From positions 1 through 62,625 of the forward strand of contig NZ_JASCQP010000009.1 in NCBI RefSeq assembly GCF_030010555.1: DNA of 62,625 nt, read 5' to 3'. The notes under the pieces were generated by a model. That model had not been told where the DNA came from. It was given only the letters and a program-made list of their open reading frames with translations, and searched no databases. This document shows positions 1-62,625 of the stretch, in pieces. A program made the position numbers and the translations under genes. Origin of the DNA: Halomonas rhizosphaerae (GTDB taxonomy: Bacteria; Pseudomonadota; Gammaproteobacteria; Pseudomonadales; Halomonadaceae). How positions within the stretch are numbered: the stretch's first letter is position 1; each line of letters starts with the position of its first letter.

Positions 1-464
1 AGATAGGCATTCTCCGCCCGCAGATATGCCAGCTCCTCGAGCAGCTCCTCATGGGAGCGCTCACCATCGGAGGGAGGCTCGGGCGGTGGAGATGGGGGCT
101 TCTGGGGCATCGGGCGGCGTCCCGTACGTTTCGGTTCCAAGGCGATTAGGCCACCACTATGGTACTGGCGCTCCCATCTGCCAATAGCGCCAGCGGCACG
201 GATATCAAACAGGGCCTCGGTCTGCCGGATCGACAAGCCGTCGCGCCACATCCTTTCCAGCACCTCGCGCTTGAACGCTGGGCTGTAGTGACGGCGTGTC
301 TGGCACAATCCTGAAGGCCCATGCTGCCGGTACTGCTCCACCCATCGCCTGACCATGGAATAGTCCAGACCAAAGTGGTGGGCGACCACTTCTAGGCCGA
401 CATCCCCATCCAGGTATTGCTGCACCACTTGCAACTTAAAGTGGTCGCTGTACTGGTTCCTCAT
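1..464 (-). CDS. IS3-family transposase OrfA (partial, C-terminus outside window)
   Basis: OrfA is the DNA-binding half of the IS3 transposase, normally joined to the OrfB integrase by a programmed -1 frameshift. From the ATG at 464 the frame runs open for 154 codons to the window edge, starting MRNQYSDHFKLQVVQQYLDG. Two helix-turn-helix segments are visible, one around residues 20-45 (VGLEVVAHHFGLDYSMVRRW) and one around 75-100 (LSIRQTEALFDIRAAGAIGRW). A proline-rich linker follows, then a leucine-rich stretch ending EELLEELAYLRAENAYL that is typical of the OrfA dimerisation zipper. No frameshift or stop appears in the visible part, so it looks intact. Family IS150 OrfA proteins are about 170 residues, so only a short tail is missing. 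Confidence 0.85.
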   Translation of the reverse strand, partial: MRNQYSDHFKLQVVQQYLDGDVGLEVVAHHFGLDYSMVRRWVEQYRQHGPSGLCQTRRHYSPAFKREVLERMWRDGLSIRQTEALFDIRAAGAIGRWERQYHSGGLIALEPKRTGRRPMPQKPPSPPPEPPSDGERSHEELLEELAYLRAENAY

Positions 465-515
465 AGAAACACCCCGAAGGTTGAATTGGGTGTCCAACTT
501 TCGGGGTGCAGTTCA
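1..515 (-). mobile_element. IS3-family (IS150-like) insertion sequence, left end, cut by window edge
   Basis: The element enters from the left edge and ends at about 515. Read on the minus strand, its terminus begins TGAACTGCACCCCGAAAGTT, which has the form of IS150-group ends (TGTACTGCACCC...). An orfA transposase gene starts about 50 bp inside this end. The orfB half, the right inverted repeat and the second target-site copy lie outside the window, so completeness cannot be judged. The element sits just beyond the 3' end of the IclR-family gene without interrupting it. Confidence 0.85.
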
Positions 516-557
516 CAAGGCCGGGCGCTGTCGTGTCGGTCAGGGGCAGGGCGGCGG

Positions 558-1382
558 TCAGGCCGTCGGGACCTTGCCGCCTAACCGCGCGGTGATCTCG
601 GCGGCGGTGTCGCGCACCAGGGCACCCAGCTCGGCCAGCCGCGCCTCGGGGATGCGGGCCTTGGGGCCGGAGACCGAGATGGCGGCCAGCGGGGTGCCGT
701 GCTCGTCGTGGATGCAGGCGGCCACGCACTGCAGGCCGATGGCGTGCTCCTCCCGATCGCAGGCGAAGCCCTGGCGGCGGATCTCGGCCAGTCCCTCCCT
801 CAGCGACTCGGGGGTATGCAGGGTGTTCTCGGTGACGCGCGCCAGGCCCCGCTCGTCGAGGATGCGCTCGAACTCGTCGTCCGGCAGCCAGGCCATCAGC
901 GCCTTGCCGACGCCCGAGGCGTGAAGCGGGGCCCGGGAGCCGAGCCGGGTGATCATGCGCATCATCTGCGGCGACTCGCTCTGGGCCAGGAAGACCGCGG
1001 TGCCGTCGTCGCGCACGCCGAGGTTGGCCGTCTCGCCGGTCTGGACGGTGAGGCGACGCAGGAAGGGGCGGCTGGTGCCGACGAAGTCGCGGGCCTCGAG
1101 GAAGCTGTTGCCGATGCGGAAGGTCTTGACGTCGATCTTCCACACGCCGAGCTCGCTGTCCTGGGCGACGAACCCCTGGCTCTGCAGGGCCTGCAGCAGC
1201 CGGTGGGTAGTGGAGGGGGCGAGCTCCGCCTGCTCGGCCACCTCGGAGAGGGCCAGGCCGCCGGGGCTGGCCGCCAGGCGCTCGAGCAGGTTGAGCCCGC
1301 GCACCAGCGACTGGCTGTGGCCGCTGGTGCTCTTGCCCGACCCGGCGGGCCGTCCCGCTGTCCTGCGCTTGCCTTCGCTCAC
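558..1382 (-). CDS. IclR-family transcriptional regulator
   Basis: This is a 274-residue one-component regulator. A winged helix-turn-helix occupies about residues 25-90 (LSEVAEQAELAPSTTHRLLQ as recognition region), and the IclR effector-binding domain follows to the end, including the usual CDREEHAIGLQCVAA segment. The reading frame extends upstream, but the GTG at 1382 is preferred because AGGAGG lies 8-9 nt before it and homology starts there. The family binds small organic acids such as glyoxylate, pyruvate or aromatic acids. Upstream, at 1453-1467, is a palindrome of the IclR-operator type, suggesting autoregulation; the same palindrome precedes glcB at 25405. The upstream gene on the same strand is the ECHDC3-like gene. 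The effector is inferred, not shown. Confidence 0.9.
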   Translation of the reverse strand: MSEGKRRTAGRPAGSGKSTSGHSQSLVRGLNLLERLAASPGGLALSEVAEQAELAPSTTHRLLQALQSQGFVAQDSELGVWKIDVKTFRIGNSFLEARDFVGTSRPFLRRLTVQTGETANLGVRDDGTAVFLAQSESPQMMRMITRLGSRAPLHASGVGKALMAWLPDDEFERILDERGLARVTENTLHTPESLREGLAEIRRQGFACDREEHAIGLQCVAACIHDEHGTPLAAISVSGPKARIPEARLAELGALVRDTAAEITARLGGKVPTA

Positions 1383-1452
1383 CCGGATTGTCCTCCTGCC
1401 GCATTCTCTCGAGGCCACAGGATACCGTGTCAGCTGGGCGCTGTCGCGGTTG

Positions 1453-1467
1453 CGGAAATGGCTTCCA
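1453..1467. promoter_or_regulatory. Putative IclR-type operator upstream of the IclR-family gene
   Basis: The sequence CGGAAATGGCTTCCA has GGAA and TTCC arms around a 5-nt centre. It differs at one outer base from the TGGAA-N5-TTCCA form typical of IclR-family sites and found also before glcB in this window. It lies 70-85 nt upstream of the GTG start of the IclR-family gene, where an autoregulatory site would be expected. Confidence 0.5.
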
Positions 1468-1488
1468 TCCAGCGATGACGTCGCGATC

Positions 1489-2274
1489 TCAGCGATGTCG
1501 CCACTCGGGCGGGCGCTTCTCGATGAAGGCGTCGATCCCCTCGCCCGCATCCTCGGCCATCATGTTGCAGGCCATCACCTCGCCGGCATAGGCGTACGCC
1601 TCGTCCAGCGGCATGGCGAGCTGGCGGTGGAACATGGCCTTGCCGGTGCGCACCGCGACCGCGCTCTTGGCGCAGATGCTGGCGGTTAGCGCGCCCACCG
1701 CCTCGTCGAGGGCCTCGTCGTCGGCGACCCGGTTGACCAGCCCCCAGTCGCGGGCCTGGTCGGCGTCGATGAACTCGCCGGTGAAGAGCATCTCCATGGC
1801 TCGCTTGCGGCCGACATTGCGTGAGAGTGCCACCGCCGGGGTGGAGCAGAACAGCCCGGCATTGATGCCCGAGACGGCGAAACGTGCCGAGCGTGCCGCC
1901 ACGGCCAGGTCACAGCTGGCCACCAGCTGGCAGCCCGCGGCCGTGGCGATGCCCTGCACCCGGGCGATCACAGGCACCGGCAGGTCGACGATGGCCTGCA
2001 TCAGGGCCCCGCAGCGCGCGAAGAGCTGCTGGTAGTAGGCCTCGTCGGGGTTGGCACGCATCTGCTTGAGGTCGTGACCGGCACAGAAGGCGCGGCCCTC
2101 GGCGGCGATCACCACGCAGCGCACATGCGCGTCGTCGGCCACGCGGTCGAGCTCGCCGCCCAATGCCTCGAGCATCTCCTCGGAGAGTGCGTTGAAGTGC
2201 GTCGGCCGGTTCAGCGTCAGGGTGGTCACGCCGTCGAGATCGTGGCGGCGTACCAGGGGGCTGTCATCCTGCAT
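1489..2274 (-). CDS. ECHDC3-like enoyl-CoA hydratase/isomerase family protein
   Basis: This 261-residue crotonase-fold protein keeps the oxyanion-hole segments GRAFCAGHDL (about residues 60-70) and GIATAAGCQLVASCDLAVA (about 108-127). In canonical hydratases the two catalytic glutamates fall in GGGCE and PE. Here those positions read AAGCQ and SG, so both acids are missing. The pattern AAGCQLVASCD followed by INAGLFCSTPAVALSR is that of the mitochondrial ECHDC3 group, whose reaction is not established. The ATG at 2274 is preferred over the much longer open frame because homology begins there. It is transcribed towards the IclR-family gene and diverges from the PLP-enzyme gene at 2374. Calling it a true hydratase would overstate the evidence. 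Confidence 0.85.
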   Translation of the reverse strand: MQDDSPLVRRHDLDGVTTLTLNRPTHFNALSEEMLEALGGELDRVADDAHVRCVVIAAEGRAFCAGHDLKQMRANPDEAYYQQLFARCGALMQAIVDLPVPVIARVQGIATAAGCQLVASCDLAVAARSARFAVSGINAGLFCSTPAVALSRNVGRKRAMEMLFTGEFIDADQARDWGLVNRVADDEALDEAVGALTASICAKSAVAVRTGKAMFHRQLAMPLDEAYAYAGEVMACNMMAEDAGEGIDAFIEKRPPEWRHR

Positions 2275-2373
2275 CGTGGGGACTCCGGTGGAAGGAAGAG
2301 CCTCCAGCCTAGCGCCCCGGGCAGCGCTTTCGTTAGGCTTGCGACCAAAGACGGTCCCTGGCGAGGAGTGCCC

Positions 2374-3639
2374 ATGAGCGACGTTTCCCCCGAGTCCACC
2401 GCCTTCCTGGCGGACCCCACCCGCACAGAGCACAAGGGGGTGCCCGAGACCGGCCTGCGCCTGCTGGCGGACGTGAGCCTGCCGGCGGCGGTGTTGCACG
2501 AGGCATCGCTGGCCCACAACCTGGGCTGGATGCAGGCCTTCTGCGACGACCACGGCGCCTTGCTGGCGCCCCATGGCAAGACCACCATGGCCCCGGCGCT
2601 CTTTCGCCGCCAGCTGGAAAGCGGCGCCTGGGCTATCACCCTGGCCACCGCTCCCCAGTGCCGGGCCGCCTTCGCTCATGGCGCGACGCGCCTGCTGCTG
2701 GCCAACCAGCTGGTGGGGCGGGCCAACATGGCCATCGTGGCGGACCTGCTCGAGGCTGGTGCCGAGCTCTGGTGCCTGGTGGACTCCGCCGACAACGCCC
2801 GTGAGCTGGACGCCTTCTTCGCCGGGCGTGGCCTGCGCCTGCCGGTGCTGATCGAGCGGGGGGTGCCGGGCGGGCGCTGTGGCTGTCGCGGCCGCGAGGA
2901 GGTGCTGGCGCTGGCCGACGTGGTCCACGAAGCGGCCGGCCTCGAGCTGTCCGGCGTGGAGGGCTACGAGGGCCTGGTCCAGGCCGAGGCGGAGGCGTCT
3001 CCGGAGGCGGCGGTGGCGGCCTATGCGGCCGACCTGGTCGACACCCTCACCGCCCTGCAGCGGGCCGGCCGACTGGCGGTGGCGCGGCCGCTGGTCACCG
3101 CCTCCGGGTCCGCCTGGCACGACATCGTCGCCGAGGCCTTCCGCGATGCCGGGCTGGACGGCCGGGTCCGAAGGGTGATGCGTCCCGGCTGCTACGTGAC
3201 ACACGACCACGGGCTCTACGGCGAGGCCCAGGCCCGGGTGCTGGGGCGTCGGCCGACCCTCGGCGAGGGGCTGCGCCCGGCCCTGGAGGTCGTCGCCCAG
3301 GTGCAGTCGCTGCCGGAGCCGGGGCTGGCCATCGTCGCCATGGGGCGTCGCGATGTCGGCGGCGACCGCCTGCCGCTGGCGCTGCGCCGCTATCGCGAGG
3401 GCGGGACGGCGGACCGGACATTGTCGGTCGAAGGCTGGCGGGTGGAGAAGCTCATGGACCAGCACGCCTTCGTGCGCCTGCCCGAGGTGGCGGGCGACAG
3501 GCGTGTAGGCGACGTGCGTGTGGGCGACATCGTCGCCTTCGGCATCTCCCATCCCTGCCTGACCTTCGACAAGTGGCGGCGCCTGTGTCGGGTCGACGCG
3601 TCGCTGGCGGTGGTCGAGGTCCTCGAGACCTGCTTCTGA
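2374..3639 (+). CDS. Fold-type III PLP enzyme (D-threonine aldolase / D-serine dehydratase-like amino acid deaminase)
   Basis: The protein has 421 residues: an alanine-racemase-like TIM barrel, then a C-terminal D-serine-dehydratase-like domain. The PLP lysine is K69 in APHGKTTMAP. Near residue 393 the motif HPCLTFDKW matches the His-x-Cys zinc ligands of eukaryotic-type D-serine dehydratases and metal-dependent D-threonine aldolases. The ATG at 2374 follows GAGGAG at 2363-2367. It is divergent from the ECHDC3-like gene and 1 kb from the IclR-family regulator. Family members act on D-serine, D-threonine or D-threo-3-hydroxyaspartate, giving oxoacid plus ammonia or glycine plus aldehyde; the sequence alone does not decide which. 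Confidence 0.85.
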   Translation: MSDVSPESTAFLADPTRTEHKGVPETGLRLLADVSLPAAVLHEASLAHNLGWMQAFCDDHGALLAPHGKTTMAPALFRRQLESGAWAITLATAPQCRAAFAHGATRLLLANQLVGRANMAIVADLLEAGAELWCLVDSADNARELDAFFAGRGLRLPVLIERGVPGGRCGCRGREEVLALADVVHEAAGLELSGVEGYEGLVQAEAEASPEAAVAAYAADLVDTLTALQRAGRLAVARPLVTASGSAWHDIVAEAFRDAGLDGRVRRVMRPGCYVTHDHGLYGEAQARVLGRRPTLGEGLRPALEVVAQVQSLPEPGLAIVAMGRRDVGGDRLPLALRRYREGGTADRTLSVEGWRVEKLMDQHAFVRLPEVAGDRRVGDVRVGDIVAFGISHPCLTFDKWRRLCRVDASLAVVEVLETCF

Positions 3640-3656
3640 CCCACAGCGCACGATGC

Positions 3657-3681
3657 CCCGCCGCCTCGACGAGGTGGCGGG
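3657..3681. terminator. Hairpin between convergent genes
   Basis: An imperfect inverted repeat (CCCGCC-g-CCTC-gac-GAGG-t-GGCGGG) sits between the convergent PLP-enzyme and permease genes. Neither side carries a clear U tract, so it may be a weak or Rho-assisted bidirectional terminator. Confidence 0.4.
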
Positions 3682-3696
3682 ACGGGCTCGTCGACC

Positions 3697-5040
3697 TCAG
3701 ACGTCGCTGCGGAAGGGACGCTCCTCGTGGGGCAGGATCAGGTTGAGGACGATGGCGCAGAGCGCGCCGGGAATCAGCCCCGACTCGATGATCGCCTGGA
3801 GGTTGTCGGAGAGGTCGGCGTAGAGCCCCTCCTGGGCCGGCAGGCCGATGGCCGCCGACAGCGAGACCCCGATGATCACCATGTTGCGCTTGTTGAAGCT
3901 GATGTGGGAGAGCATCTTGATGCCGGCGCTGGCGATCATGCCGAACATGATCACCACCGCCCCGCCGAGCACCGCATTGGGGATGCTGGAGACGATGGCG
4001 CCGAGCTTGGGCAGCAGGCCGGCGATGACCAGGAAGCCGCCGCCGATGGCCACCACGTAGCGGCTGACCACGCCGGTCAGCGCCACCATGCCGACGTTCT
4101 GGCTGAAGCTGATCTGGGGGAAGGCATTGAAGATGGCGGCGAAGACGCTGGCCAGGCCGTCGGCCATCACCCCGCCGGAGAGCTCCTTCGGAGTGGGCGC
4201 GCGATCCAGCCCCCCGGCGGTGGTGCCGGCGATGTCACCGATCGACTCGGCGCAGGTCACCACGGCCAGCAGCACCACCGGCAGCACGGCGGCCCAGTGG
4301 AACTCCAGGCCGATGGCCAGCGGCGTGGGCAGCGAGAGCCAGGCGGCGCCGCCGATGGCGGAGAAGTCCACCAGGCCGAAGGCCGTGGCCGCGGCGTAGC
4401 CGACCAGCAGGCCGATCAGCGGGGCCGCCTCCGACCAGATGCCGCGACCGAACTGGTGCAGGCCCAGGGTGATGACCAGCACCAGCCCCGCCAGCAGCAG
4501 GTGGTGCGAGGCCCCGAAATCCTCGGCGCCGAAGCCGCCGCCGACATAGGCCAGGCCCACCGGCATCAGCAGGGTGCCGAGCATGATCACGAAGGTGCCG
4601 GTGACCACCGGCGGGAAGAGGAAGCGGAACCAGGGCAGGAAGAGCCCCACCAGGGCCATGGCGACCCCGCCGCACAGTGCCGCGCCCAGGGCCGCCGGCA
4701 GCCCCATGCCCACGGCGATGGGGATCAGCACCGGCACGAAGCCGAAGCTGGTGCCCATGACGATGGGCAGGCGGGCCCCGATGGGACCGAGCCCCAGGGA
4801 CTGCACCAGGGTCGCCACCCCGGCCACGAACATGGCGGCCTGGATCATGAAGGTGGTCTGCTCCGCGGAAAGGTCCGCGGCACCGGCGATGATGATGGGC
4901 ACGGTGACGTTGCCGACGAACATCGCCAGCACGTGCTGCAGTCCCAGGGGGATGGCGCGCCCCAGGGGCGGCATGGCATCGACGTCCTGGGTGCTGCGCA
5001 CCCGGTGCTCCGTGGTTGCGGCGCTGGACTCAGTGGTCAT
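3697..5040 (-). CDS. NCS2-family xanthine/uracil (purine) permease
   Basis: This is a 447-residue polytopic inner-membrane protein with about 12-14 hydrophobic segments. The NAT/NCS2 signature appears as QNVGMVALTG at residues 314-323, and the conserved acidic motif of TM8 is seen in AESIGD at about 264-269. The family imports xanthine, urate or uracil with protons or sodium. It lies 60 bp downstream of the 8-oxoguanine deaminase gene on the same strand, which favours a purine substrate. The start is supported by AGGAG 8 nt upstream of the ATG at 5040. Xanthine or urate is the likely substrate, but this is inferred from context. Confidence 0.9.
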   Translation of the reverse strand: MTTESSAATTEHRVRSTQDVDAMPPLGRAIPLGLQHVLAMFVGNVTVPIIIAGAADLSAEQTTFMIQAAMFVAGVATLVQSLGLGPIGARLPIVMGTSFGFVPVLIPIAVGMGLPAALGAALCGGVAMALVGLFLPWFRFLFPPVVTGTFVIMLGTLLMPVGLAYVGGGFGAEDFGASHHLLLAGLVLVITLGLHQFGRGIWSEAAPLIGLLVGYAAATAFGLVDFSAIGGAAWLSLPTPLAIGLEFHWAAVLPVVLLAVVTCAESIGDIAGTTAGGLDRAPTPKELSGGVMADGLASVFAAIFNAFPQISFSQNVGMVALTGVVSRYVVAIGGGFLVIAGLLPKLGAIVSSIPNAVLGGAVVIMFGMIASAGIKMLSHISFNKRNMVIIGVSLSAAIGLPAQEGLYADLSDNLQAIIESGLIPGALCAIVLNLILPHEERPFRSDV

Positions 5041-5100
5041 GGGGTGTCTCCTGTTGTCGTTGTTGGAGGTGGTTGAGAACAGAGGGAAACGGGAAGGGAA

Positions 5101-6456
5101 TCAGAGCGACCCACGCAGCTCGCTGGCGGCCTGGTCATGCCGGGCCAGCAGGGCATCGAGGTCGACCTCCCGTGGCCGGCCATCGATCAGGCGCCAGCGC
5201 CCGGCGACCATCACCCGGTCGGCGCGGTGGGCTCCGCACAGCAGCAGGGCCGCGACCGGGTTCTCGGCGCCGGAGAAGCGGGCCTCGTCCAGCCGGAACA
5301 GCGCCAGGTCGGCCTGCTGGCCGGGCGCCAGCCCGCCGATGTCGGTGCGCCCCAGGCAGGCCGCCGAGCCGCGGGTGGCCCAGCGGATCACGTCGTCGTG
5401 GGACACCCGGCTCGGCGAGTAGCGCAGCCGGCCCAGCAGCAGGGCCTGGCGCATCTCCTCGGCCAGGTTGGAGTGATCATTGGAGGCCGAGCCGTCCACC
5501 GCCAGGCCCACCGGGCAGCCGGCGGCCTCGAGCTCCAGGGTGCGGCACATGCCGGAGCCCAGCACCATGTTGGACGACGGGCAGTGGGCGATGCCGGTGC
5601 CGGCCTGCCCCAGGCGAGCGATTTCGGGGTCGGTGAAGTGGATGCCATGGGCCAGCCAGGTGCGCGGCCCCAGCCAGCCGGTGGCCTCCAGGTAGTCCAG
5701 CGGGCGCATGCCGAAGAGCCGCTGGCAGTAGGCCGTCTCGTCCTCGGTCTCGGCCAGGTGGGTGTGCAGGCGCACGTCCTTTTCCTCGGCCAGTCGGGCG
5801 CTCTCCTGCATCAGCTCGCGGCTCACCGAGAAAGGCGAGCAGGGGGCCAGGGCGATGGTGGTCATGGCGCCGTCGCCACGCTGGTGGTGGGCGTCGATGA
5901 GCCGGCTGCTCTCGTCGAGGATGGTGGCCTCGTCCTGCACCACCGACTGGGGCGGCAGGCCGCCATCGTCGCGGCCCACGCTCATCGAACCCCGGGTCAG
6001 GGCGGCACGCACACCGAGGCGGCGGGCGGTCTCCACCTGGACGTCGATGGCGCTCTCCAGCGCGCCGGAGAAGACGTAGTGGTGGTCTGCCACGGTGGTG
6101 CAGCCGGACATCAGCAGCTCGACCATGGCGAGTTCGCTGGCGAGTGCCAGCTGGCGCTCGGTGAGGTTGGCCCAGACGTCATAGAGGGTCGTCAGCCAGG
6201 GGAAGAGTTCCTTGTTCAGGGCCGGCGAGTAGGCCCGGGTCAGGGTCTGGTAGAAGTGATGATGGGTATTCACCAGCCCCGGTAACAGCACATGCGCCGA
6301 GGCGTCGAAGACCTCATCCACCGGCGTTGTCGGTGCGGCACCAGCGGGCACCGCTTCCACGATACGTCCTCCCTGAATCACCACGCCGCCGGCGGCGTGC
6401 GCATCGCTGCAGGCGAGCGGCCGGCGGATCCACAGGGTCGGGTTGGGCTGGGGCAT
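5101..6456 (-). CDS. 8-oxoguanine deaminase (amidohydrolase superfamily)
   Basis: This 451-residue TIM-barrel metal hydrolase resembles Pseudomonas aeruginosa PA0142, which deaminates 8-oxoguanine to urate. Metal-binding and catalytic motifs are visible: the early HHH cluster in VNTHHHFYQ (about residues 61-69), HTHLAET (about 235-241), AHGIHF (about 266-271) and the late Asp in VDGSASND (about 317-324). GGGAGG precedes the ATG at 6456. The downstream NCS2 permease is probably in the same transcription unit. Related triazine and cytosine deaminases share the fold, but length and motif order fit 8-oxoguanine deaminase best. Confidence 0.87.
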   Translation of the reverse strand: MPQPNPTLWIRRPLACSDAHAAGGVVIQGGRIVEAVPAGAAPTTPVDEVFDASAHVLLPGLVNTHHHFYQTLTRAYSPALNKELFPWLTTLYDVWANLTERQLALASELAMVELLMSGCTTVADHHYVFSGALESAIDVQVETARRLGVRAALTRGSMSVGRDDGGLPPQSVVQDEATILDESSRLIDAHHQRGDGAMTTIALAPCSPFSVSRELMQESARLAEEKDVRLHTHLAETEDETAYCQRLFGMRPLDYLEATGWLGPRTWLAHGIHFTDPEIARLGQAGTGIAHCPSSNMVLGSGMCRTLELEAAGCPVGLAVDGSASNDHSNLAEEMRQALLLGRLRYSPSRVSHDDVIRWATRGSAACLGRTDIGGLAPGQQADLALFRLDEARFSGAENPVAALLLCGAHRADRVMVAGRWRLIDGRPREVDLDALLARHDQAASELRGSL

Positions 6457-6798
6457 GTTGTCCTCCCGGTGGGCCGTCGAGCGGCCGCTGAATGGACAAA
6501 GGGTTACCCAAGCATGGCCGGGCAGCGGCGTCTTGGTTCAGGTGCCTTCGACATCATGTGTGTACTTACGGTGTCAGCCAATGCACGGCATATATTGTGT
6601 ACAAAATGGGAGGCTTCGGGACAACTGTCAAGACCGTGATACTCAACGCTCCTCCGCTCGAGAGCGGACCGGTTGGCATGGTCTTGTCAGGAGGGGAAGG
6701 CGTGCAGGAAAGCAAGCCTGCTGCGGGCACCCCATGCATGAAAAAAGAGCCGCCGCGTCATCGACGCGGCGGCTCCGGTCTGCCGGAATGAGACGGGG
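6457..6798. other. Non-coding stretch upstream of the 8-oxoguanine deaminase gene
   Basis: These 342 bp contain no gene that I can support. The half nearer 6456 should hold the promoter of the deaminase-permease unit. It contains the word TGTGTAC at 6559-6565 and again at 6596-6602; the second copy is part of TTGTGTACAA, whose arms (TTGT and ACAA) resemble GntR/FadR-type half sites. The other end holds the serA terminator at 6741-6775. Confidence 0.5.
6741..6775 (-). terminator. Intrinsic terminator of serA
   Basis: A perfect 13-bp stem (GAGCCGCCGCGTC pairing with GACGCGGCGGCTC, 3-nt loop) at 6747-6775 is followed on the minus strand by six Ts (6746-6741). It lies 24 bp beyond the serA stop codon. 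Confidence 0.9.
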
Positions 6799-8049
6799 TC
6801 AGTCGGCGTAGCGGCTCTCGGAGTAGAGCACCCGCACGCGCAGGGTCTGCTTCACCTGGCGCAGGGCCTCCAGCGCCCGCGAGCCGTAGGCCTTGTCCAC
6901 GTCGATGACCACGTAGCCGATGCGCTCGTTGGTCTGCAGGTACTGGCCGAGGATGTTGATGTCGTTCTCGGAGAGCACGCGGTTGATCTCTGAGAGGACC
7001 CCGGGCACGTTCTCGTGGATGTGCAGCAGGCGGTGCTTGCCCGGGTGGGCCGGCAGGGCCACCTCGGGGAAGTTAACCGAGCTGACGGTGGTGCCGTTGT
7101 CGGAGTAGGTGACCAGCTTCTCGGAGACCTCGATGCCGATGTTCTCCTGGGCCTCGAGGGTGGAGCCGCCGATGTGCGGGGTGAGGATGACGTTGGCCAG
7201 GCCGCGTAGCGGGCTCTCGAACTCCTCGTCATTGCCCTTGGGCTCCACCGGGAAGACGTCGATGGCGGCGCCGTTGAGGCGGCCGGCCTTCAGGGCCTCG
7301 GCCAGGGCCTCGATCACCACCACGCTGCCGCGGGAGGCGTTGATCAGGATGCCGCCCGGCTTCATCAGGGCGATCTCGGCCTCACCGATCATCCAGCGGG
7401 TGGAGGGCAGGTCCGGCACGTGCAGGCTGACCACGTCGGCGCGGGCCAGCAGTTCCTCGAGGCTGGCCACCTGGCGGGCGTTGCCCATCGCCAGCTTGGT
7501 CACCACATCGTAGTAGATGACGTCGAAGCCCAGCGACTCGGCGAGCACCGAAAGCTGCGAACCGATGCTGCCATAGCCGATGATGCCCAGCGACTTGCCG
7601 CGCGCCTCGTGGGCGTTCTTCGCCGACTTCAGCCAGCCGCCCTGATGGGCGCGGGCGCTCTTCTCAGGGATGCCGCGCAGCAGCATGATCGCCTCGGCCA
7701 GCACCAGCTCCGCCACCGAGCGGGTGTTGGAGAAGGGGGCGTTGAAGACCGGGATGCCGCGCACCAGGGCGGCATCGAGATCCACCTGGTTGGTCCCGAT
7801 GCAGAAGCAGCCCACCGCCACCAGCTTCTCGGCCGCGTCGAAGACGCGCTCGTTGAGCTGGGTGCGCGAGCGGATGCCGATGAAGTGGACGTCGCGGATC
7901 CTCTCGATCAGCGTCGCCTCGTCCAGCGAGGTCGGCAGGTGCTCGATGTTGGTGTAACCGGCATTGAGTAGGTTGTCCACCGCGCTCTGGTGGACGCCCT
8001 CGAGCAGCAGGATCTTGATCTTGCTCTTGTCCAGGGACGTTTTGGCCAT
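6799..8049 (-). CDS. serA: D-3-phosphoglycerate dehydrogenase
   Basis: SerA oxidises 3-phosphoglycerate to 3-phosphohydroxypyruvate with NAD, the first step of serine synthesis. The 416-residue protein matches the E. coli-type length (about 410). The nucleotide-binding motif GIIGYGSIGS is at about residues 155-164. Catalytic regions include NASRGSVV and the late His in LTPHIGGST, and a C-terminal ACT domain (about 340-416) suits allosteric serine inhibition. The ATG at 8049 (MAKTSLDKSKIKILLLEG) is chosen over an in-frame upstream start because homology begins there. A strong terminator follows the stop, and the gene is divergent from xseB. Confidence 0.95.
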   Translation of the reverse strand: MAKTSLDKSKIKILLLEGVHQSAVDNLLNAGYTNIEHLPTSLDEATLIERIRDVHFIGIRSRTQLNERVFDAAEKLVAVGCFCIGTNQVDLDAALVRGIPVFNAPFSNTRSVAELVLAEAIMLLRGIPEKSARAHQGGWLKSAKNAHEARGKSLGIIGYGSIGSQLSVLAESLGFDVIYYDVVTKLAMGNARQVASLEELLARADVVSLHVPDLPSTRWMIGEAEIALMKPGGILINASRGSVVVIEALAEALKAGRLNGAAIDVFPVEPKGNDEEFESPLRGLANVILTPHIGGSTLEAQENIGIEVSEKLVTYSDNGTTVSSVNFPEVALPAHPGKHRLLHIHENVPGVLSEINRVLSENDINILGQYLQTNERIGYVVIDVDKAYGSRALEALRQVKQTLRVRVLYSESRYAD

Positions 8050-8257
8050 GGTCGATTCAACCCCTTCGTCGGCGCGCGCCGCATGCATGTGTCATGAAGA
8101 TGCTGAAGAGCCTGGGGCCCAAGGGCAGGCTCGAAACAGGGCCGATAGCTTACCACAGCCGCCATGAGCGAGGATGAAAATGCTAAGCGCCATGGATGAA
8201 TGGCATGCAAGTTGTCCGGGGGCCGGCCGGGGCAGACGACCCCCCGGGGAGAGCGTG

Positions 8258-8263
8258 TATACT
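8258..8263 (+). promoter_or_regulatory. Probable -10 box of xseB-ispA-dxs
   Basis: TATACT is followed by a GC-rich discriminator (GTCCGCCC). No good -35 is visible at the right distance. Transcription would begin at about 8270, which makes the ATG at 8272 nearly leaderless and favours the ATG at 8299 for xseB. Confidence 0.5.
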
Positions 8264-8298
8264 GTCCGCCCATGAACCAGCCACCAGCGAGAGAGGCG

Positions 8299-8583
8299 AT
8301 GGCGGAACAGCACAGCCAAGGCAGCGGCGACGAGCCGGCACCGGCCGACTTCGCCGCCACCGTCGAGCGGCTCGAGCAGCTCGTCGAGCGACTGGAGTCC
8401 GGCGAGCTGTCCCTGGAGGGGTCGCTGGCCGCCTTCGAGCAGGGGGTTCGCCTGACCCGCGACGCCCAGCGTCGGCTCGACGAGGCGGAGCTCAGGGTGC
8501 GCACCCTGACCGAGGGCGAGGCCGGCGGCGTTGACCTGCAGCCCTTCGCCGCGCCCTCCGCGGAGGACGATGGTGAGCGCTGA
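8299..8583 (+). CDS. xseB: Exodeoxyribonuclease VII small subunit
   Basis: XseB is the small subunit of exonuclease VII, which degrades single-stranded DNA with XseA. The 94-residue product contains the family core FAATVERLEQLVERLESGEL, then a region like E. coli SLEGSLAAFEQGVRLTRDAQRRL, mostly helical and coiled. E. coli XseB is 80 residues. An upstream in-frame ATG at 8272 would add nine residues, but it lies only a few bases from the presumed transcription start, whereas GAGAGAGG precedes 8299 closely. It overlaps ispA by 14 nt, and the xseB-ispA-dxs order is standard in gammaproteobacteria. Confidence 0.9.
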   Translation: MAEQHSQGSGDEPAPADFAATVERLEQLVERLESGELSLEGSLAAFEQGVRLTRDAQRRLDEAELRVRTLTEGEAGGVDLQPFAAPSAEDDGER

Positions 8584-9457
8584 TCGCCTGGCAAGCCAAC
8601 TGATCGCGGATCGTTCCCGGGTCGATGCCCGTCTCGAGGCGCTCTTCGCGGCGCGCTCGGCTCCCTCGCCGCGCCTCGAGGCGGCCATGCGCCACGGCCT
8701 GCTGGTGGGCGGCAAGCGGCTGCGGCCGGTGCTGGTCTATGCCGCCGGTCGCGCCCTGGGGGCGGCGGACGACGACCTGGATGCCCCGGCCATGGCGCTG
8801 GAGCTGGTCCACGCCTATTCGCTGGTCCACGACGACCTGCCGGCGATGGACGACGATGACCTGCGCCGCGGCCAGCCCACGGTGCACCGGGCCTATGACG
8901 AGGCCACCGCGATCCTCGCCGGTGACGCCCTGCAGGCCCTGGCCTTCGAGGTGCTGGCGCGGGCCGCCCCCCCCCGGCTGCCGGCATTGGTCGCCGGCCT
9001 GGCCGGGGCCGCCGGGCGAGACGGCATGGTGGCCGGCCAGGCGCTTGACCTCGCCGCCGTCGGCGGGCATCCCGACGCGGCAGCCCTGGCGGCCATGCAT
9101 GGCCTCAAGACCGGCGCGCTGATCCGCGCCGCGGTGCGCCTCGGCGGCCTGGTCGCCGTCGACGAGGCCGACCCTCGGCTGGTCGCCCTGGACGCCTATG
9201 CCGATGCCATCGGCCTGGCCTTCCAGATCCACGACGACGTCCTCGACGTGACCGGCGACACCGCCACCCTGGGCAAGACCTCCGGGGCCGACGCCGCCCG
9301 GGCCAAGCCCACCTACCCGAGCCTGCTGGGGCTCCAGGGCGCCCGCCGACGGGCCGACGAGCTGGTCGAGACGGCCGTGGCGGCCCTGGCGCCGCTGGGC
9401 GAGGCCGCCACTTCCCTGGCCGACCTGGCCCGCTACATGATCGAGCGTGACCATTGA
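8570..9457 (+). CDS. ispA: Farnesyl diphosphate synthase (geranyltranstransferase)
   Basis: IspA condenses IPP with DMAPP and then GPP to make farnesyl diphosphate. The product has about 295 residues, as in E. coli (299). The first aspartate-rich motif is DDLPAMDDDD at about residues 84-93 and the second is DDVLD at about 224-228. KRLRP at the N-terminus binds diphosphate. The ATG at 8570 is immediately followed by GTG at 8573. The GGAGG at 8562-8566 is 6 nt from the GTG and only 3 nt from the ATG, so the GTG may be the real start. It lies in an operon between xseB and dxs. Confidence 0.95.
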   Translation: MVSADRLASQLIADRSRVDARLEALFAARSAPSPRLEAAMRHGLLVGGKRLRPVLVYAAGRALGAADDDLDAPAMALELVHAYSLVHDDLPAMDDDDLRRGQPTVHRAYDEATAILAGDALQALAFEVLARAAPPRLPALVAGLAGAAGRDGMVAGQALDLAAVGGHPDAAALAAMHGLKTGALIRAAVRLGGLVAVDEADPRLVALDAYADAIGLAFQIHDDVLDVTGDTATLGKTSGADAARAKPTYPSLLGLQGARRRADELVETAVAALAPLGEAATSLADLARYMIERDH

Positions 9458-9472
9458 CACTACAGGGCCCAC

Positions 9473-11383
9473 ATGAAGCTGTTCGATGACATTCCCGTCG
9501 AGCGTCCGGCCACGCCGCTGCTCGATACCCTGGACGCTCCGGCCGCGCTGCGCGCGATGAATGCCGGCCAGCTGGCCCAGGTGGCCGACGAGCTGCGTGC
9601 CTACCTGCTCTACAGCGTGGGCGTCTCCGGCGGCCATTTCGGTGCCGGCCTGGGCGTGGTGGAGCTCACCGTGGCCCTGCATCAGGCGCTGGAGACCCCC
9701 TTCGATCGCCTGGTATGGGACGTGGGCCATCAGGCCTATCCCCACAAGATCCTTACCGGGCGTCGTGAGGCGATGACCGGCATCCGCCAGCATGGCGGTC
9801 TCGCCGCCTTCCCGCGGCGGACCGAGTCGGAGTACGACACCTTCGGCGTGGGCCATTCGAGCACCTCGATCTCGGCCGCCCTGGGCATGGCCCTGGCCGC
9901 CCGCACCCGCGGCGAGCAGCGCCGGGTCTGTGCGGTGATCGGCGACGGTGCCCTGACCGCCGGGATGGCCTTCGAGGCCCTGGCCCATGCCGGCCACGTG
10001 GATGCCAACCTGCTGGTGGTGCTCAACGACAACGAGATGTCGATCTCCGAGAACGTCGGCGGCATGGCCAGCTACCTGGCACGCATCCTCACCAGCAAGC
10101 CCTACACCAGCATGCGCGAGGGCGGCAAGCGGGTGCTCTCCCACCTGCCCGGGGCCCTGGAGCTGGCGCGCCGCACCGAGGAGCACATGAAGGGCATGAT
10201 CAGCCCGGCCACGCTCTTCGAGGAACTGGGCTTCAACTACATCGGGCCCATCGACGGTCACGACCTGCCGCTGCTGGTACAGACCCTGCGCAACATGCGC
10301 GATCTGGAGGGGCCCCAGTTCCTCCATGTGAAGACCTGCAAGGGCAAGGGCTTCCTGCCCGCCGAGGCCGACCCTATCGGCTATCACGCCATCACCAAGC
10401 TGGAGAAGAACGGCGAGACGCCACCGCCGCTCAAGCCGGCCAGCCCGCCGGCCAGCAGCAAGCAGAAGTACTGCCGTGTCTTCGGCAACTGGCTGTGCGA
10501 CATGGCGGCGGTGGACGAGCGCCTGGTCGGCATCACCCCGGCCATGCGCGAGGGCTCCGACCTGGTGCGCTTCTCGAAGGAGTACCCGGAGCGCTACTTC
10601 GACGTGGCCATCGCCGAGCAGCATGCGGTGACCCTGGCCGCCGGCCTGGCCTGCGAGGCCATGAAACCGGTGCTGGCGATCTACTCCACCTTCCTGCAGC
10701 GCGGCTATGACCAGCTGATCCACGACGTGGCGGTGCAGGCGCTCGATGTCACCTTCGCCATCGACCGCGCCGGCCTGGTGGGCGAGGACGGCCCTACCCA
10801 CCACGGCAGCCTGGATCTCTCCTACCTGCGCTGCGTGCCGGGGCTGGTGGTGCTGGCTCCCGCCGATGAGGCCGAGTGCCGGGCGATGCTCAGTGCCGCC
10901 TACCACCATCCCGGCCCCGCCGCGGTGCGCTACCCGCGCGGCACCGGCCCGGGCGTCGCGACACCCGACCACCTCGAGCCGATCGCGATCGGCCGCGCCG
11001 AGTGGCGGCGTCGTGGCAGCGGCAACGCGACGCGGGTGGCCCTGCTGGCCTTCGGCAGCCTCAACGGCCCGGCGGCGGAGGTGGCCGAGCGCCTCGACGC
11101 CAGCCACCTCAACATGCGCTCGATCAAGCCGCTGGACCGTGACGCCGTGCTGGCCGCGGCCGACGAGCACGACCTGCTGGTGACCCTGGAGGAAAACGTG
11201 GTCGCCGGAGGTGCCGGCAGTGCGGTCAACGAGCTACTGATGGCCGAGGGAGTCCAGGTGGAAGTGCTCAACCTCGGGCTGCCCGATGCCTTCGTCGAGC
11301 ACGGCAAGCCCGCCGAACTGCTCGCCGAGTGCGGCCTGGACGCGGACGGCATCGAGGCCTCGATCCGCGCCCGGCTGCCCTGA
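9473..11383 (+). CDS. dxs: 1-deoxy-D-xylulose-5-phosphate synthase
   Basis: Dxs joins pyruvate and glyceraldehyde 3-phosphate using thiamine diphosphate, the entry step of the MEP isoprenoid route. The 636-residue length is typical. The thiamine motif starts with [13 protein letters not shown] (about residues 158-170) and continues to [14 protein letters not shown]. The transketolase-like pyrimidine-binding domain (about 330-480) contains [14 protein letters not shown] with the catalytic glutamate, and a transketolase C domain closes the protein. It starts 15 bp after ispA, so the three genes are almost surely cotranscribed and supply precursors for ubiquinone and lipid carriers. Confidence 0.97.
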
Positions 11384-11411
11384 CACGTCACGTCTTTCTC
11401 ACGAGGTTGCG

Positions 11412-12170
11412 ATGCTGTTCCTGATACTGATCGGTGCCCTGCTGGGGCTCGCCATCGGCGGCCCCATCGGCCTGCTGGTAGGTGGCGCCCTGGGCTACGG
11501 GCTGGGCAAGGGCCTGCGAAATCGGCTGATGAAAAAGCTGGTCGGCGTCCAGTCACAATTCCTGGAATCGACCTTCGCCGTCATGGGGTGCCTGTGCAAG
11601 GCCGATGGTCAGGTCTCCGAGGACGAGCTGGAAGCCTCACGAAAGCTATGGGATCGGCTGCGGCTCAGCGAGGCCCAGCGCGCGCAGGCCCGCGCCGACT
11701 TTACCCGCGGCAAGAGCCCCGACTTCGACCTGGACGCCGAGCTGGCCAGGATTCGCCGCATTGCGGCACACCAGCCCGCGCTGCGCCAGGTCTTCCTGCA
11801 GGTGCAGCTGGCCGCGGTCGCCGCCGATGGTGAGCTGCACCCCGCCGAGCACGAGATGCTGATGCGGGTCGTGCGGGGCCTGGGGTGCAGCGAGGCCGAG
11901 ATTGCCCAGATCGAGGCCATGCTGCGCGGCGGCCCCCGGGGGGCGGGCGAACAGGGCCCGTCGCTGGAGGATGCCTACCGTGTGCTGGGCGTCGAGCAGG
12001 ATGCCAGCGACGCCGAGATCAAGAAGGCCTACCGCCGCCTGATGAGCGAGAACCATCCCGACAAGCTCGCCGCCAAGGGACTGCCCGAGAGCATGCGCGA
12101 GGTCGCCAAGGAGCGCACCAGCGAGATCGGCAGCGCCTACGAGCGCATCCGCAAGGCCCGCGCCGCCTGA
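11412..12170 (+). CDS. djlA: DjlA-like membrane-anchored DnaJ-domain co-chaperone
   Basis: The 252-residue protein has an N-terminal glycine-rich hydrophobic anchor (about residues 2-32), a TerB-like helical domain (about 45-150) and a C-terminal J domain (about 187-250) with the essential HPD in SENHPDKLAAKG. This order is that of DjlA, a type III J protein that works with DnaK at the inner membrane. E. coli DjlA is 271 residues. The ATG at 11412 is preceded by GAGG and marks the beginning of the anchor; the longer open frame upstream overlaps dxs and is not needed. The gene starts 28 bp after dxs. Confidence 0.92.
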   Translation: MLFLILIGALLGLAIGGPIGLLVGGALGYGLGKGLRNRLMKKLVGVQSQFLESTFAVMGCLCKADGQVSEDELEASRKLWDRLRLSEAQRAQARADFTRGKSPDFDLDAELARIRRIAAHQPALRQVFLQVQLAAVAADGELHPAEHEMLMRVVRGLGCSEAEIAQIEAMLRGGPRGAGEQGPSLEDAYRVLGVEQDASDAEIKKAYRRLMSENHPDKLAAKGLPESMREVAKERTSEIGSAYERIRKARAA

Positions 12171-12304
12171 CGCTGGCCAGGCGGCCGCTTCCCTCCCCCT
12201 CCCGAGCCGCCCGCATCCCATGCCCGGTGCTGGCATCTGCCTCGCCACCGGCGGCGTGCTGCGCTAGCGTATCGGGATCGATGGACTGCCCACGGAGTCG
12301 CCCG

Positions 12305-12934
12305 ATGATTACCCTGTACAGCTTTCCCTCCTCCCGTTCGCTGCGGGTCGCCTGGACCCTGGAGGAGCTGGGGCTCGACTACGCCTGCCAGCACGTGGAC
12401 CTGGCCGCCGGCGAGGCCCGGCAAGGCGCCCATCTCGACCGCCATCCCGATGGCAAGGTGCCGGTGCTGGTGGATGGCGACCTGACGCTGTTCGAGTCGG
12501 CGGCGATCTGCCGCTACCTGGCGGAACGCTACGGCGAGCCGGGGGGCCTGCTGCCGGCCTCCCTCGAGGATCGCGCCCGGGTCGACCAGTGGCTGTTCTT
12601 CACCACGGGCGAGCTGGAGCAGGCGCTCTGGACCCAGGCCAAGCACAAGTTCGCCCTGCCCCGGGGGCGGCGTGTGCCGGCGGTGTTGCCCACCGCGGCC
12701 TGGGAGTTCCAGCAGGCACTCGAGGCCCTGGCGCGGCGCTTCGAGGGCGAGGGCTGGCTGGTGGGCGACCACTTCAGTCTGGCGGACCTGCTGCTGGGGC
12801 ACACCCTGAGCTGGGCGGTGCAGTTCAAGACCCGCCTGCCGGCGGCGCTGGAGGCCTACCGGCAGCGCTGCGCTTCCCGCCCGGCCCTGGCCAGGGCGGT
12901 GGCCCGGGAGCGTGCCGCGGCCGAACCGGCGTGA
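12305..12934 (+). CDS. Glutathione S-transferase family protein
   Basis: This 209-residue cytosolic protein has an N-terminal thioredoxin-like domain (residues 1-80). The segment SFPSSRSLRVAWTLEELGLDY could provide the catalytic serine, and KVPVLVDGDLTLFESAAICRYLA carries the cis-proline and the ES glutathione-binding pair. An all-helical C-terminal domain follows. The substrate cannot be told from the sequence. The much longer frame that includes it overlaps djlA and is not supported. It is probably transcribed alone or by read-through from djlA and is convergent with trhA. Confidence 0.87.
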   Translation: MITLYSFPSSRSLRVAWTLEELGLDYACQHVDLAAGEARQGAHLDRHPDGKVPVLVDGDLTLFESAAICRYLAERYGEPGGLLPASLEDRARVDQWLFFTTGELEQALWTQAKHKFALPRGRRVPAVLPTAAWEFQQALEALARRFEGEGWLVGDHFSLADLLLGHTLSWAVQFKTRLPAALEAYRQRCASRPALARAVARERAAAEPA

Positions 12935-12941
12935 GGCACGC

Positions 12942-13613
12942 TCAGGCCGCGAAGGGCAGCACCGCGGTGTAGACCGCGAAGTAGTGGCAGGTGCTGCCGC
13001 CCATGACGAACAGGTGCCAGATCGCGTGATTGAAGGGGATGGCGCTGATGGCATAGAAGGCCACGCCCAGGGTGTAGGTGACGCCGCCGGCGACCAGCAG
13101 GGCGAGGCCGGTATCGGACAGGCGGGCCGCCAGTTCGTCGCCGGCGAAGACGACCAGCCAGCCCATCACCAGGTAGATGGCGACCCGCAGCCCGGCGAAG
13201 CGGTGCGGCCAGGCCAGCTTGCAGGCGATGCCGGCCAGGGCCAGGAACCAGACGGTGGCGAACAGCGTCCAGCCGGTCGGACCGCGCAGGTTGACCAGCA
13301 GGAAAGGCGTGTAGGTGCCGGCGATCAGCAGGTAGATCGCGCAGTGGTCGAGCGACTGGAACAGGCCCTTCAGCCGCGGGTGGCGGACGCCGTGGTAGAG
13401 GGTGGAGGCGGTGTAGAGCAGCACAAGGCTGAATCCGTAGAAGCCGATGCCGACGAGTTTCCAGGGATCGATCCGGGTGGCCATACTGGCCAGCACGAGC
13501 AGCACCACGACCCCCACGAGGCTGAGCGCCGCGCCGATGCCATGGCTGATGCTGTGCACCAGTTCCTCGAGGCTAGTGAAGGGTGTCTCGTCGTCGCGGG
13601 TGGGGTGCGTCAT
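12942..13613 (-). CDS. trhA: Hemolysin III / PAQR-type membrane protein
   Basis: The 223-residue integral membrane protein has seven predicted helices. HlyIII motifs are visible: SISHGIGAALSLVG at the N-terminus, LYHGVRHPRLKGLFQSLDHCAIYLLIAGTYTPF in the middle and HLFVMGGSTCHYFAVY at the C-terminus; these conserved Ser, Asp and His residues bind metal in the PAQR superfamily. Bacterial TrhA homologues have been linked to membrane fluidity homeostasis, so the historic haemolysin name is misleading. GGAGG precedes the ATG at 13613. It lies downstream of ribA on the same strand with 48 bp between them. Confidence 0.9.
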   Translation of the reverse strand: MTHPTRDDETPFTSLEELVHSISHGIGAALSLVGVVVLLVLASMATRIDPWKLVGIGFYGFSLVLLYTASTLYHGVRHPRLKGLFQSLDHCAIYLLIAGTYTPFLLVNLRGPTGWTLFATVWFLALAGIACKLAWPHRFAGLRVAIYLVMGWLVVFAGDELAARLSDTGLALLVAGGVTYTLGVAFYAISAIPFNHAIWHLFVMGGSTCHYFAVYTAVLPFAA

Positions 13614-13661
13614 CGGGGAGCCTCCTGTCGAGGAGCCAGCCCGATGCCGGGACCCGGTGGC

Positions 13662-14297
13662 TCAGGGCTTGCGCTCGATATCCACGTCGCTGGCCTGGGT
13701 GAAGTCGCCCAGCGCCATCATGTGGCCCAGCTTGCCGGCCTTGGTGGTGAGGTACTGCTCGTTATGCGGGTTTAGACCGGTGGTCAGCGGAACGCGTTCC
13801 ACGACCACCACGCCGGCCTGGGTCAGGGCGTCGACCTTGCGGGGGTTGTTGGTCATCAGGCGCAGCGCCTTGACCCCCAGATGGTCGAGCATCGGCACGC
13901 AGAGATCGTAGCGGCGCAGGTCGGCGGCGAAGCCCAGCTGCTCGTTGGCTTCCACGGTGTCGGCGCCGGCATCCTGGAGGTGATAGGCACGGATCTTGTT
14001 GAGCAGGCCGATGCCGCGGCCTTCCTGGCGCAGGTAGAGCAGCACGCCCCGCCCTTCCTCGGCGATGCGCTTGAGCGCTTCCTGCAACTGGAAGCCGCAG
14101 TCGCAGCGCATGGAGAAGAGGGCATCGCCGGTCAGGCACTCGGAGTGGACCCGTCCCAGCACCGGTTCGCCATCGGCCACGTCGCCCAGGGTCAGGGCGA
14201 TGTGATCCTTGCCGGTGGCATCGTCCTCGAAGCCATGCATGGTGAAGGTGGCCCAGGGGGTGGGGAGCCGGGAGGCGGCGATGAATCGAATCGTCAC
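13662..14297 (-). CDS. ribA: GTP cyclohydrolase II
   Basis: RibA opens GTP to 2,5-diamino-6-ribosylamino-pyrimidinone phosphate, the first step of riboflavin synthesis. The 211-residue protein is stand-alone (E. coli RibA is 196), not fused to RibB. The zinc ligands are in [17 protein letters not shown] (three cysteines, about residues 52-68), followed by [16 protein letters not shown] and the GTP-binding LMTNNPRKV. It is divergent from hemE, with the two promoters sharing about 150 bp. Confidence 0.96.
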
Positions 14298-14413
14298 GAT
14301 GTACCTCGGTGGAAGACCACGGCGTTGCCGACGGGTGGAGGGCCATTCTATCAGGAAGGCCTGGCCGGCTCACCGTTGTGTCACGGGGCTCATCCCCGGG
14401 CCGTTCGATGGGG

Positions 14414-14419
14414 TACAAT
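14414..14419 (+). promoter_or_regulatory. Probable -10 box of hemE
   Basis: TACAAT is followed by the GC-rich discriminator GGCGCCC, 33 nt before the hemE start. No matching -35 hexamer is obvious at 17 nt. Confidence 0.45.
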
Positions 14420-14451
14420 GGCGCCCACATTTTCCGTGGACGAGCGCCCGC

Positions 14452-15528
14452 ATGGAACTCAAGAACGACCGCTTTCTGCGCGCCCTGGCGCGTCAACCCG
14501 TCGACCGCACCCCGGTGTGGATGATGCGTCAGGCCGGCCGCTACCTGCCGGAGTATCGCGAGGTGCGCGGCCATGCCGGCAGCTTCATGGACCTGTGCCG
14601 CAACCAGGAGCTGGCCTGCGAGGTCACCCTGCAGCCGCTGGAGCGCTATCCGCTGGATGCGGCCATTCTCTTCTCGGACATCCTGACCATCCCCGATGCC
14701 ATGGGGTTGGGGCTCTACTTCGAGACCGGCGAGGGCCCGAAATTCCGCAAGCCGGTGCGCACCTCGGCCGAGGTGGATGCCCTGCAGGCGCCGGACGCCG
14801 AGCGTGACCTTGACTACGTGATGCGGGCCGTCTCGACCATCCGCCGCGAGCTGAACGGCCGGGTGCCGCTGATCGGCTTCTCCGGCAGCCCCTGGACGCT
14901 GGCCACCTACATGGTGGAGGGCGCCTCCAGCAAGGACTTCCGCCACGTCAAGACGATGCTCTACGATGCGCCGGACACCATGCATCGGCTGCTCGATACC
15001 CTGGCCCATGCCGTCACCGACTACCTCAACGCCCAGATCCGCGCCGGCGCCCAGGCGGTCCAGGTCTTCGATACCTGGGGCGGTGCGCTCTCCACGCCGG
15101 CCTACCTGGAGTTCTCGCTGCGCTACATGGAGCAGATCGTCGCCGGCCTGATCCGAGAGCACGAGGGACGCCGAGTGCCGGTGATCCTCTTCACCAAGAA
15201 CGGCGGCCAGTGGCTCGAGGACATCGCGGCGGCCGGCTCCGATGCCGTCGGCCTGGACTGGACCACCGAACTCTCCGATGCCCGGGCCCGGGTCGGCCAT
15301 CGCGTCGCCCTGCAGGGCAACCTCGACCCCCACGTGCTGTTTGCCCGCCCCTCGGCGATCCGTGCCGAGGTGGCGCGCACCCTGGACAGCTTCGGCCACG
15401 GGCCCGGCCATGTCTTCAATCTGGGGCACGGCATCAACCAGTTCACCGACCCGGACCATGTGACGGCCTTCATGGAGGCCCTCCATGACCTGAGCCCGGC
15501 TTACCATCGCAACATCCCTCATGGCTGA
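14452..15528 (+). CDS. hemE: Uroporphyrinogen decarboxylase
   Basis: HemE removes four carboxylates from uroporphyrinogen III to give coproporphyrinogen III. The 358-residue length is near E. coli (354). Signature segments are [19 protein letters not shown] at about residues 21-39, with the substrate-binding arginines, and [14 protein letters not shown] at about 74-87, with the catalytic Asp. [10 protein letters not shown] lies near the C-terminus. The ATG at 14452 matches the conserved start [16 protein letters not shown]. The VanZ-like gene overlaps its 3' end by 8 nt. Confidence 0.97.
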
Positions 15529-15928
15529 CTGGCTGGACCGGCTGGCCGCCGGGGAGGACAGAGGGTGGCGCCGTCGCTGGGCGGTGCTGGCCTGCCTGGC
15601 GGCCCTGGTGATCGCCTGGGGCAGCCTGACGCCCGGCAGCGAGTTGCCCGACACCCTGCCCTGGGACAAGGCCAGCCACTTCATCGGCTATGCCGGCCTG
15701 GCGGGCCTGGTCGGGCTCGCCGGTGTGCGCCTGCCGCTGGCCTTCCTGGCCGTGCTGCTGCTGGGCATCGTCATCGAGTTTGCCCAGCTCCCGGTGCCCG
15801 GCCGCAGCGGCGGTGACTGGGCCGACATCCTGGCCAACGGCCTGGGTGCCGCCTCGGCGGCAGTCCTGCTCCATGCCTTCCGCCGGGTCTGCCTGCGCCG
15901 TCCGCCTCGGCGCGTGCCGCGCCCCTAG
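15521..15928 (+). CDS. VanZ-like family membrane protein
   Basis: The small 135-residue membrane protein has about four hydrophobic segments and the VanZ-family pattern [15 protein letters not shown] followed by EFAQL and [12 protein letters not shown]. Despite the family name, such short proteins are not resistance determinants and their role is unknown. Translation probably couples to hemE because the start lies inside the end of hemE. Its stop codon overlaps, tail to tail, the stop of the minus-strand gene at 15925. Confidence 0.75.
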
Positions 15929-16428
15929 AGGCGCGGCTCACGGCTGGTGTCGGGCTCCGCCTGGCCGTCGGTCGCGAGGTCCAGGGTCGGCTCGCTGGCG
16001 GTGCGCTGGGGGCGGTGGCGTTCGGCGGGGCGCATCACCCGGGCGCTGCCCAGCACGCTTTCCTCCTCGGGCGCGACGCTGCTCGCCGCGCTGGTCCAGG
16101 CGGCCTCGCGGTCATGCACCGCCGGGCGTCGCTCCCAGGAACGGGTGACCACGGCGCCGGGGGCGAAACCGGGGCGCTGGGCGCCCAGGTGGTGGGGCAG
16201 CAGCCAGAGCTCGGCGAGCAGGCGCAGGGCCACGGCGGCGAGCAGCCAGGCCCCGCCGGCCAGGGCCAGGGTGGGCCAGGCGGAGGCCCAGTCGACGGGA
16301 GCGAGCCAGGGCGTGCGAGGGGCCAGCCACAGGGCCGCGCCGGCCAGCAGACCGAACTGCAGCAGCAGGTGGCAGGTCAGCAGGGTGGTGCGGGCCAGCG
16401 GCCGGCGGGGAAACAGGAACTGTCGCAT
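15925..16428 (-). CDS. Hypothetical protein with two transmembrane segments
   Basis: I do not recognise the family. The 167-residue product starts MRQFLFPRRPLARTTLLTCH. Two hydrophobic helices occupy about residues 13-36 and 50-75, followed by a charged, Arg-, Ala- and Ser-rich cytoplasmic-looking tail. GGAGG lies 6 nt before the ATG at 16428, a convincing start. It is convergent with the VanZ-like gene, with stop codons overlapping by 3 nt. The low-complexity tail means homology beyond close relatives may be weak. Confidence 0.6.
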   Translation of the reverse strand: MRQFLFPRRPLARTTLLTCHLLLQFGLLAGAALWLAPRTPWLAPVDWASAWPTLALAGGAWLLAAVALRLLAELWLLPHHLGAQRPGFAPGAVVTRSWERRPAVHDREAAWTSAASSVAPEEESVLGSARVMRPAERHRPQRTASEPTLDLATDGQAEPDTSREPRL

Positions 16429-16641
16429 CGGGGTCCTCCCGGGGATGCACATCGTGGTGATGAGTCGTGCCGACTTCCGTGCCGGCCAGGGCAGGATGCT
16501 ACCCCAGATTCCGCCGCCCTGCAGTCATCGCGTGTCGCCAGGTTGACCAACGGGAGCGGGCTTGCCAATGTGGAACGAGAGGCGGAAGTGGGTGTCCCGT
16601 CGGGAGGACTTCCGTCAACTCACCAGCATCAAGGAGCGGCT

Positions 16642-17070
16642 ATGACAACCTATATCGTGGTGGCTGATGCGGCGCGGGCGCGACTGTTCACCCGCGATGG
16701 GCTCAAGGTCAGCGAGAAGGACAGTCTCGTCCATGCCGAGGGGCGCATGCACGAGGGGGACCTGGTGACGGACCGCGGTGGCGACGTCCACGAGTCGACC
16801 TCGACGACCGCGCGCAGCGCCGGCGGGGAGAACGTCGCAACCCAGCACCACGAGGAGATCTTCGCCCGCGAGGTCGCCGACCGGCTCTATCGCGCGCGCG
16901 TCGACAACACCATGGAGAAGCTGATCCTGGTCGCGCCGCCTCGCTTCCTCGGCCAGCTGCGGGACAAGGTCGATGGCCCCACCGCCAAGCTGGTGATTCA
17001 CACCCTGGCCAAGGATCTCACCAAGGCCTCCCTCGCCGATATCCGGGAGGCGGTCAGCGACCTCCGCTAG
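16642..17070 (+). CDS. Host attachment protein family (PF10116-like)
   Basis: This 142-residue soluble protein begins TTYIVVADAARARLFTRDG, the characteristic opening of the family named after an Agrobacterium protein required for attachment to host cells. The fold is related to release-factor/Nop-like domains, and the biochemical role is unknown. Conserved C-terminal segments KLILVAPPRFLGQLR and LAKDLTKASLADIR are visible. AAGGAG precedes the ATG at 16642. It stands alone between opposite-strand neighbours. In this free-living halophile the attachment name is probably not literal. Confidence 0.8.
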   Translation: MTTYIVVADAARARLFTRDGLKVSEKDSLVHAEGRMHEGDLVTDRGGDVHESTSTTARSAGGENVATQHHEEIFAREVADRLYRARVDNTMEKLILVAPPRFLGQLRDKVDGPTAKLVIHTLAKDLTKASLADIREAVSDLR

Positions 17071-17123
17071 CCTCCCGCTGTCGCCTTCCTTGCGGCCCGG
17101 CCCTGTCGCCGGGCCGCGCTGCG

Positions 17124-18050
17124 TCAGGGCACCTGAGGCAGGTCGATCTGGTCGCTGCGACGGATGCCCTCGGTCATCTGCCGGCACAGCTTGAGGAACT
17201 CGCGCATGCCGGTGGCCAGGTACTTGTGGCGGTGCCAGATGAAGGTGAACTGGCGGCTCAGGTCCAGCTCCGGGGTGGCGATGGGTACCAGGCTGCCGCG
17301 GCGGAAGGCGTCGCGCAGGGCCAGTTTCGAGACGCAGCCGATGCCGAGCCCAGATTCCACCGCCCGCTTGATGCCCTCGGTATGCTCCAGCTCCAGCAGG
17401 ATGTTGAAGCGACCGCGGCGGTGCCGGGCCGCCTGCTCCAGGGTCAGCCGGGTGCCGGAGCCCTGCTCGCGCATGATCCAGGCCTCGCGCAGCAGCCGGT
17501 CCAGCTCCACCGGGCCGGCCGTAGCGAGCGGATGGCGGGGCGAGCAGAACACCGCCAACTCGTCCTCCACCCAGGGCTGGGTGATCACGTCCTCCTCCTC
17601 GCACTGCCCCTCGATCAGCCCCAGGTCGAGCCCGTGCTGGCGAACGCTGTCGATGATGGTCCGGGTATTGCGCACCGAGAGGCGCACCCGGCTGCCCGGA
17701 TGGCGCTGCATGAAGTCGCTGATCAGCAGGGTCGCCAGGTAGTTGCCGATGGTCAGGGTGGCGCCCACGTCCAGGGTGCCGATGCCCTGCTGGCCACGCA
17801 GCAGCTCCTCCACCTCCTCGGCCCGGTCGAGCAGGGCCACCGCCTTGGGCAGCAGCTGGAACCCCAGGGCATTGAGCTTGAGGCGCTTGCCGATGCGGTC
17901 GAGCAGGCGGCAATCGAACTGCCGCTCCAGCTCGGCGAGGGCGGTACTGGTCGCCGACTGGGAGAGCGCCAGGGCGCGGGCCGCCCGGGAGACGCTCTCG
18001 TGCTGGGCCACGGCGACGAAGACTTCCAGCTGGCGCAGGGTGTAACGCAT
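17124..18050 (-). CDS. finR: LysR-family regulator, FinR-like, divergent from fprA
   Basis: The 308-residue LysR protein has an N-terminal helix-turn-helix (about residues 1-60, MRYTLRQLEVFVAVAQHESV...ALSQSATSTALAELE) and a periplasmic-binding-like co-inducer domain. It is divergently arranged with the ferredoxin-NADP reductase gene exactly as finR and fprA are in Pseudomonas, where FinR activates fprA under superoxide and other oxidative stress. The intergenic region holds a LysR-type dyad at 18081-18101. The finR name rests on this synteny plus family membership; sulphur-linked roles have also been reported for pseudomonad FinR. Confidence 0.82.
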   Translation of the reverse strand: MRYTLRQLEVFVAVAQHESVSRAARALALSQSATSTALAELERQFDCRLLDRIGKRLKLNALGFQLLPKAVALLDRAEEVEELLRGQQGIGTLDVGATLTIGNYLATLLISDFMQRHPGSRVRLSVRNTRTIIDSVRQHGLDLGLIEGQCEEEDVITQPWVEDELAVFCSPRHPLATAGPVELDRLLREAWIMREQGSGTRLTLEQAARHRRGRFNILLELEHTEGIKRAVESGLGIGCVSKLALRDAFRRGSLVPIATPELDLSRQFTFIWHRHKYLATGMREFLKLCRQMTEGIRRSDQIDLPQVP

Positions 18051-18080
18051 GACGCTCCTCGGGGGATTTGATATCCATAG

Positions 18081-18101
18081 TATAGATAAGTGTTATCCAT
18101 A
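18081..18101. promoter_or_regulatory. Putative FinR binding dyad in the finR-fprA intergenic region
   Basis: An interrupted palindrome with core GATAA-GTG-TTATC extends outward by three more pairs after one mismatch, giving 8 of 9 paired positions. It contains the T-N11-A form of LysR boxes. The word TATCCATA at its right edge (18094-18101) recurs at 18072-18079, exactly 22 bp away, about two helical turns. Confidence 0.55.
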
Positions 18102-18194
18102 CAATCCATTTAACAGATATTGCCCCGGCTCTTAGAATTGCACTCAAAGATTGGCTGTCCGATCTATTCTATTCTGGAATATCAAGGAGTCGGC

Positions 18195-18971
18195 ATGAGC
18201 AAGTTTGCGCTTGAGGACGTTCTGAGTGTGCACCACTGGAACGATACCCTGTTCAGTTTCCGGACCACCCGCGAGCGCAGCCTGCGCTTCAAGAACGGCC
18301 AGTTCGTGATGATCGGCCTCGAGGTGAACGGCAAGCCGCTGATGCGGGCCTACTCCATCGCCAGCCCCAACTACGAGGACCACCTGGAGTTCTTCAGCAT
18401 CAAGGTGCCCGATGGCCCCCTGACCTCGCGCCTCCAGCACCTCCAGGTGGGGGACCAGATCATGGTCAGCCGCAAGCCCACCGGCACCCTGGTCACCGAC
18501 GACCTGCTGCCGGGGCGCAACCTCTACCTGCTCTCCACCGGCACCGGCCTGGCCCCGTTCATGAGCCTCATCCAGGACCCGGAGGTCTACGAGCGCTTCG
18601 AGAAGGTGGTGCTGGTGCACGGCGTGCGCAACGTCAGCGAGCTGGCCTATGCCGACTTCATCCAGAAGGACCTGCCCGCCCACGAGTACCTCGGCGAGGA
18701 GATCAGCGAGAAGCTGGTCTACTACCCCACCGTGACCCGCGAGGCCTTTCACACCATGGGGCGGCTGACCGACCATATCCGCAGCGGCAAGCTGGCCGAG
18801 GACACCGGCCTGCCGGCCATCGACCCCAAGCAGGATCGCGCCATGATCTGCGGCAGCCCGGCGATGCTCGACGACACCAGCACGCTGCTCGACGAGCTCG
18901 GCTTCACCATCTCGCCGCGCATGGGCGAGCCCGGCGACTACGTGATCGAGCGGGCCTTCGTCGAGAAGTAA
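18195..18971 (+). CDS. fprA: Ferredoxin/flavodoxin-NADP+ reductase
   Basis: The 258-residue FAD enzyme moves electrons between NADPH and ferredoxin or flavodoxin. The FAD motif RAYSIASP is at about residues 51-58, the NADP pyrophosphate motif GTGLAPFMS at about 116-124, and the C-terminus ends in the subclass-typical aromatic-Val-Glu-Lys (FVEK). The ATG at 18195 follows AAGGAG. It is divergent from the FinR-like regulator. Such enzymes return electrons to NADP pools under oxidative stress and feed Fe-S proteins. Confidence 0.95.
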   Translation: MSKFALEDVLSVHHWNDTLFSFRTTRERSLRFKNGQFVMIGLEVNGKPLMRAYSIASPNYEDHLEFFSIKVPDGPLTSRLQHLQVGDQIMVSRKPTGTLVTDDLLPGRNLYLLSTGTGLAPFMSLIQDPEVYERFEKVVLVHGVRNVSELAYADFIQKDLPAHEYLGEEISEKLVYYPTVTREAFHTMGRLTDHIRSGKLAEDTGLPAIDPKQDRAMICGSPAMLDDTSTLLDELGFTISPRMGEPGDYVIERAFVEK

Positions 18972-19044
18972 GCAGCGCCGAGCTACAAGCGCCGAGCCGC
19001 CAAGCTGTTCGGTGATGCGCGATAGTTAGCGAGGCAGAAACGCC

Positions 19045-19076
19045 AAACCCCACCGGGCTAACCTCTGGTGGGGTTT
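19045..19076 (+). terminator. Hairpin terminator downstream of fprA
   Basis: AAACCCCACC pairs with GGTGGGGTTT across a 12-nt loop, starting 74 bp after the fprA stop. The downstream T run is short (TTT-C-T). Confidence 0.7.
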
Positions 19077-19123
19077 CTGGTTACTTGTCACTTTGACCAA
19101 GACTCTGCCTGGCCGCTTGGCGC

Positions 19124-19483
19124 TTAGACGGCGTCTTTTCCCGTTTCGCCGGTACGGATGCGGATGACCTGCTCCAGGGCGGTGACGAAGATCCTGCCGT
19201 CGCCGATCTTGCTGAATGTGTCGGTGCGACCTGGAAGATGTCGGTTAGACGGCGTCCTTGCCGGTCTCGCCGGTGCGGATGCGGATCACCTGCTCCAGGG
19301 CAGTGACGAAGATCTTGCCGTCGCCGATCTAGCTGAATGTGTCGGTGCGACCTGGAGGATGTCGGTTAGACGGCGTCCTTGCCGGTCTCGCCGGTGCGGA
19401 TGCGCAGCACCTGCTCCACGGTGACGAAGATCTTGCCGTCGCCGATCTTGCTGAATGTGTCGGTGCGACCTGGACGATGTCGG
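19124..19483 (-). repeat. Three tandem 118-121-bp copies of the glnK 3' end
   Basis: Units at 19124-19244, 19245-19365 and 19366-19483 (121, 121 and 118 bp) each repeat the last 30 or so codons of the adjacent glnK, read on the minus strand through to its TAA, plus a common linker of about 33 nt. The unit nearest glnK shares its CTG CGC codons and has an in-frame 3-nt deletion. The middle unit has AAG changed to TAG. The farthest unit differs from glnK mostly at synonymous third positions (for example GGC GAA ACG GGA AAA against GGC GAG ACC GGC AAG). None has a start codon, so all are 3' fragments, not genes. Confidence 0.95.
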
Positions 19484-19975
<492 letters not shown>

Positions 19976-21226
19976 TCACTTCTTGGAAGCGCTGAACTCG
20001 GGGTAGGCCTCCAGGCCGCACTCGGCCAGGTCGACGCCTTCGTACTCTTCCTCCTCGGTGACCCGGATGCCCATCACGGCCTTGAGGATCAGCCAGACGA
20101 CCAGGCTGGCCACGAACACCCAGACGAAGATCCCGAGGATGCCGATGATCTGGGGGCCGAAACCGGCCTCGGCGTTGGTGAAGGGGACCGCCAGCACGCC
20201 CCAGATGCCCACCACGCCGTGGGCGGAGATGGCACCCACCGGGTCGTCGAGCTTGAGCTTGTCGAGGACGACGATGGAGGTGACGACCAGCAGGCCACCC
20301 ACGGCACCGATCAGCACGGCACCCAGGGCGCTGGGCGATAGCGGGTCGGCGGTGATGGCCACCAGGCCGGCGATGGCACCGTTCAGGGCCATGGTCAGGT
20401 CGGCCTTGCGGAACCACAGCTTGGCCAGGACCAGGGCGGCGATCACGCCCCCGGCAGCGGCCGCGTTGGTGTTGACGAACACCTGGGCCACGTTGTTGGC
20501 GGAACCGACGTCGGACATCTTCAGCTCGGAGCCGCCGTTGAAACCGAACCAGCCCATCCACAGGATGAAGGTGCCCAGGGTGGCCAGCGGCAGGTTGGCG
20601 CCGGGGATGGCGTAGATGCTGCCGTCCTTGCCGTACTTGCCCTTGCGCGGACCGAGCACCAGCACGCCGGCCAGGGCCGCGGCGGCGCCGGCCAGGTGCA
20701 CGATGCCGGAGCCGGCATAGTCGGAGTAGCCGACCTCGGCCAGCCAGCCGCCGCCCCAGGTCCAGTAGCCCGACACCGGATAGATGAAGCCGGTCATGAC
20801 CACGGCGAAGGCCAGGAAGGACCACAGCTTCATGCGCTCGGCCACGGCACCGGAGACGATGGACATGGCGGTGGCCACGAACACGACCTGGAAGAAGAAG
20901 TCCGACCGCATCGAGTAGTAGGGGGCATCGTCACCGCCGGCCAGCACCGCGTCGACGCCGTTCTCGCTACCGATCAGCACGCCGAGGCTGGGCAGGAAGC
21001 CGCCTGCGCCGCTGGAGTACATCAGGTAGTAGCCCACCAGCAGGTACATGGTGCAGGCGATGGCAAACAGCGCGATGTTCTTGGTCAGGATCTCGGCGGT
21101 GTTCTTGGAGCGTACCAGGCCCGCCTCGAGCATCGAGAAGCCGGCGGCCATCCACATCACCAGGACGCCGCAGATCAGGAAGTAGAAGGTATCGAGCGCG
21201 TAGCTCAGCTCCGGTAATTCGACCAT
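19976..21226 (-). CDS. amtB: Ammonium transporter
   Basis: The 416-residue channel protein has 11 or so transmembrane helices. Conserved pore residues are recognisable: the twin histidines in GSGIVHLAGA (about residue 163) and AHGVVGIWG (about 307). A cytosolic tail of about 25 residues contains EEEEYEGVDLAECG. No cleavable signal peptide is evident; the N-terminus MVELPELSYALDTFYFLICG leads directly into TM1. GGAGAG precedes the ATG. It sits between two PII genes on the same strand, 39 bp after the upstream one. PII blocks the channel by inserting its T-loop. Confidence 0.96.
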   Translation of the reverse strand: MVELPELSYALDTFYFLICGVLVMWMAAGFSMLEAGLVRSKNTAEILTKNIALFAIACTMYLLVGYYLMYSSGAGGFLPSLGVLIGSENGVDAVLAGGDDAPYYSMRSDFFFQVVFVATAMSIVSGAVAERMKLWSFLAFAVVMTGFIYPVSGYWTWGGGWLAEVGYSDYAGSGIVHLAGAAAALAGVLVLGPRKGKYGKDGSIYAIPGANLPLATLGTFILWMGWFGFNGGSELKMSDVGSANNVAQVFVNTNAAAAGGVIAALVLAKLWFRKADLTMALNGAIAGLVAITADPLSPSALGAVLIGAVGGLLVVTSIVVLDKLKLDDPVGAISAHGVVGIWGVLAVPFTNAEAGFGPQIIGILGIFVWVFVASLVVWLILKAVMGIRVTEEEEYEGVDLAECGLEAYPEFSASKK

Positions 21227-21265
21227 GAGGGTCTCTCCACGTCAGGAATGGGAAGGGGGCGTCGG

Positions 21266-21706
<441 letters not shown>

Positions 21707-21895
21707 TCAGCGTCATGAGGTGAGAGGCGGGGGGAGTTTCCGACACGGGCAACCGCCGCGTGGTCGCGACTGCCCTGTTGTGGTGCGCGGTCGTGGTGCG
21801 CATGCCCCACAAGAGGGCGGCGGTGGGGAATGCGCCGGGCGGGGGCCTTGCGTATCCTGTGGGCAGGCATCCCATCACGATTCAGGAGAGACACC

Positions 21896-22237
21896 ATGGT
21901 GAGCCATGATCGCATCAGCCGCCTGGCCCAGCAGATCGGCGATCGCCTGCAGGGCGCCTCCCAGGCCCCGGAGGAGGTGCAGAAGGGTATCCAGCAAGTG
22001 GTGAAGGGCGCCTTCGACCGCCTCGAGCTGGTCTCGCGGGAGGATTTCGACATCCTGATGGACGTGTTGCAGCGTACCCGGGCGCGTGTCGAGGCGCTGG
22101 AGACGCAGGTGGCGGCCCTCGAGGCGGCGCTGGACAGCAATGCGTCGCGGGAGGCGGCGCCGAGTGAGCCCCCGGGCGCGCTGCCGGAGGCGCCGAGCCC
22201 CGAGGAGGATGCCGGCGCTGGCGAGACCGACCGCTGA
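21896..22237 (+). CDS. ubiK: Ubiquinone biosynthesis accessory factor UbiK (YqiC/BMFP family)
   Basis: The 113-residue protein begins MVSHDRISRLAQQIGDRLQG. It has a membrane-interacting amphipathic N-terminal helix and then a coiled coil (about residues 45-85: LVSREDFDILMDVLQRTRARVEALETQVAALEAAL) that trimerises. UbiK works with UbiJ in the soluble ubiquinone-synthesis complex and binds lipids. A Pro/Glu/Ala-rich tail lengthens it slightly relative to the E. coli protein of about 100 residues. CAGGAGAG precedes the ATG at 21896. The ubiK-comM order is common in gammaproteobacteria. Confidence 0.88.
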   Translation: MVSHDRISRLAQQIGDRLQGASQAPEEVQKGIQQVVKGAFDRLELVSREDFDILMDVLQRTRARVEALETQVAALEAALDSNASREAAPSEPPGALPEAPSPEEDAGAGETDR

Positions 22238-22310
22238 TCCCCGGCCGGCGCCGGGCGGATCCCGGCGGCCTGGGCTAGCCTGAGGTCAGACGGGCTGCGA
22301 GGGATCGCCG

Positions 22311-23813
22311 ATGACGCTGGCAATCATCCACACCCGGGCCGGCCTCGGGCTCGAGGCGCCCGAGGTGCTGGTCGAGGTGCACCTGGCCAATGGACTGCCC
22401 GGCATGACCCTGGTGGGCCTGCCGGAAGCCGCCGTCAAGGAGAGCCGCGAGCGGGTGCGCAGTGCCCTGGTGAATGCCGGCTTCGACTTCCCGCTGCGGC
22501 GCATCACCCTCAACCTGGCGCCCGCCGACCTGCCCAAGGAGGGGGGGCGCTTCGACCTGCCCATCGCCCTGGGCCTGCTGGTGGCCTCCGGCCAGGTACC
22601 GCCCGAGGCGCTGGCGGGCGTCGAATGCGCCGGCGAGCTGGCCCTGGATGGTCGGCTGCGCCCGGTGACCGGCGTCCTGCCGCTGGCCATGGCGACACGC
22701 CGCGCCGGCCGGCGGCTGATCGTGCCGCAGGCCAATGCCGACGAGGCGGCCCTGGCCGGCGATCTCGAGGTGCTGCCCGCGGATCACCTGCTGGAGGTGG
22801 TGGCCCACCTGCTGGGTCAGGCGCCCATCGCGCCCCATCGGCCATCGAGCGTCGTCCCGACACCCGAGGCGGGCCCCGACCTGGCGGAGGTACGGGGCCA
22901 GCACCAGGCCCGGCGCGCCCTGGAGGTGGCCGCGGCCGGCGGGCACAACCTGCTGTTTGCCGGTCCTCCCGGGACCGGCAAGACCATGCTGGCCAGCCGC
23001 CTGCCGGGGATCCTGCCGCCGCTCTCCGAGGAGGAGGCCCTCGAGGTGGCGGCGATCCGCTCGGTCAGCGGGCTTTCGCATGCCGAGCAGTGGGGCGTGC
23101 GCCCCTTCCGTGCCCCGCACCATACCGCCAGCGCCGTGGCCCTGGTGGGTGGCGGCTCCCGGCCGCGGCCCGGCGAGATCTCCCTGGCCCACCGCGGGGT
23201 GCTGTTCCTCGATGAGCTGCCCGAGTTCCCGCGGCATGTGCTGGAGGTGATGCGCGAACCCATGGAGTCGGGGCAGATCCATATCGCCCGGGCCAGCCAC
23301 GAGCGGCGCTACCCTGCCGGCTTCCAGCTGGTGGCGGCCATGAACCCCTGCCCCTGCGGCCACCTGGGCGACCCGCGCCAGGCCTGCCATTGCACGGCGG
23401 CCCAGATCCAGCGCTACCAGGCGCGCCTCTCGGGACCGCTGCTCGATCGCATCGACCTGCAGGTGGAGGTGCCGGCGCTGGCCCCGGAGCAGCTCACCTC
23501 CCGTGAACCGGGTGAGTCCTCGGCGGTGGTGCGCGAGCGGGTGCTGTCGGCCCGGGCGCGTCAGGCGGCCCGCGGCGCGCTGAACGCGCAATTGGCCGGT
23601 CAGGCCCTGGAGGAGGCCTGCGCCCTGCAGGCGACGGATCGCGCCTGGCTGGCCGGCGTGCTGGAGCGTCTCAAGCTGTCGGCCCGGGCCTACCACCGGG
23701 TCCTGCGGGTGGCCCTGACCCTGGCCGACCTGGCCGGCGAGGCGCGTCCCGGGCGTGACCAGCTGATCGAGGCGATCGGCTACCGCCAGCTCGATCGCCT
23801 GCTCAAGGGGTGA
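22311..23813 (+). CDS. comM: ComM/YifB-family Mg-chelatase-like AAA+ ATPase
   Basis: ComM is a hexameric helicase that promotes branch migration during natural transformation. The 500-residue protein has an N-terminal Lon-substrate-like domain (about 1-165) and an AAA+ core with Walker A GPPGTGKTMLA (about 222-232) and Walker B VLFLDELPEF (about 295-304). A cysteine cluster CPCGHLGDPRQACHC near residues 346-360 is followed by a C-terminal chelatase-type domain. It begins 73 bp after ubiK. Its presence alone does not prove competence, as it is widespread in non-competent bacteria. Confidence 0.94.
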   Translation: MTLAIIHTRAGLGLEAPEVLVEVHLANGLPGMTLVGLPEAAVKESRERVRSALVNAGFDFPLRRITLNLAPADLPKEGGRFDLPIALGLLVASGQVPPEALAGVECAGELALDGRLRPVTGVLPLAMATRRAGRRLIVPQANADEAALAGDLEVLPADHLLEVVAHLLGQAPIAPHRPSSVVPTPEAGPDLAEVRGQHQARRALEVAAAGGHNLLFAGPPGTGKTMLASRLPGILPPLSEEEALEVAAIRSVSGLSHAEQWGVRPFRAPHHTASAVALVGGGSRPRPGEISLAHRGVLFLDELPEFPRHVLEVMREPMESGQIHIARASHERRYPAGFQLVAAMNPCPCGHLGDPRQACHCTAAQIQRYQARLSGPLLDRIDLQVEVPALAPEQLTSREPGESSAVVRERVLSARARQAARGALNAQLAGQALEEACALQATDRAWLAGVLERLKLSARAYHRVLRVALTLADLAGEARPGRDQLIEAIGYRQLDRLLKG

Positions 23814-23823
23814 GGGAATCCGC

Positions 23824-24303
23824 TCAGAGGGCGGTGGCGTCCAGGGCCCCGCTGATCTCGCTGCCCCACTCTGGCGCGTCGCTCCCCGCGCGTCGCAGCT
23901 CCAGGCTCAGTCGATAGGGCAGCAGCTCGCGGTCGGAGAGCTGCAGCCGGGGGCCGTCGGCCTCGAGTCGGCTTTCCAGGCGCCACTGGTTGTCGCCGCC
24001 CCCCTCGGCCATGGCGTCCCGCCACTCCAGCACCTGGGGGCCGTCTGAAACCGCCAGCAGGGCACGGGTCAGGCTCTCGAGCACGCGTTCTTCGCCGAGC
24101 CCCAGGTCGGGGTCGACCTCCGGCCTGGCCAGCAGCAGGACCTGGTCGGCCGCCGGTCTGGGCATGGGCGGCGTCGCCGTGACCCGTTCGGCGGCGCGCT
24201 CGCCAAGCCCGAACAGGGCCTGGCGCAGGGTGGCGGGCTGCTCCGGGGCAGCGGCACAGCCGGCAAGCAGGGTCACCAGCAGCAGGGGCAAGTGGGGTTT
24301 CAT
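23824..24303 (-). CDS. Putative lipoprotein of unknown function
   Basis: The 159-residue product has a lipoprotein signal peptide MKPHLPLLLVTLLAGCAAAP, with lipobox LLAG-C cleaved before Cys16. The remainder has no transmembrane segment and no recognised domain; it is rich in Leu, Glu and Arg and looks alpha/beta. The ATG overlaps the stop codon of the upstream alpha/beta hydrolase (ATGA), so the two are translationally coupled. The stop is 10 bp from the convergent comM stop. No function can be assigned. Confidence 0.75.
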   Translation of the reverse strand: MKPHLPLLLVTLLAGCAAAPEQPATLRQALFGLGERAAERVTATPPMPRPAADQVLLLARPEVDPDLGLGEERVLESLTRALLAVSDGPQVLEWRDAMAEGGGDNQWRLESRLEADGPRLQLSDRELLPYRLSLELRRAGSDAPEWGSEISGALDATAL

Positions 24304-25274
24304 GGCGAGGTCGTCTCCCGGGGCGAGGTGTCGGCCGGTTCCAGTCGGGCAATGAAGCGGTCGAGCACCGTGAACAACTCGCGACGGATCGGCTCCGCCT
24401 CGTTGACCAGATGGTGACGGGCCTCGGGGTGGCGATGGATCTCGGCGTTAGGGAACTTGCGCGCCAGCACTTCGAGGTTCCACTCCCAGTCTACCGTCAG
24501 GTCCTGCTCACCCTGCAGGATCAGGGTGGCAACCGGGCTCGGTGGCAGCGCCAGCAGCTGCGGCATCCAGCGGCGCATGGCCCCCACCCAGTCCATCGCC
24601 AGGCGGTCCGCCTGGAGGGGGTCGCCCTCGCGCAGGAAGTCGGCGAAGTCGGCATCCGTGGAGTTGGCGCGGAACTTGCGCGGGATCGACTCCACGAAGG
24701 GGCCCACCAGGCGGTGCAGCCAGCTCGACTGGTTCCAGCCCCAGGGACGCACCAGCGGCGCCAGCAGCGCCAGGCCCGACCAGGCACCATCGTCGCCGCG
24801 GGTCAGGGCGTCGGTGGCGAGAATCGCCGCCCCGGTGCTCTGGCCGACGCCCAGCCAGGGGCGGGGGGCCAGCCCTTCTTCCTCGAGATGTTGCTGCAAG
24901 TGGTGCAGGCAGCTGCCATAGTCCTTGAAGTCGTCGATGGAGGCACGGCGGCCGCTGGAGAGACCATGGCCGGGCAGGTCCCAGAGCACGACCCGCCAGC
25001 CCCGCGCGAGCAGGCACTCCAGCAGGTGACGGTAGAGGCCGAGATGGTCAAAGTAGCCGTGTACCACGAAGGCCGTGCCGATGGGCGAGTCGGGACTCCA
25101 GACCTGGGTCCAGAGGCGGAAGCCACCGGCCTCCAGGTACCCCACATAGAGCCCCACATGCTCGGCAAGCAGGGGCGCCAGGCCGTAGTGACCCAGGTAG
25201 TGCTCGAGGTCCTGTCCGGACAGGTCCGCAGGGGCGAGGGGGCCCAGGGCCTGCAGGGGGGTGAAGTCGCTCAT
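24300..25274 (-). CDS. Alpha/beta hydrolase, lysophospholipase-like
   Basis: The 324-residue cytosolic protein has the alpha/beta-hydrolase catalytic set. The nucleophile is in WLGVGQSTGAAI (GQSTG, about residues 142-153), the acid is probably Asp in LILQGEQDLTVDW (about 259), and the His is in EARHHLVNE (about 289). An FVVHGYFDHLGLY segment after strand beta3 supplies the oxyanion region. This resembles monoacylglycerol lipase/lysophospholipase families (PF12146). Coupling to the following lipoprotein gene suggests a shared envelope-lipid role, but that is inference. Confidence 0.82.
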   Translation of the reverse strand: MSDFTPLQALGPLAPADLSGQDLEHYLGHYGLAPLLAEHVGLYVGYLEAGGFRLWTQVWSPDSPIGTAFVVHGYFDHLGLYRHLLECLLARGWRVVLWDLPGHGLSSGRRASIDDFKDYGSCLHHLQQHLEEEGLAPRPWLGVGQSTGAAILATDALTRGDDGAWSGLALLAPLVRPWGWNQSSWLHRLVGPFVESIPRKFRANSTDADFADFLREGDPLQADRLAMDWVGAMRRWMPQLLALPPSPVATLILQGEQDLTVDWEWNLEVLARKFPNAEIHRHPEARHHLVNEAEPIRRELFTVLDRFIARLEPADTSPRETTSP

Positions 25275-25404
25275 CGGTTTCTCCGCAATGCCCGTTCATG
25301 CTAGCGCCAAGCCGACGGCCCGGCCAGCAATGCCTCGGTGACCGGTGTCGGCCTCATCATTTGGTCTAGCTCGGGGCGGCAGGCGGCAGGTACGGGTTTA
25401 CATA

Positions 25405-25419
25405 TGGAAGCATTTTCCA
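25405..25419. promoter_or_regulatory. Putative IclR-type operator upstream of glcB
   Basis: TGGAAGCATTTTCCA has perfect TGGAA and TTCCA arms around five bases, matching the IclR/AllR-type consensus (TGGAAAT-N-ATTTCCA). It lies about 90 bp upstream of the malate synthase G start in an AT-rich segment, where a repressor or activator site is expected. Confidence 0.6.
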
Positions 25420-25506
25420 CAAAATTGATGCTACGCAGTCACCATTCCCTGTCCGGCCGGTCGGTGCCAGGGGGCACCGAGCAGCCAAGCATGAGGAGCA
25501 CGACCC

Positions 25507-27681
25507 ATGACCCAACGCATCACTCGCCATCGCCTTCAGGTGGCCGCCGAGCTGGACCGTTTCATCAACGAACAGGCCCTGCCGGGCACCGGTGTCGACC
25601 CCGAGGCCTTCTGGGCCGGCGTCGACGCCCTCTTTCATGATCTGACCCCGCAGAACCGCGAACTGCTCTCCGAACGCGACCGCCTGCAGGAGAAGCTCGA
25701 TGCCTGGCATCGCGAGCATCCTGGGCCGATCCGCGACATGGCCGCCTACCGTGCCTTCCTCGAGGAGATCGGCTACCTGGTGGAGGCACCGGCCAGCGTC
25801 AGCGTGACCACCGCCAACGTGGACCGCGAGATCGCCGTCCAGGCCGGCCCGCAGCTGGTGGTGCCGGTCAACAACCCGCGCTATGCCTTGAACGCCGGCA
25901 ATGCCCGCTGGGGCAGCCTCTATGACGCCCTCTACGGCACCGACGCCATCTCCGAGGAGGGCGGGGCCGAGAAGGGCGCGAGCTTCAACCCCAAGCGCGG
26001 CGAGAAGGTCATCGGCTATGCCCGCGGCGTGCTCGACCGCGCTGCCCCGCTGGCCACCGGCTCCCACCACGATGCCGTCAAGTATGCCCTGCGTGACGGT
26101 CACCTGGTGGTCTCCCTGGACGGCGGTCGCGAGACCGGCCTCAAGGACCCGGGCAAGCTGGTGGGCTTCAACGGCCCGGCCGAGAGCCCCGAGTCCGTAC
26201 TGCTGGCCAACCACGGCCTGCACCTGGAGATCCAGATCGATCCGAGCCACCCGATCGGCAAGACCGACCCGGCCGGCGTCAAGGACGTGGTGGTCGAGGC
26301 GGCATTGACCACCATCATGGACTGCGAGGACTCCGTGGCCGCGGTGGATGCCGAGGACAAGGTCGGAGTCTATGCCAGCTGGCTGGGCCTGATGAAGGGC
26401 GACCTGGAGGAGCAGGTCGAGAAGGGCGGCAAGACTATCACTCGCCGCCTCAATGCCGATCGCACCTGGCACAACACCGACGGGGGAACCATCACCCTGC
26501 CGGGCCGCTCGCTGATGTTCGTGCGCAACGTGGGCCACCTGATGACCACGCCGGCGGTGCTGGATGCCGACGGCAACGAGCTGCCCGAGGGCATCCTCGA
26601 CGGTATCGTCACCGGCCTGGTCGCCCTGCACGACCTGAAGAAGGGCGAGAACGAGCCGCGCAACTCGCGCACCGGCTCCATGTACATCGTCAAGCCGAAG
26701 ATGCACGGCCCGAAGGAGGTCGCCTTCTCCAATGCGCTGTTCGGTCGCATCGAGGACATCCTCGGCATGGCCCGCGATACCCTGAAGATGGGCATCATGG
26801 ACGAGGAGCGTCGCACCTCGGTCAACCTCAAGGCCTGCATCGCGGAGGCCAGCTCGCGGGTGGTGTTCATCAACACCGGCTTCCTCGACCGCACCGGCGA
26901 CGAGATGCACACCGCCATGGAGGCGGGCCCGATGATCCGCAAGGGCGACATGAAGGGCTCCGCCTGGATCCAGGCCTACGAGAAGAACAATGTCCAGGTC
27001 GGCCTGGCCTGCGGCCTGCGCGGCCGCGCCCAGATCGGCAAGGGCATGTGGGCCATGCCGGACCTGATGGCCGCCATGCTCGAGCAGAAGGTCGGCCATC
27101 CCAAGGCCGGGGCCAACACCGCCTGGGTGCCGTCGCCCACCGCCGCCACCCTGCATGCCCTGCACTACCATCAGGTGGACGTGGCGGCCCTGCAGCGCGA
27201 GATGGAAGGCCAGGGCGAGGTGGACTTCCTGAATGACCTGCTCACCGTGCCGGTCGCCGAGTCACCGCAGTGGAGCGACGAGGAGCTCCAGCAGGAACTG
27301 GACAACAACTGCCAGGGCATCCTCGGCTACGTGGTGCGCTGGGTCGAGCACGGCGTGGGCTGCTCCAAGGTGCCGGACATCCATGACGTGGGCCTGATGG
27401 AAGACCGCGCCACCCTGCGGATCTCCAGCCAGCACATCGCCAACTGGCTGCACCACGGCGTGGTCGATGCCCCCCGGGTCCAGGAGACCCTGGAGCGCAT
27501 GGCCAAGGTGGTCGATCAGCAGAACGCCGGTGACCCGGCGTACACGCCGATGAGCGCCGACTTCGCCGCCTCGACTGCCTTCCAGGCCGCCAGCGACCTG
27601 ATCTTCAAGGGCCGCGAGCAGCCCGCCGGCTATACCGAGCCGCTGCTGCACCACTGGCGCGCCGTGCACAAGGCCAAGTAA
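25507..27681 (+). CDS. glcB: Malate synthase G
   Basis: GlcB condenses glyoxylate with acetyl-CoA to malate, allowing growth on glycolate or two-carbon compounds. The 724-residue length is that of isoform G (E. coli 723), much longer than isoform A. The active-site region [17 protein letters not shown] (about residues 265-281) and the catalytic Asp region near the C-terminus ([23 protein letters not shown], about 633-655) are intact. The ATG at 25507 follows GAGGAG. A strong terminator follows the gene, so it is monocistronic. An IclR-type operator at 25405-25419 suggests control by glyoxylate. Confidence 0.97.
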
Positions 27682-27727
27682 CGCCATCGACGAATGGGGC
27701 GCCGGCCAGCGCCGAGCCCCGGTACAG

Positions 27728-27762
27728 AACGCCCCCGCGGTATCGGCCGCGGGGGCGTTTCC
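27728..27762 (+). terminator. Intrinsic terminator of glcB
   Basis: AACGCCCCCGCGG pairs perfectly with CCGCGGGGGCGTT over a 6-nt loop (27728-27759) and is followed by a short T-rich end. It lies 47 bp after the glcB stop. Confidence 0.88.
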
Positions 27763-27869
27763 ATGATGGGGCCGGCGTTGAAGCGCTCGACGTTCGGCGA
27801 CTGTCGGCCAGGGGCGGGCTCGGCTATCGTGGGGCCTGCCTCGCCACCACCACCGCAAGGAGCCTGCCG

Positions 27870-28283
27870 ATGACCGTGATGACCGCCGCCGCCATCGAGG
27901 ACTTTCTCGACGAGATCTTTCCCCAGCGGATGGGGACCATCGAGGGCGTTGACGAGATGCGCGCGACCATGAGCCTGGCCATCGACGACGAGCACCTGCG
28001 GCCCGGGGCCAGCGTCTCCGGCCCCACCCTGATGGGGCTGGCCGACGTCTGCCTCTACGTGGCGATACTGGCCCAGATCGGCCCCGAGCCCATGGCCGTG
28101 ACCAGCGACCTGCACTGCCGCTTCCTGCGCCGGCCCCGGGGCGATCGCGACATCATCGCCAACGCCCGGATCCTCAAGCTGGGGCGCCGCCTTGCGGTGG
28201 GGGAGGTGCAGCTCTTCTCCGACGGCGACGAGCGGCCGGTGGCCCTGGTCACCGCGACCTATGCGCTGCCGGACGGCGACTGA
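27870..28283 (+). CDS. PaaI-like hotdog-fold thioesterase
   Basis: The 137-residue single hotdog domain carries the family pattern ASVSGPTLMGLADVCLYVAIL (about residues 48-68), with a helix-borne Asp at the position of the catalytic acid, and TSDLHCRFLRRPRGD. PaaI-type thioesterases hydrolyse aryl- or acyl-CoA; the substrate here is unknown. The gene follows glcB by 188 bp, beyond its terminator, so it probably has its own promoter. Its last 25 nt overlap the end of the convergent DUF423 gene. Confidence 0.82.
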   Translation: MTVMTAAAIEDFLDEIFPQRMGTIEGVDEMRATMSLAIDDEHLRPGASVSGPTLMGLADVCLYVAILAQIGPEPMAVTSDLHCRFLRRPRGDRDIIANARILKLGRRLAVGEVQLFSDGDERPVALVTATYALPDGD

Positions 28284-28663
28284 CCCGTTGGCCGGGCACG
28301 CAGCACCGCCACGGCCAGCGCCAGCCAGCCGCCGATCATCAGCACACCGCCCACCGGGGTGACCATGCCCAGGCCACCAAGGCTCGTCAGCGCCATGGCG
28401 TAGAGCGAGCCCGAGAAGAGCGCCATGCCGGCTGCCCAGAGCCCCATGGCCAGCCGCTGGCCCGCCTGGGGTCGCGATGCCCGCCAGGCCAGCAACGCCA
28501 GCAGCGCCAGGGTATGCCAGGCCTGGTAGCGCACCCCGGTCTCGAAGGCCGCCGCCAGCCGCGGGGCCAGCTGGCTCTCCAGCGCGTGGGCGCCGAAGGC
28601 GCCGGCGATCACCATCAGGGCGCCGGAGAGCGCCGTGCCCAGCCACCATCCCCTGTCCTGCAT
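28259..28663 (-). CDS. DUF423 family (YgdD-like) small membrane protein
   Basis: The 134-residue membrane protein has four hydrophobic helices. The DUF423 hallmark AGAFGAHALESQL occurs at about residues 20-32, followed by GVRYQAWHTLALL and FSGSLYAMAL...TPVGGVLMIGGWLAL. Function is unknown across the family. The 3' end overlaps the thioesterase gene tail to tail. Confidence 0.85.
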   Translation of the reverse strand: MQDRGWWLGTALSGALMVIAGAFGAHALESQLAPRLAAAFETGVRYQAWHTLALLALLAWRASRPQAGQRLAMGLWAAGMALFSGSLYAMALTSLGGLGMVTPVGGVLMIGGWLALAVAVLRARPTGQSPSGSA

Positions 28664-28784
28664 TCTGACCCTCCTTGTCTTGACTGACCGTTATGGTTGC
28701 GCGGATTCGCGAGAGGCGCCGGATCAGCCTCGGGTGTCACGTTAGCTTGGACTGCCTACCGTACCCGGCGGCGTCCTGAGCCGC

Positions 28785-28790
28785 TACAAT
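28785..28790 (+). promoter_or_regulatory. Probable -10 box of trmB
   Basis: TACAAT is followed by ACGCGCCCCC, a GC-rich discriminator like those at hemE, engB and xseB in this window. No convincing -35 is seen. Confidence 0.4.
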
Positions 28791-28845
28791 ACGCGCCCCC
28801 AGTTGCTTCCAGGCAAGCGTTTCTCCCGACAAGAGCTCCCGCGCC

Positions 28846-29586
28846 ATGACCGACCCGCGACACGACGACAAGATGACCGGCCCCGAGAGGCCGGACGCCC
28901 CGCTGCACCGCCGCGGCATCAAGAGCTACGTGCTGCGCGCCGGCCGCATGACCCAGGCCCAGACCCGGGGGCTCGAGGAGGTCTGGCCGCGCCTGGGGCT
29001 CTCCCTCGCCGATGGCCGCCAGGACCTCGATGCCCTGTTCGGACGGCAGGCGCCCCGGGTGCTGGAGGTCGGCTTCGGCATGGGGGCCTCCCTGGTCGAG
29101 CAGGCCGAGCGCCACCCGGACACCGACTTCATCGGCATCGAGGTGCATGCGCCGGGGGTCGGCAAGCTGCTCGACGAGGCCGACAAGCGTGGCCTGACCA
29201 ACCTGCGCGTCTACCGCGAGGATGCCCTGGCGGTGCTCGAGCAGTGCCTGCCCGAGGCGAGCCTCGATACCCTGCAGCTGTTCTTCCCCGACCCCTGGCC
29301 GAAGAAGAAGCACCACAAGCGCCGCATCGTGCAGCCGGCCTTCGTCGAGCTGGTGCGCACCCGCCTCAAGCTCGGTGGCACCCTGCACATGGCCACCGAC
29401 TGGCAGGCCTATGCCGAGTGGATGGCCGAGGTGATGGACGCCGCCCCCGGCATTGCCAACACCGCCGGCACCGAGACGGCCCCCTATGTGCCACGCCCCG
29501 AGTTTCGCCCGCTGACCAAGTTCGAGGCGCGTGGCGAGAAGCTGGGCCACGGCGTCTGGGACCTGATCTTCAAGCGGGTCGACTGA
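28846..29586 (+). CDS. trmB: tRNA (guanine-46-N7)-methyltransferase
   Basis: TrmB methylates G46 in the variable loop of tRNAs with S-adenosylmethionine. The 246-residue protein has the SAM motif [20 protein letters not shown] (about residues 69-88), then [16 protein letters not shown], and the highly specific [16 protein letters not shown] (about 146-161). It agrees with E. coli TrmB (239 residues) throughout. The minus-strand small-RNA candidate ends about 70 bp beyond its stop codon. Confidence 0.95.
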
Positions 29587-29655
29587 CCTCCGCCCTGCTG
29601 TTCTCGTTCGGCGCCCCCGGAATCCGTGTCAGGCGCCGGGCGCCGTCGTCCGGAC

Positions 29656-29683
29656 AAAAGAAAGCCGCCCCGGGAGGGGCGGC
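29656..29683 (-). terminator. Intrinsic terminator of the small-RNA candidate
   Basis: The 8-bp stem GCCGCCCC/GGGGCGGC with a 4-nt loop (29664-29683) is followed on the minus strand by TTTCTTTT. On the plus strand the stem is followed by AAAGGGACC, so it does not serve trmB. Confidence 0.82.
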
Positions 29684-29770
29684 AAAGGGACCGTGACTAG
29701 CAATGAGAGGGAGAAACCAGGGCAGGAAACTGGCGGGTTCCTGCCCGGTGTGGCGCCTCATCAACGCCAC
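29656..29770 (-). ncRNA. Candidate Hfq-type small RNA, possibly iron-regulated
   Basis: A predicted 115-nt transcript runs from 29770 down to 29656. From its 5' end it would fold as a 6-bp hairpin (GUGGCG/CGCCAC, loop of 9) and then a 9-bp hairpin (GGGCAGGAA/UUCCUGCCC). About 36 unpaired pyrimidine-rich nucleotides follow, containing CUCUCAUUGCUAGUC, then an intrinsic terminator (GCCGCCCC/GGGGCGGC) with UUUCUUUU. A TTGACA/TACGCT promoter lies at the right distance and a Fur-like box overlaps it. CAUUGCU is shared with the seed region of E. coli RyhB. It lies between trmB and the AEC transporter gene. No database comparison was possible; the call rests on promoter, structure and terminator lining up. 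Confidence 0.65.
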
Positions 29771-29776
29771 GATTTA

Positions 29777-29805
29777 AGCGTAACCATTCTCGTTTGCGCT
29801 GTCAA
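29777..29805 (-). promoter_or_regulatory. Sigma-70 promoter of the small-RNA candidate
   Basis: On the minus strand a perfect -35 TTGACA (29805-29800) is followed by a 17-nt spacer and TACGCT (29782-29777) as the -10. The start would be at about 29770, where the first hairpin of the RNA begins. Confidence 0.65.
29778..29797. promoter_or_regulatory. Fur-box-like sequence overlapping the small-RNA promoter
   Basis: On the minus strand the sequence is GCAAACGAGAATGGTTACGC. By hand alignment 11 of its first 19 bases match the classical Fur box GATAATGATAATCATTATC. It covers the spacer and -10, where Fur binding would block polymerase. Confidence 0.45.
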
Positions 29806-29840
29806 TACAAATGCGAACGCTTTTCGTTAGCAGCGTTTCT

Positions 29841-30755
29841 TCAGCCGGCAAAGCGCAGCCAGAGCGGCAGGGTCACCATGGCCAGCAGCGTCTGGCCGGT
29901 GATCAGGGCCGCCATCAGCTCGGCGTCCCCGCCCAGCTGGCGGGCCAGGATATAGGCCGAGGTGGCGGTGGGCAGGGCGGCGAAGAGCAGGGCAATGTCG
30001 CGGGTCACCGGATCGAGGCCCAGCAGCAGGACCAGGGCGAGCACCAGGGCCGGCATCAGTCCCAGCTTGACCAGGTTGGCGGCCCAGACCCCGCGGTCGA
30101 GTCTCAGCAGGGCGGCGGGGCGCAGCGCCACGCCCACCGCCACCAGGCCCAGCGGCAGGGCGGCACGACCCAGCAGCTCCATGCCGGGCTGGCTCCAGCC
30201 GGGCAGGCCGATCCCGCTCAGGTTGAGGGCGATGCCGGTCAGGCAGGCCAGGATCAGCGGGTTGCGGGTCAGGGCGGCGAGGCTCCTGCCCAGGCTCGCC
30301 GAGCCCAGGGTGCCGGCAGCGATGAAGCTGGCCACGCAGAGCACGTTGACCACCGGCACCATCAGCGCCACCGCGACCGCCGCCACCGTGGCCCCGGCAC
30401 TGCCGTGCAGGGCGGCGGCCCCGGCCACGCCGACATAGGTGTTGAAGCGCAGCGCGCCCTGGAAGGCCGAGGTGAAGGCGGGGGCATCGAGTCGCAGCCG
30501 GTCTCGCAGCCCCCACAGCAGCAGGCCGAACAGGCCCATGGCGCCGAGCAGGGCCACGGCCAGCCGGGCGACCGGCACCTGGCCGACGTCCGCGGTGGCC
30601 AGGGTCGAGACCAGCATGGCGGGGAACAGCAGGAAGTAGATCAGCCGTTCCATGCGCGGCCAGAAGTCGCCGCCCGGCTGGCGCCACCAGCCGAGCCCGG
30701 CGCCCAGCAGGATCAGCAGGAACAGCGGCCCCAGTGCATTGCCCACGCCTTCCAT
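29841..30755 (-). CDS. AEC-family (auxin efflux carrier-like) transporter
   Basis: The 304-residue integral membrane protein has about ten helices in two five-helix halves. Family features include the early GPLFLLILLGAGLGW and RFNTYVG near residue 95, plus AALPTATSAYILARQLGGD near the C-terminus. Bacterial AEC members export or import organic acids such as malate or malonate; the substrate is unknown here. The ATG at 30755 follows GGAGG, and the longer open frame upstream overlaps the opposite-strand FixH-like gene and is rejected. The small-RNA promoter begins only about 35 bp after its stop. Confidence 0.85.
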   Translation of the reverse strand: MEGVGNALGPLFLLILLGAGLGWWRQPGGDFWPRMERLIYFLLFPAMLVSTLATADVGQVPVARLAVALLGAMGLFGLLLWGLRDRLRLDAPAFTSAFQGALRFNTYVGVAGAAALHGSAGATVAAVAVALMVPVVNVLCVASFIAAGTLGSASLGRSLAALTRNPLILACLTGIALNLSGIGLPGWSQPGMELLGRAALPLGLVAVGVALRPAALLRLDRGVWAANLVKLGLMPALVLALVLLLGLDPVTRDIALLFAALPTATSAYILARQLGGDAELMAALITGQTLLAMVTLPLWLRFAG

Positions 30756-30866
30756 GACACCTCCCTCCCGATGGTCTCCCCTGCGACATCCTTGCGCACT
30801 TCGCCGCAGGCAAATGCTGATAAGCTTACCGTCATCCTGCCACCGATGGAGGCCCTGTTCTCCGCC

Positions 30867-31376
30867 ATGCCACAGCGCATCCTGTCGTCGACCGGCGCGG
30901 CTCGGCCCCCGCTGCTGCGCCTGCTGATCATTCTCACCCTGCTGACCCTCGCCGTGGCGCTCTGGTACCTGACCCGCTACAGCCTGCGCGACGAGGCCGG
31001 CGTGCACTGGTCTCCGCCGGCGGCGGACCGCTGCAATCTCCATGCGGCCCCCTGCACGGTGAACCTGGGGCAGGGCATCGCACTGCGCCTGGCGGTCGAG
31101 TCGGACGGTCCCATCCGGGCCCTGGAGCGCCTGCCGCTGGAGGTGCGACTGACCGGCATGCCGGCCGAGTCCGCCCGCGTCGACTTCGTCGGCCGCGACA
31201 TGGACATGGGGCTGCACCGCTTCCCCCTCGAGGCCATGGGGGGCGGCGTCTTCCGCGGGGAGGGGCAGGTGGCGATCTGTACCGAGGCGGTCATGCCCTG
31301 GCGCGCGAAGGTGGTAGTGGACACGCCGCAGGGGCGTCTGGGAAGCTGGTTCGACTTCGAAGTGACGAGGCGGTGA
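30867..31376 (+). CDS. FixH-like single-span membrane protein upstream of the SCO gene
   Basis: The 169-residue protein has one N-terminal transmembrane helix (about residues 18-40, LRLLIILTLLTLAVALWYL) and a periplasmic beta-rich domain with DMDMGLHRFPLE and a final WFDFEVTRR. The layout resembles FixH/CcoH or other small accessory proteins of copper-oxidase assembly, and the next gene encodes a SCO protein overlapping by 4 nt. Cysteines at CNLHAAPC (about 62-69) could form a disulphide. An upstream in-frame ATG at 30846 is possible; neither start has a well-spaced ribosome site. The FixH link is an inference from architecture and context. Confidence 0.65.
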   Translation: MPQRILSSTGAARPPLLRLLIILTLLTLAVALWYLTRYSLRDEAGVHWSPPAADRCNLHAAPCTVNLGQGIALRLAVESDGPIRALERLPLEVRLTGMPAESARVDFVGRDMDMGLHRFPLEAMGGGVFRGEGQVAICTEAVMPWRAKVVVDTPQGRLGSWFDFEVTRR

Positions 31377-31975
31377 TCATGAAGCGGCGAGGCATCTGGC
31401 TGGGGCTGGGCGCGATACTGGTGGTGGTCGCGGTTGGCCTCGTTCTCTACCAGCAGCAGCTGAGGGGCCCGGCGAACGGCGAACCCCAGGGGGGGCCGAT
31501 CGAGCTGCCGTCGACCGAGGGCGAGTTCTCGCTCAGCCAGCTCGATGATGACCAGCTGGCGGTGGTCTTCTTCGGCTACACCTGGTGCCCGGATGTCTGC
31601 CCGATGAGCCTCGCCGTGGTGCGTCAGGTGATGGGGCGTCTCGACCCCGAACAGCGGCGCCGGGTGGTCCCGCTGATGGTCTCGGTGGACCCCGAGCGGG
31701 ACACCCTGGCTCGGCTCGAGGAGTACCTGGCCTTCTTCGGGGAGGAGTTCATCGGCGCCACCGGCAGCCAGGAAGCGCTCGAGGAACTGGCCGAGCGCTA
31801 CGGCGTGATCTGGCGCAAGGTGGAGACTCCGGACTCGGCCATGGACTACACCATCGACCACAGCGCCTCGCTGTTCCTGGTGGACCGCGACGGCGAGATT
31901 CACCGCCGGGTGCTGCACTCCCCCACCTCCGGCCCGCTGCAGGCCGCCCTGGAGAAGGCGCTGGCCGAGGGCTGA
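31373..31975 (+). CDS. SCO1/SenC-family copper chaperone
   Basis: The 200-residue protein is anchored by an N-terminal helix (about residues 7-27) and has a thioredoxin-like periplasmic domain. The copper ligands are the CxxxC in GYTWCPDVCPMSL (about 72-76) and the distal His in YTIDHSASLFLVD (about 162). SCO proteins deliver copper to the CuA site of cytochrome c oxidase or act as thiol reductases. The ATG overlaps the end of the FixH-like gene; a second ATG at 31379 would serve equally well. No oxidase genes are in the window, so the partner oxidase lies elsewhere. Confidence 0.9.
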   Translation: MIMKRRGIWLGLGAILVVVAVGLVLYQQQLRGPANGEPQGGPIELPSTEGEFSLSQLDDDQLAVVFFGYTWCPDVCPMSLAVVRQVMGRLDPEQRRRVVPLMVSVDPERDTLARLEEYLAFFGEEFIGATGSQEALEELAERYGVIWRKVETPDSAMDYTIDHSASLFLVDRDGEIHRRVLHSPTSGPLQAALEKALAEG

Positions 31976-31999
31976 CGTGCCGCCACGGGAATGGCCGTC

Positions 32000-33049
32000 T
32001 CACTTCTCGTCGGGTGACTGCTGCAGTCGCTCGACCATGGCCATCAGCGCGCCCGTCTGGGAACCCTGACGGCTGTCATGCAGGGGGTCGAGCTGCCAGG
32101 TGCTCTCGGCAAAGCCCCACCAGTCCCAGCACCCCTGGGGATTGGGCAGGCTGGTTTCCGCCTGGGGGTAGAGCACCACCCGTCGATTGGTGGCGGCCCA
32201 CTCGTTGAGGCCACTGTAGCGAACGAAGGCCTGGTCGATCTGCTCGACATCCATGGCACAGCCATGCAGCGCCATGGTCAGCTCACAGCCGCCGTCCTCG
32301 CAGCCCGCCGGCACGAACAGGTAGCCGGTGTCACCCAGCCCTCGAGCGTCGAAATCCGACTGGTCGAAGCGCACGAGCTCGCCCTTGGGCTTGCCTGGCT
32401 CGGGGGGCACCTGGTCGCCGTGCAGCCAGTCCAGCATCTCACCGGCGATGTCCAGGTCGCAGGCCAGCAGGTGGGTTCCGCCCCCGCTTCGGCAGTCCGC
32501 CAGCGCGTCCACGGGCGTGCCCGGGCGCGCTGCCAGCGGCCAGCCGTGGCCGGCTTCCTCGCTCTCCATGAACACCAGCTGGTCATCGGGGGAGGCCAGC
32601 CAGTCGCGGAACTGCTCGGCCAGGGCGCGACCCAGTGACGGGACCACGGTCTCGTCCTCCGCGCCATGCCAGATGAAGACCCGCAGCTCGGACAGGGCCT
32701 CGGGGTCGCCGACCAGCTCGCGCTGGCGGTACTCCCGGTAGCGGGTCTGCAGCTCCGCCGGGTCCGGCATGCCTCGCCGGGTCGTCATGCACTGGCCCAG
32801 GGCCAGACCCAGGGAGCCGCGGGCACAGGCCCAGGGGCCGGCGGCGGCGACGCCCAGCCCGGCGAAACGCTCGGGCCACGCCACCGCCAACTGGGTGGCC
32901 ATATACCCCCCCGAAGAGACACCGAGCACGCTGGCCCCGTCCTGGTCGACGCCGAAGCGCGGCAGCTGTGCCGGCGGTTCCTGGGCGAGCAGCGGGGTGA
33001 CCAGCCCCAGGCAGAGGCCGGCGGCGGCCAGGCAACGGAGGGCGTTCAT
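32000..33049 (-). CDS. Secreted PHB-depolymerase-type esterase
   Basis: The 349-residue protein has a signal peptide (MNALRCLAAAGLCLGLVTPLLAQ) and an alpha/beta-hydrolase fold. The serine lies in GVSSGGYMA (about residues 44-52), Asp is in GAEDETVVP (about 132) and His is possibly in GHGWPL. The C-terminal segment NPQGCWDWWGF is typical of extracellular poly(3-hydroxybutyrate) depolymerase families. Eight cysteines suggest disulphides, consistent with export. The frame could start at a GTG (33067) inside the FKBP gene, but the ATG at 33049 begins a good signal peptide. Halomonads commonly store PHB; the true polymer substrate is unproven. Confidence 0.78.
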   Translation of the reverse strand: MNALRCLAAAGLCLGLVTPLLAQEPPAQLPRFGVDQDGASVLGVSSGGYMATQLAVAWPERFAGLGVAAAGPWACARGSLGLALGQCMTTRRGMPDPAELQTRYREYRQRELVGDPEALSELRVFIWHGAEDETVVPSLGRALAEQFRDWLASPDDQLVFMESEEAGHGWPLAARPGTPVDALADCRSGGGTHLLACDLDIAGEMLDWLHGDQVPPEPGKPKGELVRFDQSDFDARGLGDTGYLFVPAGCEDGGCELTMALHGCAMDVEQIDQAFVRYSGLNEWAATNRRVVLYPQAETSLPNPQGCWDWWGFAESTWQLDPLHDSRQGSQTGALMAMVERLQQSPDEK

Positions 33050-33059
33050 CGCGACCGGA

Positions 33060-33749
33060 TCATTCACCGGCCACGTCGAGCAGCTCGACCTTGAAGATCA
33101 GCGTCTCGTGGGGGCCGATGGGACCCTGTCCCTGGTCGCCGTAGGCGAGGTCGGAGGGAATCACCACCTCCCAGGTGTCGCCCACGCTCATCAGCTGGAG
33201 GGCTTCCTGCCAGCCCTCGATGACCTGGCCGACCTGGAAGCTCACCGGCTCGCCGCGCTCATAGGAGCTGTCGAAGACGGTGCCGTCGATCAGGGTGCCC
33301 TCGTAGTGGACCTCGACGGTGTCGTCGGCGGCGGGGGTCGCACCCTCACCGGACTCCAGCTCGCGATACTGCAGGCCAGAGTCGGTGACCGTCACCCCGT
33401 CCTGTTCGGCGTTCTCGGCCAGGTAGGCCTCGCCCTCGGCGCGGTTGGCCGCGGACTGCTGTTCGGCCTCGGCCTCGCGGGCGGCCATGGCCTCCTGCTG
33501 GAACGTCGTCAGGGCCTCGGCCATCTCCTCGTCGCTCATTTCCAGTTCGCCGCCGTCGAAGACGTCACGGATGGCCTGGGTGAAGGCGTCGATGTCCAGG
33601 TCCTCGACGTCCTGCTGGATGCTCTGGCCCAGGGTCACGCCGAGGCTGTAGCCCAGCTTCTCGTCGTCGGTCTCCGGGGTGGCGGCCAGTGCCAGGGGAG
33701 TGGCGGCCAGCAGGGCCGCCAGGGAAGCGGAGGTCAGCAGTGTCTTCAT
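33060..33749 (-). CDS. FKBP-type peptidyl-prolyl cis-trans isomerase, exported
   Basis: The 229-residue protein has a signal peptide (MKTLLTSASLAALLAATPLALA), an FKBP_N helical dimerisation domain (about 28-110) and a C-terminal FKBP domain (about 130-226) with DTVEVHYEGTLIDGTVFDSSYERGEP, VIEGWQEALQLMSVGD and IPSDLAYGDQG. It resembles periplasmic FkpA/Mip-like foldases but is highly acidic, as expected for a halophile's exported protein. The esterase gene follows, starting 11 bp beyond its stop on the ATG reading, so the two may be coexpressed. Confidence 0.93.
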   Translation of the reverse strand: MKTLLTSASLAALLAATPLALAATPETDDEKLGYSLGVTLGQSIQQDVEDLDIDAFTQAIRDVFDGGELEMSDEEMAEALTTFQQEAMAAREAEAEQQSAANRAEGEAYLAENAEQDGVTVTDSGLQYRELESGEGATPAADDTVEVHYEGTLIDGTVFDSSYERGEPVSFQVGQVIEGWQEALQLMSVGDTWEVVIPSDLAYGDQGQGPIGPHETLIFKVELLDVAGE

Positions 33750-33895
33750 GAAGGAACCTTGTACGTTGGCGCGCACGCGCCTCGGGTGGATGTAAGGGAA
33801 TGCATGGAATGCATGGGACTCTAACAGTGCCGGACCGGTTCCGCACCCGCATGGCATGCGGGGGAAACCGGCCCGGCGAGAGACGTGCGTGAGGG

Positions 33896-34339
33896 TCAGA
33901 CGATCAGGGTCGGGCAGTGGGCGGAGCCGGCCACCCGCTGGGCGACGCTGCCCAGCAGCAGGCTCTTGTCGCCGTTGGTGCCCTGGGAGCCGATCACGAT
34001 CAGGTCGCACTCGCGCTTGCGGGCGAAGCGCACGATGGTGCGCGATGGCCGGCCCCCCTTGACGAAGGCGCGTACCCTCTCGGCCGGCACCCCGAGTTCC
34101 ACGGCATGGGACTTGGCGTGGACCGCGATCTCGGTGGCGTACTCCTTGAGGGCATCATCCGGGATCTCCAGCTTGTCGGGGCGTACCATGGAGAGCGAGG
34201 CCTCGAGCAGGCTGTGGTGCTTGAAGACGCACAGGATGTAGAGCTCCGCCCCGGTCAGCAACTGCAGGCCGGCGCCTTTCTCCAGCGCCTTTAGGGCGCC
34301 CTTGGAGCCATCCACCGGGACCAGTATCCGATTGAACAT
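33896..34339 (-). CDS. teaD: Universal stress protein TeaD, regulator of ectoine TRAP transport
   Basis: The 147-residue UspA-fold protein carries the ATP-binding signature G-x2-G-x9-GS in [15 protein letters not shown] (about residues 119-133). In Halomonas elongata, TeaD is encoded next to teaC, binds ATP and lowers uptake by TeaABC. Here it follows teaC by 18 bp in the same direction, reproducing that arrangement. [16 protein letters not shown] is the standard Usp opening. The name relies on the locus as well as the family. Confidence 0.93.
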
Positions 34340-34357
34340 GGTCGTTACTCCTTGGGG

Positions 34358-35641
34358 TCAGGCGAACGCCAGGTCACGCAGGAACAGGGCGATCTGCGGG
34401 AACATGATCAGCAGGGCCGCGGCCAGGATCAGGATGAACACGAAGGGCGGGGTGCCCTTGATCACGTCCAGGTAGGGGCGCTTGAAGATGGCGATGGCGG
34501 TGAAGATGTCGCACCCGAAGGGCGGCGTCGCCGAGCCGATGGCCACCTGCAGGGTGATCAGGATGCCCACCAGCACCGGGTCGAGCCCGGTGGCCGCCAC
34601 GGCCGGGGCGAAGATCGGCGTCAGCACCAGGATCACCACGATGGGGTCGACGAACATGCAGGCCACGAAGAAGGCGACGCAGATGGCGATCAGCACGCCC
34701 GTGGGGCCGGCCTCGTTGATGCCCGCTGCCGCCAGGATCTCCTGGGGGATCTGGGCGAAGGAGATGATCCAGGAGAAGCCATTGCCCACCGCTACCAGGA
34801 TGAACACCACGGCGGTGATCAGGCCGGTGGACTTGGCGATGGCATAGATGTCATTGACCTTCAGCGACCGGAAGATCAGGAACTCCAGGAAGATGGCGTA
34901 GAGCACACAGGCCGCGGCCGCCTCGGTGGGGCTGAAGATGCCGCCGTAGATGCCGCCGACGATGATCACCGGGAAGCCCAGCGGCCACAGGGCCAGGCGA
35001 ACCGCGGTGAAACGCTCTCCCCAGTTCGACTTGGGCTCGGTGGGCACCTTGCGCACGATGGCGTAGATCACGCAGTAGATCGAGAACATCAGCAGGATCA
35101 TCAGCCCGGGCCCGATGCCGGCGATGAACAGTTCGGCGATGGAGGTCCCCGAGATGACCCCGTAGATGATCATGCCGATGCTGGGCGGGATCAGGAAGGC
35201 GATATCGCTGGCGTTGATGATCAGCGCCAGCGTGAAGGAGTCCGAGTAGCCGGCCTTGAGCAGCTTGGGTCGCAGCGGTGAACCCACGGCTACTACCGTG
35301 GCCTGGGTGGAGCCCGACACCGCGCCGAACAGGGTGCAGGAGGCCGCCGTGGAGACCGCCAGGCCGCCCTTCACGTGGCCGATGAAGGACATCACCATGT
35401 TGATCAGCCGCTCGGCCGACTGGCCTCGCGTCATGATGTCCGCGGCGAGGATGAACATCGGTACCGCGATCAACGAGGCGGGGCGGATGCCGGCCATCAT
35501 CTGCTGGATGAGCGTGTCCATCTGGCCCAGGCCGTTGAACATCATGTAGAAACCGATGACCGCCGCGGTGATCAGCGGGATCATCATGGGAAAGCCCAGC
35601 AGCAGCAGGGCGATCATGGTGGTAACCATTATTGTCGTCAT
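34358..35641 (-). CDS. teaC: Ectoine/hydroxyectoine TRAP transporter, large permease subunit
   Basis: The 427-residue DctM-type membrane protein has about 12 helices and forms the transport pathway with TeaB. Family segments such as VPMFILAADIMTRG (about residues 60-73), AVSGSTQATVVAVGSPLRPKL and GSATPPFGCDIF are clear. It is preceded by teaB (30 bp) and followed by teaD. Sodium-coupled uptake of ectoines scavenges solute lost from the cell and supports osmoadaptation. Confidence 0.95.
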   Translation of the reverse strand: MTTIMVTTMIALLLLGFPMMIPLITAAVIGFYMMFNGLGQMDTLIQQMMAGIRPASLIAVPMFILAADIMTRGQSAERLINMVMSFIGHVKGGLAVSTAASCTLFGAVSGSTQATVVAVGSPLRPKLLKAGYSDSFTLALIINASDIAFLIPPSIGMIIYGVISGTSIAELFIAGIGPGLMILLMFSIYCVIYAIVRKVPTEPKSNWGERFTAVRLALWPLGFPVIIVGGIYGGIFSPTEAAAACVLYAIFLEFLIFRSLKVNDIYAIAKSTGLITAVVFILVAVGNGFSWIISFAQIPQEILAAAGINEAGPTGVLIAICVAFFVACMFVDPIVVILVLTPIFAPAVAATGLDPVLVGILITLQVAIGSATPPFGCDIFTAIAIFKRPYLDVIKGTPPFVFILILAAALLIMFPQIALFLRDLAFA

Positions 35642-35671
35642 CGTGCGTTCCCCCGGGCGTTCTGCCCTGCG

Positions 35672-36250
35672 TCAGACTTCCGTTTCCGTGTCCTTGTAGC
35701 CGTCGAGCACGCCGGTCGACAGGTAGACGTCCCGTGACGTCAGGTTCTTGATCGCGGTGAGCAGGTACTGGATCCCGGTGATCAGGAAGCCCAGGGGTAC
35801 CCAGACGTAGATGATCCAGATCGGGAAGCCCAGCGCCGGCAGGATCCTGCCCTTGGAGTGCAGGTCCAGAACATAGACGATCGAGTAGTAGAGCAGGAAG
35901 AACATCACCAGCGAGGTGACCAGAGAGATGAAGATCATCAACGCCCGGCGGCCACCCACCGGCAGGGCGTCATAGATCGCCGACATGCGAATATGGCGGC
36001 CGTGACGGGCCGCGTAGCCGACCCCGGCGAAGGTGATCATGATGATCAGGATGCGGTTGATCTCGCCGGAAAAGAAGATGCTGTTGCCGAACACGAAGCG
36101 GGCGATGACGTTGGCGATGGTGTTGAAGGCCATCAGCAGCACGCCGAGCGCCAGGATCACCGCCTCGAGCTTGCTGATGAAGGTATCGATGGTACCCAGA
36201 ATGCCCGGTAGACCCGAGCGATAGTGCTTTTCGGACTCTTCGTCGGTCAT
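35672..36250 (-). CDS. teaB: Ectoine/hydroxyectoine TRAP transporter, small permease subunit
   Basis: The 192-residue DctQ-type protein has four transmembrane helices, the first at about residues 28-50, with GVGYAARHGRHIRMSAIYDALP as the DctQ-like central loop. It starts 211 bp after teaA, a gap that holds a hairpin at 36411-36438 and probably lowers expression of teaBC relative to the binding protein. Confidence 0.94.
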   Translation of the reverse strand: MTDEESEKHYRSGLPGILGTIDTFISKLEAVILALGVLLMAFNTIANVIARFVFGNSIFFSGEINRILIIMITFAGVGYAARHGRHIRMSAIYDALPVGGRRALMIFISLVTSLVMFFLLYYSIVYVLDLHSKGRILPALGFPIWIIYVWVPLGFLITGIQYLLTAIKNLTSRDVYLSTGVLDGYKDTETEV

Positions 36251-36410
36251 GTCCGTACTCCCCTATCGGCTGCGATGCGGGAAAATCAGGATTCCCTTAT
36301 GGCCAGCATACGCGTGGCGACGGGGACCGGTGGCCGCCGACATCAACGCTGGGTGCACGCTGCCATGTATGGAAACCTGATGCCCGGAAACCTCATGCCC
36401 AGAAACAACA

Positions 36411-36438
36411 GGGGGGTGGCCCGGGCAGGCCACCCCCC
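36411..36438 (-). terminator. Hairpin between teaA and teaB, likely attenuating terminator
   Basis: An 11-bp perfect stem (GGGGGGTGGCC/GGCCACCCCCC, 6-nt loop) lies 23 bp past the teaA stop and is followed on the minus strand by TGTTGTTTCT. The U tract is interrupted, so partial read-through is likely and would set a higher ratio of binding protein to permease. Confidence 0.75.
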
Positions 36439-36461
36439 TTCAAGGTCGAAGCCGGCGGGGA

Positions 36462-37484
36462 TTACTCCGCGTCTTCGGTCACGGCATCGAGGTCGGCCTT
36501 GAACTGCTCGAGCAGCTCCTTGCCGCGCTCGCCGGTCATCTCGATGAACTCTTCCTCGACTTGGGGCGCGCGCTCCTTGAAGACCTGGATCTGCTCATCG
36601 TCAAGGCGAGTCACGGTGACCTCGTCGGAGGCCTCCTGGATCTTGGCCAGCGACTCCTCGGCCAGGCCCTGGATGTGATCGATGGTGTGATCGTAGGCCG
36701 CCTCGGAGGCCTCACGCACCAATTCCTTGTCCTCGTCGGAGAGGCCCTCGAAGAAGTCCTGGTTGGCCATCATCGCGGTGGTGAACCAGCCATGGCTGGT
36801 GAAGGTCAGGTGCGGGGAGACCTCGTAGAGGCCGCCGGACTCGATCCAGAAGATCGGGTTCTCCTGGCCGTCGATGATGCCGGTCTGCAGGCCGCCATAG
36901 ACCTCGCCCCAGGGCAGGGGGGTGGGCGTCGCGCCGAAGGCGTTGTAGGTCTCCGCCAGCAGCGGGTTGGTCATGGTGCGGATCTTCTTGTTCTCGAAGT
37001 CCTCCGGCGAGGTGATCGGCTCGTCGGCAGTGACCACCATCTCGCCTTCCGGATACATCTGGAGCAGCTCCAGGCCCTGCTCGGCATAGAGCTCCGGGAA
37101 CATCTCGTTGATGGCCTTGCTCTCGTCGAAGAACTCGAGCACCTGCTCCATGTCGGTGGGCATCAGATAGGGGATGAAGAAGATCTGTGCCTCGGGAATC
37201 AGCGAGCCGGTAAAGCCGGGCGACTGGTTGACGAACTGCAGGATGCCGTTCTGGGTCTGCTCCATGATGTCGTCGGACTCGCCGAGCTCACCGAAGCGGT
37301 AGACCTGGACGCTGTGGTCGGAGTTTTCCTCCACGTAGCGCTTGAATTCCTGGGCGAAGACGTCCTGGACGTCGCCCTCGTACTCCTCGTGGGCATAGCG
37401 CCAGTTGTCGGCGAAAGCAGCGGTGGACATGCCGAACATCAGTGCGCCGATACCGGCGCCAGTCAACAGCTTGTGTGACTTCAT
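36462..37484 (-). CDS. teaA: Ectoine/hydroxyectoine-binding periplasmic protein TeaA
   Basis: The 340-residue DctP-type solute receptor has a signal peptide cleaved after STAAFA, giving a mature protein starting DNWRYAHEEYEGDVQ. From memory the match to Halomonas elongata TeaA runs over the whole length, including YRFGELGESDDIMEQTQNGI, TMTNPLLAETYNAFGATPTP and GGLQTGIIDGQENPIFWIES. The mature chain is very acidic, fitting a halophile periplasm. The ATG at 37484 is chosen because the signal peptide begins there. It is the first gene of teaABCD. Confidence 0.96.
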   Translation of the reverse strand: MKSHKLLTGAGIGALMFGMSTAAFADNWRYAHEEYEGDVQDVFAQEFKRYVEENSDHSVQVYRFGELGESDDIMEQTQNGILQFVNQSPGFTGSLIPEAQIFFIPYLMPTDMEQVLEFFDESKAINEMFPELYAEQGLELLQMYPEGEMVVTADEPITSPEDFENKKIRTMTNPLLAETYNAFGATPTPLPWGEVYGGLQTGIIDGQENPIFWIESGGLYEVSPHLTFTSHGWFTTAMMANQDFFEGLSDEDKELVREASEAAYDHTIDHIQGLAEESLAKIQEASDEVTVTRLDDEQIQVFKERAPQVEEEFIEMTGERGKELLEQFKADLDAVTEDAE

Positions 37485-37545
37485 TCTTGTGGTCCCTCTG
37501 CAGGTTTGTCCCGTGATGGAGGATGCGGCCATCGACAGGTGACAG

Positions 37546-37562
37546 GTGAACATGACATTCAC
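37546..37562. promoter_or_regulatory. Inverted repeat upstream of teaA
   Basis: GTGAA and TTCAC are arranged as a palindrome with a 7-nt centre, 62-78 nt upstream of the teaA start. It could be an operator in the osmotically regulated promoter region; no binding protein is known for it. Confidence 0.35.
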
Positions 37563-37589
37563 TCGGCTAATTTCAGGCTAGCGTGGCCG

Positions 37590-38105
37590 TCATGAGGGGT
37601 CAAGCTGGCTTTCCAGGGTTTTCAGGGCGCTAAGATGAGGTTTTTTCTGCACTTGCAGGCGCATGGCGAGGCGTTCCGCGAGGCAAGTAGAGGAGCTCGG
37701 CAGGGCAGATAGCCGCTCGTCCTCGAGCGCCAGCCGCTCCAGGCGCGACAGGGCCTCCCGCTCCGCCTGAAGCTCGGCCTGCTGGAGCGTCCGGCGCAGG
37801 GCGGCCACGGACGCGTGCCGACTGGCCTCGGGCTTCAACTCCCGGCGCAGCCGGCGCAGGGGGGCGGTGACCTGGCGCTGCCAGCGGCGGACCGGGTCGA
37901 GGCATGCGTCGCACGCCAGCCCGTGATGATGCAGCCAGCAGTGCCAGAGCAGCTCGCAGACATCGATTCCGGCCTCGTCCTGGAGCATCAGGCAGGCCGC
38001 CTCGACGCCGTCGCGCCCGTAGAGGGCGAGGGCGAACTCCCACAGGGGAGCGTCACGCAGCCGGGCCCGCAGAGCGGACGGCAATTGGGTAGAATCGTGG
38101 GTCAT
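37590..38105 (-). CDS. TIGR02444 family protein (DUF2390)
   Basis: The 171-residue soluble protein has the family opening PLWEFALALYGRDGVEAACLMLQDEAGIDVCELLWHCWL, rich in Trp and Cys, followed by a basic helical middle and a leucine-rich tail. Function is unknown. It is divergent from the ABC-F gene at 38162, an association also seen in pseudomonads. The ATG at 38105 (MTHDSTQLPSALR) is chosen over an upstream in-frame start lying inside the shared promoter region. Confidence 0.8.
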   Translation of the reverse strand: MTHDSTQLPSALRARLRDAPLWEFALALYGRDGVEAACLMLQDEAGIDVCELLWHCWLHHHGLACDACLDPVRRWQRQVTAPLRRLRRELKPEASRHASVAALRRTLQQAELQAEREALSRLERLALEDERLSALPSSSTCLAERLAMRLQVQKKPHLSALKTLESQLDPS

Positions 38106-38161
38106 GACACGGCTGTCGTCCCGATGGGCGGCAGCCTCACGGACTGCCGAGTGGAGCCTGC

Positions 38162-40105
38162 ATGATCGCACTGCGCCAAGTTTCCCTGCAACGCGGCACC
38201 CAGACCCTGCTCGAGGGGGCCGACCTGACCCTGCACGCCGGCCACAAGGCGGGCATCGTCGGGCCCAACGGGGCGGGAAAGTCGAGCCTGTTCAAGCTGC
38301 TGCTCGGCGAACTCTCCCCGGACAAGGGGGAGGTGGAGATGAGCGGCGGCCAGCGCATCGCCCATATGGACCAGGAGGTGGAGGCGCTGGAACGCTCGAT
38401 CGTCGACTATGTGCTGGACGGCGACCGCGAACTGCGCCAGACCGAACAGGCCCTCGAGGCCGCCCGCAAACAGGGCGACGCCCATCGCGAGGCGGAGCTG
38501 CATGGCGCCATCGAGGCGCTGGACGGCTACAGCGCCCCGTCCCGGGCGGCCCAGCTGCTGGTCGGGCTGGGCTTCGTCCAGGCCGACCTGGAGCGGCCGC
38601 TGGCCGCGTTCTCAGGTGGCTGGCGGATGCGCGTCAACCTGGCGCGTACCCTGTTCAAGCCCTCCGACCTGCTGCTGCTGGATGAGCCCACCAACCACCT
38701 GGACCTGGATGCCCTGCTGTGGCTCGAGCAGTGGCTCACCCGCTATCCCGGCACCCTGCTGCTGATCTCCCACGACCGCGACTTCCTCGATGCGGTGTGC
38801 GACCACATCGTGCACTTCGATCGCCGCAGCCTGGTGCTCTATCGCGGCAACTACTCCACCTTCGAGCGCACCCGGGCCGAGAAGCTGGCCCTGCAGCAGG
38901 CCGAGGCCGCCAAGCAGCAGGCGCGCCGCGAGGAGATCGAGCGCTTCGTGGCCCGCTTCCGCTACCAGGCCAACAAGGCCCGCGCCGCCCAGAGCCGACT
39001 CAAGACCCTCGAGCGCATGGGGGATATCGCCGTGGCCCACGCCGACTCGCCCTTCCACTTCACCATTCCCGCCGCCGACAAGGTCTCCCACCCGCTGCTG
39101 GTGCTCGACGAGGCGCGCCTGGGCTACCGCGACGTAGCCGGCCAGGAGGCGGTGCAGCTCGATGGCGTCAAGCTGACCCTGCTGCCCGGCCAGCGCATCG
39201 GCCTGCTGGGCCCCAACGGGGCCGGCAAGTCGACGCTGATCAAGTCGCTGACCGGCGACCTGCCACTGCTGTCCGGCAGGCGGGTGGCCGGCGAGCACCT
39301 GGCGATCGGCTACTTCGCCCAGCACCAGCTGGAGGGGCTGGACCTGGCCGCCACCCCCTTCATGCACGTGCAGCGCCTCTCGCCCACGGCCGCCGACCTG
39401 GACATCCGCAAGTTCCTGGGCGGCTTCGGTTTCCACGGTGACGATGTCTTCGCCGAGGTGGGGCGCTTCTCCGGCGGCGAGAAGGCGCGTCTCGCCCTGG
39501 CGCTGGTCGCCTGGCAGAAGCCCAACCTGCTGCTGCTGGACGAGCCCACCAACCACCTGGACCTGGAGATGCGCGAGGCGCTCACCGAGGCGCTGGCGAG
39601 CTTCGAGGGTACGGTGATCATCGTCTCCCACGACCGCCACCTGCTGCGCGCCACCGTGGACGAGTTCTGGCGGGTGGCCGACCATCGCGTCGAGCCTTTC
39701 GATGGCGACCTGGAGGACTATCGGGCCTGGCTCAAGGCGCGGCTGGAGGGCGAGCGCCGCGAGGCCCGGGCCGACAAGGCCGACCGCCAGGCCGAGGCTG
39801 ACGTGCCCAGGGAGGATCGCAAGACGGCCCGTCGCGCCGCCGCCGAGCTGCGCGAGAAGCTGCGGCCCCTGAAGAAGCAGCGGGACCGCGCCGAGCAGGC
39901 CATGGAGAAGGTCCAGGCGGAACTCGCCACCGTGGAGGAGGCGCTGGGCGACGCTGCGCTCTATACCGACCCCGCGCGCAAGGAGGAGCTCACCGAACGC
40001 CTCGGTCGTCAGGGCGAGCTCAAGTCGCGTCTGGAAGCCCTGGAACAGGCCTGGCTGGAGGCCGAGGAAGCGCTGGAGGCCATGGAGGCCGAGCTCAGCG
40101 GCTAG
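38162..40105 (+). CDS. yheS: ABC-F family ATP-binding protein (YheS-like)
   Basis: The 647-residue soluble protein has tandem ABC domains and no membrane part. Walker A motifs are GPNGAGKSS (about residues 36-44) and GPNGAGKST (about 351-359). Signatures are FSGGWRMR and FSGGEKAR, and two [13 protein letters not shown]alker B segments are present. An inter-domain ABC-tran extension of about 80 residues and a C-terminal charged coiled coil (about 530-645) complete it. Length and C-terminal domain fit E. coli YheS (637 residues). ABC-F proteins act on the ribosome to relieve stalled or difficult translation. Confidence 0.92.
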
Positions 40106-40539
40106 CTCTCCAGCAGGAAGGTCACCGGCCCGTCGTTGACCAGCGAGACCTGCATGTCGGCGGCGAACTCGCCGCTGGCGACCCTCGGCCAGGCGTCATG
40201 GGCGCGCCCGAGCAGGTAGTGGAAGAGGCGGTCGCCCTCGGCGGGTGGCGCGGCGCTGGAGAAGCTGGGCCTCAGCCCCTTGCGGGTGTCGGCGGCCAGG
40301 GTGAACTGGGAGACCAGCAGCAGGCCGCCCTCGGCCTGCTGCAGGTTGCGGTTCATCCTGCCCGCCGTGTCGGGAAAGACCCGATAGTGCAGCAGCTTGT
40401 GCAGCAGCCGGTCGGCCGTCGCCTCGTCGTCACCCTTCTCGACGCCCACCAGGGCCAGCAGGCCCGTGCCGATGGCGCCCACCTCGCGATCGTCCACCTC
40501 GACGCTTGCACGTTTCACGCGCTGGATCAGGGCCTTCAT
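40102..40539 (-). CDS. dtd: D-aminoacyl-tRNA deacylase
   Basis: Dtd hydrolyses D-amino acids mischarged on tRNA. The 145-residue length is exact for the family. [23 protein letters not shown] (about residues 77-99) carries the catalytic Gln/Thr region, and the cross-subunit Gly-cisPro motif appears as NDGPVTF at the C-terminus. Its stop overlaps the end of the convergent ABC-F gene by 4 nt. Confidence 0.95.
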
Positions 40540-40595
40540 CGGGCGGAGTCTCCTTGGCTGCCGTTTCGGACCGCCAAGCCTAGCATGTCGCCGCC

Positions 40596-41159
40596 TCAGC
40601 GCCCCAGCAGGTCGTCGCGAAACGCCTCGCCCAGCGGGTCCTCGCCCAGCCAGATGCCGAACAGGGCGTTGGCGAGCGCCGGGTCGTTGCCCTCGAAGAG
40701 GGTCTCGCCGTTCAGGGCCAGGGTCAGCCGGTCACCGTCCCAGCCCAGCGCGTAGCGGTCGCCGGGCGCGACGTCGCGATAGCGCTCGTTGAAGGCCTCG
40801 AGCGGCGATGCCAGCTCGGCATAGGTGGCGTCGTCGAGGGCCTCGCGCACGCTCTTCCGGGTCGCCTCGGCGAACTCCTCGGCCTCGATGGCGTGGAAGT
40901 ACTCGAGCTCGAGGCGGCGGGGCACATCGGACTGGGGGGCCGGGCGCGGAAAACCCTGGGCCTGGTAGTAGGCGCCGGCATAGGCGTCCCAGATCATGTA
41001 ACGGAAGAGGCCGTGGCCGATCCGCTCGTAGCGGCGATCCTCGGTCTCGAGGGCGGCCGGGAAGCGAGCGCCCTTTATCTCCACCGTCTCGGCCGTCGCC
41101 GTGGTGGCGAGGGTCAGGGTCGCCAGCAGAAGGGCGCTTCGGGTGCAGGGCAGGGACAT
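40596..41159 (-). CDS. Chalcone-isomerase-like exported protein
   Basis: The 187-residue protein has a signal peptide ([23 protein letters not shown]) and a domain like the bacterial chalcone-isomerase-like family (PF16036): [13 protein letters not shown]...[15 protein letters not shown]...[18 protein letters not shown]...[15 protein letters not shown]. These bacterial members lack demonstrated chalcone isomerase activity and their role is unknown. The gene is located upstream of dtd on the same strand with a 57-bp gap. Confidence 0.78.
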
Positions 41160-41239
41160 GGTAAACCTCTCGCGACAGGGAATGGTCCTGTACGGACAAT
41201 ATCCCTTCGTAAAGGTTCTGTATAGCTATAGGGCACTCC

Positions 41240-42085
41240 CTACCAGGCGCGGCACAGCATGATGTCGCAGTGGGGCTCGGAGAGCAGGCGTTCGGTGATC
41301 TGGCTGTGGCGACCCAGCTGACCGCGGCTGCCCAGCGCGAGCAGGTCCGGTGGCTGGCGGCGCAGGCGGGTCAACAGGACCTCGAGAGGCTCGCCCTGCT
41401 CCAGCACCAGCTCGAGCTCCGGGACGTCGTCGAGCTCGCTCATCAGCTGCTCGGTCTCGCGTTCGAGCTGGGTGCGCAGGCGTTCCACCTCACGGTCGCG
41501 CCAGCGGGCATAGTCGCTGTCGGAGCCCAGTTCCCGCTCGCCCGGGATGTCCCAGGCATGGAGCAGGGTCAGCCGGGCGCCGGGGAAGCGCTTGAGGGTC
41601 TCGCGCAGGGTGTGCCGCGAGGTCAGCGAGAAGTCCACCGGCACCAGGATGTCCTGCCACTCCTGGGTGGCCAGGTGGCTGACCGAGAGCACCGGGCAGG
41701 GCGCACTGCGCAGCACCCGGGCCAGGGTAGTGCCGGCGACCAGGTCGGGCTGGCCGCGCTTGCGATGGGCACCGAGGATGATCATGTCCGCCTCGCGCTC
41801 ATGGGCCTCGCGGATGATCTCGGCATAGGGCGCACCGGCCATGGTCTGGATCAGGCACTGGGGCTCGGGCAGCGCATAGTCCTCGCGGATGTCGACCAGG
41901 GTGGCGCGGATGTCCTCCACCACGGCCGCCTCCAGGTCATGCAGGACCCGTCGCGGCAGGTAGGGGTCGAGCACATGGATGACATCGAGGCGGGCGCCGC
42001 TCTCCACCGCCAGGCGTATGGCGCGGGCGAAGGCGGCCCGGTTCTCGGCGGAGAGGTCGCTGGCGAACAGCAGGGTCTGGCTCAT
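41240..42085 (-). CDS. Tandem-domain universal stress protein
   Basis: The 281-residue protein consists of two Usp domains (about 1-145 and 150-281). The first ends with IILGAHRKRGQPDLVAGTTLARVLRSAPCPVL, showing an ATP-type G-x2-G-like loop in altered form. The second ends with ALGSRGQLGRHSQITERLLSEPHCDIMLC. Each copy keeps the aspartate of the first strand (FASDLS and VPVDFS). The role is probably stress survival, with ATP binding uncertain because the loops deviate. It is not near the tea cluster and is much larger than TeaD. Confidence 0.88.
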   Translation of the reverse strand: MSQTLLFASDLSAENRAAFARAIRLAVESGARLDVIHVLDPYLPRRVLHDLEAAVVEDIRATLVDIREDYALPEPQCLIQTMAGAPYAEIIREAHEREADMIILGAHRKRGQPDLVAGTTLARVLRSAPCPVLSVSHLATQEWQDILVPVDFSLTSRHTLRETLKRFPGARLTLLHAWDIPGERELGSDSDYARWRDREVERLRTQLERETEQLMSELDDVPELELVLEQGEPLEVLLTRLRRQPPDLLALGSRGQLGRHSQITERLLSEPHCDIMLCRAW

Positions 42086-42168
42086 GATGGCTCCCTCCCG
42101 GGAAGGTTGATCCCCACGGCACAGTTTTCAGCATGGGCGGCAGGGGGGGAGCGCGCAAGCCCGGCGGG

Positions 42169-42981
42169 CTACCACCAGGCGTGGAAGTGGTGCACCGGAC
42201 CGTGCCCCTGACCCACGTCAAGCCGGTGGCTCTCCTCGAGTGCCCGCGACAGCCAGGCCTTGGCGGCGGCCACCGCGTCGCGGGGGGCGTCGCCAAGCGC
42301 CAGGCGGGCGGTGATCGCCGAGGAGAGGGTGCAGCCGGTGCCGTGCAGGTTACCGGTAGTGATGCGTGTCCCTTCCAGCCAGTGCAGGGTGTCACCCTCG
42401 ATCAGCAGGTCGGGGCAGCGCTCGCCACGCAGGTGGCCGCCCTTGAGCAGCACGGCACCGGCCCCCAGGGCGCGCAGGCCGGGGGCCAGCGCCTCCATGC
42501 CGGCGCGATCCTGCGGTACCGGGCAGTCCAGCAGCACCGCGGCCTCCGGCAGGTTGGGGGTGACCAGGTCGGCCAGGGGCACCAGGCACTCGCGGACCGC
42601 CGCGATGCCGGCATCGTCGACCAGGATGTCGCCGCTCTTGGCCACCATCACCGGGTCGAGCACGATCCAGCCCGGCCGCCGGGAGGCCAGGCCCTCGCGG
42701 ATCACCTCGGCCACCTCGTGGCTGGCCACCATCCCGATCTTCACGGCGTCGATGGCGATGTCATCGAGCAGCGTCTCGAGCTGGGCGGCGATGAAGCCGG
42801 CGGGCACCGGGTGAACCCCGGTGACGCCGCGGGTGTTCTGGGCGGTCAGGGCGGTGATCACGCTGGTAGCATAGGTGCCCAGGGCCGAGAGGGTCTTGAG
42901 GTCGGCCTGGATGCCGGCACCGCCACTGGGGTCGGAGCCGGCGATGGTCAGGGTGTTGGGTATGGAGCGGGAGGCGGCCAT
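42169..42981 (-). CDS. thiD: Hydroxymethylpyrimidine/phosphomethylpyrimidine kinase
   Basis: ThiD phosphorylates HMP and HMP-phosphate in thiamine synthesis. The 270-residue ribokinase-fold protein has [19 protein letters not shown] (about residues 12-30), [11 protein letters not shown] (about 106-116) and the anion-hole/catalytic motif [12 protein letters not shown] with Asp-like base region near 213-224. The ATG at 42981 is chosen; the longer frame would need a TTG at 43014. No TPP riboswitch was recognised upstream, so regulation is unclear. It is divergent from the YqaA-like gene. Confidence 0.94.
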
Positions 42982-43044
42982 CGGCGTCACGTCATTGCGA
43001 TCGAAGGGGGCCAATAGCCTACTGCAGGGAGAGGGGGCGGTGCC

Positions 43045-43476
43045 ATGCTGACCCTGTTCCTGGTGGCGCTGGCCAGCGCCACCCTGCTGCCCGGTGGCTC
43101 CGAGGTGTGGCTGGCGCGGCTATGGTGCACCGGCGAGCCGGCCCTGCTGCTGTGGGCGGTGGCCACCCTCGGCAACAGCCTGGGCAGCCTGGTCAACGTG
43201 GCACTGGGGCGCTACGCGCGGCACTTCCAGGGGCGCCGCTGGTTCCCGGTGTCCCGGCAGGGGCTGGAACGGGCCGAACGCTGGTACCTGCGTTTCGGGG
43301 AGTGGAGCCTGCTGGCCTCCTGGGCGCCGGTGGTCGGCGACCCGCTCACCGTGCTGGCCGGCGTCCTGCGCCTGCCGTGGTGGCGCGCCATCCTGCTGAT
43401 CACCCTGGCCAAGGCGGCGCGCTATGCCCTGGTGCTGTGGTTTGCACAGGCCTGGCTGGCGCCGCTCTGCCGCTGA
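43045..43476 (+). CDS. YqaA-family (SNARE-associated/VTT-type) membrane protein
   Basis: The 143-residue DedA-like inner-membrane protein has about four hydrophobic segments. The family pattern [15 protein letters not shown] at residues 9-23 is followed by [18 protein letters not shown] and [29 protein letters not shown]. Related DedA proteins move undecaprenyl phosphate or other lipids; for the YqaA branch no activity is known. It is divergent from thiD. Confidence 0.87.
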
Positions 43477-43510
43477 TCGCCGGGCTCTGGATCACCGCCG
43501 CAACGCAAGG

Positions 43511-43530
43511 GGGCCGCCCGAAGGCGGCCC
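43511..43530. terminator. Hairpin between convergent yqaA-like and TRAP genes
   Basis: GGGCCGCC pairs with GGCGGCCC around a CGAA loop. It is followed by ATTGTGT on the plus strand and CCTTGC on the minus strand, so it is probably a moderate terminator for the plus-strand gene. Confidence 0.6.
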
Positions 43531-43565
43531 ATTGTGTCGGCGATTGTGTCGGCGAGGCAGCGACC

Positions 43566-44672
43566 TCAGTTGCCGGTGCTCTCGTCCGGGTTGCGGGCGT
43601 TGTAGTAGGCCTGCTCGGAGATGGTGTGGTAGTCGACCACCTTCTCCTGGAAGGCCCGGTAGGAGTCGTGGATCTTCCGGGCCATCTCGCTGTCCTCGGC
43701 GAGTTCGGCGACCACGTCGGCGGAGTGCTCCTTGGCCTGGGCGAGGACGTCGTCCGGCAGGCGGCGCAGCTCCACCCCGTGCTCGTTGACCAGAGTCTCC
43801 AGGGCGTCGTTGTTGCGGGCGGTGTACTCGTCCAGGACATCGGCATTGATGTCGCGCACCGCGGTGCGCAGGATCGCCTGCAGGTCGGCGGGCAGCGAGG
43901 CATAGGCCTCCTCGTTGATGATCGCCTCGAACATCACGGTCGGCTCATGCCAGCCCGGGTAGTAGTAGTAGTCGGCGGCCTGGTGCAGGCCGAAGGCCAG
44001 GTCGTTGTAGGGACCGATCCACTCGGTGGCATCGATGGCGCCGGACTGCAGCGAGGTGAAGATCTCGCCGCCGGGCATGTTGACGATGGCCACGCCCATG
44101 CGCTCCATCACCTCGCCGCCCAGGCCCGGCATGCGCATCTTCAGGCCGTCGAGGTCGTCGACGGAGTTGATCTCCTTGTTGTACCAGCCGCCCATCTGCA
44201 CGCCTGAGGCGCCGGCGACCAGCACATCGACGCCGAAGTCGTCGTAGAGCTCGTTCCACAGCTCGAGGCCGCCTCCATAGTGCAGCCAGGCGTTCATCTC
44301 CTGGGCATTCATGCCGAAGGGCACGGCGGCGAAGAACTGGGCGGCCGGCGCCTTGCCCTTCCAGTAGTAGGAGGCGGAATGGCCGAGCTCCGCGGTGCCC
44401 TCGGCAACGGCGTCGAACACCTCGAAGCCCGGCACCAGCTGGCCGGCCCCGAAGACCTCGATGGTCAGGCGGCCGTCGGACATCTCCTCGACGAGCTCGG
44501 AGAGGCGCTCGGGGCCCTGGCCGACGCCCGGGAAGTTCTTCGGCCAGGAGGTGACCATCTTCCACTCGAAGGTTTCCTGGGCCTGCGCGGTGTTGTCGAC
44601 GCTGGAGACCAGCATCAGGCCGGAGACGGCACCGCTCATGGCGACGGCGACGGCGAGTGATCTGAGTTTCAT
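43566..44672 (-). CDS. TRAP transporter substrate-binding protein, TakP-like
   Basis: The 368-residue DctP-family receptor has a signal peptide ending AQA before QETFEWKMVTSWPKNFPG. The pattern FEWKMVTSWPKNFPGVGQG...GHSASYYWKGKAPAAQFFAAVPFGMNAQEMNAWLHYGGG and the later ATEWIGPYNDLAFGLHQAADYYYYPGWHEP are those of the TakP-like branch that binds 2-oxoacids (pyruvate, 2-oxobutyrate) in Rhodobacter. It is the last gene of a Q-M-P ordered operon, 173 bp after dctM. Substrate assignment is by family resemblance only. Confidence 0.87.
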   Translation of the reverse strand: MKLRSLAVAVAMSGAVSGLMLVSSVDNTAQAQETFEWKMVTSWPKNFPGVGQGPERLSELVEEMSDGRLTIEVFGAGQLVPGFEVFDAVAEGTAELGHSASYYWKGKAPAAQFFAAVPFGMNAQEMNAWLHYGGGLELWNELYDDFGVDVLVAGASGVQMGGWYNKEINSVDDLDGLKMRMPGLGGEVMERMGVAIVNMPGGEIFTSLQSGAIDATEWIGPYNDLAFGLHQAADYYYYPGWHEPTVMFEAIINEEAYASLPADLQAILRTAVRDINADVLDEYTARNNDALETLVNEHGVELRRLPDDVLAQAKEHSADVVAELAEDSEMARKIHDSYRAFQEKVVDYHTISEQAYYNARNPDESTGN

Positions 44673-44845
44673 GTGCTTTCCCTCTGGGTATTGTGGGTGT
44701 TGTCGTGGAAAGCCCTCGCGAGGGCTGGCGTGTGTCCGGCGGCCACGGGGGCCACCGGCTGGCACCGAGGGGGGTGCCGGAAAACGGACTGTCCTGGCGT
44801 CACCGGCCCGTGCGGGCAGGGCCCCTTGCTTGTCCTGTCGACCGG

Positions 44846-46252
44846 TCAGAACTGCTCCGGCAGCCAGGTGGCCAGTTCCGGGAACCAGGCCAGGGCCAAC
44901 AGCATGCAGAGCTGAAGCACGATGAACGGGATCACCCCCTTGTAGATCGCCGAGGTGGGCACCGAGTCCGGCGCCACGCCGCGCAGGTAGAAGAGCGCGA
45001 AGCCGAAGGGCGGCGTCAGGAAGGAGGTCTGCAGGTTGATGGCGATCATGATGCCCAGCCAGATGGGGTCGAGCCCCATGGCCAGCAGGATCGGCCCGAC
45101 GATGGGCACCACCACGAAGGTGATCTCGATGAAGTCGAGGATGAAGCCGAGCAGGAAGATCACCAGCATCACGATGATCGTCGCGCCCAACACGCCGCCG
45201 GGCATGTTCTCGAATAGTTCGGTGACCAGCTCCTCGCCGCCATAGGCACGGAATACCAGCGAGAAGAGCGCGGCACCGATCAGGATCATGAACACCATGG
45301 TGGTGACGTGGGTCGTCGAGCGCAGCACTTCCTTGAGAGTCTGGATGTCCAGGCGACGATAGGCCAGGGCCAGGATCATTGCACCGAAGGCACCGACGCC
45401 CGCTGCCTCGGTGGGGGTAGCGAAGCCGCCCAGGATCGAGCCCAGCACGGCAACGATCAGCAAGATGGGCGGGACCAGCCCCTTGAGCAACAAGAGCCCC
45501 AGGCCCCCTTGATGACCCAACTCGTCCATCAGTTCCCTGCGGTCGGCGGGCGGGGCGGATTGCGGCCTGAGCCAGGCGACCACGGAGACATAGGCGATGT
45601 AGAGCACCACCAGGATCAGTCCCGGCACCAGGGCGCCCATGAACAGATCGCCCACCGAGACCGTCTTGGGGCTGAAGATGCCCATGGAGAGCTGGGCCTG
45701 CTGGTAGGCGGAGGAGAGCACGTCGCCGAGCAGCACCAGGGCGATGGAGGGCGGAATGATCTGGCCCAGGGTGCCGGTGGCGCAGATGGTGCCGGTGGCC
45801 AGCGGCATGCTGTAGCCACGCTTGAGCATGGTCGGCAGTGACATCAGGCCCATGGTCACCACGGTGGCGCCGACGATGCCGGTGGAAGCGGCCAGCAGCA
45901 TGCCCACCAGGGTGACCGAGATGCCCAGCCCCCCGCGCAGCGAACCGAAGAGCAGCGCCATGGCGTCGAGCAGGTTCTCGGCGACCCTGGACTTCTCCAG
46001 CAACACCCCCATCAGCACGAACAGCGGCACCGCCAGCAGCGTCTGGTTGGTCATGATGCCGTAGAGGCGGTTGGGGAAAGCGCCCAGGTAGCCGCCGTCG
46101 AAGTGGGCATCGACCCCCAGGGCCTCGAGGCCCAGGCCCAGGCCGGCGAAGGCCAGGGCGGTGCCGGCCAGCGACAGGGCAACGGGATAACCGGCCATCA
46201 GCACCAGGCAGATGACGAGGAAGAGCACCAGCGGCATGAACTCCAGCATCAC
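44846..46252 (-). CDS. TRAP transporter large permease subunit (DctM)
   Basis: The 468-residue membrane protein has about 12 helices. DctM landmarks include VPLFVLMGVLLEKS (about residues 75-88), the GIVGATVVTMGLMSLPTMLKRGY region and the late NLQTSFLTPPFGFALFYLRG. It overlaps dctQ by 4 nt (ATGA-type) and forms the transport channel for the TakP-like receptor. TeaC is a distinct protein of the same family. Confidence 0.93.
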   Translation of the reverse strand: MMLEFMPLVLFLVICLVLMAGYPVALSLAGTALAFAGLGLGLEALGVDAHFDGGYLGAFPNRLYGIMTNQTLLAVPLFVLMGVLLEKSRVAENLLDAMALLFGSLRGGLGISVTLVGMLLAASTGIVGATVVTMGLMSLPTMLKRGYSMPLATGTICATGTLGQIIPPSIALVLLGDVLSSAYQQAQLSMGIFSPKTVSVGDLFMGALVPGLILVVLYIAYVSVVAWLRPQSAPPADRRELMDELGHQGGLGLLLLKGLVPPILLIVAVLGSILGGFATPTEAAGVGAFGAMILALAYRRLDIQTLKEVLRSTTHVTTMVFMILIGAALFSLVFRAYGGEELVTELFENMPGGVLGATIIVMLVIFLLGFILDFIEITFVVVPIVGPILLAMGLDPIWLGIMIAINLQTSFLTPPFGFALFYLRGVAPDSVPTSAIYKGVIPFIVLQLCMLLALAWFPELATWLPEQF

Positions 46253-46812
46253 AGGCGCTCCTCGACATGGGGGTCGTCGTCATGGGCGGGGGGATCCATG
46301 CGCCCGGTGAGGACCAGGTAGTGGCGGCTCGCCTCCACCAGGCCCTGCAGGAGCATCAGGCCGGCGAAGAGCGGGATCAGCGTCTTGAGCAGGAAGACGC
46401 CGGGGATGCCGCCGGTATCGGGCGAGCCCTCGAGGATGCGCCACGACTTGCCCACATAGCCCGTGCTCGACAGGATCACGAAGACCATCACCGGCAGCAG
46501 CAGGAAGAGGGTGCCGCAGAGGTCGACCAGGGCCTTGCGCTTCGGCGTCATGGCGCGATAGAAGATATCCACACGCACATGGCCGTCATGCTTGAGGGTC
46601 CAGGCTGCGGCCAGCATGAACACCACGGCGTGCATGTACATCACCGACTCCTGCATGGGGATGCTGTTGAAGCTGAAGGCGTAGCGCAGCACCACGATCA
46701 GGAACTGGATGAGCATCATCGGCAGGACAAGCCAGGAGAGGCTCCTGCCGAGCCATTCCGAGGCACGGTCGAGCCAGGCAATGACACCTGGCAGCTCGCG
46801 GGATTGGGCCAT
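46249..46812 (-). CDS. TRAP transporter small permease subunit (DctQ)
   Basis: The 187-residue protein has four transmembrane helices: about residues 21-45, 62-80, 100-122 and 145-165. The DctQ-like motif MHAVVFMLAAAWTLKHDGHVRVDIFY lies in the middle. It is the first gene of the operon and is translationally coupled to dctM. An N-terminal cytosolic extension of about 20 residues is ordinary for the family. Confidence 0.91.
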   Translation of the reverse strand: MAQSRELPGVIAWLDRASEWLGRSLSWLVLPMMLIQFLIVVLRYAFSFNSIPMQESVMYMHAVVFMLAAAWTLKHDGHVRVDIFYRAMTPKRKALVDLCGTLFLLLPVMVFVILSSTGYVGKSWRILEGSPDTGGIPGVFLLKTLIPLFAGLMLLQGLVEASRHYLVLTGRMDPPAHDDDPHVEERL

Positions 46813-46929
46813 GGGTGTGGGTCTCGCTGTTCGGTCTTCGCGTCTGGTGGGGCTTCATGGTCGCACACCGGCGCTCCGGCAGCAGCCTCGCGAGCCAACG
46901 TTGACTTTACGGTGCCCGCGCGGCGGCCA

Positions 46930-47766
46930 TCAGCGCCGCCGCCGTCGGGCCTCGCCCCGGGTGGCGGTCAGGCAGGCTTCCAGGCAGGCCTCCGGTAGCC
47001 GCACGTCCACGGCGATGGGCAGGTGATCCGAGAAGAGGTGGTCGAGCACCCGCACCTCGTCGGCCTGGAGGGACTCCGACAGCAGGATGTGGTCCAGGGC
47101 CCGGCGGGGCTGCCAGGAAGGGTAGCTGAGTGGCGGGCGCACCGGGTGCAGCGGCAGCGAGGCACAGAAGCGCCGATGGCCGTGGAGCTGATCGGGGGTG
47201 CAGTTGAGGTCCCCCATCACCACCACATGGCGCAGCGGCTGGATGATCTCGCTGAGGTAGTCGAGCTGGCGCACCCGGCCCCGGTGGCTCAGCGCCAGGT
47301 GGGCGACGAACAGGTGCAGGGCATCGGGGCCCTCGCCGTAGCGGGCATGGATGGCGCCGCGGCCGGGCAGGGTGCCGGGCAGGCGGTACTCCTCGATGCG
47401 GGTCGGGGCCAGTCGCGACAGCAGCCCGTTGCTGTGCTGGGCGATGCGGCCCAGGTTGCGGTTGAGCTGCTGGAAGTGGTGGGGAAAGCCGGCATGGCTG
47501 GCCAGGTATTCCACCTGGTTGACCTGGCTCGAGCGGAAGCTCCCGCCGTCGGCCTCCTGGAGGCCGACGATGTCGAAGCGGCCGAGCACCTCGCCGATCA
47601 TGTCCAGACGCCGCAGCCGGTTGGGGTGCGGCAGCAGGTGCTGCCAGCTGCGGGTCAGATAATGGTGGTAGGCCGAGGTCTGGATGCCCACCTGCAGGTT
47701 GAAGGTGAGCAGCTTGAGGTGGCCGCCCTCGAGCAGCGGCGTCCTTGCCTCGGCCAGATGGGACAT
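46930..47766 (-). CDS. Endonuclease/exonuclease/phosphatase family protein
   Basis: The 278-residue EEP-fold protein shows the expected metal and catalytic residues: LLTFNLQVG (Asn, about residues 20-28), VGLQEADGGSF (Glu, about 71), VVMGDLNCTPD (Asp and Asn, about 188-198) and the terminal FSDHLPIAVD (Asp-His, about 248-257). Substrates in this superfamily range from DNA to phospholipids and cannot be told here. It starts 2 nt before the dsbA stop is completed, so dsbA and this gene are probably cotranscribed. The cytochrome c4-DsbA-EEP order is conserved in pseudomonads. Confidence 0.87.
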   Translation of the reverse strand: MSHLAEARTPLLEGGHLKLLTFNLQVGIQTSAYHHYLTRSWQHLLPHPNRLRRLDMIGEVLGRFDIVGLQEADGGSFRSSQVNQVEYLASHAGFPHHFQQLNRNLGRIAQHSNGLLSRLAPTRIEEYRLPGTLPGRGAIHARYGEGPDALHLFVAHLALSHRGRVRQLDYLSEIIQPLRHVVVMGDLNCTPDQLHGHRRFCASLPLHPVRPPLSYPSWQPRRALDHILLSESLQADEVRVLDHLFSDHLPIAVDVRLPEACLEACLTATRGEARRRRR

Positions 47767-47767
47767 C

Positions 47768-48400
47768 TCAGTCTGCACGCTCCTCGCGGACCTGTTCGAC
47801 CAGGGCGCCGGCGACCTGCGGCATGTTGTCGAGGCTACCGGCCGAGCTCGGCGAGACCAGGTAGCGGCCGTCGACGATCAGCGCCGGCACGCCCATCAGC
47901 TGCATCTGGCGCATGCGGGCATGCGCCTGGTTCACCTTGCCCTTGACGCCGAAGGAACCCAGCGCCTCCTTGGCTTCCTCCTCGCTGACGCCATAGTCGC
48001 TGAAGAACTCGGCGATGGCATCGGGATCGGTCAGGCTGCGCCCCTCCTCGTGGATGGCATGGAAGAAGTCGTCATGGAGGTCGTCTAGGATCTCCAGCTC
48101 CTGAGCCGCATAGAAGGCGAAGGCATGGGTGTTCCAGTCGCCGCCCATGGTGGCCGGCATGCGGTGGAAGGCGACATCCTCGGGCTGCTCGGCCACCCAG
48201 GCATTGAGCGGGTCCTCCAGGTTGTAGCAGTGGGGACAGCCGTACCAGAAGGCCTCGGTCACCTCGATGCGCTCGTCCTCGACCTGGGTCTCCACCGGGT
48301 TGTCGAGCACCTCGTAGTGCTCACCCTCGACGAGGGACTGGGCGGTGGCCAGGCCCGGCAGGGCGAGGCCGGCGAAGACGAGCATCAGGGGCTTGAGCAT
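47768..48400 (-). CDS. dsbA: Thiol:disulfide interchange protein DsbA
   Basis: DsbA introduces disulphides into periplasmic proteins. The 210-residue precursor has a signal peptide (MLKPLMLVFAGLALPGLATA) and a thioredoxin fold with inserted helical domain. The active site is CPHC at residues 55-58, and the cis-proline is in MGVPALIVDGRYLVS (about 166-180). The mature chain is strongly acidic. DsbB was not seen in the window. The gene lies between cytochrome c4 and the EEP gene on one strand. Confidence 0.95.
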   Translation of the reverse strand: MLKPLMLVFAGLALPGLATAQSLVEGEHYEVLDNPVETQVEDERIEVTEAFWYGCPHCYNLEDPLNAWVAEQPEDVAFHRMPATMGGDWNTHAFAFYAAQELEILDDLHDDFFHAIHEEGRSLTDPDAIAEFFSDYGVSEEEAKEALGSFGVKGKVNQAHARMRQMQLMGVPALIVDGRYLVSPSSAGSLDNMPQVAGALVEQVREERAD

Positions 48401-48490
48401 GGGGTTCTCCTTGAATGAATCGTGATCCAGGTGCCGAGGTGTGGCACATCGCTGGGTTTGAGTCCCCCGCGAGGGTGGGGTTCCCCCTAG

Positions 48491-48525
48491 ACACCGAGAG
48501 CGGCCTTTGGCCGCCCTCGGGGTGT
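48491..48525 (-). terminator. Hairpin downstream of the cytochrome c4 gene
   Basis: ACACCGAGAGCGGCC folds imperfectly onto GGCCGCCCTCGGGGTGT around a TTT loop, 26 bp after the cytochrome stop. No U tract follows on the minus strand, so termination may be partial. Confidence 0.45.
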
Positions 48526-48550
48526 CAGCACACCGTGCGACGGGCCCGCC

Positions 48551-49171
48551 TCAGTGCAGGCCGAGCACATAGTTGGCCACGGCTTCCATGTCGCTGTCGC
48601 TCAGCTTGGAGGCGATGTCGCCCATCATGTTGGCCGGGTCGTTGTTGCGGGCACCGGAGGCGAAGTCCTGCAGGGTGCTCAGGGTATAGTCGGGATGCTG
48701 GCCGGAGAGCGCCGGGTAGACGGCACTGCCGATGCCCTCGCCGGTGGGCGTGTGGCAGGCGGCGCAGGCGGGGACGCCCTTGGACATGTCGCCGGCACGG
48801 TACAGCTCACGGCCGCGCTCGACCAGCGCCTCGTCGGCATCGGCCTGTCCCAGGGCCGGGTCCAGGTCGGCGAAGTAGACCGCCACGTCCCAGGCATCCT
48901 GGTCGGAGTAGTTGTCCACCTGGCCGGCCATCTGGGCGACCTCGCGGTCGCCATCGCGGATGTCCATGATCTGCTTCGCCAGGTAGGAGGCCTGCTGGCC
49001 GGCCAGGTTGGGGAAGGCGCCGGACGGGCTGATGCCCTCCTGGCCATGGCAGGCGGCACAGGCCTGCGCCTTCTCCTTGCCCGCCGCCGCATCGGCATCC
49101 GCTTGAAGGTCTGCATGGGCCACGCCGACGGCGCCCACGGTGATTGCCAGGCTTGCCAGTAGCTTTCTCAT
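48551..49171 (-). CDS. Cytochrome c4 (dihaem)
   Basis: The 206-residue periplasmic dihaem protein has a signal peptide ending AHA and two tandem monohaem domains. Haem motifs are CAACH at about residues 38-42 and CAACH near 138-142, with distal methionines expected in each domain (for example [15 protein letters not shown] near the C-terminus). Cytochrome c4 passes electrons from the bc1 complex to terminal oxidases. It is divergent from engB, a conserved pairing in gammaproteobacteria. Confidence 0.94.
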
Positions 49172-49301
49172 CGCTGTTCCACTATCCCGTTACGTTGTTG
49201 GCCGGTACGTACCCCGGGTGCCGCCCGATCCTCGAGGCCGGGTGCCCTCTGGCCGGTCGTCGCCGACGCCCTGTGGTCGGTCGCTGACGGCCGGAGCACG
49301 G

Positions 49302-49310
49302 TGGTATACT
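49302..49310 (+). promoter_or_regulatory. Extended -10 promoter of engB
   Basis: TGG-TATACT (TGn extended -10) is followed by GGCGCGCCCC. No strong -35 is visible, consistent with an extended -10 promoter. The start would lie about 100 nt before engB. Confidence 0.5.
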
Positions 49311-49414
49311 GGCGCGCCCCGGGTCGCAGACAAAGACACTGCATTATAACGGAACACCCGAGCCGCGGGAATGCAAGCCGTGGTGCCCTTGATCAACGTC
49401 AGGATTTTCCCGCC

Positions 49415-50032
49415 ATGTCGCGACTCAACTACCAGGCCTCCCGTTTCCTTACCAGTGCCCCGACCCTGGCGAAGTGCCCACCCGACGACGGGGCCGAGGT
49501 GGCCTTCGCCGGCCGCTCCAATGCCGGCAAGTCCAGCGCCATCAATGCCCTGACGCGGCAGAAGGCTTTGGCCCGCACCTCCAAGACGCCGGGGCGTACC
49601 CAGCTGATCAATTTCTTCTTGCTGGGCGAGGACAGTGGCCACCGGCTGGTCGACCTGCCGGGCTACGGCTATGCCAAGGTGCCCGAGCAGGTCAAGCTGG
49701 AGTGGCAGCGCCACCTCTCCGACTACCTGCGGCGTCGCGGCTCGCTGCGCGGGCTGGTGCTGGTGATGGACGTGCGCCACCCGCTGACGGAGTTCGACCA
49801 GACCCTGCTCGGCTGGGCCGACGAGGCGGGCATGCCGGTGCACATCCTGCTGACCAAGGCCGACAAGCTCAAGAGCGGTGCGGCCAAGAGCGCCCTGCAG
49901 CAGGTACGCTCGCAACTGCGCGAGTGGGAGGACCTGGTGAGCATCCAGCTCTTCTCCGCCCTCAAGAAGCAGGGCATCGAGGAGGTGCACGAGCGCCTCG
50001 ACCAGTGGCTGCTCGCCCCCGAGCAGGGCTGA
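49415..50032 (+). CDS. engB: Ribosome biogenesis GTP-binding protein EngB/YihA/YsxC
   Basis: The 205-residue essential GTPase is needed for 50S subunit maturation. G1 is GRSNAGKSS at residues 33-41, G2 is TSKTPGRTQ (about 51-59), G3 is DLPGYGYAK (about 75-83) and G4 is TKADK (about 147-151). The ATG at 49415 starts the conserved N-terminus [16 protein letters not shown]. The longer frame reaching 49301 includes the promoter and is rejected. It is divergent from cytochrome c4. Confidence 0.96.
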
Positions 50033-50056
50033 CCCCCAAGGGGTTCGAGCGCGGCC

Positions 50057-50800
50057 CTAGCCCGGACCTTCCAGGCGCTGGACCAGGGCCGGAAGTTCCC
50101 GCACGTGCTGCAGCCTGAACACCCCCGCGGGGAGGTCGCCGGCATGGGGCGTGTCGGCGGCGATCCAGGCCGCGTGCATGCCCAGGCGCAGGGCCGGCAG
50201 CACATCCTCCTGCCAGGAATCCCCCACATGCAGCGCCCGGGAAGGCGGGGTGGCGAGCCGCGCCAGGGCGGCGAGGAAGGGGCGGGCGTCCGGCTTGGGC
50301 GCCTGGATCTCGCCGGCAGCGATGGTCACCCGGAAGTGGCGGTGCAGCGCCAGGCGGTGCACCGCCAGGTTGCCGTTGGTGATGGCCCCCAGCCGGTAGC
50401 GGCCGCCGAGCTCGGCGAGCAGTGGCTCCACCTCGGGGTGGGGCGAGACCTCGAGGCGCAGGGCATGGAAGCGTGCCATGGTCGCCGCGGCCCACAGCCA
50501 GGCGGCACTGCGCGGCAGCCCGAAGGCCTCCAGCAGCTCGACGAGGGCGCGTTCGCGCAGCCAGCTGAAGTCACCCCGACGCAGCGGGTATCGCTCGGCG
50601 AGGCGGCGGCGGCTAGTCTGGTAGGCCGCCAGGGGGAAGCGCTCGGCGAAGCGGCCGAGATGCGCTTCGCTGCGGCGCGCCAGCCAGGCGTCCAGGGCCG
50701 CGTCGAGCCAGGCGTAGTGGCCGGTCTCGGTGCGCGCCATCACGCCGCGGTTGTCCCACAGGGTGTCGTCTAGGTCGAAGGTGATCGCCTGCAGGGTCAT
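50057..50800 (-). CDS. yigB: HAD-superfamily phosphatase, YigB-like
   Basis: The 247-residue HAD hydrolase has motif I FDLDDTLWDN (residues 8-17), motif II AITNGN (about 139-144), motif III Lys in QAPKPDARPF and motif IV HVGDSWQED (about 191-199), with a helical C1 cap. YigB of E. coli dephosphorylates FMN and the riboflavin intermediate ARPP. It overlaps xerC by 4 nt, and the dapF-DUF484-xerC-yigB order is the same as in E. coli. Confidence 0.88.
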   Translation of the reverse strand: MTLQAITFDLDDTLWDNRGVMARTETGHYAWLDAALDAWLARRSEAHLGRFAERFPLAAYQTSRRRLAERYPLRRGDFSWLRERALVELLEAFGLPRSAAWLWAAATMARFHALRLEVSPHPEVEPLLAELGGRYRLGAITNGNLAVHRLALHRHFRVTIAAGEIQAPKPDARPFLAALARLATPPSRALHVGDSWQEDVLPALRLGMHAAWIAADTPHAGDLPAGVFRLQHVRELPALVQRLEGPG

Positions 50801-51714
50801 GACGGCTCCCCGGCATCGTCGGCGCGGCGTCGTGCCCGGGGGTGGGCCGCGTCGTAGCTCGCCGCCAGGTGCTGCCAGTCGAGGCGGGTGTAGACCTGGG
50901 TGGTGGCGAGGTCCGCATGGCCCAGCAGCTCCTGCACGGCCCGCAGGTCCTGGCTCGACTCCAGCAGGTGGCTGGCGAAGGAGTGGCGCAGCCGATGCGG
51001 ATGGAGGTGCTCGGCCAGCCCCCGGGCCCTGGCCAGTTCGGCCAGCCGCTTCTGGATGGCGCGATGGCCCAGCCGGGCCCCGCGCACCCCGACGAACAGC
51101 GCCGGCGTGTCGCGATCGGCCAGCTGGCCGCGGACCGCCCGCCAGGCGTCCAGGGCCTGGCGCGCCCGGCGCCCCACCGGCACCTGGCGGGGCTTGCCGC
51201 CCTTGCCCAGCACCCGCACCCGCTGCGGCTGGAGGTCGCCGAGGTCCAGCGCCGCCAGCTCGGCCAGGCGCAGGCCGCTCGAATAGAAGAGCTCCAGCAT
51301 CGCCTGGTCGCGTCGGGCCAGGGGCGAGTCGTCGTGGGGCGTGTCGAGGAAGCGGGCCAGCTGGTCCACGTCCAGGGGCCGCGGCAGGTGCCGGGGCTGG
51401 CGGGGCGTCCGCACCAGGGGCACCGGGTTGTGGCGGAGCCGGCCGGCCGCCACCAGGTAGCGGGCGAAGCCCGAGATGGCCGCCCGCCGCCGGGCCAGGC
51501 TGCGCGGCGCCTGGCCCCGCATGCGCTCGCTGCCCAGGAAGCGGCGCAGCAGGGCGGCATCCAGCGCTGACCAGTCGTCGATGGCCTCGGCCTCGAGGAA
51601 GGCCGCCAGGGCCGCCAGGTCACGCCGGTAGGCGCCCACCGTGGCCGGACTGGCGGTGCGGGCCAGCCCGGCCAGGAAGGCCTCGACCTCGGAGTCCAGC
51701 GCGTGTCCGGTCAC
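50797..51714 (-). CDS. xerC: Tyrosine recombinase XerC
   Basis: XerC with XerD resolves chromosome dimers at dif. The 305-residue protein has an N-terminal SAM-like DNA-binding domain (about 1-95) and a catalytic domain. The catalytic set is visible: Arg in SSGLRLAELAALDL (about 158), HPHRLRHSFASHLLE (His/Arg, about 249-263), LGHADLATTQVYTRLD (His and nucleophile Tyr, about 272-287). The start is the GTG at 51714, overlapping the stop of the DUF484 gene as GTGA; a longer frame extends upstream but is not supported. Confidence 0.95.
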   Translation of the reverse strand: MTGHALDSEVEAFLAGLARTASPATVGAYRRDLAALAAFLEAEAIDDWSALDAALLRRFLGSERMRGQAPRSLARRRAAISGFARYLVAAGRLRHNPVPLVRTPRQPRHLPRPLDVDQLARFLDTPHDDSPLARRDQAMLELFYSSGLRLAELAALDLGDLQPQRVRVLGKGGKPRQVPVGRRARQALDAWRAVRGQLADRDTPALFVGVRGARLGHRAIQKRLAELARARGLAEHLHPHRLRHSFASHLLESSQDLRAVQELLGHADLATTQVYTRLDWQHLAASYDAAHPRARRRADDAGEPS

Positions 51715-52427
51715 GGGGCGGCCGGGGCCAGGCGTACCAGCAGCCGCGCCACCACCTCGCCCACGTACTCGGTGAACAGGGTATCCATGCTGGCGCGGAA
51801 GTGGTCCGGGTCGGGACTCGCCAGCACCAGGTAGCCCAGCGGCTCGCCCAGGGTCAGCCGCGACAGGGCGCAGGAGCCGGCCTTGTCGGGCGCCGGCACA
51901 TGGGGCAGCAGGCGCTTCCAGTCGGTCGGCGTCAGACGGGTGCAGCGGCTGGTGCGGCCGTCGAGCAGCGCGGCCAGGCGCTGGCCGGCATGGTCGTCGA
52001 GGACCTGGCGCGGGGCCTGGGGGGGACGGGGCTCGGCATCGGTCAGGCTGGCCGGGCACCACAGGGCCACCGCCGGAGTATGGAAGCGCTCGGCGAGCTG
52101 GGTGGCGAGCGCCTGGCCCAGGGCGTCGTTGTCCTCGGCCTCGAGCAGCGCCAGCACCAACTCGCGGGTGCGGCGATACTGGCCCTCGTTATGGCGGGCC
52201 GACTCCAGCAATTGCTCCAGGCGCCATTCGGCCTGCTCGGCGCGGGAGCGCAGGTCGTGGACCAGCCGCTCGAGCAGCGAGGTGGCGCCGCGGGCCTCGG
52301 GGTGCGGCACCTTGAGCTGCTGCAGCAGCCCCTCGCGACCGACGAAGAAGTCCGGGTGACAGGCCAGCCACTGGGCCACCCGATCGGGGTCGAGGGTCTT
52401 GCGCGGGTCGGGGGCGGCTCGGGTCAT
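51711..52427 (-). CDS. DUF484 family protein
   Basis: The 238-residue soluble protein has an N-terminal helical segment (VAQWLACHPDFFVGREGLLQQLKVPHPE, about residues 15-42), a coiled coil (about 50-95) and a GAF-like domain (about 95-235). The family always lies between dapF and xerC in gammaproteobacteria and has no known function. The ATG at 52427 is chosen; the longer frame overlaps dapF. It is translationally coupled to xerC. Confidence 0.88.
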   Translation of the reverse strand: MTRAAPDPRKTLDPDRVAQWLACHPDFFVGREGLLQQLKVPHPEARGATSLLERLVHDLRSRAEQAEWRLEQLLESARHNEGQYRRTRELVLALLEAEDNDALGQALATQLAERFHTPAVALWCPASLTDAEPRPPQAPRQVLDDHAGQRLAALLDGRTSRCTRLTPTDWKRLLPHVPAPDKAGSCALSRLTLGEPLGYLVLASPDPDHFRASMDTLFTEYVGEVVARLLVRLAPAAP

Positions 52428-52456
52428 GGGAGCTTCTCCTCTGGTGGCAGGGCGAC

Positions 52457-53290
52457 TCAGTTCAGGACGACGCGGCCGTCGAAGACGCGCTCGGCGGGAC
52501 CGGTCATGATCAGGGAGGCGTCGTCGCCGGCCCACTCGATGCAAAGGTCGCCGCCGCGCAGGTGCACGGTGACCGGGCTCTCCAGCAGCCCCTGGCGGAT
52601 ACCGCTGGCCACCGCGGCGCAGGCGCCGGTGCCGCAGGCCAGGGTCTCGCCACTCCCGCGTTCATACACGCGAAGGCGAATCTCGTGGGGCGTCACCACC
52701 TGCATGAAGCCTACATTGACCCGCCGCGGAAAGCGCGGATGGGCCTCGAGCGCCGGCCCCAGGCGCTCGACGGGGGCCGTGTCGACGTCGTCGACGCGCA
52801 GCACCGCATGGGGGTTGCCCATCGAGACCACGCCCACCTCGAGGCACTCGCCGTCCACCTCCAGCGGCTGGAGCGGGCGGTCCTCGGCGGCCTCGAAGGG
52901 CAGCGCCTCGGGGGCGAAGCGCGGCGCCCCCATGTCGACGCGCACCCGGCCGTCGTCCTCGACCACCAGGGTCAGCGGGCCGCCGGCGGTCTCGACATGG
53001 ATCTCGTGCTTGTGGGTCAGGCGCTGGTCGCGCACGAAGCGGGCGAAGCAGCGAGCGCCGTTGCCGCAGTTCTCCACCTCGCTGCCGTCCGCATTGTAGA
53101 TCCGATAGCGGAAATCCATCTCCGGGTCCCGCGGCGGCTCCACGACCAGCAGCTGGTCGAAGCCGATGCCGAAGCGGCGGTCGGCCAGCTGGCGGATCTG
53201 GTCGTCGGTCAGGCGTGCCCGCTGGGTGACCAGGTCGACCACCATGAAGTCGTTGCCCAGCCCCTGCATCTTGGTGAAATGCAGCAGCAT
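52457..53290 (-). CDS. dapF: Diaminopimelate epimerase
   Basis: DapF converts LL- to meso-diaminopimelate for lysine and peptidoglycan. The 277-residue protein has both catalytic cysteines: C75 in [13 protein letters not shown] and the second in [10 protein letters not shown] near residue 219. The start [19 protein letters not shown] is conserved. Its ATG overlaps the lysA TGA by one base (TGATG), so lysA and dapF are coupled. Confidence 0.97.
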
Positions 53291-54570
53291 CAGCGCGCCT
53301 CCCGCTCGTCGTCGGGCAGCAGCGACTCGCCGGCCCAAAGGTCCTCCAGCCGTTCGCGGCGGCGCACCAGGTGGGCGTGGTCGCCGTCGACCATCACCTC
53401 GGCGGGGCGCGGGCGGCTGTTGTAGTTCGAGGCCATCGCGAAGCCGTAGGCGCCGGCGGAGCGCACCGCCAGCAGGTCGCCGGCGGCGATGGCGAGCACA
53501 CGCTCCTTGCCCAGGAAGTCGCCGGTCTCGCAGACCGGGCCGACCACGTCATAGGTGGCGGTGTCGCGCGGCTTGCGGGTATCCACCGCCAGGATCGCCT
53601 GCCACGCCTGGTAGAGGGCGGGGCGGATCAGGTCGTTCATGCCGGCGTCGACGATGGCGAAGTTGCGGGTCTCGCCGGGCTTGAGGTACTCGACCCGGGT
53701 CAGCAGCACGCCGGCATTGGCGGCGATGGAGCGGCCCGGCTCGAAGAGCAGGGTCAGGCGCTCGCTGCCCGGCCATTTCGACAGCCGCTCGAGCAGGGCG
53801 GTGGCGTAGTCGAAGGGTGCCGGCGGGCGCTCGTCCCGGTAGGGCACGCCGAGGCCGCCGCCCAGGTCCAGGTGCTCCACCTCGATGCCGCGCTCGCGCA
53901 GGCGCTCGAGCAGCAGCAGCAGGCGGTCCAGGGCGTCGAGGAAGGGCGAGAGCTCGGTGAGCTGGGAGCCGATATGGCAGTCCAGGCCGATGACGCGCAC
54001 ATTGGGAAGCGCGGCGGCCAGCTCGTAGACGGCCAGCGCCTCGTCCACCGGGATGCCGAACTTGTTGTCCTTGAGCCCGGTGGAGATGTAGGGATGGGTG
54101 CCGGCGTCCACGTCCGGGTTGACCCGCAGCGACACCGGGGCCACCTTGCCGAGCCGCCCGGCCACGGCGTCGAGGCGCTCGAGCTCCGGCCGCGACTCGA
54201 CGTTGAAGCACTTGATGCCCACCTCCAGGGCGCGGGCCATCTCGGCCTCCTGCTTGGCGACGCCGGAGAAGACCACCCTGGCGGGGTCGCCGCCGGCGGC
54301 CAGCACCCGCTCCAGTTCGCCCACGGAGACGATGTCGAAGCCGGCGCCGAGTCTTGCCAGCAACCCGAGCACCGCCAGGTTGCTGTTGGCCTTCACCGCA
54401 TAGCAGATCAGGTGCGGGTGGCCGCCCAGCGCCTCGGTGTAGGCGCGGAAGTGGCGTGCCAGCGTCGCCCGGGAGTAGACGTAGCAGGGGGTGCCGACCT
54501 CGTCGGCGATGCGGGTGAGCGGCACGTCCTCGCCGTAGAGGACGCCGTCGCGGTATTCGAAATGGTCCAT
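53290..54570 (-). CDS. lysA: Diaminopimelate decarboxylase
   Basis: LysA decarboxylates meso-diaminopimelate to lysine. The 426-residue fold-type III PLP protein has K60 in CYAVKANSN, the glycine loop region [11 protein letters not shown] (about 228-238) and the cross-dimer Cys in [12 protein letters not shown] (about 348-359). It has the usual length and clearly differs from the other PLP fold III enzyme at 2374. It follows lptM by 2 bp and precedes dapF. Confidence 0.96.
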
Positions 54571-54572
54571 GC

Positions 54573-54761
54573 CTAGCTCTCGTCGTCTCGGGCGGTGTCG
54601 TCGTCCTGCCGGGCCGCGTCCTCGTCCGACGCCTCCTGCTGGCCCGCAGGGTCATAGCGCTCGGCGGCCGCCTCGTCGTCGGGCAGGTAGAGCGGTCCCT
54701 TCTGGCCGCATCCGGCCAGGGTTAGGCCCAAGGCCACTGCCAGGGGGGCGAGGCGGCGCAT
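54573..54761 (-). CDS. lptM: LptM-family (YifL-like) small lipoprotein
   Basis: The 62-residue lipoprotein has lipobox TLAG-C at residues 14-18 followed by GQKGPLYLP, the hallmark of LptM, which assists disulphide maturation of the LptD/LptE lipopolysaccharide translocon. The rest is an acidic, disordered tail. The ATG overlaps the argH stop codon by one base, giving argH-lptM-lysA-dapF in one run; lptM-lysA-dapF is conserved in gammaproteobacteria. Confidence 0.9.
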   Translation of the reverse strand: MRRLAPLAVALGLTLAGCGQKGPLYLPDDEAAAERYDPAGQQEASDEDAARQDDDTARDDES

Positions 54762-56179
54762 CAGGCCTGGCCCGCCAGGGTCGCCAGGGCGTCACGGGCC
54801 CGCTGGGCCGCGGCGCGCACCTGGTCCGGGGCGGTGCCGCCGATATGGTTGCGGGCGGCCACCGAGCCCTCCAGGGTCAGCACCTCGAAGACGTCTGCCT
54901 CGATGGTGCCGGAGAACTGCTTGAGCTCCTCGAGGCGCATCTCGGAGAGGTCCTTCTGTTCCTTGAGGCCGAAGGCCACGGACTGGCCGACGATCTCGTG
55001 GGCATCGCGGAAGGCCACGCCCTTGCGCACCAGGTAGTCGGCGAGGTCGGTGGCGGTGGAGAAGCCACGGCGGGCGGCCTCGGCCATGCTGGCCTTCCTG
55101 GGCTCGATGGCCGGCACCATGTCGGCGAAGGCGCGCAGGCAGCCCTTGACGGTATCCAGGCTGTCGAACAGCGGCTCCTTGTCTTCCTGATTATCCTTGT
55201 TATAGGCCAGGGGCTGGGACTTCATCAGGGTCAGCAGGCCCACCAGGTGGCCGTAGACCCGGCCGGTCTTGCCGCGGACCAGCTCCGGCACGTCCGGGTT
55301 CTTCTTCTGCGGCATGATCGAGGAGCCGGTGCAGAAGCGGTCGGGCAGGTCGATGAAGTCGAACTGGGCGCTGGTCCACAGCACCAGCTCCTCGCTCATG
55401 CGCGACAGGTGCATCAGCAGGATGCTGGCGAAGCTGGTGAACTCGATGGCGAAGTCGCGATCGCTCACCGCATCGAGGCTGTTCTCGGCGGGGCGCTCGA
55501 AGCCCAGCAGCTCGGCGGTGACATGGCGGTCGATGGGGTAGGTGGTGCCGGCCAGCGCCGCCGCACCCAGCGGCATCACGTTGACGCGCTTGCGGCAGTC
55601 GAGCAGACGCTCGTGGTCGCGGGCCAGCATTTCCTGCCAGGCCAGCAGGTGGTGGCCGAAGGTGACCGGCTGGGCGGTCTGCAGGTGGGTGAAGCCGGGC
55701 ATGATGGTGTCGGCCTCGCGGTCGGCCAGCGTGATCAGCCCCTCGCGCAGGCGGGCCAGCTCGGCGCCGACCACGTCGATCTCGTCGCGCAGGTAGAGGC
55801 GGATGTCGGTGGCCACCTGATCGTTGCGCGAGCGGCCGGTGTGCAGCTTCTTGCCGGTGATGCCGATCTTGTCGGTGAGCCGTGCCTCGATGTTCATATG
55901 CACGTCTTCCAGGGCGACCGACCAGGCGAACTCGCCGCGTTCGATCTCGCCGCGAATCTCGCCGAGGCCCTCGATGATGGCATCGCGCTCCTCGTCGGTC
56001 AGCACCCCGACCCGGGCCAGCATGGTGGCATGGGCGACCGAGCCCTGGATGTCGTGGAGGGCGAGGCGCTGGTCGAAGTCGACCGAGGCGGTGAAGCGTT
56101 CGACGAAGGCATCGGTGGGCTCGCTGAAGCGGCCGCCCCAGGACTGGTTGGTGCCGGGGTTCGGTGAACTAGGGCTCAT
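54761..56179 (-). CDS. argH: Argininosuccinate lyase
   Basis: ArgH splits argininosuccinate to arginine and fumarate. The product has about 472 residues (E. coli 457). The superfamily signature [16 protein letters not shown] is at about residues 289-304, with the catalytic Ser on this loop, and the catalytic His region [20 protein letters not shown] is at about 117-136. The start is uncertain: ATG at 56179 gives [21 protein letters not shown] at 56191 would add four residues. It is divergent from hemC. Confidence 0.96.
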
Positions 56180-56360
56180 CGGGCTGGGCATCCTGCTAGA
56201 CGATTGCGGTGGGTGACGGCCGGCGGGCCGGCCGCAGCGCCGCCGGGGCGGTGCTGCCTTGACATGGCGGAAAGTGTACCAGAGTCCGTGCGGCTGGCGA
56301 GGGGCGGCAGCGGGAGGCCTGCGTGACACGACGCGATTTTTCCTGCCTTGCGCGGTGCTT

Positions 56361-56366
56361 TATGAT
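56361..56366 (+). promoter_or_regulatory. Probable -10 box of hemCDXY
   Basis: TATGAT is preceded at 17 nt by the weak -35 TTTTCC, with the start expected near 56373 and about 70 nt of leader before the hemC GTG. Confidence 0.45.
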
Positions 56367-56441
56367 GAGGGATATCCATGTCATCACCGGGCGGCGGCAC
56401 AACGCGCGCCAACGGTAGGCAACCCGGTACGGGAGAACCAC

Positions 56442-57383
56442 GTGCAAGCCATCAATACCCTGCGTATCGCCACCCGCAAGAGTCAACTGGCCATGTGGCA
56501 GGCCGAGCATGTTCGCGACCGGCTGATGGCCGCCCATCCCGGCCTGAAGGTGGAGCTGGTGGCCATGTCCACCCGCGGCGACAAAATCCTCGACACGCCG
56601 CTGGCCAAGGTCGGCGGCAAGGGGCTCTTCGTCAAGGAGCTGGAGGAGGCGATGCTCGACGGCCGCGCCGACATCGCCGTGCACTCCATGAAGGACGTGC
56701 CCATGCACTTTCCCGAGAGCCTGGGGCTCTCGGTGATCCTCGAGGGCGCCGAGCCCACCGATGCCTTCATCTCCAACCACTACGCCTCCCTGGACGCGCT
56801 GCCCGAGGGCGCGCGCATCGGCACCTCGAGCCTGCGCCGCGGCCTGCAGATGCGCGAGGCGCGCCCCGACCTCGAGGTGCTGAGCCTGCGCGGCAATGTC
56901 CAGACCCGCCTGGGCAAGCTCGACGACGGCGAGTTCGACGCCATCCTGCTGGCCACCTCCGGGCTCCGGCGGCTGGGGCTCGATGATCGCATCACCATGG
57001 AGCTGCCCCCCGAGGTTTGCCTGCCGGCCTGCGGCCAGGGCGCGCTGGGCATCGAGTGTCGCCTGCACGACCCCGAACTGCTCGCGCTGCTCACTCCCCT
57101 TGACGATGCGACCACGGCGACCCGCGTGCGCGCCGAGCGTGCCATGAATACCCGCCTGGAGGGGGGGTGCCAAGTGCCCATCGGCGGTCATGCGGTGTTC
57201 GAGGATGACGGCCAGACCCTGTGGCTGCGTGCCCTGGTGGGCAATCCGGAAGGGACTCGGGTGCTGCGTGCCGAGGGACGCGGCTCCCTGCATGAGCCGG
57301 AGGCCCTCGGCATTCGTGTGGCCGAGGAGCTGCTCGACCAGGGCGCCGGCGAGATCCTCGCCGAGGTCTACGGCGCCGGCTGA
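56442..57383 (+). CDS. hemC: Porphobilinogen deaminase (hydroxymethylbilane synthase)
   Basis: HemC polymerises four porphobilinogens into hydroxymethylbilane. The 313-residue protein carries the dipyrromethane cofactor Cys243 in [33 protein letters not shown] and HSMKDVP segments are in place. The start is taken as the GTG at 56442 (GTGCAAGCC) with GGGAGA about 6 nt upstream; an open frame to 56259 passes the promoter region and is rejected. hemD begins at its last base. Confidence 0.96.
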
Positions 57384-58177
57384 TGGCGGACCTGCCGGTA
57401 CTGATCTCCCGGCCGGGCGAGCGGGCTGGGCCCTTGGCCGCGGCCATCGAGGCCCGGGGCCTTCCCGTCATGCGCCTGGACGTCATGCAACTCGAGCCGC
57501 TGGCGGAGGCTCCGGCGACACGGACTGCGTGGCTGGACATCGACCACTTCCACAAGGTGGTGGTGGTGAGCCCCTTCGCGGCCGAATGCCTGGTCGAGGC
57601 GCTGGATCGCTACTGGCCGCAGCTGCCGGTCGGCATCGACTTCTATGCCGTGGGGGCCTCCACGGCCGCCCTGCTGCACCGGCGCCTTGGCGTGCGGGTC
57701 CATGTGCCCTCGCCGTCGGCCGGCGAGGATACCAGCGAGGCGCTGCTGCGGCTCGCCTCGCTGCAGGCCCTCGGGGAGCGGCGCGTGCTGCTGGTGGCTG
57801 GCGAGGGGGGGCGTCCCCTGATCGCCGATACCCTGGCGGCACGCGGCGCCCGGGTGACCCGCCTGGCGGTCTATCGTCGTCGCCTCCTCGATCCCGATCC
57901 CGCCATGCAGGCGCGGCTCGCCGCTGGCGAATATCGTGCGCTGGTGGTCAGCAGCGGAGAAATCCTCGAACATCTGGCAAGATGGTGCACAGACGCCGCC
58001 TTGAACCAACCGCTAATCGTTTCCAGTGCCCGGTTGGCTACACTGGCCGGCAGGCTGGGGTTTCTTTTTCCCGTCGTGGCGTCGGGTGCCACGCCTGCCG
58101 CCCTGGCGGTCGCGGTCGCCAGGAGCAGCGCCCCGGAGGAGGCCGATGTCGATCATGATGATCTCGAAAAGGGCTAG
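57383..58177 (+). CDS. hemD: Uroporphyrinogen-III synthase
   Basis: HemD cyclises and inverts ring D of hydroxymethylbilane. The 264-residue protein has the two-lobed, weakly conserved HemD fold; recognisable parts are LISRPGERAGPLAAAIEARGLPV at the start, VVVVSPFAAECLV (about residues 55-67), FYAVGASTAALL, and VSSGEILEHL (about 191-200). The ATG overlaps the hemC TGA (TGATG). Assignment rests on family features plus its place between hemC and hemX. Confidence 0.93.
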   Translation: MADLPVLISRPGERAGPLAAAIEARGLPVMRLDVMQLEPLAEAPATRTAWLDIDHFHKVVVVSPFAAECLVEALDRYWPQLPVGIDFYAVGASTAALLHRRLGVRVHVPSPSAGEDTSEALLRLASLQALGERRVLLVAGEGGRPLIADTLAARGARVTRLAVYRRRLLDPDPAMQARLAAGEYRALVVSSGEILEHLARWCTDAALNQPLIVSSARLATLAGRLGFLFPVVASGATPAALAVAVARSSAPEEADVDHDDLEKG

Positions 58178-58183
58178 CGACAG

Positions 58184-59758
58184 ATGAGCAAGCAACCACA
58201 CGATCAGGACGAACAGCAGGCGCCCTCCGGCGCGGAATCGGCGAGCTCGGGGGGCGAGGCCGGCAAGCCGACCGCTTCCGGCAGGCGCCGATCGCGTCGC
58301 TACGACAAGGCCGGCGGCAAGCAGGCCGCCGGCGCGACACAGGGCAAGTCGGACGCCGCGCAGGCGCCTGCAGGCGGCGGTGAGGCCGGCGCCGGGAAGA
58401 CCGCTTCCAGCGCCGCCGACACCTCCGCCAGTCGTCCGGAACAGGGCGACAAGCCGGCATCCGGCAGCGACAAGTCCGCTGCGGCGAAGCCTGCCGCAGA
58501 AAAACCCGCCGCAGAAAAACCCGCCACAGAAAAACCCGCCGCGAGCCAGCAGGCGGCCAGCGCCAAGCCCGCTGCCCCGAGTGGCAGTGCCGCCAAGCCC
58601 AGCAAGGCCGACACGTCGGCCAAGGCCGGCAAGGCCGCTGGCAGCGGCGGGTCGACCGCCCCGGCGGGTGGTGGTGCGTCCGGTGGCACGACCGGCACCT
58701 CCGCCGGTAATGGCGGCAAGGGTGGTGGCAAGGCCGGTGTCCTGGCCCTGGTGCTGGTGATCCTGCTCGCCGTCGGCGTGGGGCTGTTCGGCTGGCAGGC
58801 CTGGCAGAAGCTCGATGCCCAGCAGCAGCGCCTGGCCTCGCTGCCCGGTGACGTGGCCAGCCAGTCGGACCTCGGCGAGCTGCAGGGGCAGCTCGAGAGC
58901 GCGGAGAGCGAGCGTGACGCGGCCCTCGACTCGGCCCTCTCCGACCTGCGCGGCGAGTTCTCCGACTATCGCGGCAGCGTCGACGAGACCCTGGACAAGG
59001 TGCTCGACGAACTCTCCCGCGAGCAGGACACCGACGAGCGCGACTGGCTGCACGCCGAGGCCGCCTACCTGCTGCGCCTGGCCAACCAGCGTCTGCAGCT
59101 GGAGCGCGATGTCGAGGGCGCCGCCGCCCTGCTGCGCACCGCCGACGAGCGGCTCATCGAGGCCGACAACCCGGCCCTGGTGCCGGTGCGACGCGAGATC
59201 GCCTCCGAGCTGGCCGCACTGGATTCGGTACCGCGGGTCGACCGTACCGGGCTCTACCTGGCGCTCAACGCCCAGCAGGAGCAGCTCGCCGGCCAGCCGC
59301 TGGCCCAGGAGATCGAGGAGATCACCGCCGACGCCGCCGCCCTCGAGGAGGCCCCCACGGGGGGCTGGCAGGAGCAGCTGGCGCGCTTCGGCGGCGAGCT
59401 CAAGGAGCTGGTCACCGTGCGCCAGCACGACCAGGCCCTGGAGGCGCTGATCTCGCCGGAGCAGGAGTCCTACCTGCGCCAGAGCGTGCGCCTGGTGCTC
59501 GAGCAGTCCCAGCTGGCGCTGCTCAAGGAGGAGCAGGAGCTCTATGAGGCCAGTCTCGACAAGGCCCTGGCGCTGATCCGCGGCTACTACGATACCGAAG
59601 CCAGCGGCGTCCAGTCAGTGATCGAGCGCCTCGAGGAGCTCAAGCAGCAGAGCATCCGTCCGGAGCTTCCCGATATCAGCGGCTCCCAGCAGGCGCTGGC
59701 GACCTTCATCGAGCGGCGCTTCGAGGGTCGTGACGACGGCCAGGGAGATGACGCATGA
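58184..59758 (+). CDS. hemX: HemX, uroporphyrinogen-III C-methyltransferase-like membrane protein
   Basis: The 524-residue protein has a long N-terminal low-complexity tail (residues 1-183) rich in Ala, Lys, Gly and Ser, one transmembrane helix (about 184-204), and a periplasmic coiled coil and helical domain to the end. No methyltransferase domain is present despite the family name. E. coli HemX is 393 residues, so the extra length is almost entirely the disordered tail. A 15-bp repeat encodes three AEKPA units at residues 104-118. It lies between hemD and hemY; the biochemical role is unknown. Confidence 0.9.
   Translation: MSKQPHDQDEQQAPSGAESASSGGEAGKPTASGRRRSRRYDKAGGKQAAGATQGKSDAAQAPAGGGEAGAGKTASSAADTSASRPEQGDKPASGSDKSAAAKPAAEKPAAEKPATEKPAASQQAASAKPAAPSGSAAKPSKADTSAKAGKAAGSGGSTAPAGGGASGGTTGTSAGNGGKGGGKAGVLALVLVILLAVGVGLFGWQAWQKLDAQQQRLASLPGDVASQSDLGELQGQLESAESERDAALDSALSDLRGEFSDYRGSVDETLDKVLDELSREQDTDERDWLHAEAAYLLRLANQRLQLERDVEGAAALLRTADERLIEADNPALVPVRREIASELAALDSVPRVDRTGLYLALNAQQEQLAGQPLAQEIEEITADAAALEEAPTGGWQEQLARFGGELKELVTVRQHDQALEALISPEQESYLRQSVRLVLEQSQLALLKEEQELYEASLDKALALIRGYYDTEASGVQSVIERLEELKQQSIRPELPDISGSQQALATFIERRFEGRDDGQGDDA
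58493..58537 (+). repeat. Three in-frame 15-bp tandem repeats in hemX
   Basis: The unit GCCGCAGAAAAACCC occurs three times in direct succession (the third has one change, GCCACAG). It encodes repeated A-A/T-E-K-P. Because the unit is a multiple of three, copy-number change would not break the frame. Confidence 0.9.
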
Positions 59759-61002
59759 GAAAGCTGATCCTGATCGTGGTCCTGGGCCTGGCGCTTGGGG
59801 CGCTGTTCGGCCAGCTGATGATGTCGGTGCCGGGCTACTGGCTGGTGCGGGTGGGCGACACCTCGTTCCAGACCTCCTTCTGGTTCGGCCTGGTCCTGCT
59901 GCTGGCCGCCTTCATCGTGCTGCACTTCGCCCTGCGACTGCTGATGCGCCTGACGCGACCGGTGAGCCGCTTCAAGGTGTGGAACAGCCGTGCCCGCAAC
60001 CGCACCGCCATGAAGCGCACCGTGCGCGGCCTGGTGGCGCTGGCCGAGGGCCGCTGGAAGAAGGCCGAGAAGTCGCTGGTCAAGGCGGCCGACGACTCCA
60101 GCACGCCGCTGGTCAATTACCTCTCGGCGGCCCTGGCGGCTCACTACCAGGGGCGCTACGAGCAGGCTGACACCCTGCTCAAGCGCGCTCACCTGAGTAC
60201 CGAGGGGGCCGACACCGCGGTGGGCATGATGCAGGCCCAGCTGATGCTGGACCGCCAGCAGTACGAGGAGGCGCTGGCGATCCTCACCCGCCTGGACCGT
60301 CACCTGCCCAATCACCCCCAGGTGCTCAAGCAACTCAAGCAGGCCTATCTCAGCGTCAGCGACTGGGATGGCCTGCGCCGCCTGATGCCCCGGCTGGCGG
60401 CCCAGCAGCTGATCTCCCGCGAGGAGCGCGAGCAGCTCGAGCTGCGCGCCTACCGCGAGCTGATCGGCCAGGAGGCGCGCAACCCCGGCGACATCGAGCG
60501 GGTCCGCAACCTCTGGGCGGACATGCCCGACCACCTGCGCACCAACACCGACCTGATCGTGCTCTATGCCGAGGCGCTGGTGCGGGGCAACGAGGAGGGC
60601 ATCGCCGAGCGGCTGCTGCGCCACTCGCTCAAGGAGCACTGGGACAGCCGCCTGGTGCTGCGCTACGGCCTGCTCGACGTGGATGCTCGCAGGCAGCTGG
60701 TGGTGGCCGAGAAGTGGCTGCAGGAGCGGCCCAACGACCCGGACCTGCTGCTGACCCTGGGGCGCCTGTCGCTGCGCAACGCCTACTGGGGCAAGGCCCA
60801 GGAGTACTTCGAGGCGAGCCAGCGCCAGCGGCCCAGCGGGGTGGCCTGTGCCGAGCTGGCCCGGCTCTATGCCAACCTGGGCGAGCACCAGAAGAGCCAG
60901 CTCTTCTACCGGCAGAGCGTCGAGCTGCTCGACAAGTCGCTGCCCTCCCTGCCCCAGCCGAGCGAGGAGCCGCACGAGGAGAAGAAGAGCAAGACGGCCT
61001 GA
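59755..61002 (+). CDS. hemY: HemY, TPR-containing membrane protein of the haem operon
   Basis: The 415-residue protein has two N-terminal transmembrane helices (about residues 3-25 and 41-65), the HemY_N domain (SRFKVWNSRARNRTAMKRTVRGLVALAEGRWKKAEKSL, about 72-109), and a series of TPR-like helical repeats (about 95-400) including YLSAALAAHYQGRYEQADTLL. It is thought to scaffold late haem-synthesis enzymes; it is not the Bacillus protoporphyrinogen oxidase of the same name. It overlaps hemX by 4 nt (ATGA). Confidence 0.93.
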   Translation: MRKLILIVVLGLALGALFGQLMMSVPGYWLVRVGDTSFQTSFWFGLVLLLAAFIVLHFALRLLMRLTRPVSRFKVWNSRARNRTAMKRTVRGLVALAEGRWKKAEKSLVKAADDSSTPLVNYLSAALAAHYQGRYEQADTLLKRAHLSTEGADTAVGMMQAQLMLDRQQYEEALAILTRLDRHLPNHPQVLKQLKQAYLSVSDWDGLRRLMPRLAAQQLISREEREQLELRAYRELIGQEARNPGDIERVRNLWADMPDHLRTNTDLIVLYAEALVRGNEEGIAERLLRHSLKEHWDSRLVLRYGLLDVDARRQLVVAEKWLQERPNDPDLLLTLGRLSLRNAYWGKAQEYFEASQRQRPSGVACAELARLYANLGEHQKSQLFYRQSVELLDKSLPSLPQPSEEPHEEKKSKTA

Positions 61003-61041
61003 ACGGTCCGCCGCCGGACCGGCCAGTGATCCACTCTCCAG

Positions 61042-61068
61042 GGGGCGCCCAAGGGCGCCCCTTCTGCT
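61042..61068 (+). terminator. Terminator of the hemCDXY operon
   Basis: GGGGCGCCC and GGGCGCCCC form a near-perfect stem around AA (61042-61061), followed by TTCTGCT, 39 bp after the hemY stop. Confidence 0.75.
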
Positions 61069-61212
61069 GCCTGGTCGTCCGGTATCCAGGCATTAGACCT
61101 TTTTGTATACCCTGATGGCGCCCCGGGTGTTGTCCAATCGGTCAAGAATTGCCTACCCTAGTCGGCGACAGACCTTCCACACCACGACCCACAACAACAA
61201 CGGGACCCCGCC

Positions 61213-62571
61213 ATGGAACAGACAACGACCGCTGCCGCCTCGCCCGCCGCCGCCCCGGGTGGGCGCTGGATCGAGCGCTACTTTCGTGTACGCGACCGCG
61301 GCTCCTCCCTGCGCACCGAGGTGCTCGCGGGCATCGCCACCTTCCTGGCCTCGATGTACATCATCGTCGTCAATCCGGCGATCCTCTCGGATGCCGGCAT
61401 CCCCTTCTCCGCGGCCCTCTCCGCCACCGTGTTGATCAGCTTCATGAGCAGCCTGGCCATGGGGCTCTATGCGCGCAATCCCATCCTGGTGGCCCCGGGG
61501 ATGGGCATGAATGCGCTCTTCACCTACACCCTGGTGCTGGGCGCCGGCCTCTCCTGGGAGGTGGCCCTGGGCTGCGTCTTCTGGTCCGGCGTGCTGTTCG
61601 CGGTGCTGGCGATGTTCAATGTCCGCCAGGCGATCATCGAGGCGATCCCGGCCTCGCTGCGCTACGCCATCACCTGCGGCATCGGGCTCTTCATCACCTT
61701 CATCGGCCTGAAGAACGCCGGCTTCATCGTCGGCAGCGAGGCCACCCTGGTGACCCTGGGCAACTTCGACGCGAGCCTGGTGACCTTCTTCATCGGCCTG
61801 ATGGCCACCGCCATCATGGTGGTGCTGCGCTTCAACGGCGCGCTGATCCTCGGCATCGCCCTGACCACCCTGCTCTCCGCCCCCATGGGCCGCCTGTGGG
61901 GCGAGGAGGTCATGGTGGAGTGGAGCGGCCTGGCCGCCTGGCCCGACTTCAGCGCGGTGATGCAGGTGGATATCTGGGGGGCGCTGAAGGTGGCCTACCT
62001 GCCGTTCATCTTCGTGATGCTGTTCACCAACTTCTTCGACGCCCTCTCCTGCTTCATGGCGCTCTCCGAGTCGGCGGACCTCAAGGACAAGGACGGCAAC
62101 CCGCGCAACCTCAAGCGCTCCATGACCGTGGATGCCTTCGCCTCGATGATCGCCGCGCCGCTCGGTACCAGCGCGGCCCAGACCTTCATCGAGTCCGGCG
62201 CCGGGGTCGCCCAGGGCGGGCGTACCGGCCTGGTGGCGGTGACCATCGCGCTGCTCTTCCTGCCCTTCCTGTTCCTCTCGCCGCTGCTCTCGCTGGTGCC
62301 GGGCATTGCCACGGCCCCGGCCCTGGTGCTGGTGGGGCTGTTCATGCTGGCGCCGGTGGCGAAGATCGACTGGGCACGTGCCGAGGAGGCCTTCCCGGCC
62401 TTCCTGGCGATCATCCTGATGCCGCTGACCTACTCGATCACCCTGGGGATCGCCTTCGGCTTCCTCTCCTTCGTGCTGATCAAGCTCTTCACCGGGCGCA
62501 TGGAGGCGATCCGCCCGGCCATGTGGGTCTCGGCGGCGCTCAGCGTGCTGATGCTGGTAACCACCCACTGA
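61213..62571 (+). CDS. AzgA-type NCS2 purine permease (adenine/guanine/hypoxanthine)
   Basis: The 452-residue inner-membrane protein has about 12-14 helices. It begins with RWIERYFRVRDRGSSLRTEVLAGIATFLASMYIIVVNPAILSDAG, the typical opening of the AzgA/GhxP branch, and shows VAPGMGMNALFTYT (about 95-108), TFIGLKNAGF and LFTNFFDALSCFMALSESADL (about 275-295). This branch transports adenine, guanine or hypoxanthine by proton symport, unlike the xanthine/uracil branch at 3697. No purine riboswitch was recognised in its 5' region. Confidence 0.93.
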   Translation: MEQTTTAAASPAAAPGGRWIERYFRVRDRGSSLRTEVLAGIATFLASMYIIVVNPAILSDAGIPFSAALSATVLISFMSSLAMGLYARNPILVAPGMGMNALFTYTLVLGAGLSWEVALGCVFWSGVLFAVLAMFNVRQAIIEAIPASLRYAITCGIGLFITFIGLKNAGFIVGSEATLVTLGNFDASLVTFFIGLMATAIMVVLRFNGALILGIALTTLLSAPMGRLWGEEVMVEWSGLAAWPDFSAVMQVDIWGALKVAYLPFIFVMLFTNFFDALSCFMALSESADLKDKDGNPRNLKRSMTVDAFASMIAAPLGTSAAQTFIESGAGVAQGGRTGLVAVTIALLFLPFLFLSPLLSLVPGIATAPALVLVGLFMLAPVAKIDWARAEEAFPAFLAIILMPLTYSITLGIAFGFLSFVLIKLFTGRMEAIRPAMWVSAALSVLMLVTTH

Positions 62572-62601
62572 GGCGGCGTCGCTGACTGCCCGAGACGCCA
62601 G

Positions 62602-62625
62602 CGGGGCTGCCGAAAGGCAGCCCCG
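62602..62625 (+). terminator. Terminator hairpin of the purine permease gene
   Basis: CGGGGCTGCC pairs perfectly with GGCAGCCCCG around a GAAA loop. The window ends at the last base of the stem, so the U tract cannot be seen. Confidence 0.7.

Follow-up and report, generated by a model that had tools for sequence, protein, structure and literature searches.

Between trmB and an AEC-transporter gene of Halomonas rhizosphaerae, the window (the whole 62,625-nucleotide stretch of DNA that was analysed) carries on its minus strand, at 29656–29805, what we predict to be an unannotated small RNA (sRNA) gene of the PrrF family, with a lineage-specific seed and lying outside the limits of the curated family. 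The features of the locus are given below; the names of the two neighbouring genes are those of the initial annotation.

28846–29586, plus strand: trmB, open reading frame; convergent neighbour, downstream of the RNA
29656–29770, minus strand: predicted PrrF-family small RNA, about 115 nt; Rfam PrrF positions 1–150 align on 29805–29656 with 35 bits, and our model R1, of which this sequence was itself part, gives it 105.8 bits
29656–29683, minus strand: intrinsic terminator found by a terminator scan, an 8-bp stem (29683–29664) followed by TTTCTTTT (29663–29656)
About 29719–29684, minus strand: pyrimidine-rich stretch, by direct reading
29690–29703, minus strand: seed segment UUGCUAGUCACGGU, complementary to the sdhC start region (14-nt ungapped pairing with the sdhC of the same genome)
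29702–29710, minus strand: CCUCUCAUU, which in relatives is complementary to the acnB ribosome-binding region (AATGAGAGGG in genome G070, AATGAGGG in G006)
29720–29746, minus strand: hairpin 2 (GGGCAGGAA...TTTCCTGCCC), from the predicted fold of this RNA
29750–29770, minus strand: hairpin 1 (GTGGCG...CGCCAC), with changes on both sides in 5 of 8 pairs and 92.7% of cells paired
29776–29796, minus strand: Fur-like operator over the spacer and −10 (CAAACGAGAATGGTTACGCTT); top window score of the relatives' matrix, 31.6 bits
29777–29782, minus strand: predicted −10, TACGCT, 17 nt from TTGACA
29800–29805, minus strand: predicted −35, TTGACA, by direct reading
29808–29828, plus strand: second, inverted Fur-like operator just upstream of the −35 (CAAATGCGAACGCTTTTCGTT); second in the window by the same matrix, 23.1 bits
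29841–30755, minus strand: AEC-transporter gene, open reading frame; upstream neighbour on the same strand as the RNA

Structure, promoter and operators

Direct reading of the minus strand bears out the layout proposed in the initial annotation, namely TTGACA, a 17-nt spacer, TACGCT, two hairpins, a pyrimidine-rich stretch and a terminator, and the predicted transcription start, 29770, is the first base of hairpin 1. The predicted fold of the RNA has z = −3.94, with 1 of 200 shuffles folding as well. The terminator scan lists two such sites in 2.3 kb, where shuffles average 1.0, and all four counted pairs of the terminator stem have changed on both sides among relatives. For hairpin 1 and the terminator together, 55 cells have changed on both sides compared with 13.7 in shuffles, and 91.6% of helix cells are paired compared with 35–59% when the structure is slid along the alignment, counts for which the structure was taken from the same alignment that was counted. 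Hairpin 2 is absent from the RNAalifold consensus of the alignment. A 66-codon open reading frame at 29570–29770 was rejected as a protein because it runs through the terminator and because the trimmed lengths of the 63 copies are spread over the three remainders modulo 3 (28, 19 and 16).

Two folds of the RNA are nearly equal in energy, at −52.5 and −51.8 kcal/mol. The loop of hairpin 1, UUGAUGAG, is complementary to the seed (29701–29710) and is found in 27 of 28 aligned copies from the genus and in none of 35 others; copies L244, L246 and L248 of the genus lack it. Expected pairs between hairpin 1 and the core amount to about 11 in the 28 genus copies versus 0.5 in the 35 others, and predicted folds leave the core less open in the genus than elsewhere (mean unpaired 0.46 versus 0.76). 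We do not claim this pairing, since the copy studied here is equalled by 75 of 200 shuffles of hairpin 1 and by 33 of 200 shuffles of the loop.

At the place of the −10, many relatives have TATCTT or TACCTT, and 60 of 63 aligned copies carry a −35-like element together with TA...T at 16–18 nt, the misses being L005 and both copies of L055. A sigma-70 scan listed no promoter at the element because TACGCT has three of the six consensus bases and the scan requires four.

The initial annotation had also placed a Fur-like box, matching at 11 of 19 positions, over the spacer and −10. Its letters are present and the operator is conserved in relatives; taken by itself, the box is at chance level and weaker than the relatives' boxes. 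Counting both strands, 125 stretches have 11 matches, no more and no fewer, to the classical 19-mer, and on the 7-1-7 form the box scores 8/14, a value reached exactly by 344 positions in the window (medians are 9/14 in the genus and 11/14 in the rest of the family). Because many places in the window do as well as the box by itself, the decision had to come from comparison with relatives. A matrix built from 61 downstream-operator boxes of relatives, with the box studied here excluded, ranks the two operators of this promoter first and second, and the third-ranked place, away from the promoter, reaches only 6.7 bits; as the matrix derives from homologues of the element, this ranking expresses conservation and is no independent rediscovery. 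Many relatives also have AATATTCTC(A/G)TTT at the place of the second operator upstream of the −35. The R1 matches outside the family provide an independent test because R1 holds no promoter: in all 16 that were fetched, a Fur box of at least 10/14 on the 7-1-7 form lies just upstream, against a background of 3.6% of 856 stretches. The promoter overlapped by a Fur box that marks the PrrF family is seen here through the operator conserved in relatives, the box of this copy being weak by consensus. The genome encodes two FUR-family proteins, one of which matches Fur strongly (153 bits), as well as Hfq.

Homology to PrrF and distribution

Descriptions of PrrF usually come from Pseudomonas, and from Azotobacter under the name ArrF. 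From its first position to its last, the Rfam PrrF model (RF00444) fits 29805–29656, a stretch that takes in the promoter and the Fur box; the E value, 1.5e-4, refers to 261 bases against 4,227 families. RyhB and NrrF, the other two families named for comparison in the initial annotation, are not among the nine Rfam matches at E up to 10, so of the three it is PrrF that the check brought out. The element and all 61 family genomes fall below the RF00444 gathering cut-off of 90 bits, and the element, at 35 bits, is therefore no member of that family as curated. For the same reason, a whole-window Rfam scan at curated cut-offs gave no matches. A 24-bit match to the ylbH leader on the plus strand, antisense to the 3' half of the sRNA, was treated as chance.

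The forward match extends to relatives. Twelve loci were chosen from the genus and the sister genus g11, and in each of them Rfam matches PrrF best, at 28.8–47.3 bits; of the 17 matches with E no higher than 0.5, 15 are to PrrF, and the weakest have E = 0.38–0.39. Searched with stricter filters, under which the copy studied here is unlisted, 55 of 61 genomes of the family (f1) match the PrrF model at E ≤ 1, the best with 66 bits and E = 8.4e-11; the weak end of this list is unreliable because 3 of 14 control genomes also matched at that threshold.

The reverse test is stronger than the forward match. From 60 loci of the family, 58 gave 63 copies (L011 and L017 lacked an exact core), and 48 of the 63 were aligned as transcripts, with promoters excluded and no genome from outside the family, to build R1. 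Four g11 genomes outside the training set match R1 at E values from 9.9e-16 to 7.1e-23. At E ≤ 0.01, R1 matches 59 of 293 genomes of the order, 14 in the family and 45 outside it. We fetched 16 of the outside loci and submitted 14 to Rfam (L079 and L088 were left out): nine fail the PrrF cut-off and five pass it, L077, L083, L085, L086 and L087, which score 127–163 bits as PrrF. A model without Pseudomonas sequences thus recovers loci above the PrrF cut-off. A Stutzerimonas stutzeri record found by its core (L150) likewise passes, at 127.5 bits. Because the PrrF model fits the window and the model of the window's family recovers PrrF-scoring loci, the covariance-model searches agree in both directions and support homology to PrrF.

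Conservation and synteny were compared among relatives, as the initial annotation had proposed. In a DNA search at E ≤ 1e-14, the element is present in 57 of 61 genomes of the genus (this one included) and in 53 of the 54 that are near-complete. Among 30 genus loci, again including this one, an AEC match adjoins the element in 29 and trmB in 13; the corresponding counts for 30 family loci are 19 and 10, all loci being at most 3.2 kb. The lone near-complete genus genome in which the search missed the element, G060, is also blank for R1. Its sdhC keeps the site described below; the assembly has 270 contigs, and either an assembly gap or a recent loss may account for this.

In a collection of named genomes, a 23-base core pattern occurs in 79 stretches, nearly all from Halomonadaceae genera (Salinicola, Chromohalobacter, Kushneria, Cobetia, Modicisalibacter, Litchfieldella, Halomonas and others) or Oceanospirillum, with two or three core matches in 11 of them. 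The genome studied here has one R1 match, and four genomes of the genus (G028, G032, G034 and G037) have tandem pairs. In genome G343, five consecutive R1 matches spaced by 277–301 nt lie on contig C3 at 1547585–1548838, a PrrF-like array larger than PrrF1/PrrF2. Two genomes of genus g3, G062 and G085 (loci L230 and L239), have weak R1 copies of 27.7–35.6 bits that lack the GCUA(A/G)UCACGG core; L239 has AAGCGAGTCTTTG in its place.

Compared with PrrF1 and PrrF2 of Pseudomonas, the element shares the Fur box over the spacer and −10, the hairpins, the core end GCUA(A/G)UCACGG and the terminator. It differs in its score, in having CAUUG in place of CAUCAGG or CAUCAAG, and in being a single R1 match in its genome, though tandem pairs occur elsewhere in the genus.

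Seed sequence and target complementarity

The PrrF core, CUCAUCA-GCUAAUCACGG, is altered in the genus, where GCUAGUCACGG is kept and CAUCA is replaced by CAUUG. Across the alignment, GCUAGUCACGG is invariant apart from one nearly invariant column. Outside the genus, 30 loci gave 35 aligned copies, and every one of them reads CAUCAAGCUA(A/G)UCACGG; CAUUGCUAGUCACGG is found in 25 of 28 genus copies and in the sister genus g11 as well. The initial annotation pointed to CAUUGCU as shared with the target-pairing part of Escherichia coli RyhB. As letters the likeness stands, the same 7-mer being present in RyhB. As evidence of kinship we reject it, because the outside copies have the CAUCAAGCUA form, so that CAUUGCUAGUCACGG is derived in this lineage, and because RyhB is absent from the Rfam matches.

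The core is complementary to the start of sdhC. With the sdhC of the same genome (GCC GUG AAU AGC AA), it can form a 14-nt pairing with one G-U pair and one mismatch that ranks first of 6,708 positions in the locus. This ungapped scoring covered 26 genomes and was anchored on CCGTGA, which is a conditioning; in G075 the pairing extends over 7 nt only. In the three genomes with the changed seed that were scored, pairing with sdhC is two bases longer, and the change may therefore be adaptive.

Without the anchor, all ten bases of CCGTGA-TAGC lay close to the start of sdhC in 35 of 44 PrrF-bearing genomes (23 of 28 in the family and 12 of 16 outside it) and in none of 20 PrrF-negative genomes, and at least nine in 42 of 44 versus 1 of 20, a comparison between related genomes whose groups are not phylogenetically independent and at a site that overlaps conserved codons. 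PrrF-negative here means genomes of the order for which R1, run with strict filters, gave no match at E ≤ 0.01, and G060 was placed in neither group. G062 and G085, which gave no core, were left out of the ungapped sdhC, sodB and acnB scorings and kept in this unanchored comparison.

In short windows the sdhC duplex of this genome reaches −19.2 kcal/mol, equalled by 7 of 1,000 shuffled cores and 227 of 6,000 windows of its own DNA. A first, unrestricted test (42-nt RNA and 100-nt targets) gave no separation, the duplex being equalled by 204 of 300 shuffles and 214 of 500 windows, so that sdhC separates from background in the ungapped and short-window tests only. A genome-wide search of this genome for the complement of the core returned the sRNA itself and two places with three mismatches, against six for a reversed-pattern control.

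For acnB, seven genomes that carry the CUCAUC seed have CTTGATGAGGG in the ribosome-binding region; the two variants listed above come from genomes with the CUCAUUG seed. Of 25 genomes, 16 reach a pairing score met by 1.3% of 2,325 background windows, a threshold chosen after the scores were seen. Cognate pairs exceed permuted ones, with 58 of 20,000 permutations scoring as high. The acnB pairing of the genome studied here is average (2,951 of 6,000 windows as good). Pairing with sodB is uneven between genomes, reaching 18 of 19 bases in G081, strong in a few, weak in others and moderate in this one. We keep sodB as a possible target in this genome because its own predicted duplex reaches −19.8 kcal/mol and few shuffled cores do as well (18 of 1,000; 173 of 6,000 windows). 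On complementarity to sdh and acnB mRNAs, a mark of PrrF, the results are mixed: sdhC stands out in this genome and its relatives in the ungapped and short-window tests and not in the first duplex test, and acnB in 16 of 25 genomes and not in this one.

In one near-complete genome of family genus g19, G078, there is no match to sdhC or sdhD and the sRNA was not found by either model. Upstream of its acnB, a gene that appears to start with ATG, there is no seed-complementary site. This is one case only.

Proposed function, alternatives and significance

Homology to PrrF, conservation of the element, its helices, its promoter and operator, and its complementarity to targets can all be read from the sequences compared here. 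Taken together, they make very probable the reading of the element as a homologue of Pseudomonas PrrF and a predicted sRNA that is likely to be repressed by Fur, made under iron shortage and able to pair with the sdhC start codon and so lower succinate dehydrogenase. The initial annotation had proposed an unannotated, probably Fur-controlled RNA analogous to PrrF; that proposal is upheld and, through the covariance-model searches in both directions, extended from analogy to homology.

From these features we infer transcription, Fur binding, an iron response, use of Hfq and repression of targets, as follows. With iron present, Fur would occupy one or two operators around the −35 and −10 and block the promoter. 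When iron is short, a transcript of about 115 nt would run from near 29770 to the intrinsic terminator. Its core, UUGCUAGUCACGGU, would pair, likely with Hfq, with GCCGUGAAUAGCAA on the sdhC mRNA, covering the GUG start codon; translation of sdhCDAB would thereby be prevented and the mRNA left open to decay. Next to the core lies a segment (CUCAUUG here and CUCAUCAA in other genera) that would pair with the acnB ribosome-binding region in the 16 of 25 genomes noted above. PMC2851614 reports that sdhCDAB, acnA and acnB depend on PrrF in P. aeruginosa.

The same predicted job is known from other RNAs. RyhB of E. coli shares the logic of a Fur-repressed RNA that lowers iron-using enzymes, as well as the 7-mer, and differs in that the element has no Rfam RyhB match at E up to 10 and derives its 7-mer within the lineage. 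NrrF of Neisseria, for which a reference title in PMC2851614 names sdh targets, differs in being absent from the Rfam matches of the element. BrrF of Burkholderia also has sdh among its targets, according to PMC7377471, which describes it as having no sequence similarity to known Fur-regulated sRNAs.

BrrF shows that an iron RNA with similar targets can exist without similarity to PrrF, and the element studied here does score below the Rfam PrrF cut-off; it might accordingly have arisen independently and resemble PrrF and RyhB in working only. We consider this very unlikely given the full-length PrrF alignment, the reverse search that recovers loci over the PrrF cut-off, and the GCUA(A/G)UCACGG core and Fur-box promoter layout that are common to those loci, intermediate outgroups and the genus. 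It is also very unlikely that a PrrF-derived RNA has here left iron control, its operator having decayed and its expression having become constitutive or otherwise regulated. The low 7-1-7 score of the box, and the lower median in the genus than in the rest of the family, would fit such a loss; however, GAGAAT and the second, inverted operator are retained, the site ranks first on the relatives' matrix, and the locus is kept in almost every near-complete genome of the genus.

Least credible of all is that the element is merely the 3' untranslated region and terminator of the AEC gene with no separate RNA. That gene does precede the element on the same strand, at 35 nt from the −35, and is a near-constant neighbour in the genus, but the element has its own promoter in nearly all aligned copies, occurs in 11 of 30 family loci that have no AEC match within about 1.5 kb, and is found in tandem pairs.

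More tentatively, and with rather more doubt than conviction, we propose that PrrF is an iron switch of ancient standing in the order to which Pseudomonas and Halomonas belong. In the Halomonas lineage the seed would have changed from CUCAUCAAG to CUCAUUG, with the acnB site following in some species (CTTGATGAGGG to AATGAGAGGG) and the sdhC pairing gaining two bases. The sRNA and its targets would then be co-evolving, and G078 seems to be without both the RNA and sdhC/sdhD. The two seed types, together with their acnB sites, make such sRNA–target co-evolution directly testable.

The iron-saving switch of the PrrF type is likely to extend well beyond Pseudomonas, where its relatives have been hidden by the Rfam cut-off. 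With PrrF in Halomonadaceae, Oceanospirillum and other families of the order, its likely origin moves back. Among the literature matches listed, which included PMC12096840 and PMC13104616 and lay mostly outside subscription journals, we found no native PrrF in Halomonadaceae. PMC13414033, PMC13101641 and PMC12164125 describe the engineering of Halomonas bluephagenesis by means of the PrrF1 scaffold of P. aeruginosa together with an Hfq module; a PrrF native to this species, should there be one, could interfere. More broadly, the presence of PrrF in these families leads us to expect iron-sparing regulation of the TCA cycle in halophiles that serve as industrial hosts.
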